A stretch of DNA of 64,000 nt from Thermus amyloliquefaciens. GTDB lineage: Bacteria > Deinococcota > Deinococci > Deinococcales > Thermaceae. The notes under the pieces were generated by a model. That model had not been told where the DNA came from. It did no database searches and saw nothing but the letters and a program-made list of their open reading frames with translations. How positions within the stretch are numbered: the first letter of the stretch is position 1; each line of letters opens with the position of its first letter. This document shows, piece by piece, positions 1 to 64,000 of this stretch. Position numbers and translations under genes: made by a program. The stretch is taken from contig NZ_JQMV01000003.1 of the NCBI RefSeq assembly GCF_000744885.1, positions 1,116,001 through 1,180,000 of the forward strand, read 5' to 3'.

Positions 1-407
1 CCCAAAACCACCAGTAAGGGCCCAAAGTTAGAACCCAGGCTGGCGGCGGGAAGCAGGCTGGCCCTTACCCGAAGCCAAGCATACCCTTGGGCATCCTGCA
101 CCGCATGCCCCACCTCGTGGGCCGCCACGGCCAAGGCCGCCAGGCTCGGGGAGGCGTAGTTGGCCTCGGAAAGCCGCACCGCCTTGGCGTGGGGGTCGTA
201 GTGGTCCGTGAGGGCCCCGGGCACGGGCTCCACCCGCACCTGGGTGAGGCCGTGAGCATCCAGGATGGCCCGGGCCACCTGGGCCCCCGTGAGGCCCCGG
301 CTGTTGGCCACCCGGCTAAAACGGGCAAAGGTGGCCTGCAACCCCCCTTGGATCGCCACGCTGGCCACGAACACCAGCACCATGAGCAAAATCGCCAACA
401 TCTCCAT
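1..407 (-). CDS. YugP-like membrane zinc metallopeptidase (3' end outside window)
   Basis: Partial gene; it runs off the left edge and only its first 135 codons are visible. It starts at ATG 407, with a GGAGG six bases upstream. The protein opens with one hydrophobic segment (about residues 3-20) and carries HEVGHAVQDAQGY, the HExxH zinc site of the YugP/Zn_peptidase_2 family (membrane-bound neutral zinc peptidases). A second hydrophobic stretch begins right after the zinc site, which is usual for the family. The natural substrate is not known. Upstream lie a terminator, a yybP-ykoY-type aptamer and a good promoter, so expression is probably controlled by a metal-sensing RNA. The family assignment rests on the motif and its context. 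Confidence 0.85.
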   Translation of the reverse strand, partial: MEMLAILLMVLVFVASVAIQGGLQATFARFSRVANSRGLTGAQVARAILDAHGLTQVRVEPVPGALTDHYDPHAKAVRLSEANYASPSLAALAVAAHEVGHAVQDAQGYAWLRVRASLLPAASLGSNFGPLLVVL

Positions 408-432
408 GCTCCACCTCCGCGGGCAGAGTAGC

Positions 433-554
433 AAAAACCGAGGCCACCCGTACAGGTGGTCTCGCCATGCGCCCTTAGGCGCCCCAGCCGACCGGGGAAG
501 GTTCCCGTACTGACGACCGGCTGGCCCCCTTCGGGGGCGGCTACTCCCCGCAGG
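433..554 (-). promoter_or_regulatory. yybP-ykoY-type (manganese-sensing family) riboswitch with overlapping terminator
   Basis: Read on the minus strand, the leader holds the two hallmark blocks of the yybP-ykoY aptamer: GGGGAGTAGC (549 down to 540) and GGCGAGACC (466 down to 458), with paired arms between them. The GAGACC block is also the 5' arm of a hairpin (463-440; GAGACCACC against GGTGGCCTC with one mismatch), followed by five Ts (437-433). Aptamer closure and terminator are therefore mutually exclusive, which predicts ligand-dependent antitermination. Known members sense Mn2+ and usually control transporters or exporters. Here the next gene is a metallopeptidase. The P1 helix next to the conserved blocks has several mismatches, which is the weakest part of the call. 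Confidence 0.78.
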
Positions 555-558
555 TACC

Positions 559-587
559 TTTATACCAGACGCCTGCCCCCTCAGCAA
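559..587 (-). promoter_or_regulatory. Promoter of the riboswitch-metallopeptidase transcript
   Basis: The -35 box is TTGCTG (587-582) and the -10 box is TATAAA (564-559), 17 bp apart. The expected start, near 553, places the aptamer at the very 5' end of the RNA. The insertion sequence target duplication starts at the last base of the -35 box, so the promoter survived the insertion. Confidence 0.7.
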
Positions 588-637
588 GGCCTTGTGGGCT
601 TGCCTTGCAAGCCCTCTTGAGTTATGCATTTCCCGAG

Positions 638-1000
638 ATGGGCAAGCGCGGCTTCGTCCGAAGGGAACCGAGGCCCAAGGAAGTCCTGGAGCTCTGCCTG
701 TACCTGGCCCAAGAGGTGGCCCCACCCACCCCCAAAGGCCACCGCGGCAGACCCTGGCGCTACACCCATGCCCTGTACCTGGCCCTCCTCCTCTTCCGCG
801 CCTTCTACGGCCTCACCTACCGAGCCACAGAGGCCCATCTCCAGGACCTCCTAGAGGGCCCCTTCCCCTCCCACCAGGCCCTGGCCGCCTATGCACAGAA
901 ACACCTGAACGAAGAGGTGCTGCAGGCGCTGCTGGAACGGCTGGTACAGGAAGTGGAAGCCCGGCTTCCCCAAGAGGAAGGGGAACCCCCCTTTTCTTGA
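638..1000 (+). CDS. Transposase N-terminal part (orfA), IS copy 1
   Basis: A 120-residue N-terminal half of the transposase with basic and hydrophobic helices (for example [19 protein letters not shown]), as in the DNA-binding region of IS4/IS5-type enzymes. The start is uncertain: ATG 638 has a TATGCA box 9 bases upstream and fits a leaderless start, and a TTG at 605 in the same frame is the alternative. The stop TGA (998-1000) overlaps the ATG of the second half (TGATG). The two halves together make one DDE enzyme, either by -1 slippage on the C6T4 stretch at 986-995 or by coupled reinitiation. Confidence 0.8.
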   Translation: MGKRGFVRREPRPKEVLELCLYLAQEVAPPTPKGHRGRPWRYTHALYLALLLFRAFYGLTYRATEAHLQDLLEGPFPSHQALAAYAQKHLNEEVLQALLERLVQEVEARLPQEEGEPPFS

Positions 1001-1560
1001 TGGACAGCACGGGGCTGGCCTACCGTAGCAAAGACACGGTGCTGCGCTGGCGCAGGGGGCAGGAGGAGCGGCGGATGCGGGGGCACAGCCGGCTTTTGGC
1101 CCTGGTGCGGTGGAGGAGGGGGCAGAAGCTTTTGGTCCCTTGGGGGGGCGGGGTGGGGCGGGCGTATGCCCCTGACCCGAGGCTTGGGGCGGGGGTGCTC
1201 CTGCGGTTTGGGCTGGGGGGCGGGGTGCTTTTGGGGGACGCGGGCTTTGACGGGAGGGAGGTGTGGGAGGTGGTGCGAGGGCTTGGGGTGTGGCCCCTGA
1301 TCCGGCTGCGGGGAGGGGGAGAGGTGCGGGATGAGGTGCGGCGGGAGGTAGCGGCGAGGTGGGACGGGGAGGTGTATCGGAGGCGAGGGGTGGTGGAGGG
1401 GGTGTTTGGGGGGATGAAGACGCGTTTGCGGAGGGGTTATTTGCAGGAGCGGAAACCGCATACGGCCATGTGGCGGGCCTTTATGGAGTTCCTTGCCTAC
1501 GGCCTGCGCATCCTGCTCACCCTGCTTCCCCCTCAGGGGGGGTACAAGGCGATTTACTAG
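1000..1560 (+). CDS. Transposase catalytic part (orfB), IS copy 1
   Basis: The catalytic half, 186 residues from ATG 1000. The three acidic residues of a DDE transposase are visible: the first Asp in MDSTGL, the second in GDAGFD, and Glu in [10 protein letters not shown]. The frame is open upstream as well, so the protein could also be made as an orfA-orfB product by a -1 shift near the C/T run at 986-995. The sequence is strongly G-rich and arginine-rich on the coding strand, unlike the neighbouring genes. It is nearly identical to 51472-52032. It is probably functional, because both copies keep the same intact arrangement. Confidence 0.85.
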
Positions 1561-1576
1561 GCAAGCCCAGGCCTTG

Positions 1577-1605
1577 TTGCCAAATGTGGGCCAGGTTCCT
1601 TTACT
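1577..1605 (+). promoter_or_regulatory. Possible promoter of the sulfurtransferase gene
   Basis: TTGCCA (1577-1582), 17 bp, TTTACT (1600-1605). The first base of the -35 box is the last base of the insertion sequence target duplication, so this promoter, like the divergent one at 559-587, appears to have been left intact. Confidence 0.4.
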
Positions 1606-1645
1606 CTTTTGCGCTCATGGGTATGTTGGCCTCGGGAGGAGAGGT

Positions 1646-2503
1646 ATGGGGTACGCCCATCCTGAGGTACTGGTGAGCACAGACTGGGTTCAGGAGCACC
1701 TCGAGGATCCCCAGGTGCGGATCCTCGAGGTGGACGAGGACATCCTCCTCTATGACACCGGCCACATCCCCGGGGCCCAAAAGGTGGACTGGCAAAGGGA
1801 CTTTTGGGACCCCGTGGTGCGGGATTTCGTGGATGAAGAGGGTTTTGCCAGCCTCATGGAAAGGCTTGGCATCGCCAACGACACCACCGTGGTCCTCTAC
1901 GGGGATAAGAACAACTGGTGGGCCGCCTACGCCTTCTGGTTCTTCAAGTACAACGGCCACCAGGATGTGCGCCTCATGAACGGGGGGCGGCAGAAGTGGG
2001 TGGAGGAGGGACGCCCCCTCACCACCGAGGTGCCCTCCTACCCCAGGAGCACCTACCGGGTACCGTACCGGGACGAGTCCATCCGCGCCTACCGGGACGA
2101 GGTGCTGAAACACATCCTCAAGGTCAAGGAGGGCAAGGGGGCCCTGGTGGACGTGCGCAGCCCCGAGGAGTACCGGGGGGAGCTCACCCACATGCCCGGC
2201 TACCCCCAGGAGGGGGCCCTAAGGGCCGGCCACATCCCGGGGGCCAAGAACATCCCCTGGGCCAAGGCGGTGAACCCCGACGGCACCTTTAAGAGCGCCG
2301 AGGAGCTCAAGGCCCTGTACCTCCCCCTGGGGGTCACCCCGGACAAGGACGTGGTGGTCTACTGCCGGATCGCCGAGCGCTCCAGCCACTCCTGGTTTGT
2401 CCTCAAGTACCTTCTGGGTTACCCCCGCGTGAAGAACTACGACGGCTCCTGGACGGAGTGGGGCAACCTGGTGGGGGTTCCGGTGGCCAAAGGGGAGGAG
2501 TAG
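1646..2503 (+). CDS. sseA: Two-domain thiosulfate/3-mercaptopyruvate sulfurtransferase
   Basis: A 285-residue tandem rhodanese. The N-terminal domain (about 5-130) is the inactive structural one. The C-terminal domain (about 150-280) has the active-site loop YCRIAERSS with the sulfur-carrying Cys near residue 240; the basic loop start CRxxxRS suits thiosulfate as donor. The ATG at 1646 follows GGGAGGAGAGGT. Proteins of this type transfer sulfane sulfur to cyanide or other acceptors and take part in sulfur relay in the cytoplasm. The gene stands alone between IS copy 1 and a convergent serine dehydratase gene. The family call is firm; the physiological acceptor is unknown. Confidence 0.92.
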
Positions 2504-2542
2504 GACCCCCTCCCTGGGGCCTCCCCCCTTGGCCTCCTTGCC

Positions 2543-3406
2543 TCAATCCTCGGAAACCCGCCCCAGGGCCTGGGCGGCAAGCCGGCGCCCCGTGGGGGTG
2601 TCCGCCAAGCCCCCCAGGCCCGTTTCCTTTAGCTCCAAGGGCAGGAGGCGGCCGATACCCGCCATGGCCAGGATCACCTCATCGGGAGGGATCACGCTCC
2701 TGATCCCCGCCAGGGCCATGGAGGCGGCGCTCACCGCATGAACGGCGTAAAAGCCGTTGCGCATCACGCAAGGCACCTCCACGAACCCTCCCACGGGATC
2801 GCACACCAGGCCCAGGGTGTTCTGCAGGGCCAAGGCGGCCGCATGGGCGCAGGCCTCCGGGCTCCCCCCGAGCAGTTCGGTCACGGCGGCCGCCGCCATG
2901 GCCGCGGAAGAACCGATCTCCGCTTGGCACCCCCCGCTGGCCCCGGCGATGTAGATCTGGCGGCTGATGATCTTGGCCACCCCGGCGGCCAGGACCATGG
3001 GCATGAGGAGGGCCTCATCGGGGATACCCAGATGGTCCGCCACCCCCAAAAGGGCCCCCGGCAGGGTCCCGGCGCTGCCCGCGGTGGGGGCGGCCACGAT
3101 CCGGCCCATGCGGGCGTTCTCCTCATTGACCGCCATGGCGTAGGCCTGAACCCGCTTCAGGAGGGGGTCCCGCAAGGGATTGGGAGCCTCCCACAGGGTC
3201 TTGGCGTTCTTACCCACCATCCCCGCCACGCTGGGGGCATCCGAGGCTAGGCCCCTCCGGATGGAATCCCGCATGACGCCCAGGCGCTCGCGAAGCTTAT
3301 CCAGGATCACCTCGGGGGCCAGGCCCGTTTCCTCCACCTCCTCGCGAAGCAGGGCCTCTGAAGCCCGGCCAGAAAGGGTCGCCAGGTCGTTCAGGGTCAA
3401 GGGCAT
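2543..3406 (-). CDS. sdaAA: L-serine dehydratase, iron-sulfur-dependent, alpha subunit
   Basis: A 287-residue alpha (catalytic) chain of the bacterial Fe-S L-serine ammonia-lyase, which deaminates serine to pyruvate. Visible family blocks are [33 protein letters not shown] and [15 protein letters not shown], with the cysteines expected to hold the [4Fe-4S] cluster. The start at 3406 (MPLTLND) follows a TATACT box by six bases, so the mRNA is probably leaderless. No beta-subunit gene lies in this window, although the split-type enzyme normally needs one. It is divergent from the response-regulator gene and convergent with the sulfurtransferase gene. Confidence 0.92.
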
Positions 3407-3412
3407 GGCCCC

Positions 3413-3418
3413 AGTATA
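3413..3418 (-). promoter_or_regulatory. Leaderless -10 box of sdaAA
   Basis: TATACT, six bases before the ATG at 3406. No clear -35 box and no ribosome binding site. This box-to-ATG spacing recurs at many genes in the window. Confidence 0.55.
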
Positions 3419-3448
3419 GGCGTTGGTTAGGCCCGTCCGCGGTGGGCC

Positions 3449-3454
3449 TATGCT
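3449..3454 (+). promoter_or_regulatory. Possible -10 box of the response-regulator gene
   Basis: TATGCT, ten bases before ATG 3465. A purine-rich GGGGAGGG lies directly against the ATG, too close for a normal ribosome binding site. Confidence 0.35.
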
Positions 3455-3464
3455 AAGGGGAGGG

Positions 3465-4103
3465 ATGGGAAACCCAGAACCTGGCCTCCGCATCCTGATT
3501 GCCGACGACCACCCCCTCTTCCGCCTGGGGCTTAGGGCGGGCCTCGAGGGGGAAGGCCTGGTGGTGGTGGCCGAGGCCCAGGACGGGCAAGAAGCCCTGG
3601 ACAAGACCCTGGCCCTGCAACCGGAAGCCGTGCTCCTGGACCTAAGGATGCCGGTATTGGACGGGTTGGCCTGCACGAGAAGGCTCCGCCAAGCGGGTTA
3701 CCAAGGCCTCATCGCCCTCCTCACCACCTACCAGGAGCCCGCCTTGGTGCGGGAAGCCCACCTCGCCGGGGCCAACGCCTACTTTTCCAAGGAGCTCTCG
3801 GCCCCCGAGCTGAAAAGGCGCCTCCTGCGCGTGGCCCGGGGGGAAGAAGGCCTCACGCCCCCTGACCTCCCCACCCTGACCCCCAGGGAGGAGGAGGTGC
3901 TCCGCCTTCTGGCCCGGGGGCTTTCCGTGAAGGAGATGGCCAAGGCCCTTGGCCTTTCCCCGGATACGGTGAAAGACCATTTGGAAAGCCTCTACGGTAA
4001 GTTGCTCGCCCGAAACCGGGTGGAGGCCCTGGAAAGGGCTAGGGCCCTGGGGTTCCTAAGCGAAACCGAGGGGCGGATTGGCCCGCCCCCCGGCGCTGGG
4101 TAA
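3465..4103 (+). CDS. NarL/FixJ-type response regulator
   Basis: A 212-residue two-domain regulator. The receiver domain (about 8-125) has the acidic pair D14-D15 in IADDHPLF, the phosphorylation site D59 in LLDLRMP, the Thr pair in LLTTYQE and the Lys in YFSKE, so phosphorylation is expected. The C-terminal LuxR-type helix-turn-helix (about 145-205) reads [20 protein letters not shown] and binds DNA. No histidine kinase gene is adjacent, so the partner lies elsewhere. The start is either ATG 3465 or ATG 3450 in the same frame. Targets are unknown. The gene is convergent with rplS, with a three-base gap. Confidence 0.9.
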
Positions 4104-4106
4104 GGG

Positions 4107-4559
4107 CTACTCGGCGCTGGACTCCCCTTGGGCAGGTTCGGCGGCCTCGGCCATGGCGGTCTCCTTGGCGGCCTTGGCCATCTCCTGGTCCTGGCCGATG
4201 CGCTTGCGGTCGGCGCGGAGCTTGCGGCGGATCTCCCTTTCGGGAAGCCCACGGATGAAGTAAAGCTTGGCCCGCCGGGCCCGGCCCCGCTGGACGATCT
4301 CTATCCGCTCAATAAGGGGGGAGTGCAGGGGGAAGATGCGCTCCACCCCTACCCCATAGCTCACCTTGCGCACGGTGAAGCTGCTGTTGTAACCGTTCCG
4401 CTTAACCTTGATGACGATGCCCTCAAAGTTCTGCACCCGGGTGCGGTTGCCCTCCTTCACCCGGTAGGCCACCCGCACGGTATCGCCGGGCCGGAACTCG
4501 GGAAGGTCGGTGCGGGTATACTTGGCCTCCACCACTTTAAGCAGCGCTCCACGGTTCAT
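4107..4559 (-). CDS. rplS: 50S ribosomal protein L19
   Basis: A 150-residue L19 that begins [20 protein letters not shown] and contains the family blocks [19 protein letters not shown] and [11 protein letters not shown]. The last 35 residues form an Ala/Glu-rich tail that is longer than in most bacteria but seen in Thermus. GGGAGGAGAAC precedes ATG 4559. It is the last gene of the ffh-rpsP-KH-rimM-trmD-rplS operon; L19 lies at the interface of the two ribosomal subunits. There is a 55-base gap after trmD. A longer reading frame upstream lacks homology and was not used. Confidence 0.97.
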
Positions 4560-4614
4560 GTTCTCCTCCCTCCCCAGAGGAACCCCTAGGGGTTCATGGG
4601 CAACAGCCTCTAGT

Positions 4615-5334
4615 CTAGCCCTCCCGGTCCATTTCCGCAAGCCAGAGGACCTCGAGGGGCCCAAGCCTTGCCTCCCGCACCAGCTCCGGCCTCACGGCAA
4701 GGGTCTTCCGCAAGGCTTCCCGCCTGCGCCAGCGATCCACCTCCGGGTGGTTTCCCGAAAGGAGCACCTCGGGCACCCCAAGCCCCCGGAACACCGGCGG
4801 TCGGGTGTAGTGGGGGTGGTCCAGAAGCCCGCGGACGAAGGAATCCCTCCGGTGGCTTTCCGGATCCCCGATCACCCCAGGGATGAGCCGGGCGGTGGCC
4901 TCCAGCACCGCCAAGGCCGCCACCTCCCCCCCCATGAGCACAAAGTCCCCGATGCTCAGGGTGCGGGTCACAAAGGCCTCCACCCGGGCGTCAAACCCCT
5001 CGTAACGCCCGGAAAGGAGCACCAGGTGCTCTTTCTGGGCCAGTTCCTCCGCCACCCTTTGGGTAAAGGGCTCCCCCGCCGGGGAGAGGAGGATCACCTC
5101 GTCCGCGGGGAGGACCGTTTCCAAGGCCGCCACCGCCACGTCGGGGCGGATCACCATCCCCGCCCCGCCGCCATAAGGGGTGTCGTCCACGGTGCGGTGC
5201 CGCCCCAAACCAAAGGCCCTGAGGTCCACCACCTCCACCTGGAGAAGGCCCCGCTCCTGGGCCTTTTTCAGGAGGGATTCCGAAAGCCACGGGCGTATGA
5301 GCCCGGGGAAAAGGGTAAGGATGCTGTAGCGCAT
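4615..5334 (-). CDS. trmD: tRNA (guanine-N1)-methyltransferase (m1G37)
   Basis: A 239-residue TrmD of the SPOUT superfamily, which methylates G37 next to the anticodon and so prevents frameshifting. Signature blocks are [34 protein letters not shown] (part of the trefoil-knot SAM site) and HPHYTRP. The length is normal. ATG 5334 directly abuts the stop of rimM, so translation is probably coupled. It sits in the conserved order rpsP-KH-rimM-trmD-rplS, which links tRNA modification to ribosome assembly. Confidence 0.97.
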
Positions 5335-5823
5335 TCAGTCAAAGAGGCCGGGGATGGGCTCCACGTGGATGCCCTCCACCCCCACCCGCACGTAAGGGGC
5401 CTGCAAGGGAACCAGCCGCTCCCTTTGGTCGCGAAGCCTTTCCCCGGTCCCGCGGATCACCAGGACATCCTGAGCCCCCGCGTCCAGGATGTCCACCACC
5501 TCCCCCACCTTCACGCCCCCCACGTAAACGGGAAGGCCGATGAGGGCAAAGTAGTAGTACTGGCCCTCCTCGAGGGGCGGAAGCTCCTCCACCTCAGCGT
5601 ACACCCGGAGGCCCACCAAGGGCTCGGCCAGCTCCCGGCTGGAAACCCCCACCAGGTGGACCACCAGCTCATCCCCCACCTGGTAGAAATCCTCCAGGGC
5701 CCGCCAGCCATGCCCCTCCACGTACACGCGTTCCAGGTGAGCCACCACGGGCTCACCGCGGAACTTCAGACCCCCCCGTAGGGCATAAGGGGCACCAAAC
5801 CGGCCGATCTCCACCAGGCGCAT
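5335..5823 (-). CDS. rimM: 16S rRNA maturation factor RimM
   Basis: 162 residues. The N-terminal RimM domain starts LVEIGRFGAPYALRGGLK (the 'G-RFG-pyG-rG' block), followed by a PRC-barrel with YYYFALIGLPVYV and a GxVVDILDAGAQDVLVI segment. RimM binds ribosomal protein S19 and helps mature the head of the 30S subunit. It lies between the KH-protein gene and trmD in the same operon, 20 bases after the former and abutting the latter. The start is ATG 5823. Confidence 0.95.
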   Translation of the reverse strand: MRLVEIGRFGAPYALRGGLKFRGEPVVAHLERVYVEGHGWRALEDFYQVGDELVVHLVGVSSRELAEPLVGLRVYAEVEELPPLEEGQYYYFALIGLPVYVGGVKVGEVVDILDAGAQDVLVIRGTGERLRDQRERLVPLQAPYVRVGVEGIHVEPIPGLFD

Positions 5824-5843
5824 CCCCTCCCATTATGCCACCT

Positions 5844-6062
5844 TTAGCGCACCTCCACCCCCACCTTGCGCTTGGCGTAGGCCCGCACCAGGGTACGGAT
5901 GGACTCGATCACCCGGCCCTGCTTGCCGATAAGCCGGCCCTTGTCCTCAGGGGCCACCTCCACCACGTACACCGGCCCCTCGCGGGTGCGCCTCTCCTGC
6001 ACCCGAACCCGCTCCGGCTGGTCCACCACGCTCTTGGCCAGGTACTCCACCAGGTCCTTCAT
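5844..6062 (-). CDS. khpA: KH-domain RNA-binding protein (KhpA/YlqC family)
   Basis: A 72-residue single type II KH domain with the RNA-binding loop GRLIGKQGR (the GxxG motif) and the N-terminal block MKDLVEYLAKSVVDQPE typical of KhpA. Homologues pair with KhpB/EloR and bind many RNAs in Gram-positive bacteria; whether a KhpB partner exists here cannot be seen. It lies between rpsP and rimM, the position this gene takes in most bacteria that have it. The start is ATG 6062. Confidence 0.92.
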   Translation of the reverse strand: MKDLVEYLAKSVVDQPERVRVQERRTREGPVYVVEVAPEDKGRLIGKQGRVIESIRTLVRAYAKRKVGVEVR

Positions 6063-6128
6063 GGCTCCATGCTAAGGCAAAGGCGCCGGGCGACAAAGCG
6101 CACCGGCGCCGTCCGCACGGCCTAGGCC

Positions 6129-6383
6129 TTAGCCTTCCTTCCGGAAAACCCCCGCCTCCCGGAGAAGCCTCCGGGCGGTGTCCGTGGGCTGGGCCCCCAC
6201 GGAGAGCCAGTACCTGGCCCGTTCCACGTCCACCTTGAGCCACTCCGGGGTGGTCTTGCGGGGGTCGTAGTAACCGATCTTTTCAATGTACGCCCCATCG
6301 CGCTTCCTACGGCTGTCGGTCACCACGATGCGGTAATGGGGGTTGTGCTTGGAGCCAAAGCGAGAAAGCCGGATCTTGACCAT
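6129..6383 (-). CDS. rpsP: 30S ribosomal protein S16
   Basis: An 84-residue S16 beginning [20 protein letters not shown], followed by the family motif [19 protein letters not shown]. The length is normal for a thermophile. ATG 6383 lies six bases after the stop of ffh. S16 is needed early in 30S assembly, and its gene is the usual partner of rimM and trmD. Confidence 0.97.
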
Positions 6384-6389
6384 TCTTCC

Positions 6390-7694
6390 TTACCTCCTGA
6401 ACATTCCCATGAGTCCCCGGCCCTTGTTCTTCTCCAGGGACTTCATTAGGGCCTTGGTTTCCTCAAAGGCCTTGATGAAGCGGTTGATCTCCTGCACGCT
6501 GGTGCCGCTTCCTTTGGCGATGCGCTTGCGCCGCGAGGCGTTTAGGATCCGGGGGTCTTTCCGTTCCTCGGGGGTCATGGAAAGGACAATGGCCTCAAGG
6601 CGCTTCAGGGCCTTGTCGTCCACCTGAACCCCTGCCGGCAAGGCCTTGCCCACCCCAGGCAGCATGGCCAGGAGCTCCGAGAAGGAACCCAGGCGCTTCA
6701 GGTTTTGCATCTGCTTGAGGAAGTCCTCCAGGGTGAGCTCCTTGGCGGGCTTGGGGGCCTCCGCCTCGAGGCCCGCCGCCCTCACCCTTTCCGCCAAGGT
6801 GGCCACGTCCCCCATGCCCAGGATCCGGCTCGCCAAGCGGTCCGGATAGAAAGGCTCCAGGCCCTCGGGGCGCTCGGAAACCCCGGCGAAGTAGATGGGC
6901 TTCCCCGTCACGTGCCGGGCGGAAAGCGCCGCCCCGCCCCGGGCATCCCCGTCCAGCTTGGTGAGGATGAGGCCCGTGACCCCCACCCTCTCGTCAAAGG
7001 CCTTGGCCACCCCCAGGGCCTCCTGGCCCGTCATGGCGTCCAGGACCAGAAGCACCTGGTCGGGGTTCATGGCCTCCTTGAGGCGGGCCAGCTCGGCCAT
7101 GAGGGGCTCGTCGATCTGCAGGCGTCCCGCGGTGTCCACCAGGATGAGGTCCCGCGCCTCCACCCTGGCCTTCTCCCCCACCCGGCGGCGGATGGACTCG
7201 GGGCTTTCCCCGTCCATCACCTCCAGGACGGGCACCCCCACCTTCTCCCCCAGGAGGCGGAGTTGCTCCCGGGCAGCAGGGCGCTGGGTATCGGCGGCCA
7301 CCAGGAGGGGCCTCCGCCCCTTGCCCTTGTAGAAGAGGGCCAGCTTGGCCGCGGTGGTGGTCTTGCCGGAGCCTTGCAGGCCCACCAGGAACCAGAGGTT
7401 CTGGTCCTTCAGGGTGGGGAAACGGGGCTCGCCCCCCAGGGCCTCCTTCAGGGCCTCGTAGACCGTGGCCAGGACCACCTCCGCCGGGGTCAGGCTCTCC
7501 AGGACCTTCTGGCCCAGGGCCTTTTCCCGGACGCTTTCCACAAAGGCCTTGGCCACCTCCAGGTTCACGTCGGCCTCCATAAGGGCCCGACGGATCTCCC
7601 TGAGGGTGGCCCTCAGGTCCTCCTCGGTGATGCGGCCCCGGCCCCTTAGGCGGTCAATGGCCTCCTGCAGTCTCCCCGCTAGCTTGGCAAACAT
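6390..7694 (-). CDS. ffh: Signal recognition particle protein Ffh (SRP54)
   Basis: A 434-residue SRP GTPase that targets nascent membrane proteins with 4.5S RNA and FtsY. The N domain (about 1-90) is followed by the G domain with P-loop GLQGSGKTTTAAKLA, DTAGR and TKLDGDARGG (about 100-300). The C-terminal methionine-containing M domain (about 310-430) has GSGTSVQEINRFIKAFEE. Start ATG 7694 has GGGAGG three bases upstream; an upstream in-frame extension shows no homology. It is the first gene of the ribosomal operon and has a clear promoter. Confidence 0.97.
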   Translation of the reverse strand: MFAKLAGRLQEAIDRLRGRGRITEEDLRATLREIRRALMEADVNLEVAKAFVESVREKALGQKVLESLTPAEVVLATVYEALKEALGGEPRFPTLKDQNLWFLVGLQGSGKTTTAAKLALFYKGKGRRPLLVAADTQRPAAREQLRLLGEKVGVPVLEVMDGESPESIRRRVGEKARVEARDLILVDTAGRLQIDEPLMAELARLKEAMNPDQVLLVLDAMTGQEALGVAKAFDERVGVTGLILTKLDGDARGGAALSARHVTGKPIYFAGVSERPEGLEPFYPDRLASRILGMGDVATLAERVRAAGLEAEAPKPAKELTLEDFLKQMQNLKRLGSFSELLAMLPGVGKALPAGVQVDDKALKRLEAIVLSMTPEERKDPRILNASRRKRIAKGSGTSVQEINRFIKAFEETKALMKSLEKNKGRGLMGMFRR

Positions 7695-7722
7695 GCGCCT
7701 CCCGGCCACCAGGCCGGGCCTT

Positions 7723-7752
7723 AGGATAGGGCACACCCCTTGAGCGTGTCAA
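7723..7752 (-). promoter_or_regulatory. Promoter of the ffh-rplS operon
   Basis: A consensus -35 TTGACA (7752-7747), 18 bp, then TATCCT (7728-7723). The expected start near 7716 leaves a leader of about 20 bases. Confidence 0.75.
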
Positions 7753-7785
7753 CCTCAATTTTTCCCACATTTCTAGTGGGCACGG

Positions 7786-7814
7786 TTGACGGGCCGGACC
7801 GGGACCCCTAGGCT
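7786..7814 (+). promoter_or_regulatory. Promoter of mgtE
   Basis: TTGACG (7786-7791), 17 bp, TAGGCT (7809-7814). It predicts a leader RNA of about 80 bases before the GTG at 7901. The -35 boxes of this and the divergent ffh promoter lie 33 bp apart. Confidence 0.65.
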
Positions 7815-7855
7815 AAGAAAGGTATGTTAGGGGCTTTGCCCTCGAGTCCTAGGCC

Positions 7856-7900
7856 CTGAAGGCCGCCCCAGGCGGCCTTCAGCGGGAAAGGAGGCCGCCT
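7856..7900 (+). promoter_or_regulatory. mgtE leader: mutually exclusive hairpins over the ribosome binding site
   Basis: A perfect 12-bp hairpin (CTGAAGGCCGCC 7856-7867 with GGCGGCCTTCAG 7871-7882) sits just before the start. Its 3' arm (AGGCGGCCT, 7870-7878) can instead pair perfectly with AGGCCGCCT at 7892-7900, which contains half of the GGAGG and touches the GTG. The two pairings exclude each other, so the leader could switch mgtE translation on or off. This is not a recognised M-box; what would drive the switch is unknown. Confidence 0.5.
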
Positions 7901-9241
7901 GTGGAGACCACCCTTTCTCCCCTACGCCAAGCCCTGCAAGAAGGCGACACCCTGAAGCTGAAGGGGCTCCTGGAGGAAACCCATCCCCAGGACCTCCTGG
8001 CCGTGTGGGATGACCTCGAGGGGGAACACCGCTACGTGGTCCTCACCCTCCTCCCCAAGGACCGGGCGGCGGAGGTTTTCGCCAACCTCCCCGCGGAGGC
8101 GCAGGCGGAGTACCTCAAAACCCTCCCCCCCTGGCGGGTGCAGGAACTCCTGGAGGAGCTCTCCCTGGACGACCTGGCCGACGCCCTCCAGGCGGTGGAG
8201 GAGGAGGACCCGGTGTTGTTCCGCCGCCTGAAGGAGGCCCTGGACCCCGAAACCCGGGCCGAGGTGGAGGAGCTCACCCGGTACGAGGAGGACGAGGCGG
8301 GGGGCCTCATGACCCCCGAGTACGTGGCGGTGCGGGAGGACATGACCGTGGAGGAGGTCATCCGCTTCCTGCGCCGGGCGGCCCCCGATGCGGAAACCAT
8401 CTACTACATCTACGTGGTGGACGAAAAAGAGCGCCTCAAAGGGGTTTTGTCCCTGCGGGACCTGATCGTCTCCGACCCCAAGACCAAGGTGGCGGAGATC
8501 ATGAACCCCAAGGTGGTCCACGTGCGCACGGACACGGACCAGGAAGAGGTGGCCCGCCTCATGGCCGACTACGACTTCACCGTCCTGCCCGTGGTGGACG
8601 AGGAGGGCCGCCTGGTGGGCATCGTCACGGTGGACGACGTGCTGGACGTCTTGGAAGAGGAGGCCACCGAGGACATCCACCGGCTGGCCGCGGTGGACGT
8701 ACCGGACCTGGTCTACAGCCAAGCCTCCCCCATCGCCCTATGGCTGGCGCGGGTGCGCTGGCTGGTGATCCTCATCCTGACCGGCATGATCACCAGCTCC
8801 ATCCTGCAGGGGTTTGAAGACCTTCTCCACGCCGCCACCGCCTTGGCCTTCTACGTGCCCGTACTCTTGGGCACCGGGGGCAACACCGGGAACCAGTCCG
8901 CCACCCTCATCATCCGCGCCCTGGCCACCCGGGACCTGGACCTGAAGGACTGGCGGCGGGTCCTCCTCAAGGAGGGGACGGTGGGGGTCCTATTGGGCCT
9001 CACCCTGGCCCTTTTACTGCTGGGTAAGGTTTTCCTAGACGGCAATGCGTTCCTGGCCCCAGTGGTGGGCTTGGCCCTCTTCCTCCTGGTGTTCTTTGCC
9101 AACATGGTGGGCGCCATGCTCCCGGTGGTGCTCAGGCGCCTCGGGGTGGACCCGGCCCTGGTTTCCAACCCCTTGGTGGCCACCCTTTCGGACATCTCGG
9201 GCCTCCTCATCTACCTTTCGGTGGCCCGCTTGCTTCTTTAG
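7901..9241 (+). CDS. mgtE: MgtE magnesium transporter/channel
   Basis: 446 residues, close to the 450 of the structurally solved Thermus MgtE. An acidic, superhelical N domain (about 1-130) is followed by two CBS domains (about 135-255; MTPEYVAVREDMTVEEV and MNPKVVHVRTDTDQEEV). A connecting helix leads to five membrane helices (about 275-446) with the pore block TGGNTGNQSAT. The cytosolic domains sense Mg2+ and close the pore when it is plentiful. Start GTG 7901 has GGAGG seven bases upstream, inside the possible switching leader. The next gene begins four bases after its stop. Confidence 0.97.
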   Translation: METTLSPLRQALQEGDTLKLKGLLEETHPQDLLAVWDDLEGEHRYVVLTLLPKDRAAEVFANLPAEAQAEYLKTLPPWRVQELLEELSLDDLADALQAVEEEDPVLFRRLKEALDPETRAEVEELTRYEEDEAGGLMTPEYVAVREDMTVEEVIRFLRRAAPDAETIYYIYVVDEKERLKGVLSLRDLIVSDPKTKVAEIMNPKVVHVRTDTDQEEVARLMADYDFTVLPVVDEEGRLVGIVTVDDVLDVLEEEATEDIHRLAAVDVPDLVYSQASPIALWLARVRWLVILILTGMITSSILQGFEDLLHAATALAFYVPVLLGTGGNTGNQSATLIIRALATRDLDLKDWRRVLLKEGTVGVLLGLTLALLLLGKVFLDGNAFLAPVVGLALFLLVFFANMVGAMLPVVLRRLGVDPALVSNPLVATLSDISGLLIYLSVARLLL

Positions 9242-9245
9242 GACG

Positions 9246-10514
9246 ATGCGCCTACGCATGGTGGTGGAATGGAGCAAGGGAAGCCCCCTCCGCTACGCCT
9301 GGAAGGAGGAGGGGCTCCAGCTGGTGGGGGAGGAGGAGCCCGCCCCGGTGAACTACGGCCTCATCCCCGGCCTGATCAACCCCGCGGACGGGGAGGAGGT
9401 GGACGCGGTGTACCTGGGCCACCCCCTCCCCCCAGGAACCTGGGCGGAAGGGAACCTCTTGGGCATGGTGTGGCTGGCCGATGGGGACCATAAGCTCCTC
9501 CTGGGGGAAGGCCCGGGCCTCGAGGACCTTCCCTCCCTCCTCGCCTGGTTCGCCCCCGCCCGCCGCCCCACCCTCCTGGGCCCCAGGGAAGCCCAGGCCT
9601 GGGTGGAGGAGTTGCAGGGACTCCAGGACCGCTACCTAGGGGCCATGCTGGGCCTGGCCGTGGGGGACGCCCTGGGGGCCCAGGTGGAGTTCCGGCCCAA
9701 AGGGAGCTTTCCCCTGGTGGCAGGCATGGAAGGGGGCGGACCCCACCACCTCCCCCCGGGGGCCTGGACCGACGACACCAGCATGGCCCTTTGCCTGGCG
9801 GAAAGCCTCCTGGAAAGGGGATTTGATCCCCAGGACCAGATGGAACGCTACCTGCGTTGGTACCGGGAGGGCTACTTGAGCGCCAAGGGCTACCCCTTGG
9901 GCATCGGGAACGCTACCCGGCGCGCCCTGGAGCGCTTCGCCCGCACAAGGGACCCCTTCTGTGGGGACGAGGAGGGGGCAGGCAACGGCCCCCTCATGCG
10001 CCTAGCCCCCTTGGTCCTGGCCTACCGCCAAAGCCCCGGACTCCTAGACCTGGCCCACCTCTCGGCCCGCACCACCCACGGGGCCAGGGAGGCCCTGGAG
10101 GCCACGGCGGTCCTGGCCTGGCTCCTGAAGGGGGCCCTGGAGGGGGTCCCCAAGGAGGAGCTCCTGGAGATGAAACCCCTCCTTTCCTGGGAGCTCCACC
10201 CCGCGGTGCGCCGGGTGGTGGAGGGAAGCTTCTGGCATGAGCCCAAGGAGGGGTCAGGGTACGCCCCGGCGACCCTCGAGGCCGCCCTTTACGCCTTCGC
10301 CACCACCTCCTCCTTCCAGGAGGGCATGCTCCGGGCGGTGAACCTGGGCGGGGACGCGGACACCGTGGGCGCGGTCTATGGCCAGCTGGCGGGCGCCTAC
10401 CACGGCAAGAAGGCCATCCCGGATGCGTGGCTCAAGCCCCTTTTCCTGCGGGAAAGGATCGAGGCGCTAGCCCTGGACCTCCTCCGGGCCAGCCGCAGGC
10501 CCGCCCTCCCCTAG
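9246..10514 (+). CDS. Pyrophosphatase-like domain fused to ADP-ribosylglycohydrolase
   Basis: A 422-residue fusion. Residues about 4-95 follow the soluble inorganic pyrophosphatase pattern (VVEWSKGSPLRY, PVNYGLIPG, DGEEVD, LADGDHKLL), but some catalytic positions are changed: the usual Lys of PIKY is Arg, the following Glu is Ala, and the middle Asp of DGDPxD is Glu (E50). Residues about 125-415 are a DraG/ARH-type hydrolase with GLAVGDALGAQVEF, WTDDTSMAL and the second metal block GGDADTVGAVYGQLAG. This half looks fully active and should remove ADP-ribose from proteins, nucleic acid or small molecules. It is probably cotranscribed with mgtE (four-base gap). Confidence 0.88.
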   Translation: MRLRMVVEWSKGSPLRYAWKEEGLQLVGEEEPAPVNYGLIPGLINPADGEEVDAVYLGHPLPPGTWAEGNLLGMVWLADGDHKLLLGEGPGLEDLPSLLAWFAPARRPTLLGPREAQAWVEELQGLQDRYLGAMLGLAVGDALGAQVEFRPKGSFPLVAGMEGGGPHHLPPGAWTDDTSMALCLAESLLERGFDPQDQMERYLRWYREGYLSAKGYPLGIGNATRRALERFARTRDPFCGDEEGAGNGPLMRLAPLVLAYRQSPGLLDLAHLSARTTHGAREALEATAVLAWLLKGALEGVPKEELLEMKPLLSWELHPAVRRVVEGSFWHEPKEGSGYAPATLEAALYAFATTSSFQEGMLRAVNLGGDADTVGAVYGQLAGAYHGKKAIPDAWLKPLFLRERIEALALDLLRASRRPALP

Positions 10515-10547
10515 CCCCCCCATTGGGGCATGGGCCAAGACAGACCA

Positions 10548-10580
10548 CCCAGAAAGGCTTTGGGAATTGCCCTTTTTCCC
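10548..10580 (+). repeat. Dispersed intergenic repeat, copy A
   Basis: It reads AGAAAGGCTTTGGG (10551-10564), then a short variable part, then GCCC-T-run-CCC to 10580. A close copy lies at 28139-28172 (minus) and a more degenerate, three-base-shorter one at 35107-35136 (minus), all between genes. Function unknown. Confidence 0.55.
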
Positions 10581-10628
10581 AGCATGTCGGTCGCGGACGA
10601 AGCCTTTAGCCTAAGGCACCCTGAGGCA

Positions 10629-10674
10629 CACAGGGGCGCTTACATAACAAGAAACTTATCCATATACCCCTGTG
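10629..10674. promoter_or_regulatory. Inverted repeat in the upstream region of the beta-propeller gene
   Basis: CACAGGGG (10629-10636) and CCCCTGTG (10667-10674) form a perfect 8-bp inverted repeat around an AT-rich 30-bp core, in an otherwise gene-free stretch (10515-10722). A TATAGA box lies at 10692-10697 before the ATG at 10723. It could be an operator or a looping site. No regulator is known. Confidence 0.3.
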
Positions 10675-10722
10675 CACTTTATGTTCAACGGTATAGACTG
10701 GGGGTTCAAACAGGGAGGGCAT

Positions 10723-11958
10723 ATGAAAACAGACCGGAGAACGCTTCTTAAGCAAGGTGCGGCCCTTTTGGCCTACGGCGTGGTCTCCCGCGCGGCGAGC
10801 CAGTCCGCCCCGGCACCGGTGTGGTCCCCTTACGTGGTCTACCTGAACGCCAACGCCAAGGCCTTCTTGGTGGACACCCGCTCCGACGAGGTGGTGGCCA
10901 CCCTCCCCACGGCCAAGGGCGCCACCTTGGGGAGCATGACCCCGGATGCCCGCAAGGTCTACGTCTCTGGGGCTGGGGAGGGGGAGACCCGCGTGGTGGT
11001 CCTGGACCTGGAAAGGCGCCAAGTGGCCAAGGTCCTGGAAACGGGCAACCGCCCCAAGCACGGTCTGGTGAACCCCCAAGGCACCCTGGTGGGCGTGGAC
11101 CACTGGGGCCTCACCGAGGGGAAGCTACGTTTGGCCTTCCTCCGGGTGGAGGACGACAGCCTGCACAAGGTCATTGAGATTCCCGTAAACAACGCGCCCA
11201 AGGGGGTGACCTCCATGCACAACGCCTGGAGCCTGGACGGGCGGTACTTCTTCTCCATGGACCGGGTGGACGACCGGCTGGTGGTGGTGGACACCCAGAC
11301 CTGGGAGGTGGAAACCCACCCCGCCCCCAGCGTTCCCCACTACCCAGTGGTGAGCCCCAACGGGAAGGAGCTTTGGTTGGTGCACGAGGGCAACGACAAG
11401 GTACGCCCTGGCATCGCCGTATACGACCTGACCCGCCCGGGGAGGCCCATCACCCACCGCATGGACATGCCCCTCATAGGGGAAGAGGCCGTGGAAGCCC
11501 ACCACGGGAACTTTACCCAGGACGGCCGCTTCTTCCTGGCCCTGAACCGGGGGCCGGGCAACAACCTCAAGGGCCGGGAGGTGGCCATCTTCTCCACCGT
11601 TACCAAGCGGCTCGTCCATCGGCTCACCTGCGCCAGCACCGGGGTGGGGCATACCTACAACACCCCCGACGGACGCCGGGCCGTGGTAACCAACTACGGC
11701 AACAACGTGATCACCATCCTTGACCTGGTGGGCCTGCGCACCGTGAAAGACCTGGTGGTGGGCAAGGGGCGCATGGGGCACGTGGCCTTTACCCCGGATG
11801 GCCGCTACGGCTACCTGTCCAACGCCGACGGGAACCTTTACAAGTTGGACATGGCCCGCCTCGAGGTGGTGAAGACCATCCCCACCGGCGAGACCTCGGG
11901 CGGCGGGCAGGTGCTGAACGTCTGGACCAACGTCTTTGAGGAGCTCCCTAGAGGATGA
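10723..11958 (+). CDS. Tat-exported beta-propeller (YVTN/cytochrome d1-like) protein
   Basis: A 411-residue protein. The N-terminus has a twin-arginine-like signal (DRRTLLKQGAALLAYG, residues 4-19) and a cleavage region near SRAASQSA. The rest is a seven-bladed propeller of the YVTN / cytochrome d1 heme-domain type, with repeats such as MTPDARKVYVSG, VSPNGKELWLV, FTQDGRFFLAL, NTPDGRRAVV and FTPDGRYGYLS. It probably acts in the periplasm; the substrate or cofactor is unknown. Start ATG 10723 follows GGGAGG; a GTG start at 10672 is unlikely. The last 11 bases overlap convergent queA. Confidence 0.82.
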   Translation: MKTDRRTLLKQGAALLAYGVVSRAASQSAPAPVWSPYVVYLNANAKAFLVDTRSDEVVATLPTAKGATLGSMTPDARKVYVSGAGEGETRVVVLDLERRQVAKVLETGNRPKHGLVNPQGTLVGVDHWGLTEGKLRLAFLRVEDDSLHKVIEIPVNNAPKGVTSMHNAWSLDGRYFFSMDRVDDRLVVVDTQTWEVETHPAPSVPHYPVVSPNGKELWLVHEGNDKVRPGIAVYDLTRPGRPITHRMDMPLIGEEAVEAHHGNFTQDGRFFLALNRGPGNNLKGREVAIFSTVTKRLVHRLTCASTGVGHTYNTPDGRRAVVTNYGNNVITILDLVGLRTVKDLVVGKGRMGHVAFTPDGRYGYLSNADGNLYKLDMARLEVVKTIPTGETSGGGQVLNVWTNVFEELPRG

Positions 11959-12982
11959 GCATGGCATCCCCTAAGGAGTAGAAGCGGTACCGCTCCGCCA
12001 CCGCAAGCCGGTAGGCCTCCATGGTCTTTTCGTAGCCCAAAAAGGCCGCCACCAGCATGAGGAGGGTGGAGCGGGGCAGGTGGAAGTTGGTGAATAGGGC
12101 GTCAATCGCCCGGAAGGTGTAGGGCGGGCGGATGAATAGCCGGGTCTCCCCCGCCCCCGGCACCACCCCCTCCCCCTCCCGGTAGGCGCTTTCCAAGGCC
12201 CGGACCACGGTGGTGCCCACCGCCACCACCCGCCGGCCCTCCTCCTTGGCGCGGTTGATGGCTTCCGCGGTTTCCTCGGGGATCTCGTAGGGCTCGGGGT
12301 GCATCTCGTGCTTTTCCGGGTCCCCCTTCACCGGACGGAAGGTGCCAGGGCCCACGTGCAGGGTGAGGAAGCGAAGCTCCACCCCCATCCCCCTTAGGCG
12401 AAGGAGGAGCTCCGGGGTGAAGTGGAGGCCAGCGGTAGGGGCGGCCACGGAACCCGGGCGGTTGGCGTACACGGTCTGGTAGCGTTCCGGAGGGATTTTG
12501 GCCCTGATGTAGGGGGGCAGGGGCACCTCTCCCACCTCCTCCAGGTGGGCCAAGAGGTCCCCCTGGAAGCGAAGGAGCCGCACCCCCTCCCCCTCCATCC
12601 CCACCACCTCCGCCTCCAGGCCCGGAACCTCCTGCAGGTCCCGAGGGGAAAGGAAGCGGAGCCGGGTGCCGGGCTTAGCCTTCCGGGCCGGCCCCACCAG
12701 GGCCTCCCAAAGCCCCGGGGCCCGCTCCCGCACCAAGAGCACCTCCACCCTGCCCCCCGTGGGCCTTCGGGCCAGGAGGCGGGCGGGGATCACCTTGCTC
12801 TCGTTGAAGACCAGGACATCCCCCGGCAGGAGGTACTCAGGCAAGTCCCGCACCTGGCGGTGCGCCACCGCAAAAGGCCCCTCCCGGTGGACCACCAGCA
12901 TCCGGGCCCAATCCCGGGGCTCCACCCCCTCCTGGGCGATGAGCTCCGGGGGGAGGTGGTAGTCAAAAGCCTCCAGGTTCAT
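11948..12982 (-). CDS. queA: S-adenosylmethionine:tRNA ribosyltransferase-isomerase
   Basis: 344 residues, full length. QueA moves the ribosyl group of SAM onto preQ1 in tRNA to give epoxyqueuosine. Family blocks include FDYHLPPELIAQ, GDVLVFNESKVIPARL, SVAAPTAGLHFT, LHVGPGTFRPV and FTNFHLPRSTLLMLV near the C-terminus. Its ATG overlaps the stop of the NYN gene (ATGA), and there is no good ribosome binding site, so it is probably translated by coupling. It belongs to the minus-strand run ymdB-ppc-NYN-queA. Confidence 0.96.
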   Translation of the reverse strand: MNLEAFDYHLPPELIAQEGVEPRDWARMLVVHREGPFAVAHRQVRDLPEYLLPGDVLVFNESKVIPARLLARRPTGGRVEVLLVRERAPGLWEALVGPARKAKPGTRLRFLSPRDLQEVPGLEAEVVGMEGEGVRLLRFQGDLLAHLEEVGEVPLPPYIRAKIPPERYQTVYANRPGSVAAPTAGLHFTPELLLRLRGMGVELRFLTLHVGPGTFRPVKGDPEKHEMHPEPYEIPEETAEAINRAKEEGRRVVAVGTTVVRALESAYREGEGVVPGAGETRLFIRPPYTFRAIDALFTNFHLPRSTLLMLVAAFLGYEKTMEAYRLAVAERYRFYSLGDAMLIL

Positions 12983-13515
12983 CGCTCGGGGTTTTTGGGC
13001 TCCATGAAGGCCCCAGGGATCTCCGGAAGGTGCACGAAGCGGTCCACGGCGTCAATCAGCTTCTGGGCCGTGGTCTCCCGGAAGGCGATCACCTCCACCC
13101 GGATGCCCCGCTCCATGAGAACCTCGAGGATCTCCACAAAATCCCCATCCCCGCTTCCCAGGACCACCACGTCCAGGTAGGGCATGAGCCGCACCATGTC
13201 CGCGGCGATGCCCATGTCCCAGTTGCCCTCGTAAATGGGCCTCCCTCCCTCGCCCAGCTCCTTCACCGTGAGGTACATGCGCCGCACGCGGTAACCGATG
13301 GTGGAAAGCTTGTAAATGAAGGGCCAGGCGGAGGTGTCCCCCTCCTTCTCCACCACATAGGCGGTGGCCCGCACCAGGCGCCTCCCCCCCACGGCAAAGC
13401 GGAGGAGGCTCTCAAAGTTCACGTTGCGCTCGTAGTAGTCCCGGGCAGAGTGGTAGAGGTTCTGGGTGTCCACGAAGACCCCCACCCGCTGGTCAGGATG
13501 CTGGCCGAGCTCCAT
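12979..13515 (-). CDS. NYN-domain (DUF88/LabA-like) putative ribonuclease
   Basis: 178 residues of a PIN-like NYN fold. The acidic metal-binding residues are in VGVFVDTQNLYHSARD near the N-terminus, in GNWDMGIAADMV in the middle and in VVLGSGDGDFVEIL. This is the LabA/DUF88 layout of predicted Mg2+-dependent RNases; the target RNA is unknown. The start was placed at ATG 13515, where the homology begins; TAAGAT lies eight bases upstream, which would allow a leaderless transcript from within the operon. It lies 11 bases after ppc and overlaps queA. Confidence 0.85.
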   Translation of the reverse strand: MELGQHPDQRVGVFVDTQNLYHSARDYYERNVNFESLLRFAVGGRRLVRATAYVVEKEGDTSAWPFIYKLSTIGYRVRRMYLTVKELGEGGRPIYEGNWDMGIAADMVRLMPYLDVVVLGSGDGDFVEILEVLMERGIRVEVIAFRETTAQKLIDAVDRFVHLPEIPGAFMEPKNPER

Positions 13516-13526
13516 CGGCCACCATC

Positions 13527-16112
13527 TTACCCCGCGTTTCGGAGGCCCGCCGCCACCCCCAGGAGGGAGAGGAGAAGGGCCTTCTTCAAGGCCTCGTCCT
13601 CCCGGCCCCCAGGGGCGCGGTAGCGGCGGAGGAGCTCCACCTGGACAAAGTTGATGGGGTCCACGTAGGGGTTGCGCAGGGCGATCTGCCGCTCCAAGGT
13701 CCGTTGGTTGTGGAGGAGGGGGGCCTGGAAGATGCTCTCCAGAAGCGCCACCGTCCTCTGGTACTCCTGGGCGATGCCGTGGAAAAGAGGATGGAGCCTT
13801 TCCGGCACCAGGCGCAGGTACAAGGCCGCCACCCTCACGTCCGCCTTGGCCAAGGCCATGGCAGCGCTTTCCAAAGTGGTGGCAAAGAAAGGCCAGTCCC
13901 GGTACATGCGCCTTAGGAGGTCCAGGGGCAGGATCTCCAGGGCGCTGAGCCCATACCACCCGGGGAGGAGAAGGCGCACCTGGGTCCAGGCCATCACCCA
14001 GGGGATGGCCCGGAGGTCCCGGATCTCCCGCACCCGGCCGTGCCGGTAGACGGGGCGGCTGGCGATGGGGAGTTCCCCGATCTCCCGGATGGGGGTGAGG
14101 GCTTCAAAGAAGGGAAAGAAGCCCTCCTGGGCCAAAAGGGCCCGGTAGCGGCGCACGCTCTCCTCCCCCGCCCGCCAGAGGGCCTCCCGCCACTCGGGTT
14201 TGGGTTCCACCCCCTCCCCTAAGGCCGCCTGGGCGAAGTGGAAGAGAAGCTGCTCCAGGTGGCGCACGGCCAGCTCGGGATGGCTGTACCGGTCCGCCAG
14301 GGCCTCCCCTTGCTCCGTGAGCCGGATGCGGTGGCCCACGCTCCGGGGAGGGAGGCTGGCGATGGCCCGGCCCGCGGGCCCACCCCCCCGGGCGGTGGAG
14401 GTGCCCCGCCCGTGGAAGAAGAAAATGGGCAGGCCCACCTCCTCCCCCACCTGGGCCAAGGCCTCCTGGACCTCATACAGGGCCAGGTTGGCGGCCAAAA
14501 AGCCCGCATCCTTGTTGGAATCGGAGTAGCCGATCATGACCTCCACGCCGCCCCGCTCCCGGGCATGGGCCGCGAACACGGGGTTGTTCAGGAGGCGGCG
14601 GACCACCTCCGGGGCCCGGCGTAGATCCTCCAGGGTCTCAAAGAGGGGCACCACGTCAAAGGGCAGGGCGCGCCCGGGGCGGTAAAGCCCCACCTCCCGC
14701 GCCAGGAGGAACACCGCCAGGATGTCCGCCGGATGGTGGGTCATGGAAACCACGTGGGCCCCCTTGTCCCGCCAGGCCCTAAGGGCCCCCAGGGCCACCC
14801 GCAAGGCCTGGGTTTTGGGCTCCTCCCCCACGGGCAGTAGGGGCCGGGCGCTGGCCAGCTCCCTGGTGAGCAGCGCCTCCCTCTCCTCCGGGGAAAGGGA
14901 GAGGAAGCCAGGATGGACACCCCCCACGGCCAGAAGCTCATGGACAGCCTCCAGGAGCTTCTGGGACTCCTCCCTCAGGTCCAAGGGGGCAAGCTCCAGG
15001 CCGAAGGCGAGAAGGCGGACCTCGAGGGGGCGGAAAAAGGAATGGGCCACCTGCCCTAGGCCCACCGTGGCCAACCCCTCCTCCGCCATCCGCAGGGCCC
15101 TCAAAAGCTCCTCGGTGCTCACCTCTTCCCTTTCCAGCCGGGCGTAAAGCTGGGCAAAGAAGCGGCGGTAGGGTTCGCCGGGAAAGCGTTCCACCCCCTC
15201 TCCCCCCTCCCGGATCCCCCGGGGGGCCGGCACCTTGGTTTCGGAGAGCGAGAGGTCCCGCACCAGGTTCTCCAGCTCCTGTAAGAACCGTTCCCGGGCC
15301 ACCTGGCGGGCGTAGCGGCCGGCGAAGGCGGTCACCTCTGGGGTGACGAAGGGGTTGCCATCCCGGTCGCCCCCGATCCAGCTCCTAAAGCGCACCGGGC
15401 TCTTCAGGCGGGGCCGTCGGCCATACACCTGCTCCAGGGCCGCCTCGAGGCCCTCCACCAACCTGGGCACCGCCCGCCAGAGGGTGGTGGGCAGGTAGTA
15501 AAGCCCCCCCTTGATCTCGTCCTCCACCGCGGGCCTGGCCTTGCGCACCTCCTCGGTGGCGTAAAGCAGGGCCACCCTGGCCGCCAAACGGGCCTGGTCC
15601 TGGGCCTCCAGCTCCTCTTGTAGCCTTTCCAGATGATACCTTAGGGTCCGCCGGCGGGTCTCGGTGGGATGGGCGGTGAAGGTGAGCCATAGCTCCAGGC
15701 GGTTCAGGTGGGCCTCCACCGCCTCGAGGGAAAGCCCCCTTTCCTTCAGGGCCTGGGCTAGGGCCAGGAAGCCCTCGGGCCTGGGGTTTTCCGGGGTTTC
15801 CGCCTGGGCCCTGAGCCGGTTTACCCGCACCCGGTGCCTTTCCTCCGCCAGGTTCACCAGGTGGAAGTAATGGGTAAAGGCCCGCACCAGGGCCTCCGCC
15901 TCCTCCAGGGAAAGCCCCTCCACCCGCTTTAGGAGGAGGGCGCTCGCCCCCTCGTCCCCTTGCCGCCGGGCCTTGGCAAGGAGGCGCACCTCCTCCACCA
16001 GGGCGAAAAACCGCTCCCCCGAGACCGCCCGAATGGCCTCCCCCAGAAGGCGGCCCAAAAGGTCCACCTCCGCCCGCAACAGTTCAAAGGAGTCCTCCTT
16101 TCCCCGCGTCAA
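13527..16112 (-). CDS. ppc: Phosphoenolpyruvate carboxylase
   Basis: About 861 residues of the bacterial PEPC family, which carboxylates PEP to oxaloacetate and refills the TCA cycle. Blocks seen: [14 protein letters not shown] (catalytic His), [42 protein letters not shown] and [14 protein letters not shown]. The C-terminus ends RNAG, near the usual (Q)NTG. Two starts are possible: TTG 16112, which overlaps the ymdB stop (TTGA) with GGGAGGAG four bases upstream, or GTG 16124. I prefer TTG because of the spacing. It is cotranscribed with ymdB and the NYN gene. Confidence 0.96.
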
Positions 16113-16867
16113 GGCTCCTCCCACACGTAAGGGCCTATGGAAGCCCCCTTGCCCCCCTCCAGAACCAGCTCCGTGGCGTGGAAGCGGGCCTTTCCCTGGG
16201 CCGCCCTAAAGGGCTGGGGCCTACCCGTGAGAAAGCGGGCCAAAAAGGTCTCCACCTCCCCCCCGATGATGGACTCGTAGGTGCCGGTCATGCCCACATC
16301 GGTTTGGTACAGGGTTCCCTTGGGCAGGCGCATGGCGTCCAGGGTGGGCACGTGGGTGTGGGTGCCCAGCACGGCGGTAACCCGGCCATCCAGGTAGTGG
16401 GCCAGGGCCATCTTCTCGCTGGTGGCCTCGGCGTGCACCTCCACCAGGATGTAATCCGCGCTTTCCTGGGCCAAAAGGGCATCCAGGGCGCGGAAGGGAT
16501 CGTCCAGGGGATCCATGAAGATGCGGCCCATCACCTGCACAAAAAGGAGGCTCTCCCCCCCTGCGCTTAGCCGCCACCAGCCCCGCCCTGGGGTACCCGG
16601 GGGGTAGTTGAGGGCCCGGACCACCGGTTCCCTCTCCAAAAGGTCGTAGACCTCCTTGTGGTCCCAGGCGTGGTTGCCCAGGGAAACCAAATCCACCCCC
16701 GCCTCGCGCAGGATGCGGTAGGAACGGCGGTCCAGCCCCTTGCCCTTGGCGGCGTTCTCCCCGTTGGCTATGACCAGATCGTACTGATCCCGGATATCCG
16801 GCAGGTGGAGGCTCACCGCCCTTAGGCCGGGCTCGGCCATCACGTCGCCGATGAAAAGGACCCGCAT
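16109..16867 (-). CDS. ymdB: YmdB-type metallophosphoesterase (TIGR00282 family)
   Basis: 252 residues with the calcineurin-like metal sites in order: [44 protein letters not shown] and [10 protein letters not shown]. In Bacillus, YmdB is a 2',3'-cyclic phosphodiesterase that affects RNA turnover and development. The start is ATG 16867, six bases after a TATAAT, with no ribosome binding site, so the mRNA is probably leaderless. It heads the ymdB-ppc-NYN-queA run. The molecular activity is likely; the biological role here is open. Confidence 0.9.
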
Positions 16868-16873
16868 GGGGGC

Positions 16874-16879
16874 ATTATA
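16874..16879 (-). promoter_or_regulatory. Leaderless promoter of ymdB-ppc-NYN-queA
   Basis: A perfect TATAAT, six bases before ATG 16867. The -35 region has no convincing match. Confidence 0.65.
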
Positions 16880-16981
16880 CGCACCCATGCGGGCTTCTTG
16901 CGGGTCAGCCCACCTTGATGTAGGCGTAGCCCTTGGCCTGGAGCTCCCCTAAGGCCCCCACCCCCGAGGGCACCCATTTTA

Positions 16982-17061
16982 GGGGTATCCGCGCGCCAAG
17001 GGAAAACCCAGCCCCTTGGGTAGGGGCTGGGCCCGGATACCCCGGGGTGGCTTGCGCCACC
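16982..17061 (-). terminator. Terminator inside a nested structured RNA segment
   Basis: On the minus strand CCCAGCCCC / GGGGCTGGG (17031-17023 with 17015-17007) is followed by TTTT (17006-17003). This terminates the small membrane-protein gene. Around it, a perfect 10-bp pair (CGGATACCCC 17034-17043 / GGGGTATCCG 16982-16991) encloses the terminator, and a GCAA-loop hairpin (17046-17061) precedes it. The remaining 16880-16981 stretch shows no convincing gene. Confidence 0.7.
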
Positions 17062-17074
17062 AGGGAGGGCCCAC

Positions 17075-17305
17075 CTAGGCGGTTCGCTTCTGCAGGAAGT
17101 ACACCACCCCGTAGCCGATGGCCGCCAGGATCAGCAAGGGGATAGCGAACTTCAAAAGTTCCCAGATCAAGCCGGAAAGCGCCAAGAGCACCCGGCCCAG
17201 AAAGGAGAACACCCATCCGCCCACCCATAGGGCGAGAAGCACCCCTACCACCACCAGTAGCCCCAAGACCACCCACTCCAAGGCATCCCGCAGGGTCCGT
17301 TCCAT
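17075..17305 (-). CDS. Small membrane protein, unknown function
   Basis: 76 residues: MERTLRDALEW, then two or three hydrophobic helices (about 12-34, 36-50 and 52-70) and a basic end QKRTA, so it is a small inner-membrane protein. I do not recognise the family. Start ATG 17305 follows a TATGCT box by six bases (leaderless). It is followed by a good terminator. It is divergent from recO, with which it shares promoter bases. Confidence 0.7.
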   Translation of the reverse strand: MERTLRDALEWVVLGLLVVVGVLLALWVGGWVFSFLGRVLLALSGLIWELLKFAIPLLILAAIGYGVVYFLQKRTA

Positions 17306-17311
17306 ACCTTA

Positions 17312-17321
17312 AGCATACACT
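17312..17321. promoter_or_regulatory. Overlapping divergent -10 boxes (membrane protein / recO)
   Basis: Minus strand: TATGCT (17317-17312), six bases before ATG 17305. Plus strand: TACACT (17316-17321), seven bases before GTG 17329. The two boxes share two base pairs, so the promoters should exclude each other. Confidence 0.55.
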
Positions 17322-17328
17322 GATAAAG

Positions 17329-18000
17329 GTGGAGCGCTACCGCCTGGAGGAAGGGGTGGTGGTGGGGCGTAAGGCCCTACCCCAAGGGGATCTCCTCCTG
17401 CGTTTCCTGACCCCTCAAGGGAGCCTCGAGGCCGTGGCCCGCAAGGGGGTGCGGCCCTCGGGACGCTCGGGGAGGTTGTCCCTCTTCCACCACGTGCGCT
17501 TCCAGGTTTACGCCAAGGGGGAGGGCCTTCCCACCCTCACCCAGGCGGAGCTTCTCGGAAGGCTACACGGCCTCGAGGAACCCCAGCGCTTCCTGCTGGC
17601 CTCTTTTCTGGCGGAACTCTCCTACCGCCTGGCCTCCCCCGAGGCCGCCCCCAGGATCTACCCCGTGTTCATCTCGGGCCTGCGGGGCATCGCCAAACAC
17701 CCCAGGCCCCTTCTGCCCCTGGTGTGGGCGGGCTGGCGGGTGGTGAAGGCGGGAGGCCTGGGTCCCAACCTTTTGGGGCCGGGTTTACACCTGGAGGCGG
17801 GCCGCCTTGGGGACAAGGGCGTCTACCTGGGGGAAAAGGGGGTGGAAGCCCTCAGGGCCATCCTCCACCTCCCGGGCAGCGAGGCCCTTCCCTATCTGGA
17901 AGAGGCTCCCTTGGAAAGGCTCCTCCTCGCCCTGAAACACCACGCGGAGGAGGCCCTAGGCCCCCTGAAGACCGCATCCGCGCTCACCGCGAAGCTATAG
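17329..18000 (+). CDS. recO: DNA repair protein RecO
   Basis: 223 residues. The N-terminal OB-fold (about 1-80) reads MERYRLEEGVVVGRKALPQG, with LLLRFLTPQGSLEAVARKG. The helical C-terminal part follows. RecO loads RecA on SSB-coated single-stranded DNA together with RecR and RecF. The GTG start is leaderless. The final six bases overlap convergent greA. The sequence is well within the family, although RecO is poorly conserved, so the call rests on the N-terminal block and length. Confidence 0.88.
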   Translation: MERYRLEEGVVVGRKALPQGDLLLRFLTPQGSLEAVARKGVRPSGRSGRLSLFHHVRFQVYAKGEGLPTLTQAELLGRLHGLEEPQRFLLASFLAELSYRLASPEAAPRIYPVFISGLRGIAKHPRPLLPLVWAGWRVVKAGGLGPNLLGPGLHLEAGRLGDKGVYLGEKGVEALRAILHLPGSEALPYLEEAPLERLLLALKHHAEEALGPLKTASALTAKL

Positions 18001-18465
18001 GGGCTTGATCTCCAGGATGGTGTAGACCTGGGCCCCCTTCTTGCCCCGGATCTCCACCACGTCCCCCACCTTCTTGCCCAAAAGCGCCTGGCCCAGGGGG
18101 GACTCGTCGGAGATCTTGCCGCTGAAAATGTCGGCCTCGTGGCTCCCCACGATGGCCAAAGAGAGCCTTTCCCCGGACTCGGTTTCCAGCTCCACCTGGC
18201 AGCCCAAGGCCACCTGGTCGTAGGAGCCATTCCCCTCCACCACCACCGCCCGGGCCAGGAGGTCCTCCAGCTGGGCGATCCGGGCCTCGTTCTGCCACAT
18301 GGCCCGGCGCGCCTCGTCGTAGCCCGCGTTCTCCCTCAGGTCCCCTTCCTCCAAGGCCTGTTCAAAGTCGGCGGAAATCTCCTGCCGCTTGGTGGTTTTC
18401 AGGTGATGCAGTTCCTCCTGAAGGCGCCTAAAGCCTTCCGGGGTCAGGTAAACCGGCTTCTTCAT
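17995..18465 (-). CDS. greA: Transcript cleavage factor GreA
   Basis: 156 residues. The N-terminal coiled coil opens MKKPVYLTPEGFRRLQEELHHLK. The tip carries the acidic pair in EGDLRENAGYDEARRAM, which holds the catalytic Mg2+ in the RNA polymerase channel. The C-terminal FKBP-like domain has SPLGQALLGKKVGDVVEI. The intact DLxEN tip marks it as GreA and not the Thermus anti-cleavage homologue Gfh1. Start ATG 18465 follows GGAGGGAAGGG. It lies downstream of the pab genes, behind a terminator. Confidence 0.93.
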   Translation of the reverse strand: MKKPVYLTPEGFRRLQEELHHLKTTKRQEISADFEQALEEGDLRENAGYDEARRAMWQNEARIAQLEDLLARAVVVEGNGSYDQVALGCQVELETESGERLSLAIVGSHEADIFSGKISDESPLGQALLGKKVGDVVEIRGKKGAQVYTILEIKPL

Positions 18466-18480
18466 CCCTTCCCTCCGCGT

Positions 18481-18513
18481 AAAAAGGGGCACCAGCCCAT
18501 GGGGATGGGCTGG
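18481..18513 (-). terminator. Terminator after pabC
   Basis: CCAGCCCAT / ATGGGCTGG (18513-18505 with 18500-18492, four-base loop), then TGCCCC and TTTTT (18485-18481) on the minus strand. It lies between pabC and greA, so greA would need read-through or its own promoter. Confidence 0.75.
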
Positions 18514-18521
18514 AGGTACCG

Positions 18522-19337
18522 CTATTCAGTATAGCAGGCGGGAAGGAAGCGCTCCACCAAGGGGGCCAAGGCCTCGGGAAGCGGCCCCACGGGCAAAAGC
18601 CCCACCCCGCTTCCCGCCAGGAGCAGGGTTCCCCTAACCCCTTCCCCCTCCCGGCCACGGCGCAGGGCCAGCCTCGGGGGAAGGGGTGGCGGCTCGGCCA
18701 GGGGGAGCTCCCAGGGGTAAAGGCGCGCCTCCTGCACCCGAAGGCCCAGTTCCCGGGCGGCCTCGGCCACCTTCCTGCGGGTGATGCCCTCGAGGCCCCC
18801 CTCCAACAGCAAGAGCACCCCATCCCGGTAGAGGAGGGGGCTGGTGCGGCTTCCGTCCACCACGTAGCCCTCCCCATCCTGCAAAAGCCCCTCGAAGGCC
18901 CCCTGACCCTCCGCCTCCCTCTGGGCCAGGCGGTAGGGCAGGTAGTTCCCGGTCTTGAAGCGGCACAGGTCCGGATGCACCCGGTAGGGGGTCAGGAGAA
19001 CCCGCACCCCCTCTTGGTAGGCGGCCAAGGGAAGAGGGGTATAGGGCCGGGCCTCGGAAAGCCAAACCCCCTCCCCCACGGTGAAACGGAGGCGAAGGCA
19101 GGGGAAGGGGGAAAGCTCCTTTTTAAGGGCCTCGAGGTCCTTCAGGAACACCCCATCCCCCGGATAGGGAAGCCCCAAGGCCAAGGCGTGCCGGCGCAGG
19201 CGGTGGAGGTGGTCCTCCAGCCACAGGGCCTCCCCGCCCTCCACCCGCAAGGTGGTGAAGACGCTCAGCCCGTGGTACAAAAACCCTTCCGGAAGGGGCT
19301 CGCTGAAGGGCTCCCCCTTCAGGAGGACCCGCCTCAG
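18522..19337 (-). CDS. pabC: Aminodeoxychorismate lyase / class IV aminotransferase-like
   Basis: 271 residues of the PLP fold type IV family. Blocks include FLYHGLSVFTTLRV, LEDHLHRLRRHA, CRFKTGNYLPYRLAQREA (the PLP-binding Lys is in FKTGNY) and GLEGITRRKVAEAA. PabC splits aminodeoxychorismate into p-aminobenzoate and pyruvate for folate synthesis, which fits the preceding PabB-PabA gene. No ATG, GTG or TTG exists where the homology begins. A CTG at 19337 overlaps the upstream stop (CTGA), with GGAGGGGG just before it, and is the most plausible start. Confidence 0.85.
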   Translation of the reverse strand: MRRVLLKGEPFSEPLPEGFLYHGLSVFTTLRVEGGEALWLEDHLHRLRRHALALGLPYPGDGVFLKDLEALKKELSPFPCLRLRFTVGEGVWLSEARPYTPLPLAAYQEGVRVLLTPYRVHPDLCRFKTGNYLPYRLAQREAEGQGAFEGLLQDGEGYVVDGSRTSPLLYRDGVLLLLEGGLEGITRRKVAEAARELGLRVQEARLYPWELPLAEPPPLPPRLALRRGREGEGVRGTLLLAGSGVGLLPVGPLPEALAPLVERFLPACYTE

Positions 19338-21178
19338 GCCCCCTCCAGGAACCTGGCCAAAAGCTCCATCCCCCACGGGGACAGGATACTCTCCGGGTGG
19401 AACTGGACGCCATAGGCCCGCCTGCCGTCCCAGATGGCCATGGGGACCCCATCCCCCGTCCAGGCCAGGAGGCGTACCCCCTGGGGAAGGCCCCTCAGGG
19501 CCAAGGAGTGGTAACGGGCAAAGGGGAGGGGGTTGGGCAGGCCCGCAAAGAGGGCCTCCCCCCCGTGGAAAATGGGATGCGCCTCCCCGTGCACGGGGGC
19601 CTCCCGGTAGAGCTCCGCCCCCAAGGCCACCCCCAGGGCTTGGTGGCCCAAACAAACCCCCAGAAAGGGAAGGCCCTCCCCCAAGGCCCTTCGGGTCCAT
19701 TCCAGAACCCGCCCCGCGGTGAAGGGGTCCTTGGGCCCAGGCCCCACCACCAGGTGGCTGAAGCCCTGGAGGCTAGGCGCCTCCTCCTGGTCCACCACCA
19801 AGACCTCCGCCCCCAGGGCGCTCAGGTAGTCCACCAGGTTGTAGCTGAAGGAGTCCCGGTTCTCCAGGAAGAGGACCCGGGCCCGCACCCGCCTAGGGGG
19901 TGGGGGCGGGCTCCAGGCGGCGGTGGCCTTGGGCGGTTCCGGCCTCCGGCCCGGGCGGCCCCGTTCCAGGGCCAGGAGGAGGCTTTCCGCCTTGTGCAGG
20001 GTCTCTTGGTACTCGGCCTCGGCGTCGGAGGCGATGACGATCCCCGCCCCCGCGGAAAAGAGCACCTCCTCCCCCACCCGCTGGAAGGAGCGGATGAGGA
20101 TGTTGAAGTCCGCCCCTCGGCCCGAGACGTACCCCAGGCTCCCGGTGTAGGCCCCCCGGGGCACAGGCTCCAGCTCGCGGATGGCCGCCATCACCGTGCC
20201 CTTGGGGGCCCCGGTGATGGTGCCCCCGGGGAAGAGGCTCCGGAACACCTCCCCCAAGGAGGCCCGGGTGTGGCCCTCCACCTCGGAGACCAGGTGCATC
20301 ACGTGGGCGTAGCGCTCCACGGTGAAAAGCTCCCGCACCCGCACGGTCCCCGGAAGGGCCACCCTGGCCAGGTCGTTGCGGAGGAGGTCCACCAGCATGG
20401 CGTGCTCCGCCCGCTCCTTGGGGGAGGCCAAAAGATCCCTTTCCAGGTCCAGGTCCTCCGCCTCCGTCCGCCCCCGGGGCCGGGTCCCGGCGATGGGCCG
20501 GCCAGGACCCGGGCCCCGTTTTCTGGAAGAGCCGCTCCGGGCTTCCCGAGACCACCGCCCAGCCCTCCCCCTCCAGAAGCCCCATGAAGGGGGAAGGGTT
20601 CAGGGCCCGGAGCCGGGCGTAGAGGAGGAGGGGTCCATGGGGCCCAGGAGGCGGAAGCGGTGGGAGAGGTTCACCTGGTAGACCACCCCCGCGCGGATCC
20701 TCTCCTGGACCTCCCCAACCCCCCTCAGGAAGGCCTCCTTGGGGAAGTCGGAGACCAGGGGGTGGTGGGGCAAGGGAGGGGGGTATAGGGAAGGGCCTTA
20801 GGGGGAAGGAGGGGTGGCCACCAACCCTCCCCCCAGGAGGGCGAAGCCCTCGGGGTAGTAGTAAAAGGCGGCCTCCGGAAGGCCCGGCAGGGGCTCGTGG
20901 GTGGGCAGGCCCAGGTGGCGGGCGAACTCGTAGGCGAAAAAGCCGATCCATGCCGGGAAAAAGCCCCTACCCAGGCCCCTTTCCAGGTGGCGGAAGAGGT
21001 CCAAGGCCTCCCCCACCCGCCGGCCGTCCAGGTAGAGGCGGCCCTCCAGGACCTCGAGGCGGTGCTCTGGGCGCACCCCCAGGAGGGAGAGCCGGGCAAA
21101 GGGGGTCCTCGGCCCCAGGGACTCCAGCAGCGCCGGGCGCATCCCCAGGGCCCTGGCCGCGTGGTAAAGGCCCAGCAC
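19334..21178 (-). pseudogene. pabB: PabB-PabA fusion (aminodeoxychorismate synthase), frame disrupted
   Basis: Order: PabB N-terminal domain from GTG 21178 (leaderless, TATACT seven bases upstream), chorismate-binding domain, linker, then a class I glutamine amidotransferase (GVCLGHQALG with the Cys nucleophile, FHPESILS). The frame has an in-frame TAA at 20800-20798. Further on, three one-base deficits stand out when the conserved protein is traced: near 20630-20633, 20514-20517 and 20498-20503, each at or beside a short G/C run. Together they restore the original frame, which then stays open to 19334. It is either a decaying gene or homopolymer base-calling errors. SLFPGGTITGAPK and the pabC neighbour favour PabB over TrpE. 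Confidence 0.75.
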
Positions 21179-21185
21179 GGGGCCA

Positions 21186-21191
21186 AGTATA
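21186..21191 (-). promoter_or_regulatory. Leaderless -10 box of pabB
   Basis: TATACT, seven bases before GTG 21178; no ribosome binding site. Confidence 0.5.
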
Positions 21192-21231
21192 CCGGCAACC
21201 CCGATCGCCTTCCCGGGCGGAAGGTGGGGGC

Positions 21232-21260
21232 TTGTTGCGAAAACCTCCGTCCCTTAGACT
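21232..21260 (+). promoter_or_regulatory. Promoter of the 14-repeat propeller gene
   Basis: TTGTTG (21232-21237), 17 bp, TAGACT (21255-21260). The ATG at 21278 follows an AAGGAGG. Confidence 0.6.
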
Positions 21261-21277
21261 CCGGACAAGGAGGCGCC

Positions 21278-22945
21278 ATGTTGGAGGCCTCGCAGATCCC
21301 TGGTTTGGCCTTGCGAGGGCTTGCCGCGGGCTGGTCGGTGCGCTCAACCCCCTTGCTGCACGTTTCCTGGCAGGGGGACCGCTTTGTGGCCACCGGCTGG
21401 CACGGCCTCCTCCTGGAAAGCCCGGACGGCCTCTCCTGGCGCCAGGTGGCCACACCCACCCTCGAGGCCCTCACCGCCTCGGCCCTGGGGGATGGGCGGC
21501 AGGTGGTGGTGGGGGGCAAGGCCACGGTTTTGCAGGGAGCCCCTGGGGGTCCCCTGGAGGCGGCAAAGGTGGGGGACACCAGGGGTCTTTGGGGCGTGGC
21601 CTATGGGAGGGGGCGCTACGTGGCCGTGGGCATGGAAGGGCTGGTGCTGACCTCCGAGGACGGCGCGGCCTGGGAACCCGTACCCCTGGGGATGGATGGC
21701 AACCTCTGGGACGTGGCCTATGCCCAAGGCCGCTTCGTGGCGGTGGGCGACCACGTCATCCTGGTTTCCCAAGACGGGAAGCGCTTTAGGGCGCTCTCGG
21801 CCCCGGACATCCTCAACGCCGTAGCCTTCGCCCAAGGCCTCTGGGTGGCCGTAGGCTGGGGCGGCCTCATCCTCACCTCGCCAGACGGGCAGAGTTGGCA
21901 CCCCCAGGTTTCGGGCACATGGAAAGGCCTCTTCAGCGTGGCCCACAGCGGCCGGCTATGGGTGGCGGTGGGGGAACAGGGCACCGTCCTGACCTCCCCC
22001 GACGGCATCCGCTGGCACAAGGCGGTCCTGGAGGGGGCCCCCTTCCTCACGGGAGTGGCCTGGAACGGAAGCCGCTTCGTGGCGGTGGGCTGGGGCCTGG
22101 CCCTCTACACCTCCGAGGAGGGCTTTACCTGGAAGCCCGTCCACCCCGGCACCGGACAACAGCTTTGGAGCGTGGCCTTTGGGCCCCAGGGCTTCGTGGC
22201 CGTGGGGCACGAGGGGCCCATGGGGGTCGTCCTTTTCTCCCCAGAGGGCACCGCCTGGACCCTCGAGGCCCGGACGCCCGCCTGGCTCCTCGGCGTGGGC
22301 TGGGGCGGGAAGGGGTACGTGGCGGTGGGAGAGGGCATCCTCCTCTCCTCGGCCGATGGCAAGGAGTGGTGGCAAAGGGAAATCCCCGTGCGAAAGAGGC
22401 TTTTTGGGGTGGCCTACGGCGAAGACCGCTTCGTGGCGGTGGGAGAGGCCCTGCTCCTTTCCCGGGACGGGAAGGCCTGGGAAGCCTTTCCCCTGCCCGA
22501 GGAGGAAACCCTGCTGGGGGTGGCCCATGGGCAGGGGACCTTTTTGGCGGCGGGGGAAAGGGGAAGCCTCTACGCCTCTAAAGACGGCCTGCGCTGGGAA
22601 AAGGTGCTCTCCCTGGGACGCCCCTGGCTCAAGGGTCTGGCCTTCGGCCGAGGGCGCTTCCTCGCCAGCGGCCACGGCTCGGTCCTGGTGGCCCGGAAGG
22701 GCTGGGACTGGGAGGAGGCCAACACCCGGCACCTGCCCAAACATCTCCCCAGCGTGGCCCATGGCGATGGGCGCTTCGCCCTGGTGGGGCATCCTAGCCC
22801 GGGAGAGGGGCTCGTGGCCTTTTCCGAAGACGGCCTCACTTGGGACGAGGCCCATCCTCTCGGCAACGAACCCGAGGGCATTGCCCACGGCGGAGGAAGG
22901 TTCGTGGTGGTGGGCAACTGCGGAACCCTCCTCACCCGGCCCTGA
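21278..22945 (+). CDS. Double beta-propeller protein with 14 BNR/YCF48-like repeats
   Basis: 555 residues made almost wholly of 14 repeats of about 38-42 residues. Each has the core F/YVAVG-x(2-5)-L-x-S-x-DG-x2-W (for example YVAVGMEGLVLTSEDGAAW and WVAVGWGGLILTSPDGQSW). Fourteen repeats would form two seven-bladed propellers of the BNR/photosystem II YCF48 kind. No signal peptide or membrane helix is visible, which is unusual because most relatives are exported. ATG 21278 follows AAGGAGG. Function unknown; likely a binding scaffold. It stands alone between the pab genes and metH. Confidence 0.8.
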   Translation: MLEASQIPGLALRGLAAGWSVRSTPLLHVSWQGDRFVATGWHGLLLESPDGLSWRQVATPTLEALTASALGDGRQVVVGGKATVLQGAPGGPLEAAKVGDTRGLWGVAYGRGRYVAVGMEGLVLTSEDGAAWEPVPLGMDGNLWDVAYAQGRFVAVGDHVILVSQDGKRFRALSAPDILNAVAFAQGLWVAVGWGGLILTSPDGQSWHPQVSGTWKGLFSVAHSGRLWVAVGEQGTVLTSPDGIRWHKAVLEGAPFLTGVAWNGSRFVAVGWGLALYTSEEGFTWKPVHPGTGQQLWSVAFGPQGFVAVGHEGPMGVVLFSPEGTAWTLEARTPAWLLGVGWGGKGYVAVGEGILLSSADGKEWWQREIPVRKRLFGVAYGEDRFVAVGEALLLSRDGKAWEAFPLPEEETLLGVAHGQGTFLAAGERGSLYASKDGLRWEKVLSLGRPWLKGLAFGRGRFLASGHGSVLVARKGWDWEEANTRHLPKHLPSVAHGDGRFALVGHPSPGEGLVAFSEDGLTWDEAHPLGNEPEGIAHGGGRFVVVGNCGTLLTRP

Positions 22946-22984
22946 GGCTCCGCCCGAAGGCGGTGGGGGCCTTCCCGTGGGGTC

Positions 22985-25900
22985 TTAGTCCACGCTGAAG
23001 TACCGGGCCTCCGGGTGGTGGACCACGAGGGCGCTGGTGCTGTGCTCCGGGTCCAGCTGGAAGTTCTCCGTGAGGCGCACCCCGATGCGGGAGAAGTCCA
23101 TGAGCCGGTCCAGCTTGGCCTGGTCGGCCAGGTCGGGGCAGGCGGGGTAGCCGAAGGAGTAGCGGGCCCCCTGGTAGCCCTGCTGGAAAAGCTTGCGGAT
23201 CTCGGTGGCGTCCTTGCCGGCAATGCCCCACATCTGCCGCATCCGCTTGTGCCAGTATTCCGCCAAGGCCTCGGTCATCTCCACGCTGAACCCGTGCACG
23301 AAAAGGTACTCCTGGTAGGCCCCGGCCTCAAAAAGCGCCTTGGCCTTCTTAGAAGGCTCCTCCCCCATGGTAACGAGCTGCACCCCCAGGACGTCCCTGG
23401 CCCCCGCTTCGTAGGCAGGAAGCCACCCCTCCTCGTCCCCCAAGGGAGGGGCAAAGCGGGGGCGGAAGTAATCCACCAGGCTCAGGCCCCCGCCCCTCTG
23501 CCGAGGGAAGGCGAAGCGCTCCAAAACCTCCCCGGTTTCGGGGGAGAACACCCAAACCTCCTCCCCCTCCCGGGCCACGGGGAAGAAGCCGTAGAGCACC
23601 TTGGGCCTGAGCCACCCTTCCTCCAGGGCCTCCTTGAGAAGCCTGCGGAATACGGGCTCCGCCTCCCGCTCCACCAGGGCCTGCCACGCCTCCCGGCTCA
23701 TCCCCTTGCGGCTATACCCCCACTGGCCGCGGAAAAGGGCCAGTTTGTTCACGTAATGGGCGATGGTGGCCAGGTCCAACCCCTCCTCCACCCGCACCCC
23801 GAAGAAGGGAGGGCGGGGGACCGCGGGGGCTTCCCCCACGGGTTGGGAGCGGGCCACCCCCCTGGGGGCCTCCGGCCGGGACCTTTGCGCCCCCTTCGGG
23901 ACCGGGGAGGCCTCCCCGCCAACGATGGCCTCCATGAGCCTAAGGCCCTCAAAGGCATCCTCGGCGTAGTAAACGTTGGGGTAAATGGCCTTAAGCTCCT
24001 CCACGTAAGCCCGGGTGAGGGCCGCCCCCCCAAGGATCACGGGCAGGGTATACCCCCTATCCCGCATGTACTCCAGGTTTTCCTTCATGACCACGGTGCT
24101 CTTGACCAGAAGGCCGGACATGCCCACCGCATGGGGCCGGTGCGCCTCCACCGCCTTCAGGATCTCCTCGATGGGCACCTTGATGCCCAGGTTGATCACC
24201 TGGTAGCCGTTGTTGGTGAGGATGATGTCCACCAGGTTCTTGCCGATGTCGTGGACATCCCCCTTGACCGTGGCCAAAACCATCTTCCCCCGGCCCTCGC
24301 CCCGCCGCTCCATGTGGGGCTCCAGGAAGGCCACGGCCCGCTTCATCACCTCGGCGGCCTGAAGGACGAAGGGCAGTTGCATCTTTCCCGCCCCAAAGAG
24401 CTCCCCCACCTCCTTCATGCCGGCAAGGAGGGGGCCGTTGATGAGGTCCAAGGGCTTGTGACCGGCCCTCAGGGCCTCCTCCAGATCCGCCTCCAAGCCC
24501 CCTTTCCTCCCCTCCACCACCCGGCGCTTCAGCCTCTCCAAAAGGGGCAGGGCCAAGAAGGCGTCCTCCTTGGCGGCAAACTCCCCCTGGTGGGTCTCAA
24601 AGTAGGCCATGAAGGCGAAGAGGGGGTCGTAGCCCTCCCCTCTCCGGTCGTGGATGAGGTCTAGGGCGAGGGCATAGGCCTCCTCGGGGATCTGGGAAAT
24701 GGGCAGGATCTTGCCCGCATCCACGATGGCGGCGGTAAGACCCCGCTTGCGGGCCTCGTCCAGGAACACCGAGTTGAGCACCCGCCGGGCCCGGGGTTTG
24801 AGCCCGAAGGAGACGTTGGAAACCCCCAGGATGAACCCCACCCCCGGGAGCCTTTCCCGTAGCTCCTCCATGGCCAAAAGGGTCTCCTTGGCCAAGGGGC
24901 GGCTTTCCTCATCCCCTTGGGTGATGGGGAAGGTGAGGAGGTCAAAGAGGAGGTCCTCGGGGCGGAAGCCGTGGTGCAGGGTGAGGCGCTCGTACATGCG
25001 CAGGGCCACCCTGACCTTCTCCTCCCGGGTCTTGGCCATACCCCTTTCGTCAATGGTGAGGACCACCAAGGCCGCCCCGTGGGCCTTGGCCAAGGAGGCC
25101 ACCCGGTCAAACTTCTCCAGGCCGTCCTCCAGGTTGGCGGAGTTCAGGAGGAGCCTGCCGGGGAGGTGCTTAAGGGCAAGTTCCATGGCCTCAGGGGAGG
25201 TGGAGTCCACCATGAAGGGCACGGTGACCGCGGTGGCCAGGTGGGGAAGGAGCCAAGCCAGGTCTTCAAGCTCGTCCCGCCCCGTCCAGGCCACGGAGAG
25301 GTCCAGGGCGTGGGCTCCCTCCTCCACCTGCTCGCGGGCCAGGGAGAGGATCCCCTCCAAATCCCGGGCAAAGAGCATCTCCCGGAAGCGCTTGCTCCCG
25401 GTGGCGTTCAGGCGCTCCCCTACAAGGAAAAGGCTCGCCTCCTGGCGCAGGGAAACCGCCTGGTACAAGGAAGCCACCTGGGGTGGGAAAACCCTAGGCC
25501 GCGGGGGGGCCGGCTTTCCCCTTAGGGCCTCCGCCACCTTGCGGATGTGCTCCGGCCCCGTACCGCAACACCCCCCCACGGCGTTCACCCCGTACTCGGT
25601 GACGAACTTCAGGTGCCAGCGGGCGAGCTCCTCCGGGGTGAGGTCATAGACCACCCTCCCCCCCTCGTTCCGAGGCAGGCCCGCATTGGGCAGGCAGCTC
25701 ACGAAGCGGGTGCTGTTCTCGGCGAAGTAGCGGATCTTGGCGTCCATGAGGTCGGGGCCGGTGGCGCAGTTCATGCCCACCACGTCGATGGGCAGGCTCT
25801 CCAGGGCGGCCAAGGCCGCCCCCTCGTCCGTGCCCACCAGCATGGTGCCCGTGGCCTCCATGGTCACCTGCACCTGCAAGGGCACCTCCCGGCCCACCTC

Positions 25901-26533
25901 CGCCATGGCCTCCCGGGCTGCCAAAACGGCACAGCGCACCTGCAAGATGTCCTGGGCGGTCTCCAGGAGGATGAGGTCCACCCCGCCCTTGAGAAGCCCC
26001 CGCACCGCCTCCTTGTAGGCGGCGAAGAGCTCGTCCCAGGAGATCTGGCCCAGGGAGATGAGCTTGGTGCCCGGCCCCAAGGCCCCGGCCACGAAGGCCC
26101 CGTAGGGGTCCGCCGCCTCCCGGGCGATCCTCGCCCCCAAGTAGGCCAGCGCCTCCGCCTCCCCTTCCAGGCCGTACTCCGCCAGGACGTGGCGCAGGCA
26201 GCCGAAGGTGTTGGTCTCGATGACCTCGGCGCCGGCCTCGAGGTAGGCCCGGTGGATCTCCTGGACCACCTCCGGGCGGGTGCGGTTCAGCACCTCAGGG
26301 CAACCAAAATACGCCTCCCCGCCGTAATCCTCCGGGGAGAGTTCCCTCTTTTGCAACTCGGTGCCCATGGCCCCGTCAAAGACCAAAGGTCTTTGCATAA
26401 GGGCCTTCAGGTAGGGGAACTTTTCCGCCCTGGCCTCCTTGTTGTACCCAAGCCGCACCAAGGGGGCCTCCCCCCAACCCGCCCCCCCCAGGTGGTGGCG
26501 GCAGCCGGGGCTACAGGTGTGGACCTCCACCAT
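22985..26533 (-). CDS. metH: Cobalamin-dependent methionine synthase
   Basis: Up to 1182 residues with all modules: homocysteine/zinc domain (GMNCATGPDLM, VGGCCGTGPEHI), methyltetrahydrofolate domain, helical cap, B12 domain with VKGDVHDIGKNLV (the His that ligates cobalt), and the SAM-dependent reactivation domain at the C-terminus. The start is uncertain. ATG 26533 lies eight bases after a TACACT box (leaderless), but the first 30 residues are atypical. A GTG or TTG near 26460, after GGGGGGAGG, would give a more normal N-terminus. Divergent from pncB. Confidence 0.93.
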   Translation of the reverse strand: MVEVHTCSPGCRHHLGGAGWGEAPLVRLGYNKEARAEKFPYLKALMQRPLVFDGAMGTELQKRELSPEDYGGEAYFGCPEVLNRTRPEVVQEIHRAYLEAGAEVIETNTFGCLRHVLAEYGLEGEAEALAYLGARIAREAADPYGAFVAGALGPGTKLISLGQISWDELFAAYKEAVRGLLKGGVDLILLETAQDILQVRCAVLAAREAMAEVGREVPLQVQVTMEATGTMLVGTDEGAALAALESLPIDVVGMNCATGPDLMDAKIRYFAENSTRFVSCLPNAGLPRNEGGRVVYDLTPEELARWHLKFVTEYGVNAVGGCCGTGPEHIRKVAEALRGKPAPPRPRVFPPQVASLYQAVSLRQEASLFLVGERLNATGSKRFREMLFARDLEGILSLAREQVEEGAHALDLSVAWTGRDELEDLAWLLPHLATAVTVPFMVDSTSPEAMELALKHLPGRLLLNSANLEDGLEKFDRVASLAKAHGAALVVLTIDERGMAKTREEKVRVALRMYERLTLHHGFRPEDLLFDLLTFPITQGDEESRPLAKETLLAMEELRERLPGVGFILGVSNVSFGLKPRARRVLNSVFLDEARKRGLTAAIVDAGKILPISQIPEEAYALALDLIHDRRGEGYDPLFAFMAYFETHQGEFAAKEDAFLALPLLERLKRRVVEGRKGGLEADLEEALRAGHKPLDLINGPLLAGMKEVGELFGAGKMQLPFVLQAAEVMKRAVAFLEPHMERRGEGRGKMVLATVKGDVHDIGKNLVDIILTNNGYQVINLGIKVPIEEILKAVEAHRPHAVGMSGLLVKSTVVMKENLEYMRDRGYTLPVILGGAALTRAYVEELKAIYPNVYYAEDAFEGLRLMEAIVGGEASPVPKGAQRSRPEAPRGVARSQPVGEAPAVPRPPFFGVRVEEGLDLATIAHYVNKLALFRGQWGYSRKGMSREAWQALVEREAEPVFRRLLKEALEEGWLRPKVLYGFFPVAREGEEVWVFSPETGEVLERFAFPRQRGGGLSLVDYFRPRFAPPLGDEEGWLPAYEAGARDVLGVQLVTMGEEPSKKAKALFEAGAYQEYLFVHGFSVEMTEALAEYWHKRMRQMWGIAGKDATEIRKLFQQGYQGARYSFGYPACPDLADQAKLDRLMDFSRIGVRLTENFQLDPEHSTSALVVHHPEARYFSVD

Positions 26534-26541
26534 ATCCCGCT

Positions 26542-26569
26542 AGTGTAGCCAAAAGAGGGGGGCTATGCT
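26542..26569. promoter_or_regulatory. Divergent leaderless -10 boxes of metH and pncB
   Basis: Minus: TACACT (26547-26542), eight bases before ATG 26533. Plus: TATGCT (26564-26569), six bases before ATG 26576. Confidence 0.5.
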
Positions 26570-26575
26570 AGGCCC

Positions 26576-28099
26576 ATGGACCCCTTCGGCATCCTCTACA
26601 CCGACCTTTACCAGCTCACCATGGGCCAGGTTTACTTTAGGCTCGGCCTCCACGAGAGGGAGGCCCTCTTTGAGGCCTTCTACCGCAAAAACCCGGACTA
26701 TGGGGCCCACCAGGCGGGCTACACCGTTTTCGCCGGCCTGGACCCCCTCCTCTCCTGGATGGAAGGGGCCCGCTTCGGCGAAGAGGAGATCGCCGCCCTC
26801 CGCGCCCTCAAAAGCCGAAGCGGCAAGCCCCTTTTCGGCGAGGACTACCTCCGCTACCTGCGGGAGATGGGGGGCTTCTCGGGCCTCACCCTCCGGGCCC
26901 TCCCCGAGGGGCGGGTGGCCCACCCCCAGGTGCCCCTCATCAGCGTGGAGGGCCCCCTCCTCCAGGCCCAGCTCCTGGAAACCGCCCTTTTGAACCGCAT
27001 CAACTACGAGACCCTCATCGCCACCAAGGCCAGCCGGGTGCGGGAAGCGGCGGGGGAGGCGCTGGTGCTGGAGTTCGGCCTCCGCCGCGCCCCCGCGAAG
27101 GGTGGGGAGGCCGCCACCCGGGCAAGCCTCATCGGGGGGGCCAACCGCAGCAGCGCCGTGAGCCTCTCCCACCTCCTGGGGCTTCCCTCCTCCGGGACCC
27201 ACGCCCACAGCATGGTCCAGGCCTTCTTGGCCCTGGGGCATTCCGAGGAGGAGGCCTTCCAGGCCTTCGCCGAGGTCTTCCCCGACGACACCATCCTCCT
27301 TTTGGACACCGTGGACACCTTGGACTCGGGCCTTCCCAACGCCCTACGGGTCTTTGAGCGGTTGCGGCGCAAGGGGCACAAGCCGGTGGGGGTGCGCATC
27401 GACTCCGGGGACCTGGCCTACCTTTCCATCCAGGTGGCCAGGGAGTTGGACAAGGCGGGCTTCCCGGAAACCCTCATCGTCCTTTCCGGGGATCTGGACG
27501 AGCTGGTCATCTGGCAGATCAAGAGCCAGATCCAGGAGGAAGCCCCCCGGTACGGGGTGGACCCCGACCGCCTCCTCAAGCGCCTGGTCTACGGGGTGGG
27601 GACCCGCATGGTGGTTTCCTGGGGCTCCCCGGCCCTAGGGGGGGTCTACAAGCTGGTGGCCATCCGGGAAAACGGCACCTGGGCCCCGGCCATCAAGATC
27701 TCGGACTCCTTGGAAAAGGTGCTGAACCCGGGGCACAAGAGGGTCTACCGGGTATACGACCATCGGGGCCTGGCCACCGCCGACCTCCTGGCCACCTTTG
27801 ACGAGGAGGTCCGGGAGAACCAACCCCTTTCTCTCCGCCACCCCACGGACCCCACCAAGCGCCGCACCCTCCGCCCCGGGGAGTTCACCCTCGAGCCCCT
27901 CCTGGAGGAGGCCTACCGGGGAAAGCGCCTCTTCCCGCCGCTACCCCTGGAAGTCCTCCAGGAAAGGCGGCGAAGGGACGTGGAGCGCCTGGACCCCGGG
28001 GTGCGCCGCCTGGTGAACCCCCACATTTACCACGTTTCCCTCACGGAAAGGCTCTTTGCCCTGAAGGAGGAGCTGGTGGCCCGCCTGGGCGGGGGATGA
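26576..28099 (+). CDS. pncB: Nicotinate phosphoribosyltransferase
   Basis: 507 residues. It makes nicotinate mononucleotide from nicotinate and PRPP in the NAD salvage pathway. Family features are the N-terminal [32 protein letters not shown], the [12 protein letters not shown] block (active-site His) and [14 protein letters not shown]. The length places it in the longer clade. ATG 26576 is six bases from TATGCT with no ribosome binding site. The stretch after it (28100-28205) holds only a GCCTCGG-TG-CCGAGGC hairpin and the dispersed repeat. Confidence 0.95.
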
Positions 28100-28138
28100 G
28101 GGCCTCGGTGCCGAGGCATGGAGGTTGCCGCAACGGGC

Positions 28139-28172
28139 GGGAAGAAGGGCGATGCCCAAAGCCTTTCTAGGG
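28139..28172 (-). repeat. Dispersed intergenic repeat, copy B
   Basis: On the minus strand it reads CCTAGAAAGGCTTTGGG (28172-28156), then a variable part, GCCC, T-rich, CCC to 28139. It matches copy A (10548-10580) closely. It lies between convergent pncB and clpX; a GCAA-loop hairpin follows at about 28174-28203. Confidence 0.55.
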
Positions 28173-28205
28173 GCCCCCCTCGTGGCTTGCGCCACGACGG
28201 GGCCC

Positions 28206-29399
28206 TTAGGAAGCCTGGCGGAGCTTGGCCTCCTCGAGGGCCTTCAGGGGCTGGTCTAGGTGGGGAAGGTCCAGGACCAGTTCCCTCACCCCGCTTCCCG
28301 GGGCCTCAAACATCAGGTCCACCATGGTCTTCTCCAGGATGGCCCTCAGGCCCCGCGCCCCGGTGCCCCGCTTCAGGGCCCTGCGGGCGATCTCCTTCAG
28401 GGCCGCCTGGGTGAAGCGAAGCTCAATCCCCTCCATGCGCAAAAGCTCCTGGTACTGTTTCACCAAGGCGTTTTTGGGCTCGGTGAGGATGCGCACCAGG
28501 TCGTCCTCCGTGAGGGGGTGGAGCTGGACGATGAGGGGGGCCCGGCCCACAAACTCGGGGATCATGCCGAACTTCACCAGGTCCTCGGGGATGACCTCCA
28601 GGGGCTCCTCCTTGCTCTGGGTGCGGGTGAAGCCGATGGTGGTGCGCTCGGTGCGGGCCTTGACGATGTTCTCCAGGCCCTCAAAGGCCCCGCCCAGGAT
28701 GAAGAGGATGTTCTTGGTGTTCACCGGGATGAACTCCTGGTGCGGGTGCTTGCGCCCCCCCTGGGGAGGCACGTTGGCGATGGTCCCCTCAATGATCTTC
28801 AGAAGGGCCTGCTGCACACCTTCCCCGGAAACATCCCGGGTCAAGGAGGGGTTTTCCGACTTCCGGGCGATCTTGTCGATCTCGTCAATGTAGACGATGC
28901 CCATCTCCGCCCGCTCCACGTCAAAGTCCGCGTTCTGCAGGAGGCGGAGGATGACGTTCTCCACGTCCTCGCCCACGTAGCCCGCCTCGGTCAGGGTGGT
29001 GGCGTCGGCGATGGCGAAGGGCACGTCCAAGAAGCGGGCCAGGGTTTCCGCCAGTAGGGTCTTGCCCGTGCCCGTGGGCCCGATGAGGAGGATGTTGGCC
29101 TTGCCGATCTCCGCCTCCGGGTGGAGGAGGCGCTTGTAGTGGTTGTAGACGGCCACGCTCAAGGCCCTCTTGGCCGCCTCCTGCCCCACCACGTACTGGT
29201 CCAGATGGGCCTTGATCTCCTGGGGCCTGGGAAGGCGCGTGGGCCCCTTGGGCCCCCGCTTCTCCTGGCGCAGGAGTTCCTGGGCCCGCTCCACGCAGTC
29301 CTCGCAGATGTAGACCTCGGCGATGGGGCTTTCCAAAAGCCGCCCCGTTTCCGGAGGGCGCAGACCGCAAAAGCTGCAGTGAGGTCTAGGCTTCCTCAC
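28206..29399 (-). CDS. clpX: ATP-dependent protease ATPase subunit ClpX
   Basis: 397 residues. The N-terminal zinc finger has CSFCGLRP and ICEDC (four Cys, about residues 8-36). The AAA+ core has Walker [13 protein letters not shown], the pore loop [10 protein letters not shown], Walker [13 protein letters not shown], the ClpP-contacting loop IGF, and sensor 2 GARGLRAIL. It unfolds substrates such as ssrA-tagged proteins and feeds them to ClpP. The GTG start at 29399 overlaps the end of clpP by 14 bases, so the two are coupled. Confidence 0.97.
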
Positions 29400-29970
29400 G
29401 GGTCACCACCTGGTCGATCAGGCCGTACTCCAAGGCCTCCTGGGCGGAAAGGTAGTAGTCCCGGTCGGTGTCCTTCTCCACCTTCTCCAGGGGCTGGCCG
29501 GTGTGCTTGGCCAGGATCTCGTTCAAAAGCTTCTTGGCCTTCAAGATCTCCTGGGCCTGGATGGCGATGTCGCTGGCCGTACCCCGCACCCCGCCCCAGG
29601 GCTGATGGATCATGACCTTGGAGTGGGGCAGGGCGTAACGCCGGCCCTTCTCCCCGGCGGCCAGGATCACCGCGGCCATGCTGGCCGCCATGCCGATGAC
29701 GATGGTGGAGACCGGGGCCCTTACGAACTGCATGGTGTCGTAGATGGCCAGCCCGGCATCCACCTCGCCCCCGGGGGAGTTGATGTAGAGGCGGATCTCC
29801 TGATTGGGGTTCTGGGCATCCAGGAAAAGCAGCTGGGCCACGATGGTATTGGCCACCTGGGAGTCTATGGGGGTTCCCAGGAAGATGATGCGATCCTTGA
29901 GTAGCCGGGAGTAGATGTCGTAGACCCGCTCGCCGCGGGCGGTCTGCTCTATGACGTAGGGTATGACCAT
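29386..29970 (-). CDS. clpP: ATP-dependent Clp protease proteolytic subunit
   Basis: 194 residues, the exact length of Thermus ClpP from ATG 29970. The catalytic triad is visible: S97 in GMAASMAA, H122 in VMIHQP and D171 in [10 protein letters not shown]. The hinge/oligomer block is [24 protein letters not shown] lies six bases upstream of the ATG, and a TACAAT box (29986-29981) suggests its own promoter besides read-through from tig. It forms the tetradecameric chamber used by ClpX. A longer in-frame start upstream lacks homology. Confidence 0.97.
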
Positions 29971-29980
29971 ACCAGTCCTC

Positions 29981-29986
29981 ATTGTA
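29981..29986 (-). promoter_or_regulatory. -10 box before clpP
   Basis: TACAAT, 10 bases before ATG 29970, just after the tig-clpP hairpin. No clear -35. Confidence 0.4.
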
Positions 29987-29992
29987 GCGGCA

Positions 29993-30019
29993 GGCCCAGG
30001 GGGAAAACCCCCCTGGGCC
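29993..30019 (-). terminator. Strong hairpin between tig and clpP
   Basis: GGCCCAGGGGG / CCCCCTGGGCC, a perfect 11-bp stem with a five-base loop. No T-run follows, so it is either a weak terminator or an RNA-processing/stability element separating tig from clpPX. Confidence 0.5.
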
Positions 30020-30031
30020 ACCATGGCGCAC

Positions 30032-31246
30032 CTACAAGAGCTTAGACAAGGCCTCCTTGACGGCCTTGTCCTGAAGGTAAGCCGCCCTCAGGCGGGCTAA
30101 ACCCCTTTCCCCAAACTCCCGCCTCAGCTCCTGCAGGGAGACCCCGTAGGACCGGGCCACCGCCTGGAGGTAAGCCTCCCATTCCTCCTCGGTGACCTCG
30201 GGCTTGAGCTCCTCCGCCAAACGCTCCTTGGCCAAGGAGCGCCTCACCCGCTTGAGGACCTCCTGCCTCAGGTCCTCCCAGAACTTGGCCAACTCCCCTT
30301 TCTCCTCCAGGGCCTTGAGGTAGGCCTCGAGGGGGATCCCCTGGGCGGCCAGGTCCTCCGCCAGGTGCTCGAGGAGGTGGCGTTCCTCCGCCTCCAGCAT
30401 GGAAGGGGGGATCTCCGCCTCCAGCCCCTCGGCCAACTTCTCCAAGAAGGCCCGCTCCCGCGCCTCCTGGTACTCCCGCTCCGCCTGGCGCTTGAGGCTT
30501 TCGCGCACCTTTGCCCTCAGCTCCTCCAGGCTTTCCGCCTCCAGGGTCTTGGCGAACTCCTCATCCAGCTCGGGGAGCTCGAGGGTCTTCACCTCCAGGA
30601 CCTCCGTGCGCACCTCCCGCACCTTCTCCCCCTTCTCGTTCAATACCGGGACCATGACCACCTCTCCGGCCCGCCTGCCCAAAAGGGCCTCCCGCACATG
30701 GGGCAGGGCCTTGGAGAGGTCAATGGGGAACTCCGCCCCCTCCTCGGTGCGCACGAAAACGTGGTCCTTTTCCTGGGCCTCCCGATCCACGGGAACGAGT
30801 TCGGCGTAGCGGTGGCGGAGCTCCTCCAGGGCCTTATCCACCATCTCCTCCGTGACCTCGGGGGCGGCCACCTGGAGTTCAAAGCCCCGCCAGTCGGGGA
30901 GCTTCACCTCCGGGTAGTTCTCCACCTCGGCCACGTAGCGGAAGCCCTCCCCCTCGGTGAGCTCCTGCTCCACCACCCGGGCGGCCACCGGCAGAAGGCC
31001 CAGCTCCCGCACGGCCTCAGGGTAGGTGGTCTCCACCAACCGCTCCTTGAGGTCCTCCAAAAGCTCCTCGCGGCCCAAGCGGGCCTCCACCACCTTCAGG
31101 GGCGCCTTGCCCGGGCGGAAACCCGGGATCCTCACCCGCTTGGCCACGTCCCTGAGCAGGTCCTCGTAGCGCCGCCTAACCTCCTCCGCGGGCACCTCCA
31201 CGCGGACCTTCACCAAGTAACCGGAACGCTCCAGGATCTCCGCCAC
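30032..31246 (-). CDS. tig: Trigger factor (ribosome-bound peptidyl-prolyl isomerase chaperone)
   Basis: 404 residues. The N-terminal ribosome-binding domain has the signature [24 protein letters not shown] divergent FKBP-like domain (about 150-235) and a long helical C-terminal domain follow. It binds L23 at the tunnel exit and protects nascent chains. Start GTG 31246 has GAGGTGAGG upstream. It is placed before clpP-clpX as in many bacteria, downstream of two tRNA genes. Confidence 0.95.
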
Positions 31247-31280
31247 GCCTCACCTCACTAACAAGGGGGCCCCGCCCAGG

Positions 31281-31365
31281 TGGTGCGAGGAGCGGGACTT
31301 GAACCCGCACGGGTTACCCCACCGGATCCTAAGTCCGGCGCGTCTACCGGTTCCGCCATCCTCGC
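31281..31365 (-). tRNA. tRNA-Leu (anticodon UAG)
   Basis: Cloverleaf on the minus strand: acceptor GCGAGGA/TCCTCGC, anticodon stem CCGGA/TCCGG with loop CTTAGGA (anticodon TAG), a long variable arm (class II), T-arm GCGGG-TTCAAGT-CCCGC, and encoded CCA (31283-31281). Confidence 0.96.
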
Positions 31366-31389
31366 GCAAGGAGGGCGAGGCCCCCCCTT

Positions 31390-31414
31390 AAAATACCACC
31401 CCTTGCGGGGTGGT
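31390..31414 (-). terminator. Terminator between tRNA-His and tRNA-Leu
   Basis: ACCACCCC / GGGGTGGT with a GCAA loop (31414-31395), followed by TATTTT. The TATTTT might also serve as a -10 box for tRNA-Leu, 25 bases downstream. Confidence 0.65.
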
Positions 31415-31419
31415 GGTGT

Positions 31420-31497
31420 TGGGGTGAGCGATGGGACTTGAACCCACGACCCCCGGATCCACAGTCCGGTGCTCTGACCAGCTGAGCTACGCTCACC
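31420..31497 (-). tRNA. tRNA-His (anticodon GUG)
   Basis: Acceptor GTGAGCG/CGCTCAC with the extra 5' G (31497) opposite discriminator C, the identity mark of tRNA-His. Anticodon loop CTGTGGA (GTG), T-arm GTGGG-TTCAAGT-CCCAT, encoded CCA (31422-31420). Confidence 0.96.
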
Positions 31498-31513
31498 ACG
31501 CTCAGCATCCGCC

Positions 31514-31542
31514 ATTCTAAGGAGCTAGGTACCCTCCGTCAA
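31514..31542 (-). promoter_or_regulatory. Promoter of the tRNA-His gene
   Basis: TTGACG (31542-31537), 17 bp, TAGAAT (31519-31514). The -35 box lies inside the 3' end of the rhodanese gene. The expected start is close to the tRNA 5' end. Confidence 0.75.
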
Positions 31543-31809
31543 GGCCTGAAGCCCCCCCTCGAGGCTCATGGCCTCATACCCTTCCGCCTCCAGGTACAAG
31601 GCCGCCACCTGGCTGATAAGCCCCTTCTCGCACACCAGGAGGAGGGGAACCCTGGGCAGGCGGTGCTCCCCCGACTGGATCTTCTCCAAGGGCACCCACT
31701 CCGCCGCAAAGGGCAGGGGGGTGCGACGCTTATCCGCGGGGCGGACGTCCACCACCTTCACCCCCTGGTCCAAGAGGGCGGGCAGGTCCTGGGGTTTGAC
31801 CCTCCGCAT
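31525..31809 (-). CDS. Single-domain rhodanese-like protein
   Basis: A 94-residue rhodanese domain: MRRVKPQDLPALLDQGVKVVDVRPADK, then the active loop LLVCEKGLISQVAALYLEAEG, with the Cys that would carry sulfur, and the ending MSLEGGLQAL. The loop is shortened relative to thiosulfate sulfurtransferases, as in small sulfur-carrier or regulatory rhodaneses. Start ATG 31809 lies seven bases after TACAAT (31822-31817) and has no ribosome binding site. It is divergent from carB and directly upstream of the tRNA genes. Confidence 0.85.
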   Translation of the reverse strand: MRRVKPQDLPALLDQGVKVVDVRPADKRRTPLPFAAEWVPLEKIQSGEHRLPRVPLLLVCEKGLISQVAALYLEAEGYEAMSLEGGLQALTEGT

Positions 31810-31859
31810 ACCCCTGATTGTACCAGGATCAGGCGGGGCCTCGAGGGCCTTGCGCAAAG

Positions 31860-31890
31860 TTATGCAAAACATCCCGGGAGTTCTGCATAA
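31860..31890. promoter_or_regulatory. Inverted repeat upstream of carB (possible operator)
   Basis: TTATGCA (31860-31866) and TGCATAA (31884-31890), perfect inverted copies with 17 bp between. TGCATAA resembles an arginine-repressor half-site, which would suit carB, but no repressor gene is nearby and the match is short. Confidence 0.35.
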
Positions 31891-31952
31891 GAAGCGGGGG
31901 GCTCCTCCCACAACCCGGGGCAAATATGTTATCCTCGCCCATTGGGTACGCG

Positions 31953-34900
31953 ATGCCGCCGAGAAGAGACCTGAAGAAAATCCTCATCATCGGTTCCGGG
32001 CCCATCACCATTGGCCAGGCCGCGGAGTTTGACTACTCGGGCACCCAGGCGGTGAAGGCCCTAAGGGGGGCGGGGTACGAGGCCATCCTGGTCAACTCCA
32101 ACCCCGCCACCATCATGACCGACCCCGAGCTGGCCGAGCGCACCTACCTGGAACCCCTGACCCTGGAGTACCTGGAAAGGGTGATCGCCAAGGAGCGCCC
32201 CGACGCCCTCCTGCCCACCTTAGGAGGCCAAACCGCCTTAAACCTCTCCATGGCCCTCCACGAGGAGGGCATCCTGGCCCGCTATGGGGTGGAGCTCATC
32301 GGGGCCAAGGCGGAGGCCATAAGGAAGGGCGAGGACCGGGAAGAGTTCCAAAAGGCCATGCGGAAGATCGGCCTCGAGGTGCCTCGAGGGGAGATGGTGT
32401 CCAGCGTGGAGGAGGGCCTCCACTTCGCCCGGGAGGTGGGCTACCCCGTGGTGGTCCGCCCCTCCTTCACCCTGGGAGGCACCGGGGGCGGCATCGCCCG
32501 CAACGAGGCGGAGCTCAAGGAGGTCCTGGGCCGGGGGCTCCTCCTCTCCCCGGTGCACACCGCCTTGGTGGAGGAATCGGTTTTGGGCTGGAAGGAGTTT
32601 GAGCTGGAGGTGATGCGGGACCATGCGGACACCGTGGTCATCATCACCAGCATCGAAAACGTGGACCCCATGGGGGTCCACACCGGGGACTCCATCACCG
32701 TGGCGCCAGCCCAAACCCTTTCCGATGTGGAATACCAAAGGATGCGGGACGCCGCCAGGGCGGTGATCCGGGAGATCGGGGTGGACACCGGGGGCTCCAA
32801 CATCCAGTTCGCCGTGGACCCCAAGACGGGCCGCCAGGTGGTCATCGAGATGAACCCCCGGGTCTCCCGCTCCAGCGCCTTGGCCTCCAAGGCCACGGGC
32901 TTCCCCATCGCCAAGATCGCGGCCCTTCTGGCGGTGGGCTACCGCTTGGACGAGCTCCCCAACGACATCACCCGCAAGACCCCGGCCTCCTTTGAACCCA
33001 CCATTGACTACGTGGTGGTGAAGATCCCCCGCTTTGCCTTTGAGAAGTTCAGGGACCTCCCCAACACCCTGGGGGAACTCAAGGACGAGCTGGGCACCCA
33101 GATGCGGTCCGTGGGGGAGGTGATGGCCATCGGCCGCACCTTCAAGGAGGCCCTCATGAAGGCCCTAAGGGGCCTGGAGCGGGACGTGAGGGCCCTGGCC
33201 CAGGTGCGCACGGGGGATCTGGAGAAAAAGCTCTACCCGAACCCCGACCGCATCTATGCGGTCATGGAACTCCTGCGGCGGGGCATGCCCATAGAGGACC
33301 TCCACCAGGCCACCCGCATTGACCCCTGGTTTCTCCACCAGATCCAGGAAATCGTGCAGGCCGAGGCCTGGCTCCAGGCCAACCCTCCCGCGGACCGGGA
33401 GGAGTGGCGCTTCTACAAGGGCCTGGGCCTCCCCGACGCCCGCATGGGCGAGCTCCTGGGCAAGGGGGAGCAGGAAATCCGCCAGGAGCGGAAGGCCCTG
33501 GGGGTAACCCCCGTCTACAAGACCGTGGACACCTGCGCCGCGGAGTTTGAGGCCTACACCCCTTACCACTACTCCACCTACGAGCTGGAGGACGAGGTCT
33601 GGCCCACCCAGAAGCCCAAGGTGGTGATCCTGGGCTCGGGGCCCATAAGGATCGGCCAGGGGGTGGAGTTTGACTACGCCACGGTGCATGCGGTTTGGGC
33701 CCTCAAGGAGGCGGGGTACGAGACCATCATGGTGAACTCCAACCCCGAGACGGTTTCCACCGACTACGACACCGCCGACCGCCTCTACTTTGAGCCCCTG
33801 ACCCTGGAGGACGTCCTGAACCTGGTGGAGCACGAGAAGCCCCTCGGGGTCATCGCCACCCTGGGCGGCCAGACCCCCCTGAAGCTGGCCAAGGGCCTGG
33901 AAGAGGCTGGGGTACGGCTTCTCGGCACCCCCTTCGCCGCCATCCACAAGGCGGAGGACCGCCAAGAGTTCAACCGGCTTTGCCAGAACCTGGGCATCCC
34001 TCAGCCCGAGGGCCGGGTGGCGGCCACCCCCGAGGAGGCCTTGAGGCTTGCCGAGGAGGTGGGCTTCCCCCTCCTGGCCCGGCCCAGCTACGTGCTGGGG
34101 GGCCGGGCCATGCGGGTGCTAAAGAGCCGGGGGGAACTGAAGCGGTACCTGGAGGAGGTCTACGAGCCCTTGCAGGACAAACCCTCCATCCTCCTGGACC
34201 GGTACCTGGAAGGGGCCCTGGAGCTGGATGTGGACGCCCTTTCCGACGGGGAAGAGGTGCTGATCGCCGGGATCATGGAGCACGTGGAGCGGGCCGGGGT
34301 GCACTCCGGGGACTCCGCCACGGTGCTGCCCCCCGTGCACCTCTCCCCCACCGCCTTGGAGAGGGTGCGGGCCTACACCCGGAAGCTGGCCCTGGCCCTG
34401 GGGGTAAAGGGGCTTCTCAACGTGCAGTATGCGGTCCTGGGGGAGGAGGTGTATATCCTCGAGGCCAACCCCCGGGCCAGCCGCACCGTGCCCTTCGTCT
34501 CCAAGGCCATCGGCATCCCCCTGGCCAAGCTGGCCGCCCTCATCGCCGTGGGCAAAAGCCTGCGGGAACTGGGGGTGCGGGACCTGGACCCCGTCCCTCC
34601 CTACTATGCGGTGAAGGAGGTGGTCATCCCCTGGCTCAAATTCCCGGGGGTGATCCCGGTCCTGGGCCCCGAGATGCGCTCCACCGGGGAGAGCATGGGC
34701 CTGGACCAGGACCCTTACCTGGCCTACTACAAGGCGCAACTGGGGGCGGGCCAAAGGCTTCCCCTCTCCGGGAGGGTCCGCTTCCTGGAGGAAGGGCTTC
34801 CCGAAGGGGAACGGGCCAGGCTGGCGGAGGTGCGCCAAGCCTACCTGGAGGCCGGCTTCACCCTCTCCCAGGAAGCCTACGACCTCCTCATCTGCCCCAC

Positions 34901-35060
34901 CCCCCATCCCGAGCTGAGGCGGGCCGTGGAGAAGGGGCTTCCCTTCATCACCACCCTGGAGGGTGCCTGGTGGAGCCTAAAGGCCATCCTGAAGGCCCGG
35001 GAAAGGGCACCCGAGGCCAGAAGCCTACAGGAGTGGCACGGCCTCCTGCAGCAAGCCTAG
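31953..35060 (+). CDS. carB: Carbamoyl-phosphate synthase large subunit
   Basis: 1035 residues with the duplicated ATP-grasp layout: two homologous halves, each opening [12 protein letters not shown] / [15 protein letters not shown] with the FDY-T-A block. An oligomerisation domain lies in the middle and an MGS-like allosteric domain at the end. It makes carbamoyl phosphate from bicarbonate, glutamine-derived ammonia and two ATP for arginine and pyrimidines. The small subunit CarA is not in the window. Start ATG 31953 ([11 protein letters not shown]) is chosen by homology; nothing upstream in frame is conserved. Confidence 0.97.
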
Positions 35061-35106
35061 GTGGGGCTTGCCGCCAGATGCGGACTTCGCCCGTGACGAA
35101 GAGGCA

Positions 35107-35136
35107 GGGAATAAGCATGGCCAAAGCTTTTTTGGG
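35107..35136 (-). repeat. Dispersed intergenic repeat, degenerate copy C
   Basis: The minus strand CCCAAAAAAGCTTTGG (35136-35121), then a variable part ending in TTCCC at 35107, matches copies A and B, with a few changes and three bases fewer. Confidence 0.4.
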
Positions 35137-35157
35137 GCACCTGCAAGCCCCCCAGTG

Positions 35158-35163
35158 TACAAT
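35158..35163 (+). promoter_or_regulatory. Leaderless -10 box of the PII-like gene
   Basis: TACAAT, eight bases before ATG 35172. GAGGG lies between them and could also act as a weak ribosome binding site. Confidence 0.45.
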
Positions 35164-35171
35164 GAGGGCCA

Positions 35172-35501
35172 ATGAAGCTCATCGTGGCCATCGTGCAGGA
35201 TACGGACGCCCCAGGCCTCACCAAGGCCCTTCTGGAGCGGGGCCTTCAGTCCACCAAGCTGGCCTCCACCGGCGGCTTCTTGCGGGAGGGCAACACCACC
35301 TTGCTGATCGGGGTGGAGGACGATAGGGTCCCCGAGGTCCTCGAGCTCATCCGGGAAAAATGCCGCACCCGCACCCGCCTGGTCACCAGGGGCTTCCCCC
35401 TCTCCGAGGCCCCTGACCCCTTCCTGGCGCAGCCGGTGGAGGTGCAGGTGGGGGGGGCGGTGGTCTTTGTCCTCCCGGTGGAGGGGTTTTTCAAGGTATG
35501 A
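35172..35501 (+). CDS. darA: PII-like cyclic-di-AMP receptor (PstA/DarA, DUF970 family)
   Basis: 109 residues, very close to Bacillus/Staphylococcus PstA-DarA: MKLIVAIVQDTDAPGLTKAL, TKLASTGGFLREGNTTLLIG and PVEVQVGGAVVFVLPVEGF. These blocks form the trimeric ferredoxin-like fold that binds c-di-AMP between subunits. The output partner is unknown in all species. It is the first gene of a tightly packed plus-strand run; its stop overlaps the ATG of the next gene (ATGA). Confidence 0.93.
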   Translation: MKLIVAIVQDTDAPGLTKALLERGLQSTKLASTGGFLREGNTTLLIGVEDDRVPEVLELIREKCRTRTRLVTRGFPLSEAPDPFLAQPVEVQVGGAVVFVLPVEGFFKV

Positions 35502-36352
35502 GGAGCTGGGCCCTTCTCCTCCTCATGGGGGCGGGCTTGGCCCAGATCGGCAAGCCGGCGGGGGGCTTTCTCCAGGGCATCCTACCCCCTCCGGGAAGCC
35601 AGCTCCAGGTGGAGGAGAAAAATGGCCGCCTCCTGGCGGTGGGCTACACCGGGCCCCTGGACGCCGCCTTCCTGGGCCGGTTGGCGGAGAGGGCCACGGG
35701 CATGGCCTTCGCCGCCCCTCTTCAGGAGTGGATGGCCAAGAACGCCGGGAACCTCAAAGGGCAACGGGTCAGCCTGAGCCTGGGAGAGGCCTTTCTCCTG
35801 GACCTTGCGCTCACGGAACCCCTGCGGGCCCGGATAGGCCCCAGGGAAATCCAGGAAACGGCCCTGGGCGAGGACCGCTGGGTGCTGGGGGAAAGGGGCC
35901 CTGTGCTCCGCATCTTCTCGGACTTCCAGTGCCCCTTCTGCCAGCGCCTGGCCCGCGAGGTGCTCCCCCAGCTGAAACCCCGGGCCCTCAAGGGGGAGCT
36001 TCGGATCAGCTACCGCCACTTCCCCCTAAAGGAGATCCACCCCCAGGCCCTCCCTGCCGCCATCGCCGCGGAGTGCGCCGGGGCGCAAGGCGCCTTCTGG
36101 CCCTACCACGACCTCTTGATGCAGGGCCGGCTTGGGGACTACCTGGGCCTGGCCCGCACCCTTTCCCTGGACCCGCAGGCCTTCGCCGCCTGCCTCAAGG
36201 ACCCCCAGGTGGCCGCCCGGGTGGAGGCGGAGCGGGCCTTGGCCCTCCGCCTGGGGCTAAGGGGAACCCCCTCCGCCTTCGTGGGCCCCTACCGGGTTCC
36301 GGACCCCTTTGACCTGGGGAGGCTCCTGGACTATCTGGCCCTGGCCCGCTAA
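35498..36352 (+). CDS. Secreted DsbA-like thiol oxidoreductase
   Basis: 284 residues. A short signal peptide (MRSWALLLLMGAGLAQ) suggests export. A 100-residue N-terminal region of unknown fold is followed by a thioredoxin/DsbA-like domain (about 130-280) with the redox pair C145-P-F-C148 in SDFQCPFCQ and the cis-Pro block LRGTPSAFVGPYRV. This resembles the BdbD/DsbG-type Thioredoxin_4 family, which makes or isomerises disulfides outside the cytoplasm. ATG 35498 overlaps the darA stop. A second Cys pair further on (EC-AGAQGAFW and AACLKD) is common in this family. Confidence 0.88.
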   Translation: MRSWALLLLMGAGLAQIGKPAGGFLQGILPPPGSQLQVEEKNGRLLAVGYTGPLDAAFLGRLAERATGMAFAAPLQEWMAKNAGNLKGQRVSLSLGEAFLLDLALTEPLRARIGPREIQETALGEDRWVLGERGPVLRIFSDFQCPFCQRLAREVLPQLKPRALKGELRISYRHFPLKEIHPQALPAAIAAECAGAQGAFWPYHDLLMQGRLGDYLGLARTLSLDPQAFAACLKDPQVAARVEAERALALRLGLRGTPSAFVGPYRVPDPFDLGRLLDYLALAR

Positions 36353-36362
36353 AGTGGTCGGG

Positions 36363-37127
36363 ATGGAAGGTGAGCTCTTCCTTCTTAAGGACGCCAAAGG
36401 CCGCGCCTTCCTGATCCGCCTCAAGGAAGGGGGGGTCTTCCACCACCACCGGGGCACCGTGCCCCACGAGGCCATCCTGCAGGCCGGCCCCGGGGGAAGG
36501 GTCTACACCCACCTGGGGGAGGCCCTCTCCGTCCACCGGCCCACCCTGGAGGAGTACCTCCTTCACATGCGGCGAAGCGCCACCCCCACCTACCCCAAGG
36601 ACGCCAGCGCCATGGTGACCCTTCTGGACCTGGCCCCGGGGATGCGGGTCCTCGAGGCGGGCACGGGCTCCGGGGGGCTCACCCTCTTCCTGGCCCGGGC
36701 GGTGGGGCCCATGGGGCTCGTGGAAAGCTACGAGAAGCGCCCCCAGCACCTGGCCCAGGCGGAGGCCAACGTGCGGGCCTTCTGGCAGGTGGAGAACGTG
36801 CGCTTCCACCTGGGGAGCCTGGAGGAGGCCCCCCTGGAAAGGGAGAGCTTCCACGGGGTAGCCCTGGACCTCATGGAACCCTGGAAGGTGCTGGCCAAGG
36901 CCACGGAAGCCCTTTTGCCGGACCGCTTCCTGGTGGCCTACCTTCCCAACATCACCCAGGTTTTAGAGCTGGTGCAAAGGGCCGAGGGCCTGCCCCTCAG
37001 GCTGGAACGGGTCCTGGAGGTGGCCTGGAGGGAGTGGGAGGTACGGCTTCCCGTGGCCCATCCCCGCTTCCAGCAGGTGGGGCACACCGCCTTTCTGGTA
37101 GCCTTCAGAAAATGGAAGGTCTCCTGA
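36363..37127 (+). CDS. trmI: tRNA (adenine-58-N1)-methyltransferase
   Basis: 254 residues, matching the well-studied Thermus TrmI (255 aa), which makes m1A58 in the T-loop and is needed at high temperature. The N-terminal small beta domain is followed by a Rossmann methyltransferase with VLEAGTGSGGLTLFLARAVG (SAM loop), then VESYEKRPQHLAQAEAN and VALDLMEPW. ATG 36363 lies seven bases after TAAAGT, which includes the previous stop. Its end overlaps rqcH by 16 bases. Confidence 0.95.
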   Translation: MEGELFLLKDAKGRAFLIRLKEGGVFHHHRGTVPHEAILQAGPGGRVYTHLGEALSVHRPTLEEYLLHMRRSATPTYPKDASAMVTLLDLAPGMRVLEAGTGSGGLTLFLARAVGPMGLVESYEKRPQHLAQAEANVRAFWQVENVRFHLGSLEEAPLERESFHGVALDLMEPWKVLAKATEALLPDRFLVAYLPNITQVLELVQRAEGLPLRLERVLEVAWREWEVRLPVAHPRFQQVGHTAFLVAFRKWKVS

Positions 37128-38662
37128 TACATGCCTTCTTGCGGGAGCTCAAGGGGGAGCTCCCCGCCGCCAACCTGGGGCTGGCCTTCCCCGAGGAGGG
37201 AAGCCTGGCCCTGCTCCTGAAGGGAAAGACGGGCCGCATCGCCAACCTGGTGCTCCGCTACCGCCCCCCCTCCCCCAGCCTGGCCCTGGAGGAGGGGACC
37301 CTCTTGGGGGAGGCCAAAACCCCTTTCCAACGCCAGCTCCAGGCCCGGCTCAAAGGCCCCTTGCTGGCGGCGGAGCAACTCAAGCTGGACCGGGTGGTGT
37401 TTTTCCACTTCGGCGGGGAGAAGGGGTTTGTGGACACCCCGCCCTCCACCCTGGTCCTCGAGGCCACGGGACGCAACGCCAACCTCCTCCTCCTGAACGA
37501 AAAGGGCCTCATCCTGGGGGTGGATCGGCCCATCGGCCGGGAGGTGAACCGCTACCGGGAGCTGAGGCCAGGCCTTCCCTACGTGCCCCCACCCCCTTAC
37601 GAGAAGCTGGACCCCCGCACCCTTAGCCCAGAAGACCTCCGCATCCTCCTGGGGAAACCCCTGAAGGAGGTGGTGCGCCATGTGGACGGGATAGGCCTGG
37701 AACTCATGCGGGAGTTGGCGAAAAGGGCCGGCCTGACCCCGGAAACCCCCCTGGGGGAGGAGGCCCTAAAGAGGCTTTACGAAGCGGTTCGGGACCTGGT
37801 GGCCAACCCCTCCGTGGGCACGACCCTCTCCCAGGAACTTCGGGCCAAGTGGCTGGAGGAGGAAAAAGAAGCCCTAAGAAAACCCCTCCTGGAGGCCCTT
37901 AGACGGGAGGAGAAGACCCTCCGCGCCAGGCTTATGGACCAGGAACGGGCCATAGAAAGGCTAGGGGAAGCGGAAGGCCTGCGCAGGCAGGCCGACCTCC
38001 TCCTGGCCCGGCTTAAGGAGGTACCCAGGGGAGCGGAAAAGGCAGTGCTGGAGGATTTTGAGGGAAGGCCGGTGGAAATCCCCTTGGACCCCGCCCTCTC
38101 GCCCCAGGAGAACGCCCAGAGGTTATACGAAAGGGCGCGCCGCCTCGAGGGGCTGGCAGAACGGGCACTCACCCTGATCCCCAAACTCCAGGACCAGCTC
38201 CAAGCCCTGGAGGAGGAGATCCAGAGAGTGGAGAGGGCTGAGCTTGGGGAGCTCCTCACCCTCTCCCGGCGCCCCGAGGGGGAAAAGGGGCCCAGGCTGG
38301 GCCTCCGCTACACCTCCCCTTCCGGGTTCCTGGTCCTGGTGGGCAGAAACGCCAAGGAAAACGACCTCCTCACCCGCACCGCCCATTCCGAGGACCTCTG
38401 GTTCCACGCCCAAGGGGTGCCGGGAAGCCACGTGATCCTAAAGGCGGAGGGAAAGAGCCCGCCCCTGGAGGACCTCCTCTTTGCCGCCAGGCTTGCCGCC
38501 TACCACTCCAAGGCCCGGGGGGAAAGCCAGGTCCCCGTGGACTACACCCGCAAGAAACACGTCTGGCGACCGCGCAAGGCCGCCCCAGGCCAGGTGCTCT
38601 ACACCCACGCCAAGACCCTCTTCGTGGAGGGGTCGCTTCCCCAGGAGGCCGGGGAGGGATAG
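37112..38662 (+). CDS. rqcH: NFACT-family ribosome quality control factor RqcH
   Basis: 516 residues in the NFACT order: N domain (about 1-170) with the tRNA-binding D93-R94 pair in LKLDRVVF, helix-hairpin-helix region, a long coiled coil (about 260-400), and the C-terminal NFACT-R domain with [35 protein letters not shown] and [13 protein letters not shown]. RqcH adds alanine tails to nascent chains on obstructed 50S subunits for degradation. Older annotations call it fibronectin-binding protein. ClpXP, which degrades such products in Bacillus, is also encoded in this window. Confidence 0.92.
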
Positions 38663-38673
38663 ACTTGGCTTTT

Positions 38674-39036
38674 GTGAGAAGGGTGATGTTTCACGCCAAG
38701 ATCCACAGGGCCAGGGTAACCCAGGCCGACCTGCACTACGTGGGTTCGGTGACCGTGGACCAGGACCTCCTGGATGCCGCCGGCATCCTGCCCTACGAGC
38801 AAGTGGACATCTACGACATCACCAACGGCGCCCGGCTCACCACCTACGCCCTTCCCGGGGAGAGGGGCTCGGGGGTGGTGGGGATCAACGGGGCCGCGGC
38901 CCACCTGGTGCACCCGGGGGACCTGGTGATCCTGGTGGCCTACGGGGTCTTTGAGGAAGAGGAGGCCAGGAACCTCCGGCCCACCGTGGTCCTGGTGGAC
39001 GAACAGAACCGGATCCTCGAGGTGCGGCGAGGATGA
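38674..39036 (+). CDS. panD: Aspartate 1-decarboxylase (pyruvoyl enzyme)
   Basis: 120 residues from GTG 38674. With this start the self-processing site is G24-S25 in HYVGSVTV, exactly the canonical numbering, which supports GTG over a TTG at 38665. TAGACT, eight bases before the GTG, would suit a leaderless transcript, while GGGGAGGG is better placed for the TTG. The proenzyme cleaves itself to make the pyruvoyl group and then gives beta-alanine for pantothenate. Blocks: [29 protein letters not shown] and [14 protein letters not shown]. Confidence 0.95.
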
Positions 39037-39884
39037 GGCGGCTTCGGCTTTACCTGGACCTGATCCGCTTTGAACACACCCTCTTCGCCCTCCCCTTCGC
39101 CTACGGGGGGATGCTCCTGGCGGCGGGGGGTTGGCCCGGATGGGCCACCTTTTTCCTGGTCACCCTGGCCATGGTGGGGGCCCGGACCATGGCCATGGCC
39201 TTGAACCGCCTCATAGACTGGCGGATCGACGCCCTAAACCCCCGCACCCAGAACCGGCACCTGCCCCAAGGGCTGGTCAAGCCCTGGGAAACCCTTTTTT
39301 TGGCCCTGGTGGGCCTCCTCCTTTTGACCCTCGCTGGGCTATCCCTCAACCCCCTCACCGCCCGCCTCCTTCCGGTGGCGGTCTTCTTCCTCACCGTCTA
39401 CAGCTACACCAAGCGCTTCACCTGGCTTTGCCACTACGTGCTGGGCCTCACCATCGGGGCCGCCGCCGCCGGGGGCTGGATCGCCGTCACGGGGAGCTTC
39501 CATCCCACCGCCTACTGGCTTTGGGCAGCGGTGGGGCTTTGGATCGCCGGGTTTGACATCCTCTACGCCACCCAGGACTACGCCTTTGACCGCGCCTACG
39601 GGATCCAGAGCATCCCGGCCCGCTTCGGGATCCCCGCGGCCCTTAGGATAGCCCGGGCCACCCATTTCCTCGCCTGGCTGGCCTTCCTCCTGGCGGGGCT
39701 CAGCTACGGGGCGGGAAGCTTCTACTTCCTGGGCCTCCTCTTGGTGGGAGGGCTCCTCCTCTACGAGCACCAACTGGTGCGCCCCGAGGACCTAAGCCGG
39801 GTGGACCTGGCCTTCTTCCAGGCCAACGTGGGGGTGAGCCTGGGGATGTTCCTCTTCATCGTGCTGGACCTCCTTTGGGGTTAA
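39033..39884 (+). CDS. mqnP: UbiA-type polyprenyltransferase, probably MqnP of menaquinone synthesis
   Basis: A 283-residue membrane protein with about nine helices. The first Asp-rich site [17 protein letters not shown] and the second, [14 protein letters not shown], bind Mg2+-prenyl diphosphate. Thermus makes menaquinone by the futalosine route, in which the prenyltransferase MqnP is a UbiA relative, so MqnP is the likely identity; 4-hydroxybenzoate prenyltransferase is the generic alternative. ATG 39033 overlaps the panD stop (ATGA). Confidence 0.85.
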
Positions 39885-39947
39885 GGCCCGGGGCCAGTCT
39901 GGCGCAAGGGGATGCGCCGCCCCAGCCGGGAGGGGTAGGCTTAGGGT

Positions 39948-40538
39948 ATGGAGGGCATCCGCAAGGCGGCGGAAAGGGCGGTTTTGGAGTTTCTGGACCT
40001 CTTCCCAATGCACCGGGGAAGCCTCTTCGTCCTGGGAGGGTCCACCAGCGAGGTCCTGGGGGAAAAGGTGGGCTCGAGGCCGAGCCTCGAGGTGGCCGAG
40101 GCCATCCTGGAGGGGCTCCTTCCCCCCCTCCTGGAACGGGGGGTGTGGGTGGCGGTCCAGGGATGCGAGCACCTGAACCGGGCCCTGGCGGTGGAAAGGG
40201 AGGCCGCCCGGGCCTACGGCCTGGAGGAGGTCACCGTCTTCCCCCACCCCAAGGCGGGGGGAAGCCTGGCCACGGCCGCCTTCCTTCGCTTCAAAGAGCC
40301 CGTGATGGTGGAATCCCTAAAGGCCCAGGCCCATGGGGGGATGGATATCGGCGGGGTCCTCATCGGCATGCACCTCCGCCCCGTGGCCGTGCCCCTTAGG
40401 CTTTCCCTGCGCAAGCTCGGGGAAGCCGTGCTCCTTGCCGCCAAGACCCGCCCCAAGCTGGTGGGCGGGGCCAGGGCGGTCTACACCCGGGAGGAGATGC
40501 TCAGGAAGCTGGAAGAATATCGGCAAGGGCTTCCCTGA
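39948..40538 (+). CDS. YwlG-like protein (TIGR01440/UPF0340), unknown function
   Basis: 196 residues of the YwlG family: LFVLGGSTSEVLGEKVG, VAVQGCEHLNRALAVERE, PHPKAGGSLATAAF and the C-terminal RPKLVGGARAVYT are the conserved blocks. Structures of the family suggest a small-molecule-binding alpha/beta fold, but no activity is established. ATG 39948 follows TAGGCT by six bases (leaderless). The 3' end overlaps the convergent aminotransferase gene by 38 bases. Confidence 0.87.
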   Translation: MEGIRKAAERAVLEFLDLFPMHRGSLFVLGGSTSEVLGEKVGSRPSLEVAEAILEGLLPPLLERGVWVAVQGCEHLNRALAVEREAARAYGLEEVTVFPHPKAGGSLATAAFLRFKEPVMVESLKAQAHGGMDIGGVLIGMHLRPVAVPLRLSLRKLGEAVLLAAKTRPKLVGGARAVYTREEMLRKLEEYRQGLP

Positions 40539-41559
40539 AAAGGGCCGCCACCCCCAAGGCCTCATAGCGGTCGTAGTGGCCCATGAGGGAAAGGCGGAAG
40601 ATGCTCCCCCGCAAAGGCCCCTGCCCCCCGGCGATCACCGCCTGCCTCCTGGCGAAGGCCTCCTTCACCGCCCGGTAGGGAACCCCCTGGGGCAGGTAAA
40701 AGGCCGCCACCGCCGGGCTTGGCACCCTGGGCACCGGCCTCAACCCCAGCTCCGCCCCAACCCGGTAGAGAAGATCGTTCTGCCAGGCCTTGAGGGCCAG
40801 GTGTTCGGGAAGCTTGGGCAACACCTCCTCCAAAACCGCCGCCACCGCCCCCACCAGGTTGATGGCTGGGGTCCAGGCGCTCTCCCCTTCCCGCTGGGCC
40901 TTAAGCTCCCGGACGAGGTTCAGGTAGTAGCCCCGGGGCCTCAGGCGCTCCAAGGCCCTGGGGCCCAGGGCCACAACCCCCAGGCCGGGAGGGCACATGA
41001 GGCCCTTCTGGCTACCCGAAACGGCCGCGTCCACCCCCCAGGCCTCGAGGGCCACCTCCCGCACCAACAAGCTGGTCACCATGTCGGCGCCCACCAGACC
41101 CTCGGGGTTGGCCTCCCTAAAGGCCTTGGCCAGGGCGGGCAGGTCCACCAGGGCCCCGGTGGAGGTTTCCGAGTGGACCAAAAGAAGCCCCCGGTAGCCC
41201 GGCCTGGCCACCCCTTCCGGGCCGGGAACCTCCCCGTAAGGAAGGAGGAGGCGATCCACCTGAAGCCCGGCGCTTTCGGCGATCTCGGCGAAGCGCTCGG
41301 AAAACTTCCCGTAAACCGGGACCAAAACCCTTTCCCCAGGCGCAAAGAGGTTGAGGACCAAGGCCTCCATGGCCAGGGTGCCGCTTCCCGTGAGGAGGAG
41401 GACCTCCCCTTGCGTCTGGAAGGCCTGCTGGAGGAGGGTCCTGGCCCTGAGGAAGAGTTCCCGGGCCGGCTCCGTACGGTGGTGGAGCTGGGGACGGGAA
41501 AGGGCTTCCAGGGCCTTGGGGTGAAGCCGGACGGGTCCAGGGGTAAGGAGCCACTCCAT
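40501..41559 (-). CDS. Class V PLP aminotransferase (serine/alanine-glyoxylate type)
   Basis: 352 residues. LLTPGPVRLHPKALEAL and HHRTEPA at the N-terminus, GSGTLAMEAL in the middle, HSETSTG, and the PLP-binding Lys in SGSQKGLMCPPG place it among serine-pyruvate/alanine-glyoxylate aminotransferases and SgaA-like enzymes. The precise substrates cannot be told from sequence. ATG 41559 is six bases after TAAACT (leaderless), so it is transcribed separately from the upstream Hyf-like operon. Convergent overlap with the YwlG gene. Confidence 0.88.
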   Translation of the reverse strand: MEWLLTPGPVRLHPKALEALSRPQLHHRTEPARELFLRARTLLQQAFQTQGEVLLLTGSGTLAMEALVLNLFAPGERVLVPVYGKFSERFAEIAESAGLQVDRLLLPYGEVPGPEGVARPGYRGLLLVHSETSTGALVDLPALAKAFREANPEGLVGADMVTSLLVREVALEAWGVDAAVSGSQKGLMCPPGLGVVALGPRALERLRPRGYYLNLVRELKAQREGESAWTPAINLVGAVAAVLEEVLPKLPEHLALKAWQNDLLYRVGAELGLRPVPRVPSPAVAAFYLPQGVPYRAVKEAFARRQAVIAGGQGPLRGSIFRLSLMGHYDRYEALGVAALFREALADILPAS

Positions 41560-41568
41560 GGGAAAAGT

Positions 41569-42354
41569 TTAGCGGACCACTCCCCCCACCAGGCGCTGGA
41601 CCACCCGCCCTGCAAGGAGCAAAAGCCCATGGAGAATAGCCCCCGGCCTCGGGGGGTCCCCGGGCACGTAGACATCCACGGGCAGCACCTTATCCACGCC
41701 CCCCAGCACCTCCCGGCTCTCCGCAAAAACCCCGCCGGCTATGGCCTCGTTACCTACGGCCACCACCCCTTTGGGCTCCGGCATGGCCTGGTAGGTGCGT
41801 TCCAGGGCCTTGGCCATGTTCCGGCTCACGGGACCGGTGACCAGAAGGACATCGCCATGGCGCGGTGAGGCCACCACCTGGAAGCCAAAGCGGCCCATAT
41901 CGTTAAAGGGATTTCCCAAAAGGGCGATCTCGGAATCGGTTAGGCCCGTGTCCCCGGCGCTCACCTCGCGGAAGGCCAAGGTGGGGAGGGCCAGCTCGGG
42001 ACGGGGTGGGGGCGGGGGACCGGGGTCCAGGAAGACCCCCCGTTCCAGGTCCACCCGCTGGATTAGGTCCTCCCTTCGGGTCACGGCCACCTCCAGGGTC
42101 TTCATCTCCCCCACGGCCTCCGGGTACCCAAGGGCGCACCTCCCACACCCCACGCAGCGGGCCAGGTCCAGACCAAAAACCCCTTCTTCTTCAAAGAAGG
42201 CCCCGCTGGGGCAGACCTTCACCAGGCCCTCCCGGGCTTCCTGGGAAAGCCCCTGGGGTTTCAAAAGAGGATACCCAAAGGCATGCGGGGGCACCTGGAG
42301 GATCTCCTCAAGGGCCCGGGCCAAAACCCCCATCCTGAACGTGCGCAAAATCAT
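41569..42354 (-). CDS. Ehr-complex small subunit: ferredoxin domain fused to NuoB/HyfI-like domain without N2 cysteines
   Basis: 261 residues. The N-terminal part has just four Cys (C48 in VCPSGAF; C67, C70 and C73 in CVGCGRC), enough for one [4Fe-4S] cluster. The second half follows the NuoB/HyfI fold (MGRFGFQVVASPRHGDVLLVTGPV, YVPGDPPRPGAILHGL), but the cluster-N2 cysteines are all gone: the CxxC region reads TGLTDSEI, the third position GNEA and the fourth GDPP. It therefore cannot bind the proximal cluster. Last gene of the Hyf-like operon, nine bases after the large-subunit gene. Confidence 0.85.
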   Translation of the reverse strand: MILRTFRMGVLARALEEILQVPPHAFGYPLLKPQGLSQEAREGLVKVCPSGAFFEEEGVFGLDLARCVGCGRCALGYPEAVGEMKTLEVAVTRREDLIQRVDLERGVFLDPGPPPPPRPELALPTLAFREVSAGDTGLTDSEIALLGNPFNDMGRFGFQVVASPRHGDVLLVTGPVSRNMAKALERTYQAMPEPKGVVAVGNEAIAGGVFAESREVLGGVDKVLPVDVYVPGDPPRPGAILHGLLLLAGRVVQRLVGGVVR

Positions 42355-42362
42355 CCTACCCC

Positions 42363-43673
42363 CTAAAGATCGTTCCCCGCATAGGAGAGGTCAAAGGACT
42401 TGTTGCAAAGAGGGAAGTCGGGCAGGCCTTCCCCCCGCACCGCCAGCTCCAGGGCCCGCCAGTTCTTGAAACTGGGGTCCACCCCCTCCGCCTGGACCAC
42501 CCTGCCCCCCTCCAGCCGGACGAACCAAAACACCTCCCCCCGGCCCGCCTCCACCCGGGCCATACCCTCCCCGTCCCCGGCTTCCACCTCCACCGCCAGA
42601 GGCCCTTCGGGGCGTTGCCGCAGAAAGCGCTGGGCAAGCTCCAAGGCCTGCAGGGCCTCCTCCGCGTACACCTGGGCCCGGGAAAGGACATCCCCCCCCT
42701 GGCGCACCACGGGGACAAAGGCCGGGTAGAGGGCATCGTCCTGCCGCAGGTCCCGTACCACCCCACTCGCCCGGGCCGTGGGCCCCACGAAGCCCAAGGC
42801 CAGCGCCTCCACCCGCCGCACCACCCCCACGTAGCGCATGCGGTCCAGGACCTGGGGGTGCTTAAGAAGCCGGGGCAACAGCCAAGCCAGCTCCCTTTTG
42901 TACCGGGAGAGGGCCTCGAGGTCCGGCCCACCCTCCCGCCACACCCCCCCCACCCGGATGAAGTTGCGGCCGTAGCGGTGGCCGGTCAGGCGGTCTATCT
43001 CCCCTTGGAGCAGGGCCCGCACCCGACCCACCTGGGTGGCCCCATAGGCATAGCCGATATCGGTGAAAAGGCCCGCCAGGCGGCCCAGGTGACCGAAAGC
43101 CCGCTCCAGCTCCAAGGCCGCCCGACGCAGGTACCGCGCGCGGGGAGGCACCTCAACCCCTAGCGCCCCCTCCCAAGCCTCCGCAAAGGCCAGGGCGTGG
43201 GCCACAGGCTCGCTCCCCGCCCGCTCGGCCAGGAGCAGGGCCGCCTCCGGACCCTTTCCCGGCATGATCCCGAGGAGGCCCCGGTGCTGGTAGCCCAGGC
43301 GGATCTCCAGGTTAAGGATCCGCTCCCCAAGGACGCTAAAGCGAAAGTGGCCGGGCTCAATGATCCCTGCATGCACCGGCCCCACCGGCACCTCGTGCAG
43401 ATGGGGAAACTCCCGGAAGGCATAGGCAAGGTCGTGCCGCCTTAAAGGCTTTAGCCCGGAATGCCCCACCAACTGCCAACCCCTTTCCCAAAGGGCCCGT
43501 TCAAACCAATCCAGGGCGGGAAACTCCGAGGCCAGGCTGGGCAAACGCCTCCCCTGGCCCAGGGGAAAGGCCTCGAGGCCCCGCTGGCGCTCCACCAGCA
43601 AAAGCGCCCCCTCGCCGTAGGGGAAATAGGCCACGGGCCTGCCCTCCTGCAGGGCCTCCTTCACAGCCTCCAC
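42363..43673 (-). CDS. Ehr-complex large subunit (HyfG/NuoCD-like) lacking NiFe ligands
   Basis: 436 residues, with an N-terminal NuoC-like part (about 1-100) and a NuoD/hydrogenase large-subunit part. The block GPVHAGIIEPGHFRFSVLGE and the helix GYQHRGLLGIMPGK are typical. The first CxxC of NiFe hydrogenases is replaced (AERAGSEPVAHALA). The C-terminal DPCxxC is also lost: the tail has only C423, followed by NKSFDLSYAGNDL. No NiFe site is possible. This is the mark of Ehr (hydrogenase-related) complexes. The GTG start at 43673 overlaps the hyfF-like gene by 13 bases. Confidence 0.85.
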   Translation of the reverse strand: MEAVKEALQEGRPVAYFPYGEGALLLVERQRGLEAFPLGQGRRLPSLASEFPALDWFERALWERGWQLVGHSGLKPLRRHDLAYAFREFPHLHEVPVGPVHAGIIEPGHFRFSVLGERILNLEIRLGYQHRGLLGIMPGKGPEAALLLAERAGSEPVAHALAFAEAWEGALGVEVPPRARYLRRAALELERAFGHLGRLAGLFTDIGYAYGATQVGRVRALLQGEIDRLTGHRYGRNFIRVGGVWREGGPDLEALSRYKRELAWLLPRLLKHPQVLDRMRYVGVVRRVEALALGFVGPTARASGVVRDLRQDDALYPAFVPVVRQGGDVLSRAQVYAEEALQALELAQRFLRQRPEGPLAVEVEAGDGEGMARVEAGRGEVFWFVRLEGGRVVQAEGVDPSFKNWRALELAVRGEGLPDFPLCNKSFDLSYAGNDL

Positions 43674-45007
43674 AGCACCACCTCCAGCGCCTTAAACACC
43701 CCCACCGGGGGAAAGACCCCAAGAAGAAGCAGCAGAAAAAGCAAAAGCCAAAGCAGCCAAAGGTCCCATCCCCTTCCCCCTATGGGCTTGCCCTGGCCAA
43801 ACCCCATCTGGGCCATGGGATAAAGGAGGCCCGCAAAGGCCAGCCCGAGCCCCACCAGATAGCTAACCCCCAGCCAGGGCCATTGCATGGCCACCTCCAC
43901 CGCCTTGAACTCGGCGAAAAACAGGGGAAAGGGCGGAAGCCCCCCCAGGGCCGCCAGGGAGAGGACGAAGGGCACCCCTAAGGCAGGGGTATGCAGGACC
44001 AAGCCCCCTACCCGCCCCACCTCCTTGGCATGGCTTAGGGCCAGAATCCCACTGGCTCCCAAAAACGCCAAGGTCTTGCTCAAAGAGTGGGCCAGGGTGT
44101 GAAAAAGGGCAAGCCAGGGAAGGCCCAGGCCCAGGGCAAACACAGCAAGGCCCATGTGCTCCATGCTGGAATAGGCCAGAAGCCTCTTGTACTCCTTTTG
44201 GCCAAATAGGAAAAGGGCGGCAAACACCAGGCTCAATAACCCGAAGGCCAAAAGGAGGCCAGAGGCAAAGGGGAAAAGCCCCGCCGCCTGCATGAGGGCG
44301 GTGTAGCGCAACAGGGCGTAAAAGGCCACGTTGAGCAGGGTTCCCGAAAGAAGCGCAGAGGCCGGCCCCGGGGCCTCGGCATGGGCATCCGGGAGCCAGG
44401 CCTGCATGGGGAAAAGCCCCACCTTGGTACCGAAGCCCACCAGGAGGAGGGCGAAGGCCACCTTAAGCCCCTCGGGATTGGCCGTCGCCACCAGGGACCG
44501 GACTTCCCCCCAGTCCAAGGTGGCCCCACCCACCAGGGCGTACACCAGGATGACCCCGATGAGCCCCATGGCGATGCCCACACTGCCCAGCATGAGGTAT
44601 TTCCAGGTGGCCTCGAGGGCCCTTGCCCCGCCCTTGTGGTAGACCAGAAGGGCCGAGGCCAGGGTGCTGCCCTCCACAAACACCCAAAGCATCCCCAGGT
44701 TGTGGGCCAGGTAAGCCCCGTGGGCCGAGGCCAGGAAAAGGGCACCCGCCCAATAGAACCGCCAGGCCTCCTCCCGGGGAAAGTAGCCCCGGGCAAACAG
44801 GGCCACCAACCCGTAGATCAGGTCCGTCAGGAGGAGGTAAAAGAGCCCTACCCCATCCAATCGGAAAGGGCCCGCCGCCCTGCCCAGGAGGAAAGGGGCA
44901 AGGAGCAAGCTCAGAACGGGAACCAAAACGGAAAGCCGCACCAGCAGGGGGGTTTCCCTGCGGGCCAAGAAGACCAACAAGGGCAAGAAAACCAGAAGGT
45001 ACAGCAC
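43661..45007 (-). CDS. HyfF-like antiporter-type membrane subunit
   Basis: 448 residues, about 14 membrane helices, NuoL/M/N-Mrp family. The proton-path residues are kept: Glu in WVFVEGSTLASALLV and Lys in GFGTKVGLFPMQAWLPDAHAEA; the discontinuous helix HTLAHSLSKTLAFL is also present. It should translocate H+ or Na+ as part of the hydrogenase-4-like membrane arm. It lies two bases after the hyfE-like gene. Confidence 0.9.
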   Translation of the reverse strand: MLYLLVFLPLLVFLARRETPLLVRLSVLVPVLSLLLAPFLLGRAAGPFRLDGVGLFYLLLTDLIYGLVALFARGYFPREEAWRFYWAGALFLASAHGAYLAHNLGMLWVFVEGSTLASALLVYHKGGARALEATWKYLMLGSVGIAMGLIGVILVYALVGGATLDWGEVRSLVATANPEGLKVAFALLLVGFGTKVGLFPMQAWLPDAHAEAPGPASALLSGTLLNVAFYALLRYTALMQAAGLFPFASGLLLAFGLLSLVFAALFLFGQKEYKRLLAYSSMEHMGLAVFALGLGLPWLALFHTLAHSLSKTLAFLGASGILALSHAKEVGRVGGLVLHTPALGVPFVLSLAALGGLPPFPLFFAEFKAVEVAMQWPWLGVSYLVGLGLAFAGLLYPMAQMGFGQGKPIGGRGWDLWLLWLLLFLLLLLGVFPPVGVFKALEVVLWRL

Positions 45008-45009
45008 CC

Positions 45010-45639
45010 CTACCCCCTTAAGGAACGCATCCTCGCCGTGTCCACGTGCCCCATCTCACCCTTGATGCGGAAGATAAGGATCCCCGCCAAGAACACGGCG
45101 GCAAAAGCATCCAAGGCCACCCCCAACTCCACGAAAAGGGGAAGGCCGTGGCTCTCCGAAAGGGCCATGAGGAAAACCCCATTCTCTAGCGCCAGAAAAC
45201 CCAAAACCTGGCTGATCGCCTTTTTTCGGCTCACCATGGAAAGAATCCCCAAAAGGACCAGGGCCAAGGCCACGGGCACCCCCTGGGGCAAGGGAGCCTC
45301 GGGGAGGACAAAGGCCTCGCCCACCCGGAAGGCCAAGGCGGTGAGAAGCCCCGCCAAAAGGAGGGAGAGGGAAACGGACAAGTACCCCTCCACCTCGTGG
45401 CTCACCTCGAGGCGGTCTACAAGCCAGAACAGGTACCAGGGTATCAGGACCCCCTTCACGGCGAAGAGGGCTAGGCCCGCCAAGATGAAGTGCGCCTCAC
45501 CTCCCGCAAGCTCAAAGGAAACCAAGGCCAAGAGGATGTTCTGCAGGGCGTAGAGCCGGATGATGGCGTCCAGGCTACGGCGGCTCACCATCAGGAAGCC
45601 TGTGGCCAGAACGGCTAAGACCAAGGTTAGAAGCGCCAT
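45010..45639 (-). CDS. HyfE-like membrane subunit
   Basis: 209 residues with about six membrane helices. It begins MALLTLVLAVLATGFLMVSR and has GILSMVSRKKAISQVLGFLALENGVFL, the conserved NuoK-like block with Glu in a membrane helix, as in HyfE. It overlaps the preceding hyfC-like gene by 13 bases. Part of the ion-translocating arm. Confidence 0.9.
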   Translation of the reverse strand: MALLTLVLAVLATGFLMVSRRSLDAIIRLYALQNILLALVSFELAGGEAHFILAGLALFAVKGVLIPWYLFWLVDRLEVSHEVEGYLSVSLSLLLAGLLTALAFRVGEAFVLPEAPLPQGVPVALALVLLGILSMVSRKKAISQVLGFLALENGVFLMALSESHGLPLFVELGVALDAFAAVFLAGILIFRIKGEMGHVDTARMRSLRG

Positions 45640-46481
45640 ATCGCCCCCAAAAGCGCCAACACCCCGAAAAGGGTGTTGTAGGAGAGAAAGTCGGGAAGCC
45701 GGAGGTAGCGAAGCTTTACCCCGTAGGTCTCCAGGTAAGCCAGCGCCAAGATCCAGGCCCCCACCACCCCCAGGAAGACCAGGGGCTTAGGCCCCGGCAA
45801 CAACAAGGACATCAAGCCGGCGTAAAAGAGCATCTTCAGCGAGCCGGCCAGCTCGTACAAGGCCAGAAGGGGCCCGCTATGGTCCAGGAGCTGGGCCTCG
45901 TGGATCATGGTGAGCTCCAGGTGCGTGGTGGGGTCGTCCACCGGCATCCTGGCTCCCTCGGCCAGGAGGGCCAGGGCCAAGGAGGCCAGGGCCAGCAGCA
46001 ACACCAAGCTGTTTTCCACCCCAAGTTGGGGCAGGCCGCTCAGGGAAAACCCCTCCCCCAGAAGGACCACCCCCGCCAAGGCCATGAGGGTGCCCGGTTC
46101 CGCTAACACCGTGACCACACCCTCCCGGTAACTTCCCTGGGCTCCAAAAGCGCTACCCGCATCCAAAGCGGCCAACATTTGAAAAAAGCGGCCCAAGCCC
46201 AGCAGGTAGAGGGCGAGGAGAAAATCCCCTTTAAAGGCCAAACCGGGAAGCACGGGCAACAAGGCCAAGGCGCCCAGGGCCCCCAGTAGGGCCATGATGG
46301 GCCCGAGGAGGAAAAGGGGGGTGGTGGGGTAAGGCGCCACCCAGACCTTACGCCCGAGCTTGGCCAGGTTCCGGTATTCCAGGAGGGGGCTGGGCCCCTG
46401 CCGATGGGTAAGCCTGGCCTTCAACCACTTGAGGGTTCCCGAGAAGAGGGGAGCCAAAAGGAGGGCCAAGAGTGCCGTCAT
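45627..46481 (-). CDS. HyfC/HycD-like (NuoH-type) membrane subunit
   Basis: 284 residues, about eight helices. It links the membrane arm to the peripheral arm. NuoH-type blocks include RQGPSPLLEYRNLAKL, ALDAGSAFGAQGSYREG, LLAEGARMPVDDPTTHLELTM (acidic loop) and ETYGVKLRYLRLPDFL. ATG 46481 overlaps the stop of the hyfB-like gene (ATGA). Confidence 0.92.
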   Translation of the reverse strand: MTALLALLLAPLFSGTLKWLKARLTHRQGPSPLLEYRNLAKLGRKVWVAPYPTTPLFLLGPIMALLGALGALALLPVLPGLAFKGDFLLALYLLGLGRFFQMLAALDAGSAFGAQGSYREGVVTVLAEPGTLMALAGVVLLGEGFSLSGLPQLGVENSLVLLLALASLALALLAEGARMPVDDPTTHLELTMIHEAQLLDHSGPLLALYELAGSLKMLFYAGLMSLLLPGPKPLVFLGVVGAWILALAYLETYGVKLRYLRLPDFLSYNTLFGVLALLGAIWRF

Positions 46482-48132
46482 AGCAAAACCACCCCCAGCA
46501 CCACCACCAGGGCAAGGAGCTGCAGGAGAAGGTAAAGGTGCAGGCTTCCCGACTGAAGGGTCTGCACCAAGGCCGCAAGCCGGCCATAGGCCCGCCCCAG
46601 GAGGGCGTATACCCCGGCCAGGGGTTCCTCCAAGCGGGGGTACTCCCCCACCCGGAGGCGAAGAAAGGGGAAAAGGCGCAAGGCCGGTTCGGCAAAACCC
46701 AGGCCGTTGGGTTGCATCCTGGGGGTCAGGGGCTGGAAGCCGCAGTCCCAGGTGCCGTAGGCCCGATGGGGCATCCGCTGAACCCCACGGTAGAATGCAC
46801 CGGCCAAAAGGCCAAGGAGGACCAAGAGAAGCCCGTTGGGGTAGGTGGGGACCCTCAGGGGGTCCAACACCACCCCAGGGGCCAAGGCCAAAAGGAGGAG
46901 AAGCCCTGCCAAGGTGCCAAGCCCCAGGCGCATCCCCTTGGTCCAAAAGAGCCCCGCCTCGCCTCGAGGCAACCCCAAAAAGGCCAGCCCGAAAAGGCGC
47001 ACGTAAAAGTAAAGGGCCAAGGCCCCCACCAAAGCCAAGGCCCCGGCGGCCAAGGGCACCAAGAAAGTCCCCTGCAAAAAGCCTTGGTAAAGCTGCCACT
47101 CCGCCAGAAAAACCGGACCCGGAGGCAGGCCCGCCCCCACCCCCATGCCCCACAAGGCCAGGGCTCCAAGCTCAGGGGCCTTGCGGAAAAGCCCACCCAG
47201 GTGGGAAATTCGCCGCTCCTCCAGGGCGCCTGCCCCCAGGAAAAGAAGCCCTTTGAACAGGGCATGGGCCACCTGGTGGAGGAAGAAGGCCCCCAAGAGC
47301 AAGGGGGAAGGCTTAAGAAAATACGCCCCCAAAGCGGAAAGCATGAGGCCCAGGTTTTCCACGCTGGAATAGGCCAAAGCCCCCTTCAGGTCCTCCTCCC
47401 CCAGACCCCGCACCAGGGCATACACCGCGCCCAAAAGCCCCAAAAGAACCAAGGCCCATCCCACCCAAGGCGGGGGTGGACCAAACCAGTACTGGGACTG
47501 GTACAACCCCAGAAGGCCCAGTTTGGTCATGGCCCCAGAAAGCAGGGCCGAGACCGGGCTGATGGCCACCGGGTGGGCTTGGGGCAACCAGGCGTGAAAG
47601 GGGAAGAGGGCCGCCTTCACCCCAAAGCCCAAAAGAAGCCCCGCCCAGACCCAATCGGTCCCCAGGTATCCGTGCCCCAGGAAGGCCAGGTAAAGCCCAA
47701 TGCCGGAAAGCCGGCTCGCCAGGAAAAAGGCCCGGGCCCCCACCAGGGCGCCCGGCCCCTCGAGGGCGATCAGCAGGTAGCCCAAAAGGGCCATCCCCTC
47801 CCACAAGAAGAGGAAGCCGAACCCTGGGGAGGCCAGGGCCACCCCCGCCATGGTCGCCAGGAAAAGGGGAAAAAGAAGGCCATAGAGGTGCGCCTTACGG
47901 GGGTGATGGGCTAGATAGGGGGGAAGGTAGGGAACCAGGCCCAGGGTCAGGGCTCCCAGGAGGAGGAGGTAGAGGTAAGGAGCGCCCCATCCCCAAGCCC
48001 AACCCACCCCCCCAGCGCCACCCACGCCAGGCCCGCCAAACCCAGGGAGAGGGAAAGCCCCCCAAAACGCCAGGGGGTTGCAGCGAAAACCAGGGCCAAG
48101 CCCAAGGGCAAGAAGGTCCAAAGGGGGCTCAT
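46478..48132 (-). pseudogene. HyfB-like antiporter-type subunit, one-base frameshift near the N-terminus
   Basis: The gene starts at ATG 48132, overlapping the arsR stop (ATGA). The first 47 residues (MSPLWTFLPLGLALVFAATP...) are in one frame. At the GGGG run (47994-47991) the frame must move by one missing base to continue into YLYLLLLGALTLGLVPYLPP and the rest of a complete 540-residue HyfB/NuoL-like protein. That part has Glu in FLFLWEGMALLGYLLI, Lys in GFGVKAALFPFHAWLPQAHP and many helices. One extra G would make the gene intact. It is either a genuine frameshift or a sequencing error. Confidence 0.8.
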
Positions 48133-48458
48133 GCTTCCTCCCTTAGGGAGTCCAGGCGCTCCCTCTCCGCCTCGAGGTGGCGTTCAAAGATCCGCCGCCC
48201 CAGGTCCAAGAAGGCGTAGACCTCCGGATCCCGGGTGCGGTAGTAGACCATCTGCCCCTCCCGCCTGGCCTCCACCAAGCCCCGCTCCCGGAGCAGGGCA
48301 AGCTGCCTAGAGAGCAAGGACTGCTCCACCCCAAGCTCCCGCTGGAGGGCGGACACGCTCCTTTCGCCTTCCCTTAAAGCGTCCAGGATGGCCAGGCGTA
48401 AGGGATGGGCCAGGGCCTTGAAAAAGGCGGCCTTATAGCGGTGTAGGGCGCTTGGCAT
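48129..48458 (-). CDS. ArsR-family winged-helix repressor
   Basis: 109 residues. FKALAHPLRLAILDALREGE, the recognition helix region VEQSLLSRQLALLRERGLVEARREG and the wing MVYYRTRDPEVYAFLDL are typical. It has no Cys, so it is not a classical thiol-metal sensor; the inducer is unknown. ATG 48458 follows AAGGAGGTGT, an excellent ribosome binding site. It heads the Hyf-like operon and overlaps hyfB, so it most likely controls that operon and itself. Confidence 0.9.
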   Translation of the reverse strand: MPSALHRYKAAFFKALAHPLRLAILDALREGERSVSALQRELGVEQSLLSRQLALLRERGLVEARREGQMVYYRTRDPEVYAFLDLGRRIFERHLEAERERLDSLREEA

Positions 48459-48473
48459 ACACCTCCTTTTGTA

Positions 48474-48527
48474 CATATGCCAAAAGCAACATATGGCCAT
48501 GTTAGGCCTCGAGGCCGTCCCCGTCAA
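48474..48527 (-). promoter_or_regulatory. Promoter and likely ArsR operator of the Hyf-like operon
   Basis: TTGACG (48527-48522), 17 bp, TAACAT (48504-48499). Just downstream lie two CATATG palindromes (48490-48495 and 48474-48479) exactly 16 bp apart, over the expected start site and leader, the right place for a repressor. The same bases would lie between the promoter elements of the divergent gene. Confidence 0.65.
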
Positions 48528-48543
48528 GCCCCAAGGTGGTACC

Positions 48544-49413
48544 ATGGGCCCTCAGGCTATGCCCCGCTTCCGCCTCCTCTTCCGGGCTCCTTCGCCAGGG
48601 GAACACCTCCTTCCCCTACCCCAGGATCTTCCCGGCCAAACCATCTCCGACCTCTCCCTATCCCGGCGCGCGGAAGCCCTCCATGAGACCGGGGGTAACC
48701 TATTGGCCCGCTTTTCCCTAAAGGCGGGAGAGGCGGTGGAGGTCCGCTTTCACCTCCACACCCATCCCCTGAAACCCACCCCCTCCTGGCAGAAGGAGCT
48801 CCTTCGCGAGCCCCCCGAGGCCTGGCCGGGAATCCTGGCCCACAAGGGGCACAAGGTGGAAACGGCCTTGGGCTTCCTCCTTTCCGGAAGACCCCACACC
48901 TGGTTCCTGGTGGACGGCCTCCCCCTGGACCCCTTCATGTACCAGGCCCTTCAGGAACTCCCAGGCCGCCTCCTTCCCCTGGGCGTGGCCCCCCACCCCC
49001 ACACCTACCTGGGGGGCCACGAGGGCAAAAGGCTTCTGCTCCTCAAGGCTCCCTGGCCAGGGGAGGAAACCCTTCCCTGGGATGCGCTCCATCCCCTCTC
49101 CCGAGACCCCCTGCCCTTCCTCCGGGGCCTGGCCTTCACCGCCCTGGGCCTTTCCGCCTTGGGGCTCCCCACCGGCCCCTGGCCTTACCTCCCCTACCTG
49201 GGGCTTCTTGCCTGGCGGCAGGGCCCTGCCCTAAGGGCCCTTTTCCTGCACTCCCCCCGCCACGCCCTGGAAAGCCTCTTGTTCCACGCCTTTGCCCTCA
49301 GCGTGACGGAAAACCCCAGGCCGGAAATCGGCCTGGGGTACCTGGCGCTTTTCCTTTGGAACCGGCTCAGGCCCTACGCCGCAACTCCGAGAGAATCTCC
49401 CGAAGAAGCTTGA
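48544..49413 (+). CDS. Unknown protein divergent from the Hyf-like operon
   Basis: 289 residues from ATG 48544 (AAGGTGG five bases upstream; ATG 48559 is an alternative). I do not recognise the family. It is rich in Leu, Pro, Gly and His. The middle has HTWFLVDGLPLDPFMYQALQ and HPHTYLGGHEGKRLLLLKAP. The C-terminal third has weakly hydrophobic stretches (LRGLAFTALGLSALGLPTG) that might touch the membrane. It shares the regulatory region of the ArsR-led operon, so a joint role with the membrane complex is possible. The last 47 bases overlap convergent mscL. Confidence 0.65.
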   Translation: MGPQAMPRFRLLFRAPSPGEHLLPLPQDLPGQTISDLSLSRRAEALHETGGNLLARFSLKAGEAVEVRFHLHTHPLKPTPSWQKELLREPPEAWPGILAHKGHKVETALGFLLSGRPHTWFLVDGLPLDPFMYQALQELPGRLLPLGVAPHPHTYLGGHEGKRLLLLKAPWPGEETLPWDALHPLSRDPLPFLRGLAFTALGLSALGLPTGPWPYLPYLGLLAWRQGPALRALFLHSPRHALESLLFHAFALSVTENPRPEIGLGYLALFLWNRLRPYAATPRESPEEA

Positions 49414-49747
49414 CCTCCTCCGGGGGCTCAGGGGGTGGGGGCGGGGCCGCCTCCTCGGCCTTTTTACGCCGCTTCTCCAGCTCCTGCATGGGCGCCACCA
49501 CCAGGAAGTAAAGCGCCGCTCCCACCACCAGGAAGTTCACCACCGCATTGATGAACTTCCCCAGGGCGATGGGCCCCAGCTTGATGGCGGAGAAATCCGG
49601 CGCCCCCCCCAAGGCCCCGATCAAGGGGGTCAGCACATCCGCCACCAAGGAGTTCACCACCTGGCCAAAGGCCCCGCCGATGATCACGGCCACCGCCAGG
49701 TCCACCACGTTGCCCCGCAGGAGGAAATCCCTAAAACCCTTCAACAT
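49367..49747 (-). CDS. mscL: Large-conductance mechanosensitive channel
   Basis: 126 residues. FRDFLLRGNVVDLAVAVIIGGAFGQVVNSLV is the N-terminal helix and pore-lining TM1; TM2 is FINAVVNFLVVGAALYFLVV, followed by a Pro-rich linker and the C-terminal helix EEVKLLREILSELRR. It opens under hypo-osmotic shock to release solutes. ATG 49747 follows GGAGGTGCGT. The long upstream region contains a minus-strand terminator-like hairpin. Confidence 0.94.
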   Translation of the reverse strand: MLKGFRDFLLRGNVVDLAVAVIIGGAFGQVVNSLVADVLTPLIGALGGAPDFSAIKLGPIALGKFINAVVNFLVVGAALYFLVVAPMQELEKRRKKAEEAAPPPPPEPPEEVKLLREILSELRRRA

Positions 49748-49836
49748 ACGCACCTCCGTACACGTCTTTAAATGCCAGATTGGGTCCACTTCCCGGACCA
49801 AGAACCAGGCTACATCCTCCCCATGAAAACCCTGTG

Positions 49837-49861
49837 AAAAAACCCGGGCTTGAAGAAGCCC
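49837..49861 (-). terminator. Terminator-like hairpin in the mscL upstream region
   Basis: Minus strand GGGCTT-CTTC-AAGCCC (49861-49846), then GGG and six Ts (49842-49837). No minus-strand gene precedes it, so it may be an attenuator in a long mscL leader. Apart from this and two further small hairpins, the 293-base stretch 49748-50040 shows only the ABC-gene promoter. Confidence 0.45.
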
Positions 49862-49955
49862 TCTTGCGGTCCCTGGACCCAAAAAAGCCCTGGAGCCCCG
49901 CCCTTCCTTTGGCGGCAACCGCCAAGGCTTCCAAAGCCCAAAGCCAAGGCGGTAT

Positions 49956-49961
49956 ATAATG
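49956..49961 (+). promoter_or_regulatory. -10 box of the ABC ATPase gene
   Basis: TATAAT, about 80 bases before ATG 50041; the -35 region is weak. Confidence 0.45.
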
Positions 49962-51109
49962 CCTGCGAACCCCCGATGGGCCAAGGTCAGCCCGAAGGGC
50001 TGCATTGCGGGCTCAAAGCGCGGGGCCTAGGAGGTAAAGCATGGCCAAGGTTAGGCTGGAGCACGTTTGGAAGCGCTTCGGCAAGGTGGTGGCGGTCAAG
50101 GACTTCAACCTGGAGACCGAGGACGGGGAGTTCGTGGTCTTCGTGGGGCCCTCGGGCTGCGGCAAGACCACCACCCTGCGCATGATCGCTGGCCTCGAGG
50201 AGGTCTCCGAGGGCCACATCTACATCGGCGATCGCCTGGTGAACGACGTGCCCCCCAAGGACCGGGACATCGCCATGGTCTTCCAAAACTACGCCCTCTA
50301 CCCCCACATGAACGTCTATGAGAACATGGCCTTCGGCCTGCGCCTGAGGCGCTACCCCAAGGACGAAATCGACCGGCGGGTGAAGGAGGCCGCCCGCATC
50401 CTCAAGATCGAGCACCTCCTGAACCGTAAGCCCCGGGAGCTTTCCGGCGGCCAGCGCCAGCGCGTGGCCATGGGCCGGGCCATCGTGCGCGAGCCCAAGG
50501 TCTTCCTCATGGACGAACCCCTTTCCAACCTGGACGCCAAGCTCCGGGTGGAGATGCGCGCCGAGATCGCCAAGCTGCAAAGGCGGCTTGGGGTCACCAC
50601 CATCTACGTGACCCACGACCAGGTGGAGGCCATGACCTTGGGCCACCGCATCGTGGTCATGAAGGACGGGGAGGTCCAGCAGGTGGACACCCCCCTAAAC
50701 CTCTACGACTTCCCCGTCAACCGCTTCGTGGCGGGCTTCATCGGAAGCCCCGCCATGAACTTCATCCGGGCCGGGGTGGAGGTGCAAGGGGATAAGGTGT
50801 ACCTGGCGGCCCCGGGTTTCCGGATCCGGGCCAACCCCGTCCTGGCCCAGGCCCTAAGGCCCCACGGGGGCAAGGAGGTCTGGATGGGCATCCGCCCCGA
50901 GCACCTGGGCCTGAAGGGCTACACGGTGATTCCCGAGGAGGAGAACGTCATCCGGGGCGAGGTGGAGGTGGCCGAGCCCCTGGGTGCGGAGACGGAGATC
51001 CACGTGAGCGTGGACGGCACGGTGTTGGTGGCCAAGGTGGACGGCCACGCCCCCGTCAAGCCCGGGGGGGCTTGCCTTGCAAGCCCTCTTGAGTTATGCA
51101 TTTCCCGAG

Positions 51110-51472
51110 ATGGGCAAGCGCGGTTTCGTCCGAAGGGAACCGAGGCCCAAGGAAGTCCTGGAGCTCTGCCTGTACCTGGCCCAAGAGGTGGCCCCACCCA
51201 CCCCCAAAGGCCACCGCGGCAGACCCTGGCGCTACACCCATGCCCTGTACCTGGCCCTCCTCCTCTTCCGCGCCTTCTACGGTCTCACCTACCGAGCCAC
51301 AGAGGCCCATCTCCAGGACCTCCTAGAGGGCCCCTTCCCCTCCCACCAGGCCCTGGCCGCCTATGCACAGAAACACCTGAACGAAGAGGTGCTGCAGGCG
51401 CTGCTGGAACGGCTGGTACAGGAAGTGGAAGCCCGGCTTCCCCAAGAGGAAGGGGAACCCCCCTTTTCTTGA
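51110..51472 (+). CDS. Transposase N-terminal part (orfA), IS copy 2
   Basis: The predicted protein is the same as orfA of copy 1 (638-1000); the two base differences in this part are silent. The stop overlaps the ATG of orfB in the same TGATG arrangement, which shows that the split reading frame is a normal feature of the element and not a chance mutation. Confidence 0.8.
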
Positions 51473-52032
51473 TGGACAGCACGGGGCTGGCCTACCGTAG
51501 CAAAGACACGGTGCTGCGCTGGCGCAGGGGGCAGGAGGAGCGGCGGATGCGGGGGCACAGCCGGCTTTTGGCCCTGGTGCGGTGGAGGAGGGGGCAGAAG
51601 CTTTTGGCCCCTTGGGGGGGCGGGGTGGGGCGGGCGTATGCCCCTGACCCGAGGCTTGGGGCGGGGGTGCTCCTGCGGTTTGGGCTGGGGGGCGGGGTGC
51701 TTTTGGGGGACGCGGGCTTTGACGGGAGGGAGGTGTGGGAGGTGGTGCGAGGGCTTGGGGTGTGGCCCCTGATCCGGCTGCGGGGAGGGGGAGAGGTGCG
51801 GGATGAGGTGCGGCGGGAGGTAGCGGCGAGGTGGGACGGGGAGGTGTATCGGAGGCGAGGGGTGGTGGAGGGGGTGTTTGGGGGGATGAAGACGCGTTTG
51901 CGGAGGGGTTATTTGCAGGAGCGGAAACCGCATACGGCCATGTGGCGGGCCTTTATGGAGTTCCTTGCCTACGGCCTGCGCATCCTGCTCACCCTGCTTC
52001 CCCCTCAGGGGGGGTACAAGGCGATTTACTAG
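51472..52032 (+). CDS. Transposase catalytic part (orfB), IS copy 2
   Basis: 186 residues with the DDE residues in MDSTGL, GDAGFD and [10 protein letters not shown]. It differs from copy 1 by one residue (Ala in place of Val in KLLAPWGGG). The frame is continuous with the upstream ABC ATPase reading frame, so an ATPase-transposase fusion could be made. Confidence 0.85.
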
Positions 52033-52166
52033 GCAAGCCCAGCCCGGGGACCGGGTGGAGCTTCTCGCCGACACCTCCCGCCTCCACGCCTTTGAGGTGG
52101 AAAGCGACAAGACCATCGGCCACGCCCAGGAAAAGGCTACCGTGGCCCGCTAGCGCCGGGAAGGAG

Positions 52167-52196
52167 AAAGGGCGGGGAGGCCTTCCCCGCCCTTTA
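52167..52196 (+). terminator. Terminator of the ABC ATPase gene
   Basis: AAAGGGCGGGGA / TCCCCGCCCTTT, a perfect 12-bp stem with a short loop, 14 bases after the original stop. The A-rich 5' and T-rich 3' sides suit termination on either strand. Confidence 0.8.
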
Positions 52197-52206
52197 TCAT
52201 GGAAGG

Positions 52207-52329
52207 GTGAGCCGACGGGATAAGCCCTTTATTGGAGGCATTGCCAACGGAAACGCCGGCAGCAGAGCCCACCTAACCCGCTCCCCGATCCAGCCCTGGC
52301 GCTACCCAACCTCCCTGGAGGACCTATGA
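52207..52329 (+). CDS. 40-residue leaderless small protein upstream of DUF5693
   Basis: GTG 52207 lies six bases after TATCAT (52195-52200), the leaderless layout used throughout this region. The frame stays open for 40 codons (begins MSRRDKPFIGG, ends YPTSLEDL) and stops at TGA 52327-52329, which overlaps the ATG of the next gene (ATGA). No family is recognised. It may be a real small protein or a leader peptide whose translation controls the DUF5693-csaB pair. Confidence 0.45.
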   Translation: MSRRDKPFIGGIANGNAGSRAHLTRSPIQPWRYPTSLEDL

Positions 52330-54026
52330 AACCCCTTCTCAACGCCCTCCTCCTGCTGGCCCTCATCCCCTCCCTCCTGGCCCTCAAACCCCGGCTCCAG
52401 GCCGAGCGCCCCGGCCCCGTGGTGCTGGTGATGGACGCGGAGGCGGTGCGGGAAGAAGCCCAAAGCCAAGGGAAAAGCCTCCTGGAGGTGCTCGAGGCCT
52501 ACCGGGCCTTGGGGGTGGGGGGTGTGGCCTTCCCGGAGCGTTTTGTCAAGGACTGGGTAAGCCAAGGGGCCCTCGTCTACCGAAGCGGAAGGGAGCTCCT
52601 GGAGGCCGGTTTGCCCGCCAAACCCGGCTGGTTCTACCTCAAGGGAGAGCCCTGGCTTGTGGACTACCTGGCCCAAGCCTACCACCTGCCCACCGAACGG
52701 CTTGGCCCCTGGCTGGGCTTCCCCTTGGATGTCCAGGCCTTTCCCGCCTTTTATCCCCTGGAGGAGATCCGGGCCGCCAAGGAGGCGGGCTTCTGGGTGG
52801 CGGTGCGCCCCATCAACCAGCGCCACCGGCGCCTGGACCCCTCCTTGCCCATCGTCCCCCAGGAGGCGGAGGCGGTGGCCTTCGCTGGCCTCGAGGCCCT
52901 GGGCCACCCTTACCGCCTGGAGGAAGCGAAGGCGCTCGTCCCGGTCCCCGTGGCCCTCATTGAGGGAACGCCCCAGCCGGGGCTCACCGCCTACCGGGAG
53001 AAGGGCCTCCTTAGGCTCTTCAGCCTGCGCTACGAGTGGCAACTCACCCTGTCCCCCGAGGAGGCCGCGGACAAGTACGTGCTGGCCGCCCGGGAACGGG
53101 GCCACCAGCTCCTCTACCTCCGGCCCTACCCCTACCGCCAGGACACGGAACGCTTCCTCAAGGGGATCCTGGCGGGCCTAGAGGCCAGCCACATCCCCCT
53201 GGGCCAACCCAAGGTTCGGGGATTCGCCCCAAGCCCCCTTCGCCATGCCGCCTGGGTGGGGGTGGCCTCGGGGCTCCTCCTCCTGGCCCTGGGGCTTCCC
53301 GTCTACGGGCCCCTGGTGGCCTTTTTCCTCCTCCTCCTGGCCCTGGGCTACGCGGGAAGCCAGGCGGGGGCCCTGCTCGCCGCCTTGGTCTTCCCCGTCT
53401 TGGGCTTCCTCGGCCCCAGGAACGGCCTATGGATGTGGGGGCGCACCCTGGGCTACGCCCTAGCAGGGGCGGTCTTCCTCTCGGCCCTGGGCTCCACCCC
53501 GGAGACGGTCCTGGGCCTGGAGGCCTTCCGCGGGGTCTCCCTCACCCTCCTGATACCCCCCCTCCTGGTGGCCCTGAGCTTCCTGGGGCGGGACTTCCGG
53601 GACACCCTCACCCGGCTTTTCCACCACCCCTTGCGCCTGGGGGAGGTGGCCCTCGCCGCCTTGGCCCTCCTCCTCCTCGTCCTCGCCCTTCTGCGCCGGG
53701 GCAACGAAGCCCCCTTGGTGCCGGAGCTGGAGCTTAAGCTGAGAAGCCTGCTCCAAGACCTCATGGTGCGCCCTCGCTTCAAGGAGGTCTTTGGGCACGC
53801 CCTTTTCCCCCTGGCCCTCCTCCTCCCCTGGCCCCGGTGGGTTCAAAACAGCCTTCTCTTCCTGGCAGCCCTTGGGGTCGCCTCCATCCTCAACACCTTC
53901 AGCCACTTCCACACGCCCCTTATCATCTCCTTCTTCCGGGTGGTGAACGGAGCCCTCTTGGGCCTCCTCCTAGGGCTTCTTGGGGTTATGCTGGTAAGGA
54001 GGCTGCGGGCATGGTGGTTGGGGTAG
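52326..54026 (+). CDS. DUF5693 membrane protein
   Basis: 566 residues. An N-terminal membrane anchor (about 5-20) is followed by a large extracytoplasmic domain (about 25-300) with a polysaccharide-deacetylase/TIM-barrel feel (GVGGVAFPERFVKDW, FAGLEALGHPYR). About eight membrane helices then run to the C-terminus. The family regularly sits next to csaB, so a role in cell-wall polysaccharide synthesis or export is likely, but no activity is known. ATG 52326 follows GGAGGACCT; the end overlaps csaB by 16 bases. Confidence 0.85.
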   Translation: MKPLLNALLLLALIPSLLALKPRLQAERPGPVVLVMDAEAVREEAQSQGKSLLEVLEAYRALGVGGVAFPERFVKDWVSQGALVYRSGRELLEAGLPAKPGWFYLKGEPWLVDYLAQAYHLPTERLGPWLGFPLDVQAFPAFYPLEEIRAAKEAGFWVAVRPINQRHRRLDPSLPIVPQEAEAVAFAGLEALGHPYRLEEAKALVPVPVALIEGTPQPGLTAYREKGLLRLFSLRYEWQLTLSPEEAADKYVLAARERGHQLLYLRPYPYRQDTERFLKGILAGLEASHIPLGQPKVRGFAPSPLRHAAWVGVASGLLLLALGLPVYGPLVAFFLLLLALGYAGSQAGALLAALVFPVLGFLGPRNGLWMWGRTLGYALAGAVFLSALGSTPETVLGLEAFRGVSLTLLIPPLLVALSFLGRDFRDTLTRLFHHPLRLGEVALAALALLLLVLALLRRGNEAPLVPELELKLRSLLQDLMVRPRFKEVFGHALFPLALLLPWPRWVQNSLLFLAALGVASILNTFSHFHTPLIISFFRVVNGALLGLLLGLLGVMLVRRLRAWWLG

Positions 54027-55003
54027 CGGGGTACTACGGGTTCAAGAACGCGGGGGACGAGGCCATCCTCGAGGCCATCGCCCGGGAGCTGAAGGCCCGG
54101 GGGCACCAGGTCCTGGCCCTTTCCGGCGACCCCAAGCAGACCGCCAAGGAGCACGGCATCCGGGCCGCCCATCGCCTGAACCCCCTGGCCCTTCTCCAGG
54201 CGGACCTTTGGCTTTTGGGCGGCGGGGGGCTTTTGCAGGACGCCACCAGCTCCCTGAGCCTTCTCTACTACCTGTCCGTGCTCCGGGCCGCCCGCTTTTT
54301 CCGCAAGAAGGTGGTGGTCTTCAACCAGTCCCTCGGCCCCCTGAGCCCCTGGGGGGAAACCCAGGTGAAGCGGGCCCTCCGGGGGGTACCCCTCATCCTT
54401 CGCGACCAGGACTCCTGGGAATACGCCAAGCGCCTGGGCCTATCCCCCATCCTGGGGGCCGATCCCGCCCTCCTCCTCACCCCACCCCCGGTCAAGCGGG
54501 AGGAGGACCTGGTCCTGGTGATCCCCCGAGCCGGGGTAGACCCCGAGGCCCTCAAAAACCTCTACATCACCGCCAACCACCTGGTGCACGAGGGGAAAAG
54601 GGTGCTGGTCCTTTTGCTCCAACCCGGCTACGACGACGAGGCGGCCAAGGTGTTCTACCTCCACCGCATCGAGGCCACCTCGGACCCCAGGCGGGTCCTT
54701 TACCTGGCGGCCCAGGCGGGGTACGTGATCTCCATGCGCCTGCATGGCCTGATCCTGGCGGCCGCCGCCGGCACCCCCTTTGCCGCCCTTTCCTACGACC
54801 CCAAGGTGGCCGCCTTCGCCAAGGAAACCGGCGCCTACTACCAGGAGCTCCCCGGCGACCCCATCAAGCTTTCCAAGGCCGCCATGTACGGCCGCTACCC
54901 CGACTGGGAAAAGGTGGCCGCCCTAAAGGAGAGGGCCCGGCAAAGCCTAGACCTGGCCCTGGGCGAGGCCAGCCCCGTCAAAAAACCCCACGGACACGGC
55001 TGA
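54011..55003 (+). CDS. csaB: Polysaccharide pyruvyl transferase CsaB
   Basis: 330 residues of the CsaB family. VVGVAGYYGFKNAGDEAILEAI is the N-terminal nucleotide-type loop, ADLWLLGGGGLLQDATSS follows, and ISMRLHGLILAAAAGTPF is the conserved RLH block near the C-terminus. CsaB puts ketal pyruvate on the secondary cell-wall polymer so that S-layer proteins with SLH domains can attach; this is established in Thermus. ATG 54011 follows AAGGAGG. Cotranscribed with DUF5693. Confidence 0.94.
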   Translation: MVVGVAGYYGFKNAGDEAILEAIARELKARGHQVLALSGDPKQTAKEHGIRAAHRLNPLALLQADLWLLGGGGLLQDATSSLSLLYYLSVLRAARFFRKKVVVFNQSLGPLSPWGETQVKRALRGVPLILRDQDSWEYAKRLGLSPILGADPALLLTPPPVKREEDLVLVIPRAGVDPEALKNLYITANHLVHEGKRVLVLLLQPGYDDEAAKVFYLHRIEATSDPRRVLYLAAQAGYVISMRLHGLILAAAAGTPFAALSYDPKVAAFAKETGAYYQELPGDPIKLSKAAMYGRYPDWEKVAALKERARQSLDLALGEASPVKKPHGHG

Positions 55004-56087
55004 GCCGGCCCTTCAATCCCTCGGCGAAAGCCTGGAGGTCGGAAAGCGCCTCCTCCACCCCCTGTCGGAGGAGGAACTCCCCTGGGGAAAGGCGCTTGAG
55101 CAGGAGGAAGGGGGGCTGGGAAAGCACCTCCACCCCCTGGCGCACCACCTCGGGGATGAGGCCCTCCTCCAGGGCCTCCGCCTCCAAATCCGCCAGCAGG
55201 AACACCTCCCCCATGGACCTCCGGGAGAGCAAAAGGAGGAAGGCGGCGAAGGCTCCGCGCTCGGAAAGCTCCGCCACCAACCGGTCCTCCAGGGCCTCCA
55301 CCGCCTCGAGGTCCACAACCCCCTCCCTCAACAGATCCTCCAGGTCCAAGGGGGAAAGGGGAAAGCGGGCCTTAAGGCGCACCAGGCGGCTCACCGCCTC
55401 CGGGGAGAGGTACCCCACCCCTTCCGGCACCCCTTCCCTTTGGGACTCCGGCGCCAGGATGGCCACGTACGCCCCTTGCTGGCGGTAGGACTTGAGCAGG
55501 CTGGGCTCCCCCTCCCCAAGACGCAGCAGGACAAGGCGCACCTGGCGGCGCCCTAAGGGGGCCTTGTACACCCAGGGGGGGCCTCCCTCCAGGAGGAAAC
55601 CAAGCCGCCGCAACTCCTCGGTCACCCCCGGAGGCTCCAAGCCCCTTTGCGGCTCGTTGGGGAAGAGCACCTCCCGGGGATAGGGGGTCACCCGCACCCG
55701 CCGCTTCTCCGGCTTGGGATCCCCCATCTCCTTGGCCTCCTTCCCGGAAGCCCCTGGCCTTGCTTCCCGCCTCTCGGAGGGGGCCGCTTCCCTGGACTCC
55801 CCCAGCCCCGACCGGGGCAAGCCCCTGGGAGCGGCCTTGAGTTCCACCTCCTCGCCGCGGAAGTGGAGGAGGATGGTCTCGTTCACCGCAAGGCGGCGTT
55901 TCTGGTAGTAGGGCAAAAGCCCCCGCACCACCCCCTGCTTCCAGTCCACCTCCCCCTCGTACACCTCCCCATCCTCGTCCACGAAGCGCACCCGCTCCCT
56001 GCCGAGGAGGTGCTGACGAAGGGAAACGGTTAAGGCCATGGTGCCCGTTTGAATACAGGTGCTGGTGAGAACATAGCGTGCGGTCAT
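54978..56087 (-). CDS. Unknown 369-residue protein
   Basis: Not recognised. The N-terminal 85 residues (RYVLTSTCIQTGTMALTVSLRQ..., RVRFVDEDGEVYEGEVDW, RRLAVNETILLHF) look like a compact beta domain. A charged, Pro/Glu/Arg-rich linker (about 90-150) follows. The C-terminal 200 residues are mostly helical and Leu/Glu-rich (LSPLDLEDLLREGVVDLEAV, MGEVFLLADLEAEALEEGLI). There is no signal peptide. ATG 56087 follows a perfect GGAGGTGAT. It is next to the exonuclease gene on the same strand (one-base gap), so the two may act together. Convergent overlap with csaB. Confidence 0.7.
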   Translation of the reverse strand: MTARYVLTSTCIQTGTMALTVSLRQHLLGRERVRFVDEDGEVYEGEVDWKQGVVRGLLPYYQKRRLAVNETILLHFRGEEVELKAAPRGLPRSGLGESREAAPSERREARPGASGKEAKEMGDPKPEKRRVRVTPYPREVLFPNEPQRGLEPPGVTEELRRLGFLLEGGPPWVYKAPLGRRQVRLVLLRLGEGEPSLLKSYRQQGAYVAILAPESQREGVPEGVGYLSPEAVSRLVRLKARFPLSPLDLEDLLREGVVDLEAVEALEDRLVAELSERGAFAAFLLLLSRRSMGEVFLLADLEAEALEEGLIPEVVRQGVEVLSQPPFLLLKRLSPGEFLLRQGVEEALSDLQAFAEGLKGRLSRVRGVF

Positions 56088-56088
56088 A

Positions 56089-56832
56089 TCACCTCCCGAG
56101 GTCCGCCAAGGGACGGGGGATCCCTGAAGTGAGCATATAATACACCTCATAGGCCACGGCAAGGGTGCGCTCCACATCCCCCAGGGCCCGGTGGGCTTCC
56201 CTAGGGGGAAGCTCCAAGACCTGGGAAAGGGCGTCCAGGCCGTAGCGCCTAAGGCCAGGCATGGCCCTTTTGGCCAGGCGGATGGTGTCCACCACAGGGT
56301 TCCTTAGGGCATAGCCCATGCCCTCCAAGGCGGGCCGCAAGAAGCCCAGGTCAAAGCTGGCGTTTTGGATCACCAAGGTGGCCCCTTGCAGGAGGGGGTA
56401 GGCCTGCTCCAGAACTTCCTCCAGGGAAGGGGCCCCCTCCAGCTCCCAGGCGCGGATCCCGGTAAGCCGCTCAATGAAGGGGCTGGGAGGGCGGCTTGGG
56501 CGTACCAGGCTCGCAAAGCTTTTGCGCTCCCCCTGCTCCAGCCGCACCAGGCCCAGCTCAATCACCTCGTTGAGGCCTGGGGAAAGCCCCGTGGTCTCCA
56601 GATCCAGGACCACCACCGCCTCCCCAGGAGGGGGAAAAGGGTAGTGCCACTCCCAAAGCCCCACCTCCTCCCCCAAACGGAAGCGCCCATCCAAAAGGGG
56701 CCGCACCACCGGCTCCACCGGGCCCCTGAGCCCCAGGGCCTCCCCCAGGAGGGGAAGGGGCAAGGGCCTGCCCTCGGCCCGAAGCCTGCGCGCCAGGCGG
56801 GTGGCCATGCGGTGGCGGAAGAAGGCGTCCAC
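56089..56832 (-). CDS. DnaQ-like 3'-5' exonuclease (DEDDh)
   Basis: 247 residues. A 70-residue N-terminal helical extension precedes the exonuclease domain with VVLDLETTGLSPG (Exo I, D and E), IQNASFDLGFL (Exo II) and AHRALGDVERT (Exo III, His and Asp), the complete DEDDh set. It could be the epsilon proofreading subunit or a repair/RNA exonuclease of the same family. The GTG start overlaps the gatA stop by one base (TAGTG). The N-terminal extension is not typical of E. coli DnaQ. Confidence 0.87.
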   Translation of the reverse strand: MDAFFRHRMATRLARRLRAEGRPLPLPLLGEALGLRGPVEPVVRPLLDGRFRLGEEVGLWEWHYPFPPPGEAVVVLDLETTGLSPGLNEVIELGLVRLEQGERKSFASLVRPSRPPSPFIERLTGIRAWELEGAPSLEEVLEQAYPLLQGATLVIQNASFDLGFLRPALEGMGYALRNPVVDTIRLAKRAMPGLRRYGLDALSQVLELPPREAHRALGDVERTLAVAYEVYYMLTSGIPRPLADLGR

Positions 56833-58247
56833 TAGAAAGCCTCGCCCAAGGGGGTGCGGAGGAAGGCCCGGTCCGTGGCCCTCTCAAAAGCCAAGGCCGC
56901 CTGCAGGAGGAGCTCGTCCCTGCCCCAGGGGGCGAAAAGCTGAAGGCCCAGGGGAAGGCCATCCTCAAAGCCCGCGGGGAAGGATAAGGCGGGAAGGCCC
57001 GCCAGGTTAGCCCCCACGGTGTAGAGGTCCTCGCGGTACATGGCCAGGGGATCGGGCCTCCCCCCCAGGGGGAAGGCGGGGTGGGGGGTGGTGGGAAGAA
57101 GGAGGAGGTCCACCTCCTGGAAAAGGGCCTGGGCCTCCGCCTTAAGCCGCCTGCGGAAGGCCTGGGCCCGGCCGTAATAGGCCTCGTAGTAGCCGCTGGA
57201 GAGCACGAAGGTGCCCACCAGGATGCGGCGCTTGACCTCGAGGCCAAACCGGGCCCGGGTCTCCTCCACCACCCGCCAAAGCTCCTCCCCCTCCGCCCGG
57301 AACCCGTAAAGGGTCCCGTCGTAGCGGGCCAGGTTGGAGCTGGCCTCCGCGGGGGCCAGGATGTAGTAGGCGTTGAGGGCCAGGGGCAGGGAGGGCCAGG
57401 AAACCTCCTTCAGGGAAAGCCCAAGGCCCTGGAAAACCGCCAAGGCCCCCTCCAAGGCCGCCTCCACCCCGGGGCTATTCCCGGAAAGCCCCTCCCGCAC
57501 CACCCCCAGGCGCAGGGGGGGAAGGGGCTCCACCAGGGCCTCCTGGAACCTGGGCCTGAGGTCCAGGCTGGTGGCGTCCAAGGGATCGGGGCCCGAGATG
57601 GCGTCCATGAGGAGGGCCAGGTCCTGCACCGAACGGGCCAGGGGACCGATCTGGTCCAGGCTCGAGGCGTAGGCGATGAGGCCATAACGGCTTACCCGGC
57701 CGTAGGTGGGCTTAAGGCCGTAAACCCCACAGAAGGCCGCAGGCTGGCGCACGCTTCCCCCGGTGTCCGAGCCCAGGGCCAAGGGGGCCAGATCCGCCGC
57801 CACCGCCACCGCGCTTCCCCCGCTGGAACCACCGGGCACCCGGGTAGGGTCAAAGGGGTTCCTGCTGGGGAAGAAGGCGGAATGCTCGGTGGAGGAACCC
57901 ATTCCGAACTCGTCCAGGTTGGTTTTGCCAATGACCAAGGCGCCAAGGGCCTTTAGCCGGGCCACCGCCGTGGCCTCATAAGGGGGTAGAAAGCCCTCCA
58001 AAAGGCGGCTTCCCGCTGTGGTCCGCATCCCCTTGGTGACGATGTTGTCCTTGACGGCCACGGGAAGCCCGGCCAGGGGAAGGCTTGGGTCCAGGGTACG
58101 GGCCTCCTCCAGGACCCCCTCGTTCACGGTAAGGAAGGCTCCCAGTCCCGGGTCCAAGGAACGGATCCGCTCCAGGTAAACCTGGGCCACCTCCAAGGGG
58201 GAGACCTCCCCTTGCGCCACCTTGGCGCGGATCTCGTGGGCCAACAT
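56832..58247 (-). CDS. gatA: Aspartyl/glutamyl-tRNA amidotransferase subunit A
   Basis: 471 residues of the amidase-signature family. The catalytic Lys is in [13 protein letters not shown], and the Ser-cisSer pair is in [34 protein letters not shown]. GatCAB uses glutamine to amidate misacylated Glu-tRNAGln or Asp-tRNAAsn; Thermus needs it for Asn-tRNA. gatB and gatC are not in the window. It lies seven bases after miaA; start ATG 58247. Confidence 0.95.
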
Positions 58248-58254
58248 GCCCCTA

Positions 58255-59163
58255 CTATAGCCCGAAGTGCAGGTTGAGCCAGTCGCGAAAGCCCAGGTAA
58301 GCCTCCTCCCCGCCCCTCGGCAGGTAGGTGACGTCCCCAGGCTCGCGCCGAAACCAGGTGTACTGCCTCTTGGCGTACGCCTTCACCGCCTGGATATCCC
58401 GGGCCAAGGCCTCCGCTAGGCCATACTCCCCCTTCAGGTACCCCACCACCTCCTTGTAGCCGATGGCCTGGAGGGCGGTGGGCATGGTGGGGTACCGCTC
58501 CAAAAGGGCCCTCACCTCCTCCACCAGGCCCTGGGCGAACTGGCGCCTGGCCCTCTCCTCCAGCTTGGGGAAGAGCCAGGGGCGCTCGGGCCAGAGGACC
58601 AGCTTCCTGTAGGCGAACCGGGGCGGGCGAAGGGGAAAGCGGGCGGGGGGTATGCCCGTGCGCCTCACCACCTCCAGGGCCCGCACCAGCCGCCTGGGGT
58701 TCCCCCCCACCCGGAGGGCATCCCCTGGGCTCACCCGGTGAAGCTCGGCCGCCAGGGCCTCAAGCCCCCTTTCCTCCAGCTCCCGCCAAAGGGCCGCCTG
58801 GACCTGGGGATCGGGCGGCGGCAGGGTGGGAAGCCCTTGGGAAAGGGCCCGGATGTAGTACCCCGTCCCCCCCACCACCAAGGGGACACCCCCCCGGGCC
58901 AGGATATCGGCGATGGCCGCCTCGGCCAGCTCCACCCAGCGCACCACGCTCAAGGCCTCCGAGGGGTCCAGGATATCCACCAGGTGGTGGGGCACCCTCC
59001 GCCTCTCCTCCAGGGTGGGCTTGTCCGTGCCGATGTCCAGCCCCCGGTAGACCATGGTGGCGTCGGCGGAGACCACCTCGAGGGGAAGCTCCTCCCCCAG
59101 CCTCATGGCCAGGAGGGTCTTCCCGCTTCCCGTGGGGCCCGCCAGGACGGGGATCGTCTCCAC
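58255..59163 (-). CDS. miaA: tRNA dimethylallyltransferase
   Basis: 302 residues. The P-loop is [16 protein letters not shown], followed by [30 protein letters not shown] and the C-terminal [12 protein letters not shown] and [12 protein letters not shown]. MiaA adds a dimethylallyl group to A37 of tRNAs reading UNN codons. The usual SADSxQVY is SADATMVY here. Start GTG 59163 lies seven bases after TAGCAT, a leaderless promoter shared with hsp20. Confidence 0.95.
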
Positions 59164-59169
59164 ATCCCT

Positions 59170-59176
59170 TATGCTA
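59170..59176. promoter_or_regulatory. Single shared -10 box for divergent miaA and hsp20
   Basis: TATGCTA reads TATGCT on the plus strand (six bases before ATG 59182) and TAGCAT on the minus strand (seven bases before GTG 59163). The symmetric CCTTA-TGC-TAAGG context makes a two-way promoter from one box. Confidence 0.55.
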
Positions 59177-59181
59177 AGGGC

Positions 59182-59589
59182 ATGCTGGAACGGTTAGACC
59201 GCCTGGAGACCCTGCGTAAGCTAAAAGAGCTGCAAGAGCGCATCGCCGAGCTGGCCTACCAACTCACCGGGGAGGAACCCGCCGCCTGGACCCCCAGGGT
59301 GGACCTCCTCGAGGACGAGGAGCATTACATCCTGCTGGTGGACCTCCCCGGGGTCCGCCCCGAGGACCTCGAGCTTCTGGAGGAGGGAAGCCGCATCACC
59401 CTGGCGGGCGTCCGCCACCCCTTGCCCGGGGTTTACTTGCTGGAGGAAAGGCCCATGGGCACCTTCCGCCGCACCCTGGACCTACCCGGCCCCGTGGAGG
59501 AGGGTACCGCCCAGGCCAGCCTGCGCCAGGGCGTATTGGAGGTGCGGTTCAGGAAACGCAAGGGGGCCCCTCTGCCCCTCTCTCAGTGA
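59182..59589 (+). CDS. Small heat-shock protein, Hsp20 family
   Basis: 135 residues. A short helical N-terminus ([22 protein letters not shown]) precedes an alpha-crystallin domain with [57 protein letters not shown] and the closing [13 protein letters not shown]. It probably forms oligomers that hold unfolding proteins. Leaderless start. The end overlaps convergent tdk by seven bases. No CIRCE or other heat-shock operator was seen. Confidence 0.92.
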
Positions 59590-60161
59590 AGCACCTGGTG
59601 GCAGGCCCGGCACCTGGGTTCGTAGTGCTCCTTGGCCCCCACCAGGATGACGGGGTCCGTGTAGCGGGCGGGCCTTCCGTTCACCAAGCGCTGGGTGCGG
59701 GTGGCGGGGGCTCCGCACTGGGCGCAGATGGCGGTGAGCTTCTCCACGAACTCCGCCCGGGCCAAAAGCTCCGGCATGAGGCCAAAGGGCTCGCCCCGGA
59801 AGTCCAGGTCCAGCCCCGCCAGGATCACCCGCACCCCCTGCCGGGCCAGCCCCTCCGCCAAGGGCAAAAGGCCGGCATCCAGAAACTGCACCTCGTCCAC
59901 CGCCACCACCTGGGGCAAGGGGGAGAGGTAGGCCTCTATTTCCCGGGCCTCGCCCACGGGGATGGCCTCCACCCGCTGGCCATCGTGGCTCACCACCTGG
60001 CTTTCGTGGTAACGGGTATCCAGCCTGGGCTTGAACACCAAAACCCGCTGCCGGGCGATGAGGGCCCGTTTGACCCTGCGGATGAGCTCCTCGCTCTTGC
60101 CGGAGAACATGGGCCCGGCGATCACCTCAAGCCAACCTTGGCGGTGCAGTACCGGAGGCAT
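59583..60161 (-). CDS. tdk: Thymidine kinase (type II)
   Basis: 192 residues. The P-loop is [30 protein letters not shown] holds the catalytic Glu, [12 protein letters not shown] is the lid region, and the zinc site is CAQC plus CRAC. It phosphorylates salvaged thymidine. Start ATG 60161 is chosen from homology; a TAGAAT box lies about ten bases upstream. It is followed by the convergent hsp20. Confidence 0.95.
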
Positions 60162-60191
60162 CCTGCCCCGGATTCTACCCAAAGGCCTACC

Positions 60192-60227
60192 CCCCAAACC
60201 CCTGAAGCCCCTGGGCGGGGTTTGGGG
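60192..60227 (-). terminator. Long perfect hairpin between rpmE and tdk
   Basis: CCCCAAACCCC / GGGGTTTGGGG, an 11-bp perfect stem with a 14-base loop. No clear T-run follows on either strand, so termination is uncertain. The rest of 60162-60356 holds only further GC-rich inverted repeats. Confidence 0.45.
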
Positions 60228-60356
60228 AATGCCTGAGGGCCCGGGAGGGGAGGCTTCCCCCTGGCCCGCGGGTACGACCAGCCTGGAAACCCGTGGCCCA
60301 AATGGGCAAGGGGGGCGAGGCCCTAAAGACCCCACCCCCTAAACCTCCTAGACCCT

Positions 60357-60572
60357 CTACTTCCCCTTGCGGTAAGCGTTTCCGTAGCGGCGCTGGAAGC
60401 GCTCCACGCGGCCTTCCGTGTCCACGAAGCGCTGCTGCCCCGTGTAGAAGGGGTGGCAGTGGCTGCAAACCTCCACGTGGATCTCGGGCCGGGTGGAATA
60501 GGTGTGGATGACGTTGCCGCAGCCGCAGATGATGCGGGCGGGAACCAGCTTGGGGTGGATGCCTTCCTTCAC
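60357..60572 (-). CDS. rpmE: 50S ribosomal protein L31 (zinc type)
   Basis: 71 residues. MKEGIHPKLVPARIICGCGNVIHTYST and VEVCSHCHPFYTGQQRFVDTEGRVERF carry the four zinc cysteines (CxC and CxxC), so this is the zinc-containing form. GTG 60572 follows GGAAGGAGG with normal spacing. A hairpin lies right next to the ribosome binding site in the leader. Confidence 0.96.
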   Translation of the reverse strand: MKEGIHPKLVPARIICGCGNVIHTYSTRPEIHVEVCSHCHPFYTGQQRFVDTEGRVERFQRRYGNAYRKGK

Positions 60573-60585
60573 GTTTCGCCTCCTT

Positions 60586-60606
60586 CCGCACGGTCTTGGC
60601 CGTGCG
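60586..60606 (-). promoter_or_regulatory. Leader hairpin next to the rpmE ribosome binding site
   Basis: CGCACGG / CCGTGCG (60606-60600 with 60592-60586) ends directly before GGAAGGAGG. It may affect translation of L31. Confidence 0.45.
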
Positions 60607-60620
60607 CAAAACCGCCTTCT

Positions 60621-60649
60621 AGTTTAACCCCCACCCGGGCTTGCCGCAA
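60621..60649 (-). promoter_or_regulatory. Promoter of rpmE
   Basis: TTGCGG (60649-60644), 17 bp, TAAACT (60626-60621). The start is expected near 60614, shortly before the leader hairpin. Confidence 0.65.
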
Positions 60650-60651
60650 GC

Positions 60652-60834
60652 CTAGGGCGGGGGCAGACGCCGCCACCTGGGGCCGAAGAGCCTTCGGCGG
60701 AGGCGCTCAAAGGCCACCCCAGCTATCCCGATGCCCACGGCCAGGGCCATAAAAAGCCAGAGCACCCCCAAAACCCCAAGCCCCACCAAGGCCAGGAAAA
60801 GGAGCACCAAGGGCCAATACCAGGGAACCCGCAC
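60652..60834 (-). CDS. 60-residue membrane protein, unknown function
   Basis: Two hydrophobic helices (about 6-24 and 26-42), then a strongly basic tail (FERLRRRLFGPRWRRLPPP) that should lie in the cytoplasm. GTG 60834 lies six bases after TAAAGT (leaderless), and those bases overlap the -35 box of divergent rnpB. It is not recognised as a family. The proper start signal and the clean helix-basic pattern support a real gene. Confidence 0.6.
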   Translation of the reverse strand: MRVPWYWPLVLLFLALVGLGVLGVLWLFMALAVGIGIAGVAFERLRRRLFGPRWRRLPPP

Positions 60835-60837
60835 TCC

Positions 60838-60866
60838 TTCACTTTACCCCAAAACCAGGCTAAAAT
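60838..60866 (+). promoter_or_regulatory. Promoter of rnpB
   Basis: TTCACT (60838-60843), 17 bp, TAAAAT (60861-60866). The start near 60873 agrees with the predicted 5' end of RNase P RNA. Confidence 0.65.
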
Positions 60867-60874
60867 GGGGGATG

Positions 60875-61246
60875 CCCCAGGACAGGGGGGCGGTCGCGCC
60901 CGGGGGACGACCCCCTCGGGTGAGGAAAGTCCGGGCACCATAGGGCAGGGTGCCAGCTAACGGCTGGGCGGGGTAACCCGACGGAAAGTGCCACAGAGAA
61001 GAGACCGCCAGCGGCCAGGCAAGGCCTGGTGCGGGCAAGGGTGAAACGGTGGGGTAAGAGCCCACCGCGCCTCCTGGAAACAGGGGCGGCACGGCAAACC
61101 CCACCCGGTGCAAGGCCCAGTAGAGGGGAAGGGCTTGCCCGGCCCGCCATAACCCCTGGGATGGGCCGCTTGAGGCCACGGGCGACCGTGGTCCCAGAGA
61201 GATGACCGCCGAAAACAGAACCCGGCTTACGCCCTGTCCTGGGACT
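60875..61246 (+). ncRNA. rnpB: RNase P RNA, bacterial type A
   Basis: The ends pair as helix P1 (CCCAGGACAGGG 60876-60887 with CCCTGTCCTGGG 61232-61243, 12 bp). The universally conserved blocks are present: GAGGAAAGTCCGGGC near the 5' side, ACAGAGA, GGTAAGAGCCCACCG, and the 3' block AGAGATGACCGCC with ACAGAACCCGGCTTA. It is the catalytic RNA that trims tRNA 5' ends. A strong terminator follows. Confidence 0.97.
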
Positions 61247-61271
61247 CCCCAAGCCTCGGCTTGGGGTTTTT
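61247..61271 (+). terminator. Terminator of rnpB
   Basis: CCCCAAGC-CTCG-GCTTGGGG, then TTTTT (61267-61271). Confidence 0.9.
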
Positions 61272-61284
61272 CTTTGCCGCAAGG

Positions 61285-61331
61285 GTGGGAAAAGAGTGGG
61301 ACATAGGTGGGAGCTGGTGGAAAACTGTGGG
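61285..61331 (+). promoter_or_regulatory. Array of five MraZ-type boxes before mraZ
   Basis: GTGGG(A/G), or GTGGA once, begins at 61285, 61296, 61307, 61317 and 61327, that is every 10-11 bp on one face of the helix. MraZ binds TGGGN direct repeats with about 10-bp period, so this should be its autoregulatory site. A TATACT box (61342-61347) follows; the array covers its -35 region. Confidence 0.75.
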
Positions 61332-61341
61332 GAATCCGTGC

Positions 61342-61347
61342 TATACT
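61342..61347 (+). promoter_or_regulatory. -10 box of the division/cell-wall cluster
   Basis: TATACT with a weak -35 (TGGAAA, 61318-61323, 18 bp). It gives a leader of about 75-80 bases before mraZ. Confidence 0.55.
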
Positions 61348-61414
61348 CCCTGGCAAGAGCTCCTCTGCGGGTAAGGCTCTAGAGCGGATGCCCAATCCCC
61401 GCCAGCCCCAGAGG

Positions 61415-61429
61415 GTGGGACCAGGTGGG
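61415..61429 (+). promoter_or_regulatory. Two further MraZ-type boxes at the mraZ start codon
   Basis: GTGGG at 61415-61419 and 61425-61429, again exactly 10 bp apart, the second two bases from the ATG at 61432. They double as the ribosome binding region. Confidence 0.45.
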
Positions 61430-61431
61430 AA

Positions 61432-61866
61432 ATGCCCTTCGGCGAATACCAGTACAGCCTGGACGACAAGGGGCGGGTGGTGATCCCCGGCCCCTTCCGG
61501 GATTTCCTCGAGGACGGCCTGGTGCTCACCCGGGGGATGGAGGGGTGCCTTTACGTCTTCCCCTCGGACCGCTGGCGGAAGATTGAGGAGCAGCTGGTCA
61601 ACCTCCCCCTCACCGACGCCCAGGCCCGGGCCTTCGTGCGCTTCTTCTACTCCGGGGCCCACAAAACCCGCATGGACAACGCCTCCCGGGTCCTGATTCC
61701 CCCTCCCCTCCGCCAGTTCGCCGGCCTCCAGGAAGGGGGGGAGGTGGTGATCGCCGGGGCCCCGGGAAGGCTGGAGATCTGGAGCCAGGAACGCTGGTGG
61801 AAGACCATTGAGGAGATCATGCAAAACCCCCCGGCCCCCGAGGCCCTCAAGGGGCTCATCGGATAG
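61432..61866 (+). CDS. mraZ: Transcriptional regulator MraZ
   Basis: 144 residues with two SpoVT-AbrB-like halves: YQYSLDDKGRVVIPGPFRDFL and MDNASRVLIPPPLRQFAGL, each holding the DxxGRxxIP-type motif. The first half matches well; the second has NASRVLIP. MraZ forms ring oligomers that bind repeats upstream of its own operon and usually repress it. It heads mraZ-rsmH-ftsL-ftsI. The start ATG 61432 is preceded by AGGTGGGAA. Confidence 0.95.
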   Translation: MPFGEYQYSLDDKGRVVIPGPFRDFLEDGLVLTRGMEGCLYVFPSDRWRKIEEQLVNLPLTDAQARAFVRFFYSGAHKTRMDNASRVLIPPPLRQFAGLQEGGEVVIAGAPGRLEIWSQERWWKTIEEIMQNPPAPEALKGLIG

Positions 61867-62732
<866 letters not shown>

Positions 62733-62733
<1 letters not shown>

Positions 62734-62996
62734 TGCGCCGCCCAGGAAACGGGAGCACAGCCCTTCGCTTCGGCCTCCTTTACCTCTTGGCCCTCCTCCT
62801 GGTCTTCACCCTGGGCCACCGCAACCAGCTGGAAAAGGCGCACCTGGCCTGGATGGAGGCGGAGATCGCCCGGTTGCGCCTGCAGGAGGAAGCCCTGCTC
62901 AAGGAAAGGTGGCGGGCCACCCTGCCCCACCGGGTGCTCTCCTGGGCCAAGAGGGTGGGGTTCGTGCCCATGAGCGAGGGGAGGTGGGTAAGGTGA
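62733..62996 (+). CDS. ftsL: FtsL-like division protein
   Basis: 87 residues: a short cytoplasmic start, one membrane helix (about 12-29, FGLLYLLALLLVFTLG), a coiled-coil region (about 33-60, KAHLAWMEAEIARLRLQEEAL) and a short tail. Sequence identity to FtsL is always low; the call rests on this layout and the position between rsmH and ftsI. It would form the FtsQLB complex. Overlaps both neighbours (TGATG and GTGA). Confidence 0.75.
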
Positions 62997-64000
62997 CCCT
63001 GGGCTTAGGCCGCGTCTCCTGGGTCTTTTTCGGCTTGGGCCTCTGGCTTTTCCTCTTCGCCCTAGGGCTTTATAGCCTGGTCACCCATCCGCCCAGGATC
63101 CTCAGGGCCCCCCCTCCGGCCCCGGCGCCTAGGGGCACCCTCTACGCCCAAGACGGTACCCCCTTGGCCGTAAGCCTCGAGGGGGGACGCTACTACCCCT
63201 TGGGGACGAGCGCCAGCCAGCTTTTGGGCTTTGGGGAGCGGGGCTCGGGCCGGGGCTTGGAGGGGCTGGAGCGGGATTTGAACGCGGCCCTCGAGGCGGG
63301 CCGCTCCTTCACCCTCACCCTGGACCCCTGGGTCCAGGCCATGGCGGAAAGGGCGCTATGGGAAGGGCTGGCGCGAAGCCGGGGGGCCTTTGGCACCCTG
63401 CTCGTCCTGGACAGGGAAGGTAACCTCCGGGCCGTGGCCAACGGCCCGGCCTTTGACCCCCTGGCCCCCAGGCGGGACCCCCGCCAGGACATCTCCTGGC
63501 GTAACCACGCCTTTTTGGTACCCTTGGAGCCCGGCTCCACCATGAAGGCCCTCACTGCCGCCATGCTGCTGGAGGAAGGGGCGGCCAGCCTCACCACCCG
63601 GGTGGAGGCCCCCATGCGCCGGGTGGTGGACGGATGGACCATCCGGGACGCCATCCCCCACCCCCCCGTCCTCACCCTGGCCGAGGTGCTTCGCTACTCC
63701 TCCAACGTGGGCATCAGCCTGCTGGCCGAAGCCCTGCCCAAGCGGGTTTTCCACCAATACATGGAACGGCTCCACCTCACCGATCCCACCCCCCTTCCCG
63801 GGGTAAGGGTGGCCGCCCCGGTGGTGAACCCCCCTCAGACCTGGAGCCCCGCCGCCTACGCCAACCACACCTTCGGCCAGGGGTTTCTGGTAACCCCCTT
63901 GCACCTGGCCGCCGCCTTCAACGCCCTGGTGGACGGCACCTACCGCCCCCCTCGGCTTTTCACCCACCAGGAAGCCCGGTCCGAACGGGTCTTTTCCCAG
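62993..64000 (+). CDS. ftsI: Peptidoglycan transpeptidase FtsI/PBP (3' end outside window)
   Basis: The first 336 codons of a class B penicillin-binding protein. GTG 62993 overlaps the ftsL stop (GTGA). One membrane helix (about 9-29) is followed by an outside pedestal domain starting RGTLYAQDGTPLAVSL. The catalytic S182-T-M-K185 motif is in EPGSTMKALTAA and the second motif S236-S-N238 in RYSSNVGISLL. The KTG motif lies beyond the edge. The pedestal is shorter than in E. coli FtsI, as in other Thermus. It crosslinks septal peptidoglycan. Confidence 0.93.
   Translation, partial: MTLGLGRVSWVFFGLGLWLFLFALGLYSLVTHPPRILRAPPPAPAPRGTLYAQDGTPLAVSLEGGRYYPLGTSASQLLGFGERGSGRGLEGLERDLNAALEAGRSFTLTLDPWVQAMAERALWEGLARSRGAFGTLLVLDREGNLRAVANGPAFDPLAPRRDPRQDISWRNHAFLVPLEPGSTMKALTAAMLLEEGAASLTTRVEAPMRRVVDGWTIRDAIPHPPVLTLAEVLRYSSNVGISLLAEALPKRVFHQYMERLHLTDPTPLPGVRVAAPVVNPPQTWSPAAYANHTFGQGFLVTPLHLAAAFNALVDGTYRPPRLFTHQEARSERVFSQ

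Follow-up and report, generated by a model that had tools for sequence, protein, structure and literature searches.

A probable Mn2+-class riboswitch in front of the membrane metallopeptidase gene yugP in Thermus

By the sequence and structure features which we tested, the RNA leader of yugP in Thermus amyloliquefaciens is a member of the Mn2+ riboswitch class yybP-ykoY (RF00080). It is quite probable that the leader operates as a riboswitch of this class and that its output is one single gene, yugP, for a putative membrane metallopeptidase. The leader is located on the minus strand near the beginning of the window, i.e., the stretch of 64,000 nucleotides that was analysed. A sequence-only reading had assigned it to this class on account of two conserved aptamer blocks; the assignment is borne out by both L1 blocks, by the L3 metal site and by helices with covariation. 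The L3 signature (507-513) and a second conserved helix, P0, had escaped that reading. The features, in the order of transcription, are:

559-587, minus strand: promoter with -35 box TTGCTG (582-587), 17-nt spacer and extended -10 element TGGTATAAA (559-567), by direct reading
540-549, minus strand: L1 5' strand of the aptamer, GGGGAGUAGC (DNA GGGGAGTAGC), also the 5' strand of P0
525-537, minus strand: helix P2, CCCCC (533-537) with GGGGG (525-529), from the pair count
484-524, minus strand: helix P3 with L3; P3.1 514-524 with 484-494, P3.2 503-506 with 495-498
507-513, minus strand: L3 metal-site signature UCANNAC, here UCAGUAC, in 24 of 26 Thermus yugP leaders
469-482, minus strand: helix P4, 478-482 with 469-473, from the pair count
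458-466, minus strand: L1 3' strand of the aptamer, GGCGAGACC, by direct reading
439-464, minus strand: terminator-like hairpin CGAGaCCACC/GGUGGcCUCG, overlapping the L1 3' strand, -15.5 kcal/mol
433-437, minus strand: U5, separated by one G from the hairpin; hairpin and U5 together 433-464
417-432, minus strand: P0 3' strand (GCUACUC..CCCGCGG), the complement of the 5' end of the mRNA, abutting the Shine-Dalgarno sequence
414-418, minus strand: Shine-Dalgarno (SD) sequence GGAGG, by inspection
405-407, minus strand: yugP start codon ATG, by direct reading
1-407, minus strand: yugP (Zn_peptidase_2, MEROPS M65), 226 aa from the ATG at 405-407

The promoter had been called a good one. A -35 box TTGNNN, a 17-nt spacer and TGNTATA are found in all 26 Thermus yugP leaders, and the L1 5' strand starts directly behind them. 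A promoter scan with strict criteria, however, called no promoter at the leader. Single-sequence folding of the leader is unexceptional (z -1.59 and -0.06), and one terminator-like site was found where 0.4 were expected, which alone is not significant. On the sequences compared, the case for the leader is carried by conservation. An insertion sequence at 596-1568, upstream of the -35 box at a distance of 8 nt, has left the promoter undisturbed. It has 9-bp inverted ends (GGGCTTGCC/GGCAAGCCC), is flanked by a 9-bp target duplication (AGGCCTTGT at 587-595 and 1569-1577) and encodes a DDE_Tnp_1 transposase which is split over two frames.

The 5' block of L1 (GGGGAGUAG) is present at 540-549. All 26 Thermus leaders have GGGGAGTAG; 25 read GGGGAGTAGC and one reads GGGGAGTAGT. 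E. coli mntP is identical in GGGGAGTAGC, alx reads GGGGAGTAAC. The 3' block, GGCGAGACC (GNNAGACC), is present at 458-466; 24 of the 26 leaders have GGCGAGACCAC and two have variants. Both blocks are common to the window, alx and mntP, with small changes in alx. The surroundings of L3 can be compared in the same manner, i.e., GAUCG-UCAUUACG...CGGUC in alx and GGUCG-UCAGUACG...CGGUC in the window, alx carrying UCAUUAC in place of UCAGUAC. Among the Thermus yugP leaders 22 possess GTCAGTACG, one GTCAGGACG and one GTCAAGACG; in two L3 is lost. In the 24 leaders which keep L3 the contact letters are constant, with variation at the two positions between them (GU, GG, AG). In Lactococcus lactis the metal site comprises G9, U39, C40, A41, U44 and C45, of which A41 is invariant (PMC9190785). 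These contact residues appear to map onto UCANNAC, with alx as backing.

The leader RNA may, in principle, sense another signal than Mn2+, either a different divalent ion or pH. Such a signal would suit a target which is a zinc-type peptidase and no Mn exporter, and for E. coli alx, another member of the class, regulation by pH is known as well. Against this stand the letters of the Mn site, which are invariant around two variable ones, and the fact that these genomes use the same riboswitch class for terC. We consider a different signal very improbable.

A match of the leader to RF00080 scored 22.4 bits (E 1.3e-4), and in a scan of the whole 2.16-Mb genome the leader was the sole match (25.5 bits, E 3.8e-5). 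Both values are below the Rfam 15 gathering score of 45, which is a curators' cut-off and no structural feature. In this respect the leader resembles that of E. coli mntP (L058:1962-2058), a positive control that reached 41.6 bits; the leader of E. coli alx, also a positive control, gave no match at E<=0.01. Because a known member such as mntP also falls below it, the cut-off does not discriminate. For the same reason we rejected the argument that a score below the Rfam threshold means no riboswitch, and RF00080 probably misses many real members. The covariance-model check proposed by the sequence-only reading thus returned a sub-threshold score, yet it would have done so for mntP as well. At E<=0.1 RF00080 matches were obtained in 24 of 27 Thermus genomes, each time including the yugP leader and never above the cut-off. 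These uniformly sub-threshold scores count against a Mn switch, as does a minimal P1.1. In the yugP leader P1.1, described as the switch helix in L. lactis, is limited to GG/CC with mismatches beyond (read by eye).

Of the four-helix aptamer, P2, P3 and P4 are present, and both-side changes occur in P2 and P3 among 24 leaders, i.e., 23 of the 26 from Thermus plus one from a sister genus (G071). When 41 pairs were tested on these leaders, 97.8% of the cells were paired; as the leaders compared are relatives and one of them supplied the structure, this is support and not proof. Six pairs changed on both sides compared to 1.2 in shuffles, none of 500 shuffles came as high, and slid versions of the pair set dropped to 34-51% paired. 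Left out of the count were the two leaders without L3 (L032, L046) and one which looked the same as another (L049 and L048, respectively). MAFFT alignments of the leaders misplace P3.

All but one of 27 Thermus genomes contain PF04298, the exception (G020) being a genome of 65% completeness. All 26 yugP genes are preceded by the riboswitch leader, so that the comparison across Thermus genomes suggested by the sequence-only reading came out in its favor. L3 is intact in 24 of these leaders and lost in G018 (L032) and G025 (L046). A strict motif, GGGGAGTARC-N(10-40)-TCANNACG, was searched with the reversed pattern as a control. It occurs at 50 sites in 26 of the 27 Thermus genomes, the reversed pattern at none. 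According to the coordinates 24 sites are directly before yugP and 26 directly before a TerC gene. The second site of T. amyloliquefaciens itself (G000:C3:549919-549954, locus L061) is upstream of a YkoY-type TerC, which matches TIGR03716 and PF03741. That terC in the same genome carries the same switch class goes beyond what had been read from the window. Judged by these sites the Mn regulon of Thermus seems to consist of two genes, the exporter terC and the protease yugP.

Both species without L3 in the yugP leader retain the terC switch: in G018 the terC leader is intact, with TCAGGACA, and in G025 the terC site is kept. The loss of L3 in two species indicates that riboswitch control of yugP is dispensable. 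In both yugP leaders the L1 blocks are nearly intact; they are possible natural sensor knock-outs. Directly after terC the genome of T. amyloliquefaciens has a membrane gene resembling DedA/SNARE-associated proteins (by eye; L061:171-713), which also occurs in L025; possibly it is part of the same Mn-controlled transcript. The score below the Rfam gathering value and the two losses of L3 among 26 species are what one might expect from a degenerate, non-functional leader or from chance resemblance. Conservation joined with covariation, the lack of any hit by the reversed pattern in the Thermus genomes and a further occurrence in another family (G100, below) speak so clearly for a functional member that we give this explanation hardly any credence.

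The L1 3' strand is common to aptamer and hairpin and cannot serve both at once. Reuse of the second aptamer block in a terminator had been claimed, and the overlap of 458-466 with 439-464 agrees with this. Mutually exclusive use of the L1 3' strand is the classical ON logic in L. lactis (PMC9190785). The GC-rich hairpin and the U-run at 433-464 are the features of an intrinsic terminator, and at least four T follow the hairpin in 21 of the 26 Thermus yugP leaders. In the other five the U-tract is poor; the claim of a terminator thus holds for the hairpin and U5 of the window and less well for these leaders. The leader of G071 has no U-run, and its hairpin displays compensatory changes. Because of the poor U-tracts in five leaders and in G071, termination may not be the whole output.

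The proposed switch would operate as follows. At low Mn2+ the L1 3' strand would fold into the hairpin and RNA polymerase would stop at the U-tract. Mn2+ would dock L1 onto L3, the L1 3' strand would be held, and transcription would read through into yugP. The predicted outcome is that the protease YugP and TerC rise together with Mn2+. The likely purpose would be to clear mismetalated or jammed membrane proteins, or metal importers, when manganese is in excess. Altogether, the observation from which we started is confirmed, and the interpretation given to it is partly supported.

Helix P0 pairs the 5' GGGGAGUAGC with GCUACUCCCC beside the SD sequence and so ties the 5' terminus of the mRNA to the SD flank; GCUACUC (426-432, minus strand) is located between U5 and the SD sequence. 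The duplex is present in all 26 Thermus yugP leaders with -16.5 to -28.8 kcal/mol, mean -23.6; shuffling of the 3' segments gives a mean of -12.3 (sd 2.8). When partners were swapped among 21 distinct leaders the observed mean was reached in 22 of 20000 permutations, the leaders being related. The terC leaders have the aptamer signatures, the hairpin with the L1 3' strand, a U-rich tract and an SD sequence in common with those of yugP. They differ by the YkoY-type TerC target, by the lack of the long P2 hairpin and by the lack of P0, which was absent in all 14 examined (mean -8.0 kcal/mol).

The 3' strand of P0 lies beyond the U-tract, therefore P0 can act only on read-through RNA. There it would constitute a second layer, either 5'-end protection or control of the ribosome site, with either sign. 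A simple SD mask which is freed by Mn2+ is unsupported by constrained folding of the 26 leaders. With the aptamer strands held unpaired, a crude proxy for the Mn2+-bound state in which the transcription start is assumed, SD openness went from 0.53 to 0.37 at 37 °C and from 0.62 to 0.45 at 70 °C. The SD sequence was more open in only five of 26 leaders at 37 °C and three of 26 at 70 °C. The reduced openness argues against simple translational activation. P0 may serve in 5'-end protection, in steric hindrance beside the SD sequence, or in release of the SD sequence from a local hairpin.

One may go further and propose that the aptamer binds Mn2+, that the main output is control of translation or mRNA decay by P0 and the SD flank, and that the hairpin is just an alternative fold. 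P0 is present in 26 of 26 leaders, while the U-tract is weak in five and absent in G071. P0 is restricted to the yugP leaders as compared to the terC leaders examined, and the isolated 3' part of the G071 leader folds with the SD region paired. Such a proposal is at odds with the 21 of 26 leaders which carry at least four T behind the hairpin, and with an SD accessibility which does not increase when the aptamer strands are held. We deem it unlikely, and prefer the Mn2+ riboswitch in which the hairpin takes part in the output.

The gene itself extends past the start of the window to L056:7727 and has 226 codons in the genome stretch L056. That the target is a zinc metallopeptidase had been proposed beforehand; YugP matches PF04298 with 275.9 bits (cut-off 27), and its leader is kept across Thermus. 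MEROPS places YugP in family M65 (PMC3890501). The HExxH motif is present as AAHEVGHA, and an alignment of 17 homologues shows no change in its H, E and H; HEVGH and VEFD are the conserved motifs. By family assignment YugP is a putative membrane peptidase. The predicted structure has a pLDDT of 93.2. A Foldseek search of the model against the PDB gave no match at E<=0.001; it has middling Z scores to the zincins ArdC, IrrE/PprI and BlaR1, which are intermixed with unrelated rows. Inspection of the ORF lists of the Thermus loci disclosed no convincing gene of the same direction immediately behind yugP. A role of yugP as the first gene of an operon was rejected; the few same-strand candidates look like noise.

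For the phylum the motif search was preferred because an RF00080 scan with stricter filters, which matched 23 of 111 genomes, lost the match in the genome of T. amyloliquefaciens itself. Across the 111 genomes the strict motif was counted 88 times, in 57 genomes, and its reversed control four times; PF04298 occurs in 103 of the 111. Of 38 motif sites outside of Thermus 35 were read. Most of these are upstream of TerC-like ORFs (by eye, in part profiled), and three (L091, L138, L144) resemble chance matches. In one genus the motif or an RF00080 match precedes ORFs of the Na/Ca-exchanger type (L148, L149, L239), another less usual target; PF01699 was confirmed for L148 only. Two sites outside of Thermus are upstream of yugP, one in the sister genus (G071, L135) and one in another family (G100, L151). 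In G100 (L151:492-632) riboswitch and yugP are separated by a small ORF with several Cys, about 40 codons long, whose SD sequence might base-pair with the last part of the aptamer (by eye). Among 80 YugP loci from across the bacteria, searched over 700 nt upstream (one locus had less than 200 nt), the motif was present in one, that of Thermus tenuipuniceus. We conclude that the association of riboswitch and yugP is rare and mainly a trait of Thermus.

The leaders of E. coli alx and mntP, L. lactis yoaB and B. subtilis meeY (ykoY) share with the yugP leader the L1 blocks, the L3 signature UCANNAC between P3.1 and P3.2, the helices P2, P3 and P4, and the overlap of the L1 3' strand with a hairpin. 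Differences to the known members are the membrane peptidase as a target in Thermus, a transcript which seems to begin at the aptamer and thereby leaves P1.1 minimal, and the extra helix P0, by which 5' end and SD flank are joined. No published report of a Mn riboswitch before yugP was found in literature which mostly did not cover subscription papers; the supplements of PMC3766115, a regulon survey that covers Deinococcus-Thermus, may hold one.

For B. subtilis a connection between manganese and membrane proteolysis has been described. Under Mn excess YqgP and FtsH act on MgtE (PMC7231995), i.e., a membrane protease serves metal homeostasis in Mn stress as we envisage it for YugP. In that case, however, protease activity is controlled via a Mn/Zn-sensing domain, and YqgP is a rhomboid, not a member of M65 (PMC7231995). 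The riboswitch-controlled TerC protein MeeY functions in metalation during secretion, together with the secretosome; proteins of secretion and quality control, including FtsH and HtpX, co-purify with MeeF and MeeY, and FtsH becomes essential once MeeF and MeeY are both missing (PMC10550928). Co-induction of a protease and a YkoY-type TerC by Mn2+ would fit this picture by analogy. B. subtilis YugP, of the same family by name, is presented as a putative metalloprotease of the spore inner membrane which, together with htrC, has a mild effect on germination, in a paper whose text, as available, nowhere names manganese (PMC13393411).

Against this background we tentatively suggest, as one possibility and with less than even confidence, that YugP is a quality-control protease for Mn stress beside TerC and that the yugP leader is a switch of two layers, aptamer and P0 clamp. 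As part of this joint proposal the mRNA 5' end would first be an aptamer strand and then, by the ribosome site, form the P0 clamp.

A well-studied class of metal riboswitches hereby reaches beyond exporters to a protease, and YugP (M65), an uncharacterised family, gains a physiological setting which can be tested. As real members, E. coli mntP among them, fall below the Rfam cut-off, further hidden targets are possible. In B. subtilis the links among TerC, FtsH and YqgP already connect the handling of Mn with the quality control of membrane proteins; the Thermus genome seems to wire an exporter and a protease to one class of Mn2+ sensor. The conserved leaders suggest that Thermus cells raise the clean-up of membrane proteins as manganese increases.

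Follow-up and report, generated by a model that had tools for sequence, protein, structure and literature searches.

An operon of Thermus amyloliquefaciens encodes a complex from which both cysteine pairs of the NiFe site and every cysteine of cluster N2 have disappeared, while the operon genes are under purifying selection and the ion path of the antiporter-like subunits is retained. The complex is an energy-converting hydrogenase-related (Ehr) complex, a relative of complex I and the group 4 hydrogenases. N2-less forms recur in several other phyla, and the complex may translocate ions without redox chemistry.

In the window, the 64,000-nucleotide stretch of DNA analyzed here, hyfB-C-E-F-G-I lie in this order on the minus strand at 41569-48132, and the genes overlap or adjoin. 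HyfB (46478..48132; Pfam Proton_antipo_M, E=7.5e-30) and HyfF (43661..45007; Pfam Proton_antipo_M, E=2.6e-49) are antiporter-like, while HyfC (284 aa, 45627..46481; Pfam NADHdh, E=3.9e-23) and HyfE (45010..45639; NCBIfam PRK11492, E=2e-23) are NuoH-like and NuoK-like membrane subunits, respectively. The hydrophilic part consists of the NuoD-like large subunit HyfG (436 aa, 42363..43673; Pfam Complex1_49kDa, E=1.6e-25) and of HyfI (261 aa, 41569..42354; Pfam Oxidored_q6, E=7.5e-23), a fusion of a NuoB-like small subunit with an N-terminal ferredoxin-like domain. Directly upstream of hyfB, the gene of an ArsR/SmtB-type winged-helix regulator (48129..48458, minus strand; NCBIfam HTH_metalloreg, 89 bits against a cut-off of 55) heads the operon; its product has 109 aa from the Met conserved among relatives and is Cys-free in this form. 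An earlier note on this DNA had described a full set of HyfB, C, E, F, G and I-like genes in one operon. Genes, order and coordinates agree with that description, but the hyfB frame is broken here: comparison of frames and DNA reveals a one-base deletion at 48007/48006, after the G7 run at 48013-48007, which puts the first 36 codons out of frame with the remainder. The deletion is absent from the five relatives compared and is either a sequencing error or a recent mutation. Elsewhere in the window, a MalK-type ABC ATPase frame at 50041-52032 (plus strand) continues into transposase DDE sequence (Pfam), probably through an insertion at the 3' end of the gene. The host genome (2.16 Mb) also encodes a separate, ordinary complex I, with NuoD at G000:C3:530754-531566.

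Alignment of HyfG with MbhL and HycE reveals AGSE at the position of CGIC and DLSYAG at that of DPCxxC. Both NiFe CxxC motifs are thus absent, as the earlier note had claimed. Additionally, the position of the quinone-binding Tyr of complex I does not carry Tyr. The second NiFe Cys corresponds to residue 155 of HyfG, which is Glu throughout the Thermaceae and across much of an archaeal N2-less group described below, whereas N2-containing Ehr complexes mostly have Thr, Asn or Ser. Arg233, Arg301, Arg310 and Arg378 of HyfG are near-invariant in Ehr complexes with or without N2. The AlphaFold model of HyfG (pLDDT 91.5) finds its best PDB match in HycE (7z0s_E). No match to HypD was found in the host genome, which is 99.9% complete; control genomes were positive.

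Similarly, the small subunit differs from MbhJ at each segment that carries N2 ligands: SCNGC is replaced by DTGLT, GACPTGG by GNEAIAGG and PGCPP by PGDPP. Based on alignment to MbhJ and HycG, the four ligand positions of N2, or of the proximal cluster, are occupied by Thr136, Thr139, Glu203 and Asp233. HyfI has only four Cys in total, C48, C67, C70 and C73. Across 20 Thermaceae small subunits these four never vary, and none of the N2 positions carries Cys, the second position being T, A or D and the fourth D or S. The claim that all N2 Cys are missing and that only these four remain is therefore borne out by the alignment and by all 20 copies. The remaining Cys could bind one [4Fe-4S] cluster of N6b type: we take C48-P and the CxxCxxC motif to be the ligands with which a two-cluster ferredoxin binds its second cluster, the counterpart of N6b by comparison with NuoI. 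N6b is the cluster adjoining N2 in complex I. The proximal cluster of HycG sits where complex I has N2 (PMC9474812). The AlphaFold model of HyfI (pLDDT 96.4) superimposes on MbhJ and HycG in Foldseek with an rmsd of 1.0-1.2 Å.

Two observations could have overturned this description. N2 cysteines might be displaced but present; however, the sole four Cys of HyfI all belong to the ferredoxin motif. An adjacent subunit might supply the missing cluster, but among the 20 Thermaceae copies the complex has just one more conserved Cys, a lone one at the HyfB C-terminus, so no neighbor within the operon provides a second conserved Cys set; likewise, no extra gene beside the operon is shared.

The membrane arm, by alignment, is intact in its charged residues. 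HyfB retains Glu in TM5, Lys in TM7, Lys in TM8 and Glu in TM12, and HyfF retains Glu in TM5, Lys in TM7 and Glu in TM12, with Asn in TM8 as in E. coli HyfF. The antiporter-like subunits therefore keep the Glu and Lys of the ion path, as had been noted earlier. Moreover, the E-channel residues, namely the acidic loop residues of HyfC and the conserved Glu and Asp of HyfE, are retained. For every gene, HyfG and HyfI included, dN/dS lies at 0.04-0.28 in pairwise comparisons with up to six Thermus copies; the highest values belong to hyfB, with its first 36 codons out of frame in this genome. All operon genes are under purifying selection, which argues against decay.

The seven-gene order, with the ArsR-type gene first, recurs in 13 other Thermus operons and in copies from other Thermaceae genera, and the order is identical in G098, a genome of another family whose small subunit shares 64% identity. 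Every intact Thermaceae operon, and that of G098, begins with the ArsR-type gene; at 98 other loci this gene adjoins hyfB only six times, which makes it a weak clue to function. The neighborhood outside the seven genes varies between genomes, and a homologue of any kind is present in 15 of 27 Thermus genomes, a patchy distribution. In one Thermus genome (L047, 1746-2528), the operon is deleted save for a small-subunit fragment that seems to be fused to the beginning of the ArsR gene; this is a recent deletion. Two near-identical operon copies (L052 and L053) lie in opposite orientations on a single contig, G001:C2.

A scan of genome contigs with the large subunit confirmed Ehr complexes at no fewer than 580 places, and the best 80, which were listed, span many phyla. 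Most of the matches listed have N2 (CCCC) and lack NiFe ligands. Small-subunit searches covered Chloroflexota, Actinomycetota, Halobacteriota, Verrucomicrobiota and Deinococcota, the phylum labels being those of the seed loci. The resulting alignment comprises 188 small subunits, including nine NuoB from ordinary complex I, and all four N2 Cys are present in 124; this proportion is not a prevalence, as the window protein served as the seed of the searches. N2-less small subunits are also found in archaea, in Chloroflexota, Actinomycetota and Verrucomicrobiota, and in other families of Deinococcota, so that a Thermus-only oddity is rejected. The earlier claim that this branch had also lost its last electron carrier thus stands as to N2, the loss of which is a stable trait of the lineage, but "this branch" was too narrow.

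The N2-less sequences fall into several groups. Group A comprises Thermaceae and G098. Group B, from archaea, Dehalococcoidia and others, has the same six subunits but neither the ferredoxin domain nor the N2 and NiFe ligands; D-x-D-N is nearly invariant at the N2 site of its 30 small subunits. No ferredoxin gene lies beside the operon in the group B loci inspected, and no redox cofactor was found in the complex. Such apparently cofactor-free six-gene operons are seen at L058, L061, L079, L080, L097, L253-L255, L259, L261 and L262, with L059 on a partial contig. Group C consists of six Chloroflexota complexes (L243, L245-L248 and L257) with both NiFe CxxC motifs intact and D-x-D/E-D/S at the N2 site; these would be hydrogenase-like complexes without a canonical proximal cluster, and HypD was matched in one of the six genomes. 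Group D is mixed (L244, L250, L251, L137 and L256, the last keeping two Cys), group E from Verrucomicrobiota reads S-E-E-W and is nested within N2-containing sequences, and group F is L078. One further locus, L173, has TCDD at the N2 positions and was left out of the trees.

To place these groups, trees of the kind the earlier note had called for were built, and in both the Thermaceae complex sits inside a group of complexes without NiFe ligands. On the large-subunit tree the N2 state needs seven changes, five of them forced by starred branches, and on a concatenated G+I+C+F tree with the ligand columns removed it needs six, all forced by well-supported branches; support in these quick searches is SH-aLRT only, and composition bias was flagged in both trees. 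The changes are read as losses because regain of four Cys is unlikely. The six forced changes of the concatenated tree do not support a single origin. The AU test does not reject a tree that unites groups A and B (p 0.32; p 0.615 when only the large subunit is used), and the count is therefore five or six. Collectively, these sequence comparisons indicate that N2 was probably lost five or six times.

Asp or Glu occupies the third N2 position in four groups (A, B, C and E) and also in most of the group D members that have been stripped of N2, but not in group F. By dominant state it is acidic in five of six lineages, although neither Asp nor Glu is one base step from Cys. The corresponding p values, about 8e-6 with BLOSUM62-conditioned odds and 1.6e-4 with plain background, are post hoc, assume independent lineages and count the mixed group D (D3, A1, P3) among the acidic ones, and serve as a guide rather than a test.

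Based on the sequences, the models and analogy with related machines, we give an even chance to the reading that the complex is a redox-uncoupled ion translocator in which the residual cluster is structural or gating. H+ or Na+ would cross the membrane without electron transfer at the N2 or NiFe site, through a regulated conductance or an antiporter. The hydrophilic subunits would form a cap whose conformation gates the membrane arm; a ligand bound in the former active-site pocket, or else the remaining N6b-like cluster, may determine that conformation. The acidic residues at the old N2 site may replace the negative charge of the cluster among Arg233, Arg301, Arg310 and Arg378 of HyfG; with these Arg contacts assumed from homology, charge replacement would keep the coupling pocket assembled. 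Alternatively, the old N2 site may hold a mononuclear metal. The strongest comparative support for the redox-uncoupled reading comes from the apparently cofactor-free group B: since it lacks the ferredoxin domain, the N2 and NiFe ligands and an adjacent ferredoxin gene, a redox reaction would not be essential to the architecture, and the lack of detectable Fe-S ligands favors a redox-independent role. In addition, antiporter modules isolated from complex I and placed in proteoliposomes conduct protons with no redox chemistry involved (PMC11496545).

The strongest objection to redox-uncoupled translocation is the residual cluster of Thermaceae itself, as the invariance of its Cys suggests that the cluster, and perhaps electron transfer, still matters. 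The complex might still be a redox enzyme in which ferredoxin or another donor passes electrons through the N6b-like cluster to a non-classical center, for example a mononuclear metal bound by the Thr, Glu and Asp that now occupy the N2 site, or directly to an organic acceptor within the pocket of the large subunit, and thereby still drives pumping. The near-invariance of D-x-D-N in the 30 small subunits of group B is what a metal site would be expected to show, and the six Chloroflexota complexes do combine NiFe ligands with the absence of N2. However, the variable second and fourth positions in Thermaceae offer no constant ligand set, the quinone position is without its Tyr, and one related clade is apparently cluster-free. 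Electron relays of formate hydrogenlyase space their clusters less than 14 Å apart (PMC9474812), a spacing that skipping N2 would presumably exceed. We thus regard a surviving redox enzyme as unlikely. Sequence does not discriminate among the three modes of action offered by the earlier note (an ion channel or antiporter, conformational signals, an unknown partner), but a partner encoded alongside is less likely, since no further gene is conserved in the operons.

A lone cluster that never varies, in a complex otherwise free of redox centers, would also suit a redox or ligand sensor, in which the cluster or a small molecule in the pocket alters the cap, so that the complex serves mainly to regulate membrane potential or pH and does little net pumping. 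The constant position of the ArsR-type regulator at the head of intact Thermaceae operons fits this proposal, but its rarity beside hyfB elsewhere and its Cys-free conserved-start form do not, and we judge a sensor improbable. Finally, the patchy distribution, the lone fragment in L047 and the hyfB frameshift, which also counts against redox-uncoupled translocation, might indicate a former hydrogenase-like enzyme that is vanishing from the genus with no present function. The low dN/dS of every gene, the retained ferredoxin Cys and antiporter residues, the gene order held between families and the conservation of N2-less forms with acidic replacements in distant phyla make such decay very improbable.

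More broadly, complex I-like machines may repeatedly have been turned redox-free, keeping their ion machinery and placing an acidic site where N2 had been, to become ion transporters driven or gated by an input other than electrons; we hold this generalization tentatively, at somewhat less than an even chance. If it is true, some lineages lost every cluster and represent a natural uncoupled complex I, with which control of the membrane arm by the hydrophilic arm could be probed. One of the central open questions of bioenergetics is by what means the redox end of complex I powers antiporter subunits that lie far away. A natural family that has an intact membrane arm and has been stripped of the redox end, apparently on several occasions and with acidic residues taking the place of N2, offers ready-made variants for studying electrostatic and conformational coupling. 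Moreover, the question of what Ehr complexes do becomes testable once they are sorted by cluster content: with N2, with one cluster or apparently with none.

Among known systems, the complex agrees with Ehr in that one operon encodes a Hyf/Mbh-type set of NuoB-, NuoD-, NuoH- and antiporter-like subunits, in the absent NiFe CxxC motifs and in its tree position. As the earlier note stated, the lack of NiFe ligands in Ehr is published, and the function is called unknown (PMC6349859, PMC10284858, PMC4378227, PMC12342949, PMC6728331). The Ehr complexes of Nitrospira (PMC10284858/PMC12342949), Sulfobacillus (PMC4378227) and Margulisbacteria (PMC6349859) share the subunit set and a large subunit free of NiFe ligands, and the Rv0081-Rv0087 locus of M. 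tuberculosis (PMC6728331), also an Ehr, likewise has an ArsR-type gene at its head. A report on Thermus scotoductus SA-01 (PMC3235269) lists the same operon behind an arsR gene, with no comment in that passage on the ligands. Whereas the Ehr papers mention the loss of NiFe ligands only, and most Ehr complexes sampled here retain N2, the Thermus lineage also lacks all N2 ligands. We found no open-literature paper describing this additional loss, although subscription reviews defining Ehr may mention it; Ehr and its NiFe-ligand loss are known.

The complex resembles hydrogenase-4 and formate hydrogenlyase (E. coli Hyf and Hyc; PMC9474812) in genes B, C, E, F, G and I, in the folds of the small and large subunits and in the antiporter residues. 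In contrast, the Thermus operon lacks the features of a group 4 [NiFe] hydrogenase, namely the four NiFe Cys and the proximal [4Fe-4S] Cys, as well as HyfA, HyfD and HyfH, and the genome lacks HypD. With respiratory complex I (Nuo/Nqo) it shares NuoB, NuoD, NuoH, NuoK and NuoL/M/N-type subunits; however, it is without N2, the quinone Tyr and the NADH module, and one cluster is possible at most. Multisubunit Na+/H+ antiporters of the Mrp type offer a possible mode of action, redox-free ion conduction by NuoL/M/N-type subunits, and the Glu of TM5, the Lys of TM7 and the charge of TM12 are conserved in the antiporter-like subunits here. Mrp has no hydrophilic arm or NuoH-like subunit, whereas the Thermus complex possesses both, the hydrophilic arm being folded and conserved.
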